NCBI GenBank assembly: GCA_022563075.1
Contig: JADFOC010000190.1
Span: 1 to 5,945, forward strand
DNA length: 5,945 nt
Direction of reading: 5' to 3'
From: Pseudomonadota bacterium
Lineage (GTDB): Bacteria > Pseudomonadota > Gammaproteobacteria > Pseudomonadales > Pseudohongiellaceae
Shown here: piece by piece, positions 1-5,945 of the stretch
Position numbering within the stretch: the first letter of the stretch is position 1
Layout of the letters: the number at the start of each line of letters is the position of its first letter
Notes under the pieces: model-generated
Told to the model about the DNA's origin: nothing
The model's input: the letters and a program-made list of their open reading frames with translations, nothing else
Databases searched by the model: none
Translations under genes and position numbers: made by a program

Positions 1-970
1 TAGTCGCTCCATTTGCCAGTGGCCCATACACTATATAAGAGTGACCCGTTACCCAGCCCACGTCGGCCGTACACCAATAGATATCACCTTCGTGATGATC
101 AAATACATACTTATGTGTGATACTTGCCCCGAGTAGGTAGCCAGCCGTCGTGTGCATAACCCCCTTAGGCTTACCAGTGGAGCCGGATGTATATAATATG
201 AACAGAGGATCTTCAGCATCCATTAGTTCGGGCGGACATTCCTCGCTCGCCGCTTCCGTGATTTTGAGGTAACAGACATCGCGTTCGTCAAACCAGGGTA
301 CATCCGCGTTAGTTCGCCTCACTACAAACACAGTATGAACATTCGGGCACTGCTCTAGCGCAGCATCGACGTTGGCCTTTAGTGGAACAATGCGACCACC
401 TCTGACTCCCTGATCGGCTGTTATTACCGTTTGACAGTCTGCATCCAGAATTCGATCTTTCAGTGACTCGGGCGAGAAGCCACCGAATACAACCGAATGG
501 ATCGCCCCGATTCGCGCGCAAGCCAGCATCGCATAAGCGGCCTCGGGTATCATCGGCATGTAGATGCAAACCCGATCTCCCTTGCTCACACCTCGGGCCT
601 TTAAGGCGTTGGCCAATTTACAAACGTGCTGGTGCAATTCACGGTAAGTGATTTTCTTGTCATCGGTCGGTTCATCGCCTTCCCAGATAATCGCAGTTTG
701 TTCCCCTCTGCGCTCCAAGTGTCTATCGATACAATTGAAGGCAACGTTAAGTTTCGCGCCACTGAACCATTTTGCTTCGGCTTTGTTAAAATCGCTGCTA
801 ACTACGGATTTCCAAGGTTCGTGCCAGTGGATTAATTCACCCGCTTGCTCGGCCCAAAACTCTTCGGGAGATTCAATAGATTGATTGTAGAGTTCTTGAT
901 AAGTCGCTTGGTCTAGATGGCTATATTTTGCAGCAGAAGCGCTAACTGGATATATCTTTTCTTCAGACAT
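1..970 (-). CDS. acs: Acetyl-CoA synthetase, N-terminal half (cut by window edge)
   Basis: AMP-forming acetyl-CoA synthetase activates acetate to acetyl-CoA through an acetyl-adenylate in the cytoplasm. I translated 323 codons from the ATG at 970-968; the C-terminal half, with the catalytic lysine usually near residue 609, lies beyond position 1. The start begins [15 protein letters not shown] and has a good ribosome binding site (ACAGGAACTAGAA before ATG). Visible family marks are [16 protein letters not shown] near residue 30, the P-loop-like adenylate motif [10 protein letters not shown] at about residues 261-270, and [14 protein letters not shown] near residues 299-312, which includes the acyl-pocket Trp-Val-Thr known from Salmonella Acs. 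These positions lie within about three residues of the enterobacterial enzymes (about 650 aa). The gene is 179 nt downstream of panC and probably has its own promoter. Family assignment is very secure; the exact paralogue (acsA or acsB type) is not determined. Confidence 0.96.
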
Positions 971-1062
971 TTCTAGTTCCTGTGTTAAAACTTAGAATGC
1001 TTACATACCGATTTTTACTGCGCTGAGTAAATGGCCTAACGATGGCAAGAAATGGGCTGATC

Positions 1063-1091
1063 AGTATGCCTCAAAGCGCTTGGGTACTCAA
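1063..1091 (-). promoter_or_regulatory. Candidate sigma-70 promoter for acs
   Basis: In the 179-nt gap between panC and acs, the minus strand carries TTGAGT (1091-1086), a 17-nt spacer and CATACT (1068-1063). Each hexamer matches the consensus at four of six positions with ideal spacing. Transcription would start near 1056, giving a leader of about 86 nt before the acs ATG. No clear intrinsic terminator for panC is visible in this gap, so read-through from panC is also possible. This is a pattern match only. Confidence 0.35.
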
Positions 1092-1149
1092 CCAGGAGCG
1101 ATGTACCAGACTTAAGCGGGAAGTATCGATCAGCGGAAAAATTGTTCAG

Positions 1150-1998
1150 CTAAAGTTCGAAGCGTACATTGTCTATGAGGCGGCTTGGCCCGACATCGGC
1201 AGCTACCAATATCACTATTTTTCGATCGAGTTTAGATGCAGGCTGTAAGTCTTCGGCGTTGCAGATTGAATAGTAGTCGGGTCTGACGCCCGCGTGAGCT
1301 AGTCGATCGATGGCTGCTTGTTCTAGCTCAACAAATTTTTGATCACCGTGCTGAATTTCCTCGGCCGTATCGAGCAGGCATTGATAAAGAAGAGCGGCAC
1401 TGATTTTTTGTTCGGTGTTCAAATAGTTGTTGCGTGAGCTAAGCGCGAGGCCGCTATCATCTCGTTGAATCTCGACACCTGTGATTTCTATATCGAGCGC
1501 CAAATCAATAATCAGTTTTTTAATGATTAGAAATTGCTGATAATCCTTCAGTCCAAAGAATGCCACATCAGGGCGTACGATATTAAACAGCTTAATAACG
1601 ATAGTTGCCACGCCGTCGAAGTGTCCCGGGCGGCTGCGACCACAGAAAATTTCTGAAAGTCTTGGTACACGCACGAAGGTTTGATCTTTCAGATCTGAGC
1701 CATAAATTTCGATCACTGAGGGTGCAAACAGGCAGTCGCAGCCCTCCGCAGTTAGTTTTTGTATATCGCTATCCAGGGTGCGGGGGTAGGCATCCAGGTC
1801 TTCGTGGGCACCAAACTGCAGTGGGTTGACGAAAATTGTACATACCACATAGTCAGTTTTCGCCTTTGCTGCTTTTATCAGTTCAATATGACCAGCATGC
1901 AGATTTCCCATGGTAGGGACCAGACCGATAGACTTGCTCATAGATTGGATATTATTTAACTGAACGCGAAGTTTAGACTTTTCGGTGTAGGTATTCAT
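1150..1998 (-). CDS. panC: Pantothenate synthetase (pantoate-beta-alanine ligase)
   Basis: PanC condenses pantoate with beta-alanine using ATP, giving pantothenate, AMP and pyrophosphate; it is the last step of vitamin B5 synthesis and acts in the cytoplasm. The 282-aa product has the family's usual length. It shows the HIGH-like nucleotide-binding motif LVPTMGNLHAGH, with His34 and His37 at the same positions as I recall for E. coli PanC, which supports the chosen ATG. Further marks are FVNPLQF, SRPGHFDGVATIV, the FGLKDYQQF segment, the KMSKS-equivalent LALSSRN and the C-terminal SRLIDN. A small oddity is DSGLA where most homologues read ADGLA or KDGLA. panB ends 18 nt upstream. The nearest Shine-Dalgarno-like AAGGA overlaps the panB stop and sits about 15 nt from the ATG, so translational coupling to panB is likely. 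panD, which supplies beta-alanine, is not next to it. Confidence 0.97.
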   Translation of the reverse strand: MNTYTEKSKLRVQLNNIQSMSKSIGLVPTMGNLHAGHIELIKAAKAKTDYVVCTIFVNPLQFGAHEDLDAYPRTLDSDIQKLTAEGCDCLFAPSVIEIYGSDLKDQTFVRVPRLSEIFCGRSRPGHFDGVATIVIKLFNIVRPDVAFFGLKDYQQFLIIKKLIIDLALDIEITGVEIQRDDSGLALSSRNNYLNTEQKISAALLYQCLLDTAEEIQHGDQKFVELEQAAIDRLAHAGVRPDYYSICNAEDLQPASKLDRKIVILVAADVGPSRLIDNVRFEL

Positions 1999-2016
1999 GA
2001 ATTGATCAGGGGTTCC

Positions 2017-2829
2017 TTAATCAAAACAATGTTCTTCAGCTGGGAAAGTTCGCTCTTTAACTGCCTTGACGTAAGATTCAATAGCGCCAGGTATTCCATT
2101 TTTTGAATCGACTAAGAAGTTTTTTACAAATTTTGGGGTGATGGGCGAAACTCCGAGCACATCATGCAACACCATGATTTGTGCCGTTGTATCGGGTCCG
2201 GCACCAATTCCAATTACTGGAATTTGCAGGCCTTCGGTAACAGTTTTAGCCAGGATTTTGGGTACACATTCTAATAACAGGACACTGGCTCCAGCTTCCT
2301 GTAGCAGTTGTGCCTCTTCGACTATGGATTGGGCCTGTTCCGGGTCACGACCCTGTACATGGAATCCGCCGATCCGATTGACTGATTGCGGCGTCAAACC
2401 CATATGAGCGCACACCGGAATGCCGCGTTCTGCCAACAGTCGTGTGGTATTTGCTATCCAGGCACCGCCTTCCAACTTTACTATGTTGGCGCCAGCTCGC
2501 ATTAGTGCAGCGGCATTTTCGAGGGTTTGTGATTCCGAGGCGTAGCTCATAAATGGCAGATCAGCCATTAGCAAGGCGCCGCGATTGCCCCGCTTGACAC
2601 ACTGCATATGATAGATCATGTCATTCATAGTAACTGGTAGAGTACTATCGTGACCTTGCAATACCATCCCCAACGAATCACCAACTAACAGCACTTCTAC
2701 GCCTGCCTCGCACAATATTGATGCGAAACAAGCATCATAAGCGGTGAGGCACGCAAATTTTTCACCTCGTTGCTTAATGTTGAGGAGTGTCGTGAGAGTA
2801 ACGTTGGAGCTAATTTTTTGTGTACTCAT
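2017..2829 (-). CDS. panB: 3-methyl-2-oxobutanoate hydroxymethyltransferase
   Basis: PanB (ketopantoate hydroxymethyltransferase) transfers a hydroxymethyl group from 5,10-methylene-tetrahydrofolate to 2-oxoisovalerate, the committed step of pantothenate synthesis. The 270-aa protein is a TIM-barrel enzyme of normal length. Metal ligands are visible as Asp51 (LLVGDSLGM), Asp90 ([11 protein letters not shown]) and Glu120 (IVKLEGG), and the catalytic Glu187 lies in LLLECVP. Each is offset by exactly six residues from the E. coli positions as I recall them, which fixes the reading frame and N-terminus. Lys118 and His142 are also kept. The start ATG is preceded only by a weak A-rich site (AATAAGAAATCGCAAC), discussed separately. 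panC follows after 18 nt, and a 115-nt gap separates panB from the kinase gene upstream. I could not find a convincing promoter in that gap, so panBC may be read from the upstream pcnB transcript. Confidence 0.97.
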
Positions 2830-2837
2830 GTTGCGAT

Positions 2838-2845
2838 TTCTTATT
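2838..2845 (-). promoter_or_regulatory. Possible Hfq/Crc A-rich motif over the panB ribosome binding site
   Basis: The minus strand reads AATAAGAA at positions -16 to -9 relative to the panB ATG. This fits AANAANAA, the Pseudomonas Crc/Hfq target pattern, and occupies the only place a Shine-Dalgarno sequence could be. It may be just an A-rich weak ribosome site. I list it because a decoy RNA rich in the same motif is encoded in this window. Confidence 0.25.
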
Positions 2846-2944
2846 GCATGCAGTCCAAATTATTGCTGTGAAGCTGATATTCGTGATTGTTAATGCTGTA
2901 TTTAAATTGAGTGAGAGCACAATTCTTGAAGTATCAGTGATCTT

Positions 2945-3613
2945 CTAAAGTAGTGATTGTCGTGGGTTGAAGTAATGAGTGCCAGTAGGTACGGACAGAA
3001 TATAATCCACCAGCTGTTGATAGTCATCATCATTTGATACCAAATCGATTTCGGCACTATTTACGATGAGTAGGGAACTCTTGTCAAAGTAGTGGAAAAA
3101 CTCGGTGTAAGCGCTATTCAAATTTTCCAAGTAACTTAGTTGGATAAGCTGTTCAGCCTCAATGCCTCGTTTTTGAATGCGGTCCAAGAGTACATTGGTA
3201 GGAGCCTGTAGATAGATTACCAGATCTGGCGTGGGCGCATCTATGGTTAAGTGTCGATAAACATTGAGATATAAATCATATTCATCTGTATCCAGATTTT
3301 GCTGAGCGAATAACTGATCTTTGTCAATCAGGAAATCTGCTATTCGTAGCGGTGCGAACATGTCATCTTGTCTAAGTTCCTGAATTTGTTGGCTGCGCTG
3401 AAACAGAAAAAACAGCTGTGTAGACAAGGCATGCTGTCGGGGATTCTGATAAAAGCGCTCGAGAAAAGGATTGGCATCGCTATGCTCCAGTACCACCTGG
3501 TAATTGAAGGTATCCGCAAGCCGCTTAGCCAAGCTGGTTTTACCTACACCGATAGGGCCTTCTATGGCTATGAAGCGTGGTAATACTTTAGCGAAGCCAG
3601 TTGCTTGCGTCAC
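2945..3613 (-). CDS. Deoxynucleoside kinase family protein (dGK/dAK-like)
   Basis: This is a deoxynucleoside kinase of the thymidine kinase-2/dGK superfamily. It would phosphorylate a deoxynucleoside (often dA or dG in bacterial members) with ATP or another NTP, for dNTP salvage. The 222-aa product carries the P-loop GPIGVGKT at residues 19-26, EHSDANPFLERFY near residues 43-55 with the glutamate-containing substrate segment, an arginine-bearing FLFQRSQQIQEL helix, IADFLIDKD in place of the DRS-type catalytic motif region, and a LID-like DRIQKRGIEAE near residues 144-154. Translation starts at GTG (3613-3611). This overlaps the pcnB stop as GTGA, and AAAAGG lies 9 nt upstream, so the two genes are translationally coupled. 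In Pseudomonas the gene at this place is folK; some other Gammaproteobacteria have a kinase here as well. Substrate preference cannot be read from sequence alone, so I give no symbol. Confidence 0.9.
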   Translation of the reverse strand: MTQATGFAKVLPRFIAIEGPIGVGKTSLAKRLADTFNYQVVLEHSDANPFLERFYQNPRQHALSTQLFFLFQRSQQIQELRQDDMFAPLRIADFLIDKDQLFAQQNLDTDEYDLYLNVYRHLTIDAPTPDLVIYLQAPTNVLLDRIQKRGIEAEQLIQLSYLENLNSAYTEFFHYFDKSSLLIVNSAEIDLVSNDDDYQQLVDYILSVPTGTHYFNPRQSLL

Positions 3614-4968
3614 TCGGTGGTGCCTTTTGATTTGCGTTTACTACGACGCCTGCGGCGCGTTCTTGGCCTTGCCAGGGCGGTAATCAATTCCGTTCGGCGT
3701 TTTGTATCACTGTTTTGGAAGTCCGTCCACCACTGACCCAATGCGTCGAGGTTTTCTCCAGATTCTTCACGTAGCAATAGAAAATCGTAAGCTGCGCGAA
3801 ATCGCGGGTGATTGAATGCGCTCTCGATGCTGCGGCGGTTGCGCTTCTCAAAACGAAGCTGTAATTCCCAAATTTCTCGGGTGGCAGCGGTAAATCGCTT
3901 CGGTACTGCTGTGTACTTCAGCTGTGCAACTATGACTTGGTTCGCGACTTGTTGAAATAGTTGGTACGGACTGTCTAGCGAAGCTGATTCTCTTGCGATT
4001 CCTTGTCGTAGCACCGGCCAAAGTAACGCAGCAAAGAGAAAAGCAGGAGTAACCGATTTCCCCTCTGCTAATCGGAGATCTGTGTTGCGCAAGGCTAGGT
4101 CAACGAGCTTGCAAGCCGCTTCCTCAGTCTTCTCAAGCGCTTCTAAGGTGGGAGCAAATAGATATTGTCCAAGTTTGTATTCTCGTAGCAGCGCAAAAGT
4201 TCTTACCGCATACCCACCCGTGAGTAGTTTGAGAGTCTCGTCAAATAGTCGTGCTGGAGATATCGACTCGAGTAAGTGAGCAAGTTCTTTAATGGGTCGT
4301 CCGGTATTGTCCTCGATCGAAAAATCCAGCTTGGCCGAAAATCGCAGCGCTCGTAACATCCGTACCGGATCTTCCTTGTAGCGTTCCGCAGGATCGCCGA
4401 TCATTCGGATTTGCCGAGTCCGTAAGTCTTCCATGCCGGTGCAAAAGTCGAGCACCTGAAAATTATTGGTCGTGTAATAGAGTGCATTTACGGTGAAATC
4501 ACGGCGCAGGGCATCTTCATCGATGTCTCCATACACATTGTCTCGCAAAATCATACCTGCACTGGAATGGGCCGAATCTAGTCCTTGAATCTGTCTTCTG
4601 GAGACGCTGTCATCGATCTGATTCTGTGCGCCATGATGGGCGCGAAAAGTTGTGACTTCAATTATTTCCCGGCCAAACCGGATGTGCACTATCTTGAAAC
4701 GACGTCCGATGATTCGCGAGTTACGGAACAGTCTTTTAAGCTCATCCGGTGTGGCGTTGGTGGCAATGTCGAAATCTTTTGGTTTATTACCCAACAGCAA
4801 ATCACGTACGCCGCCGCCTACCAGGTAGGCATAGAACCCCTCATTACCCAGTTTATACAAAACCTTAAGAGCGCTCGGTGAGATTTGTTTGCGAGAGATT
4901 GGATGCTGGTCACGCTCAATTAATGTGGCTTTTTCAACACCAGCCAAACTTCTTCGTTCAATCATCAT
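3610..4968 (-). CDS. pcnB: Poly(A) polymerase I
   Basis: PcnB adds poly(A) tails to RNA 3' ends and so promotes RNA decay. It is a class II nucleotidyltransferase related to CCA-adding enzymes. From the ATG at 4968 the protein is 452 aa. Head-domain marks are YLVGGGVRDLLLG (from about residue 48) and KDFDIATNATPDEL, with Asp65 and Asp67 as metal ligands. RRDFTVNALYY near residues 155-165 carries a third acidic residue, and EDPVRMLRALRF lies at residues 199-210. The C-terminus is strongly basic (RPRTRRRRRSKRKSK). The tail, the length and the place next to cbrB favour poly(A) polymerase over tRNA nucleotidyltransferase. The start is uncertain: tandem ATGs lie at 4968 and 4965, an in-frame TTG lies at 5010 (466 aa), and none has a clear Shine-Dalgarno sequence; E. 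coli pcnB is known to use UUG. The gene ends inside the kinase start (GTGA overlap). Confidence 0.95.
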   Translation of the reverse strand: MMIERRSLAGVEKATLIERDQHPISRKQISPSALKVLYKLGNEGFYAYLVGGGVRDLLLGNKPKDFDIATNATPDELKRLFRNSRIIGRRFKIVHIRFGREIIEVTTFRAHHGAQNQIDDSVSRRQIQGLDSAHSSAGMILRDNVYGDIDEDALRRDFTVNALYYTTNNFQVLDFCTGMEDLRTRQIRMIGDPAERYKEDPVRMLRALRFSAKLDFSIEDNTGRPIKELAHLLESISPARLFDETLKLLTGGYAVRTFALLREYKLGQYLFAPTLEALEKTEEAACKLVDLALRNTDLRLAEGKSVTPAFLFAALLWPVLRQGIARESASLDSPYQLFQQVANQVIVAQLKYTAVPKRFTAATREIWELQLRFEKRNRRSIESAFNHPRFRAAYDFLLLREESGENLDALGQWWTDFQNSDTKRRTELITALARPRTRRRRRSKRKSKGTTE

Positions 4969-5010
4969 AAAGCAGTTCGTTGCACTGGAATTTGAGAGGC
5001 AAAGATCCAA

Positions 5011-5160
5011 CGTTGCAGCAAATCAATTATCGAATAGCACACTATTTAATTTCTTTTTTATCAGCACAGAATAGTCAAGACAACGACAGTTGGAACGGCA
5101 TAATACACCGATGCAATGAAAATTAAAGGCTGGTTGGATTTGAAGCTGCAGCGGGGAATA
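5011..5160 (-). other. pcnB leader region, no gene seen
   Basis: This stretch separates the hairpin ending the RNA locus from pcnB. I see no open frame with a plausible start here. Two weak sigma-70-like possibilities exist on the minus strand: TTGTCT, 17 nt, then TAAAAA (from about 5085), and a TATTAT at 5105-5100 without a good -35. Neither is convincing. The A-rich run AAAAAAGAAA near 5060-5051 would sit in the leader. pcnB may use a promoter here or read-through from the RNA locus. Confidence 0.4.
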
Positions 5161-5164
5161 TATT

Positions 5165-5185
5165 GGGGGGTGAAATCCACCCCCC
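5165..5185 (-). terminator. GC-rich hairpin ending the CrcZ-like RNA
   Basis: An 8-bp perfect stem, GGGGGGTG with CACCCCCC, closes a 5-nt loop (GATTT on the minus strand). It follows the last A-rich cluster by about 10 nt. The 3' flank is AATATATT rather than a clean U-run, so termination may be partial, leaving read-through into pcnB. It could also act as a 3' stability cap or processing barrier. Confidence 0.6.
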
Positions 5186-5193
5186 CGAGGAAG

Positions 5194-5430
5194 TTAATAG
5201 TTATTATTATTGCTATTGTTTATTTGCCTATTGTTTTTATTAAACTGTGAGCCATAAATGGCACCACATAAGCAATAGGTGGTATATCTGCGGCACGGTG
5301 ACAAGTCTGTCACTGATTGGCCACAAACCCGACCTTATTATTATTGAACGCACTAACCTTAGTTGTATAACTCAGTAATGCTATTTTTGTTTTTATTTAG
5401 GCTTATTATTATAATTTATTATTATTATTA
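5194..5430 (-). repeat. Five A-rich AAU/ANR triplet clusters
   Basis: On the minus strand the clusters are, in transcript order: a run of AAU triplets interrupted once (5430-5403); AAATAAAAACAAAAAT (5398-5383); CAATAATAATAA (5346-5335); AATAAAAACAATA within 5243-5230; and a long one containing AAACAATAGCAATAATAATAA's triplet run (5225-5194). Triplets of the A-R-N form are what the distal face of Hfq binds. The last two clusters share an imperfect direct repeat built on AACAATAG. The triplets are dispersed and separated by hairpins, so this does not look like a simple microsatellite. Confidence 0.75.
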
Positions 5431-5440
5431 ATGTATATAG

Positions 5441-5456
5441 TGCATTTATTGTGCCA
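5441..5456 (-). promoter_or_regulatory. Sigma-54 (-24/-12) promoter of the CrcZ-like RNA
   Basis: The minus strand reads TGGCACAATAAATGCA. The GG at 5455-5454 and GC at 5443-5442 are separated by 10 nt, exactly as in the sigma-54 consensus TGGCAC-N5-TTGCW; only one -12 base departs from it (A for T). The start point would be near 5430, placing the first A-rich cluster at the 5' end of the RNA. A sigma-54 activator, CbrB, is encoded just upstream. Confidence 0.82.
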
Positions 5457-5475
5457 ATACTTGAATTGTTATATT

Positions 5476-5488
5476 TATCAAATAGTTA
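5476..5488 (+). promoter_or_regulatory. IHF binding site between enhancer and sigma-54 promoter
   Basis: TATCAAATAGTTA matches the IHF core WATCAANNNNTTR at every defined position. It lies at about -46 to -58 from the predicted start, between the promoter and the upstream half-sites, in AT-rich DNA. This is the usual place for IHF to bend DNA so that an enhancer-bound activator touches sigma-54 polymerase. Confidence 0.55.
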
Positions 5489-5508
5489 ATTTTCCCTAGA
5501 CTAGTCTT

Positions 5509-5576
5509 TGCTACCTTGACAGCTCTTATTTGTTACAATAATGCACTAATATTTGAGTAGAATGGTAGCGGTAACA
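5509..5576. promoter_or_regulatory. Candidate CbrB upstream activating sequence
   Basis: TGTTAC at 5531-5536 and its exact inverse GTAACA at 5571-5576 flank 34 nt. A related TGCTAC lies at 5509-5514, and GTAGCG at 5565-5570 abuts GTAACA. From memory, Pseudomonas CbrB sites at crcZ are built from TGTTAC/GTAACA half-sites, although with a shorter separation. The array lies about 80-146 nt upstream of the predicted start, a normal enhancer distance. Confidence 0.5.
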
Positions 5577-5603
5577 AAAACCAGCGGCGATCACAGTGAC
5601 GCC
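5576..5603 (-). terminator. Candidate intrinsic terminator of cbrB
   Basis: On the minus strand GGCG-TCA-CTG-TGA-T-CGCC can fold into a seven-pair stem with one bulged base, followed after GCTGG by TTTTT. It lies about 75 nt after the cbrB stop and just before the half-site array. The 5-nt gap before the U-run and the bulge make it a moderate candidate. Confidence 0.4.
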
Positions 5604-5677
5604 AAAAAGTCGTATAAACAATCGCTTTGCGGGTCTTTAATCGAAGAATAATTGATAGAAGAGCTATGCATGAGTGA

Positions 5678-5945
5678 TCAGGTTGACCGTTTCTTCTTGC
5701 GGGGTATGCCAAAGCGCTGTCGACGTTCCCAAAGGCATTTGCGACTGATGCCCAATTTCTTGGCAAGCTGGGTTTCGTTCATGGAATCCTGATGTTCAAT
5801 CACAAAGCGTTGGAAATAGTCTTCTAAAGACAACTCTTCTACTGGCTCCGCAGGAACGTGGACAACCGGAGAGCGAAATCCGATCGAATTCAACGGAATA
5901 GCCGGATCGTCTATGGCCAGCAATTCTTCGCTAATAATGTTAGAT
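5678..5945 (-). CDS. cbrB: CbrB-type sigma-54 response regulator, C-terminal end (cut by window edge)
   Basis: The last 88 codons of an NtrC-family response regulator are present; receiver and AAA+ domains lie beyond the right edge. The visible part begins in the linker after the AAA+ core (SNIISEELLAIDDP) and ends in a Fis-type HTH: LEDYFQRFVIEHQDSMNETQ, then LAKKLGISRKCLWERRQRF and a basic end GIPRKKKRST. This tail closely resembles Pseudomonas CbrB as I remember it, and pcnB downstream gives the same synteny. CbrB, with the sensor kinase CbrA, governs carbon/nitrogen balance by activating sigma-54 promoters, above all crcZ. The frame is open to the edge; an in-frame TTG at 5923 is internal and not a start. 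Family level is secure; CbrB rather than another NtrC-like regulator rests on tail similarity, neighbours and the sigma-54 promoter just downstream. Confidence 0.88.
   Translation of the reverse strand, partial: SNIISEELLAIDDPAIPLNSIGFRSPVVHVPAEPVEELSLEDYFQRFVIEHQDSMNETQLAKKLGISRKCLWERRQRFGIPRKKKRST

Follow-up and report, generated by a model that had tools for sequence, protein, structure and literature searches.

The closest described system is CrcZ of Pseudomonas, an RNA that relieves repression by occupying Hfq. According to the available text of PMC4063720, CrcZ of P. aeruginosa binds Hfq at its distal face, releasing A-rich ribosome-binding sites, and in E. coli Hfq is said to be both necessary and sufficient to repress amiE. 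The same text has a heading on the "elusive function of Crc", and the question of how Crc contributes beyond Hfq is an old one. The crcZ gene is activated by CbrB from a sigma-54 promoter with IHF, as stated in the accessible part of PMC6296734. CbrAB has been called exclusive to Pseudomonadaceae or Pseudomonads in the portions seen of PMC8871633 and PMC6296734, and cbrAB-crcZ synteny likewise in that of PMC8871633. Then, could a CbrB-driven RNA of this type occur in another family of the order? A first-pass annotation of the locus described below had proposed a diverged CrcZ counterpart between cbrB and pcnB. This reading is supported here by the position, the promoter, the CbrB subsites, the motif clusters and wide conservation.

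Gene neighbourhood and predicted features

The window, that is, the whole stretch of DNA analysed, is the complete 5945-nt contig C57 of genome G000, which is 74% complete and consists of 531 contigs; therefore, absences in G000 were judged from its relatives. By PcnB, its closest named relatives are gammaproteobacteria assembled from metagenomes, and G000 is likely to be of this kind as well. The minus strand carries, besides pcnB and the 88 C-terminal residues of CbrB, an acs fragment, panC, panB and a dTMP-kinase-like gene. This CbrB end is below threshold for Pfam HTH_8 (18.1 bits vs 22), and full CbrB is seen at loci L031 and L045. The cbrB-pcnB gap, 5011-5677, measures 667 nt from ORF end to ORF end as listed. 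It had been described as free of genes, which agrees with our analysis: the longest ORFs overlapping the predicted RNA have 39 aa on the same strand and 44 aa on the opposite strand, and a coding gene inside the gap is ruled out by such small ORFs and by the many indels in the genus alignment. The predicted RNA gene lies directly downstream of cbrB, the position that crcZ occupies. The features are as follows.

5678..5944, minus strand: CbrB C-terminal 88 aa, Fis-type DNA-binding end, truncated by the contig end
5571..5576, minus strand: predicted CbrB subsite F (TGTTAC), with the -24 element 120 nt downstream; motif per PMC6296734 (seen in part)
5531..5536, minus strand: predicted CbrB subsite R (GTAACA), with the -24 element 80 nt downstream; motif from the same partial text, PMC6296734
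5476..5488, plus strand: predicted IHF site TATCAAATAGTTA, a consensus match, perfect to WATCAANNNNTTR
5442..5456, minus strand: predicted sigma-54 promoter TGGCACAATAAATGC, a consensus match
5163..5430, minus strand: predicted CrcZ-like RNA, about 268 nt, with a predicted start near 5430
5416..5429, minus strand: A-rich run 1, AATAATAATAATAA
5403..5410, minus strand: A-rich run 2, AATAATAA
5384..5397, minus strand: A-rich run 3, AATAAAAACAAAAA
5350..5381, minus strand: hairpin block GCATTACTGAGTT...GGTTAGTGC, kept in most of the genus
5335..5345, minus strand: A-rich run 4, AATAATAATAA
5231..5241, minus strand: A-rich run 5, AATAAAAACAA
5201..5211, minus strand: A-rich run 6, AATAATAATAA
5165..5185, minus strand: 3' GC hairpin, likely RNA end
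3610..5010, minus strand: pcnB, the neighbour downstream; TTG start per the ORF list, the true start may be further in

The sigma-54 promoter claimed for the gap was recovered as a sequence match, TGGCACAATAAATGC, at 5456-5442 of the minus strand. It was assigned with the sigma-54 consensus, and the IHF site with the consensus WATCAANNNNTTR. A GG-N10-GC promoter pattern is also given in the available text of PMC6296734. Judged by sequence only, the arrangement of CrcZ, a sigma-54 promoter with CbrB subsites upstream, is present here, and it recurs widely. Among 66 loci that bear the RNA architecture, 65 had enough sequence upstream for a survey of the subsites, and both subsites lie within 220 nt upstream in 59 of these 65 against 0.68 expected from shuffles (subsite F in 60 vs 3.7 expected, subsite R in 64 vs 13.4). 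The phasing is regular in 16/16 loci of the genus, with F between -117 and -121 and R between -77 and -81, and the geometry is similar in family f21 (five loci of four genomes), where F is at -123 or -124 and an R between -80 and -88. An IHF-like site with no more than one mismatch occurs in 36/65 loci, compared with 11.2 expected from base shuffles.

A-rich runs and predicted fold

The A-rich clusters noted in the first-pass annotation are present, although we count six AANAANAA runs instead of five. Overlapping matches to AANAANAA number 14 in the gap against 1.37 expected, and none of 2000 dinucleotide shuffles reaches this count, which rules out chance A-richness of the gap. The longest run is equalled in length by 33 of the 2000 shuffles, and the opposite strand is unremarkable, with two matches vs 0.56 expected (240/2000 shuffles). 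The predicted fold of the 273-nt strand has -67.6 kcal/mol (z = -3.68), and one of 200 shuffles is equally stable. Hairpins between the clusters and a terminal GC hairpin had also been proposed, and both are found, as the block at 5381-5350 and the GC hairpin at 5185-5165; run 4 is partly paired in the predicted minimum fold. Consequently, the six runs, their excess over shuffles and the predicted fold together give several A-rich motifs between hairpins, as in CrcZ. The block at 5350-5381 varies less across the genus than the spacers do. A block of this kind, which contains ACUGA and is not A-rich, is seen again in the RNA of Marinobacter and of most of the genus.

All 20 sequences in the comparison, that of the window among them, have the 3' hairpin with at least seven pairs, and both arms of its stem show substitutions. 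Its covariation score is 0.292 vs 0.194 in shuffles, and 85.6% of the alignment cells pair; none of 500 shuffles reaches either value. However, 61/500 shuffles reach as many pairs with paired changes and 237/500 as many pair types, and sliding the alignment by +1 column still gives 0.256, close to 0.292, so that the covariation signal is modest. The sequence right after the hairpin is AATATATTCCCC instead of a clean T-run; therefore, termination at this position is a prediction.

Similarity to the Rfam CrcZ model

A covariance-model search of the interval had been suggested as a check, and it gave a partial answer: RF01675 matches the window at 5434-5132 with 21.8 bits and E 0.0085, below the gathering score of 95. 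When all of genome G000 was searched, no match of RF01675 reached E 0.001. A scan of 194 genomes of the order, in which stricter filters lose weak matches, found 41 genomes at E 0.001 or better, of which nine pass the gathering score (six of f21, three of f2), and at E 0.001 it gave no match in G000, G120 and G172 of the window's genus. Family f21 alone gives 307-368 bits to the Pseudomonas model and is therefore likely to be Pseudomonadaceae. For the sister genus g15, which belongs to the window's family, four genomes match with E 4e-9 to 1.8e-7 and show the full architecture. Five loci from the named genome collection were scanned as well: those of Hahella and Marinobacter score about 50 bits (E about 5e-10), that of Zhongshania has E 0.057, and those of Neptunomonas and Marinobacterium give no match at E 0.5. 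The expectation that an ordinary search would miss such an RNA needs correction: the model gives a weak match in the window and much better ones in g15, so that the RNA is not wholly missed. Based on place, promoter and graded similarity, the predicted RNA of the window is likely homologous to CrcZ, and we do not file this copy as a member of RF01675.

Second RF01675 matches away from the first were seen in G181 (C122 and C144), G031 (C113, locus L301), G037 (C160) and G153. Such second matches, in f21, f8 and f14, are what CrcY/CrcX-like copies would give; those of f8 and f14 are weak, below 29 bits.

Conservation in the genus and the order

A model of the RNA, R1, with rows from 15 of the 19 positive genomes and four rows from named relatives, was searched in 25 genomes of the genus (the window's included). 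It matches at the cbrB/pcnB locus in 19 of them, among which G001, G004, G020 and G024 were unused in the model; in G004 and G020 the match is at a contig end behind cbrB. The six negative genomes are G005, G007 and G015, where pcnB is missing or cut, and G018, G021 and G022, where cbrB abuts pcnB (loci L021, L020 and L018, respectively) and no space for the RNA is left. The latter three retain cbrB, hfq and the CbrA kinase, which in G021 is cut by the contig end, and the CrcZ-like RNA is therefore dispensable in them. The two R1 matches of G020 were considered as a second RNA copy and rejected: each sits at the end of a different contig, the first following cbrB and the second preceding pcnB, and one broken locus is consequently the simplest reading. 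The search of 13 genomes of other families with R1 gave no match, so that sequence alone does not carry beyond the genus.

The architecture does. A sigma-54-type site followed by A-rich motifs was found in 24 of the 30 loci of a first set. The exceptions are L007, which is cut, L012 and L023, which have 12 and 13 A-rich matches and no promoter match, and the three loci without RNA mentioned above. With PcnB as anchor, the best 80 loci were then taken from the named genome collection. A cbrB end lies no more than 1.9 kb upstream of pcnB in 44 of these 80, and 41 of the 44 carry the promoter and A-rich motifs, while the other three still have 9 to 17 A-rich matches. No CbrB end is in view at 36 of the best 80 loci. 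Among these, 33 have full flanks (Colwellia, Vibrio, Photobacterium and others, and one Endozoicomonas) and none shows the architecture; the contig-cut ones are L042, L043 and L071, with the architecture in L043. The 41 loci with the architecture among the best 80 comprise 26 of Marinobacter, and the rest include Hahella, Mangrovitalea, Neptunomonas, Marinobacterium, Zhongshania and further lineages. Since it is found at 41/44 loci with cbrB vs 0/33 without, a predicted CbrB-linked CrcZ-like RNA runs through the order.

The comparison of cbrB-pcnB gaps among relatives thus bears out the retention of the A-rich architecture, in 19/25 genomes of the genus and 41/44 of the cbrB-linked loci among the best 80, whereas the idea that this locus is exceptional outside Pseudomonas fails, as the same interval occurs in many other families of the order. 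Judged by synteny and sequence divergence, recent transfer from Pseudomonas is not favoured: the RNA goes with the cbrB-pcnB gene order in many families and has diverged in sequence. The CrcZ-like RNA may be present in tandem copies in some families, as L024 (G029) and L303 (G144) have two units, of promoter or A-rich/hairpin type, close to pcnB or cbrB.

CbrA and Hfq

The CbrA homologue of G000 is full-length, a 994-aa frame on contig C88, not the contig of cbrB, with 78% identity to that of a relative. Among 18 loci of the genus that were read, CbrA beside cbrB is full-length in 14, cut or masked in three, and absent in one (G019). At L031 (2737-3849) and L032, the kinase upstream of cbrB has about 370 aa and no SLC5 transporter part; as only these two show it, a transporter-less CbrA is ruled out as a genus-wide trait. 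The search for a CbrA kinase next to cbrB was negative in L037, L038, L229 (G019) and L225 (G036), and a gluQ-like frame is next upstream of cbrB in L037, L038 and G019. Hfq was found in 36 of the 38 genomes searched. That of G000, on C509, keeps the distal-face residues Y25, G29, I30, K31 and Q33. Y25 and the A-R-N pockets are also mentioned in the available text of PMC4063720.

Search for Crc

Profile A1, which consists of three pyrE-linked proteins, one of them with the Crc structure 4jg3 as best match, was searched in 38 genomes (the window's included) and matched in 35; G019, G021 and G026 are without a match, G026 being the only f3 genome and 75% complete. A tree of 35 homologues shows a 100/100 split. 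On one side are 12 proteins of 12 other-family genomes, one per genome, whose active sites are degenerate, and on the other are 20 proteins of the window's genus and three second copies from other families, with intact sites; left out of this 35-row tree were G004 (masked stretch), G005 and G010 (fragments), the second match of G018 (196 bits) and everything below 100 bits. In a tree extended to 70 rows with named and further genomes, the Crc clade holds 26 rows at 100/100, none of which comes from the window's family. This clade includes every other family with a match above 230 bits, with Marinobacter, Hahella, Neptunomonas, Marinobacterium, Zhongshania and f21 inside; pyrE lies within the flanking sequence fetched for 24 rows, with G025 and L063b as the two exceptions, and the lowest score seen in the clade is 270 bits (G032). 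Deeper placements in these trees are partly tentative.

The search was also carried out on 94 genomes of the window's family, all but G000 at least 90% complete. Matches were found in 90 of them, and every match above 230 bits is of the NApe AP-endonuclease type with an intact active site; 48 of these were newly fetched, all nearest to NApe, and the others were classified in the trees. Matches below 200 bits look like a separate Xth-type group, of which ten rows were placed in the tree, and genera g98, g99 and g103 have only low matches of this kind. By their matching coordinates, L048 belongs to g98, L034 and L035 to g102, and L037 and L038 to g103. Since L034, L035, L037 and L048 show the architecture, several Crc-less genera carry the predicted RNA. 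At the pyrE of the family, no crc was found in the 5 of 15 fetched loci that were read by eye, where pyrE is flanked by an rph-like and an slmA-like frame. The ExoIII-like protein of G000 (P0001) falls in the NApe clade, with QET, GDWN and SDHAP intact and no pyrE beside its gene, and does not qualify as Crc. With no Crc-clade protein found in the family, the Hfq/Crc pair proposed in the first-pass annotation is an unlikely target, and joint action on Hfq and Crc, as described for CrcZ, is not indicated here; Hfq alone is therefore the likely target. A PcnB tree does not resolve its deep nodes, and the family may either have lost Crc or never have gained it.

Proposed mechanism and alternatives

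We propose, with a probability of about 0.7, that the interval encodes a CrcZ-type RNA that would be driven by CbrB and sigma-54 and would titrate Hfq without Crc. When good carbon sources run short, CbrAB and sigma-54 would switch the RNA on; it would be made from about 5430 to 5163, its A-rich runs may bind the distal face of Hfq, and this titration would free the A-rich ribosome-binding sites of catabolic mRNAs. The chain from CbrAB through sigma-54 and the RNA to Hfq is proposed because the known CrcZ parts are all present except Crc, and each of its functional steps is put forward conditionally. For a wider reading we would give even odds: that the whole family has CrcZ-type carbon control without Crc, with Hfq alone as the target of the RNA, either because a pre-Crc state was kept or because Crc was discarded and the decoy kept. 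CbrAB-CrcZ would then be ancestral and order-wide, not an invention of Pseudomonas.

An unlikely alternative is that the CrcZ homologue acts on a complex of Hfq with a protein, the NApe-type AP-endonuclease of the family moonlighting as a stand-in for Crc. NApe is indeed close to Crc: P0001 scores 273 bits to 4jg3, behind 2jc5 with 305 and its variant 4b5h with 303, and an RKRR patch, found in 18/26 Crc rows, and a PK-type patch, found in 26/26, each occur in 8 of the 29 NApe rows of the family. However, the three nuclease active-site motifs are kept in 29/29 of these rows vs 0/26 Crc rows, the protein of G000 is itself without RKRR, NApe and Crc are separated at 100/100 in the trees, and no pyrE was seen beside the NApe genes of the family.

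We consider it improbable that the molecule is a CbrB-driven sRNA that mainly base-pairs, for example via the conserved GCAUUACUGAGUU block, with the A-rich runs only holding Hfq. That block is better kept in the genus than the spacers, and its ACTGA core is found in 46 of 66 predicted RNAs vs 18 expected from base shuffles, though these occurrences are not independent, because 26 of the 46 are from Marinobacter. Against a leading role for it, the GCATTACTGAG block is absent at the four g15 loci and ACTGA is lacking in 20 of the 66 loci, while the A-rich runs and the promoter are kept. It is very improbable that the interval is merely a long pcnB leader or cbrB 3' end whose A-rich sequence is kept for composition. 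The gap is AT-rich, as that account expects, and read-through from cbrB into crcZ is reported for P. putida and A. vinelandii in the available text of PMC8871633 and PMC6292655; but it leaves aside the sigma-54-type promoter of the RNA's own with phased CbrB subsites in 59/65 loci, the hairpin with paired changes ahead of pcnB, and a motif excess confined to one strand. The CrcZ-type RNA acting on Hfq remains our preferred reading.

Comparison with known systems

In the open-licence literature, CrcZ and Marinobacter were not found named together, CbrB and Marinobacter are co-mentioned only in a mesopelagic-community paper (seen in part), and among the matches listed no title or abstract start has crcZ in the other genera named here. 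Accordingly, neither the order-wide cbrB-linked RNA family nor its presence in a Crc-less family was found in print in that literature. CrcZ-like behaviour outside Pseudomonas is not wholly new, because sRNA99 has been noted in Acinetobacter (available text of PMC12802169). The sRNA99 of A. baumannii, reminiscent of CrcZ in RIL-seq, has three potential A-rich AAN motifs; the same partial text (PMC12802169), on whose description the comparison is based, gives it no link to cbrB or a sigma-54 promoter, unlike the RNA of the window.

Like CrcZ (RF01675; Pseudomonas, Azotobacter), the predicted RNA is located downstream of cbrB, with a sigma-54 promoter and similarly spaced CbrB subsites, and has several A-rich Hfq motifs and a 3' hairpin; CrcZ of P. 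aeruginosa has six A-rich stretches (PMC4063720, in part). Unlike CrcZ, it has about 268 nt vs 398 model positions, scores 21.8 bits vs the gathering score of 95, and belongs to a family in which no Crc was found. CrcY and CrcX of Pseudomonas are CbrB-driven decoys of the same kind (available text of PMC8871633), but they are extra to CrcZ, whereas R1 finds a single locus in G000. The Hfq-only repression of amiE in E. coli (PMC4063720, in part) is similar in logic, as Hfq needs no partner there to act on an A-rich target and is titrated by CrcZ; that set-up is heterologous, whereas the present case concerns an entire natural family in which no Crc was found. Such a family, having CbrAB, the predicted decoy and Hfq, and a subclade of it also without the RNA form a natural deletion series, which would make the question of Crc testable. 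Since the module occurs in many other families of the order, the carbon control of Pseudomonas looks like a branch of something older, the greater part of which scores below the Rfam threshold.
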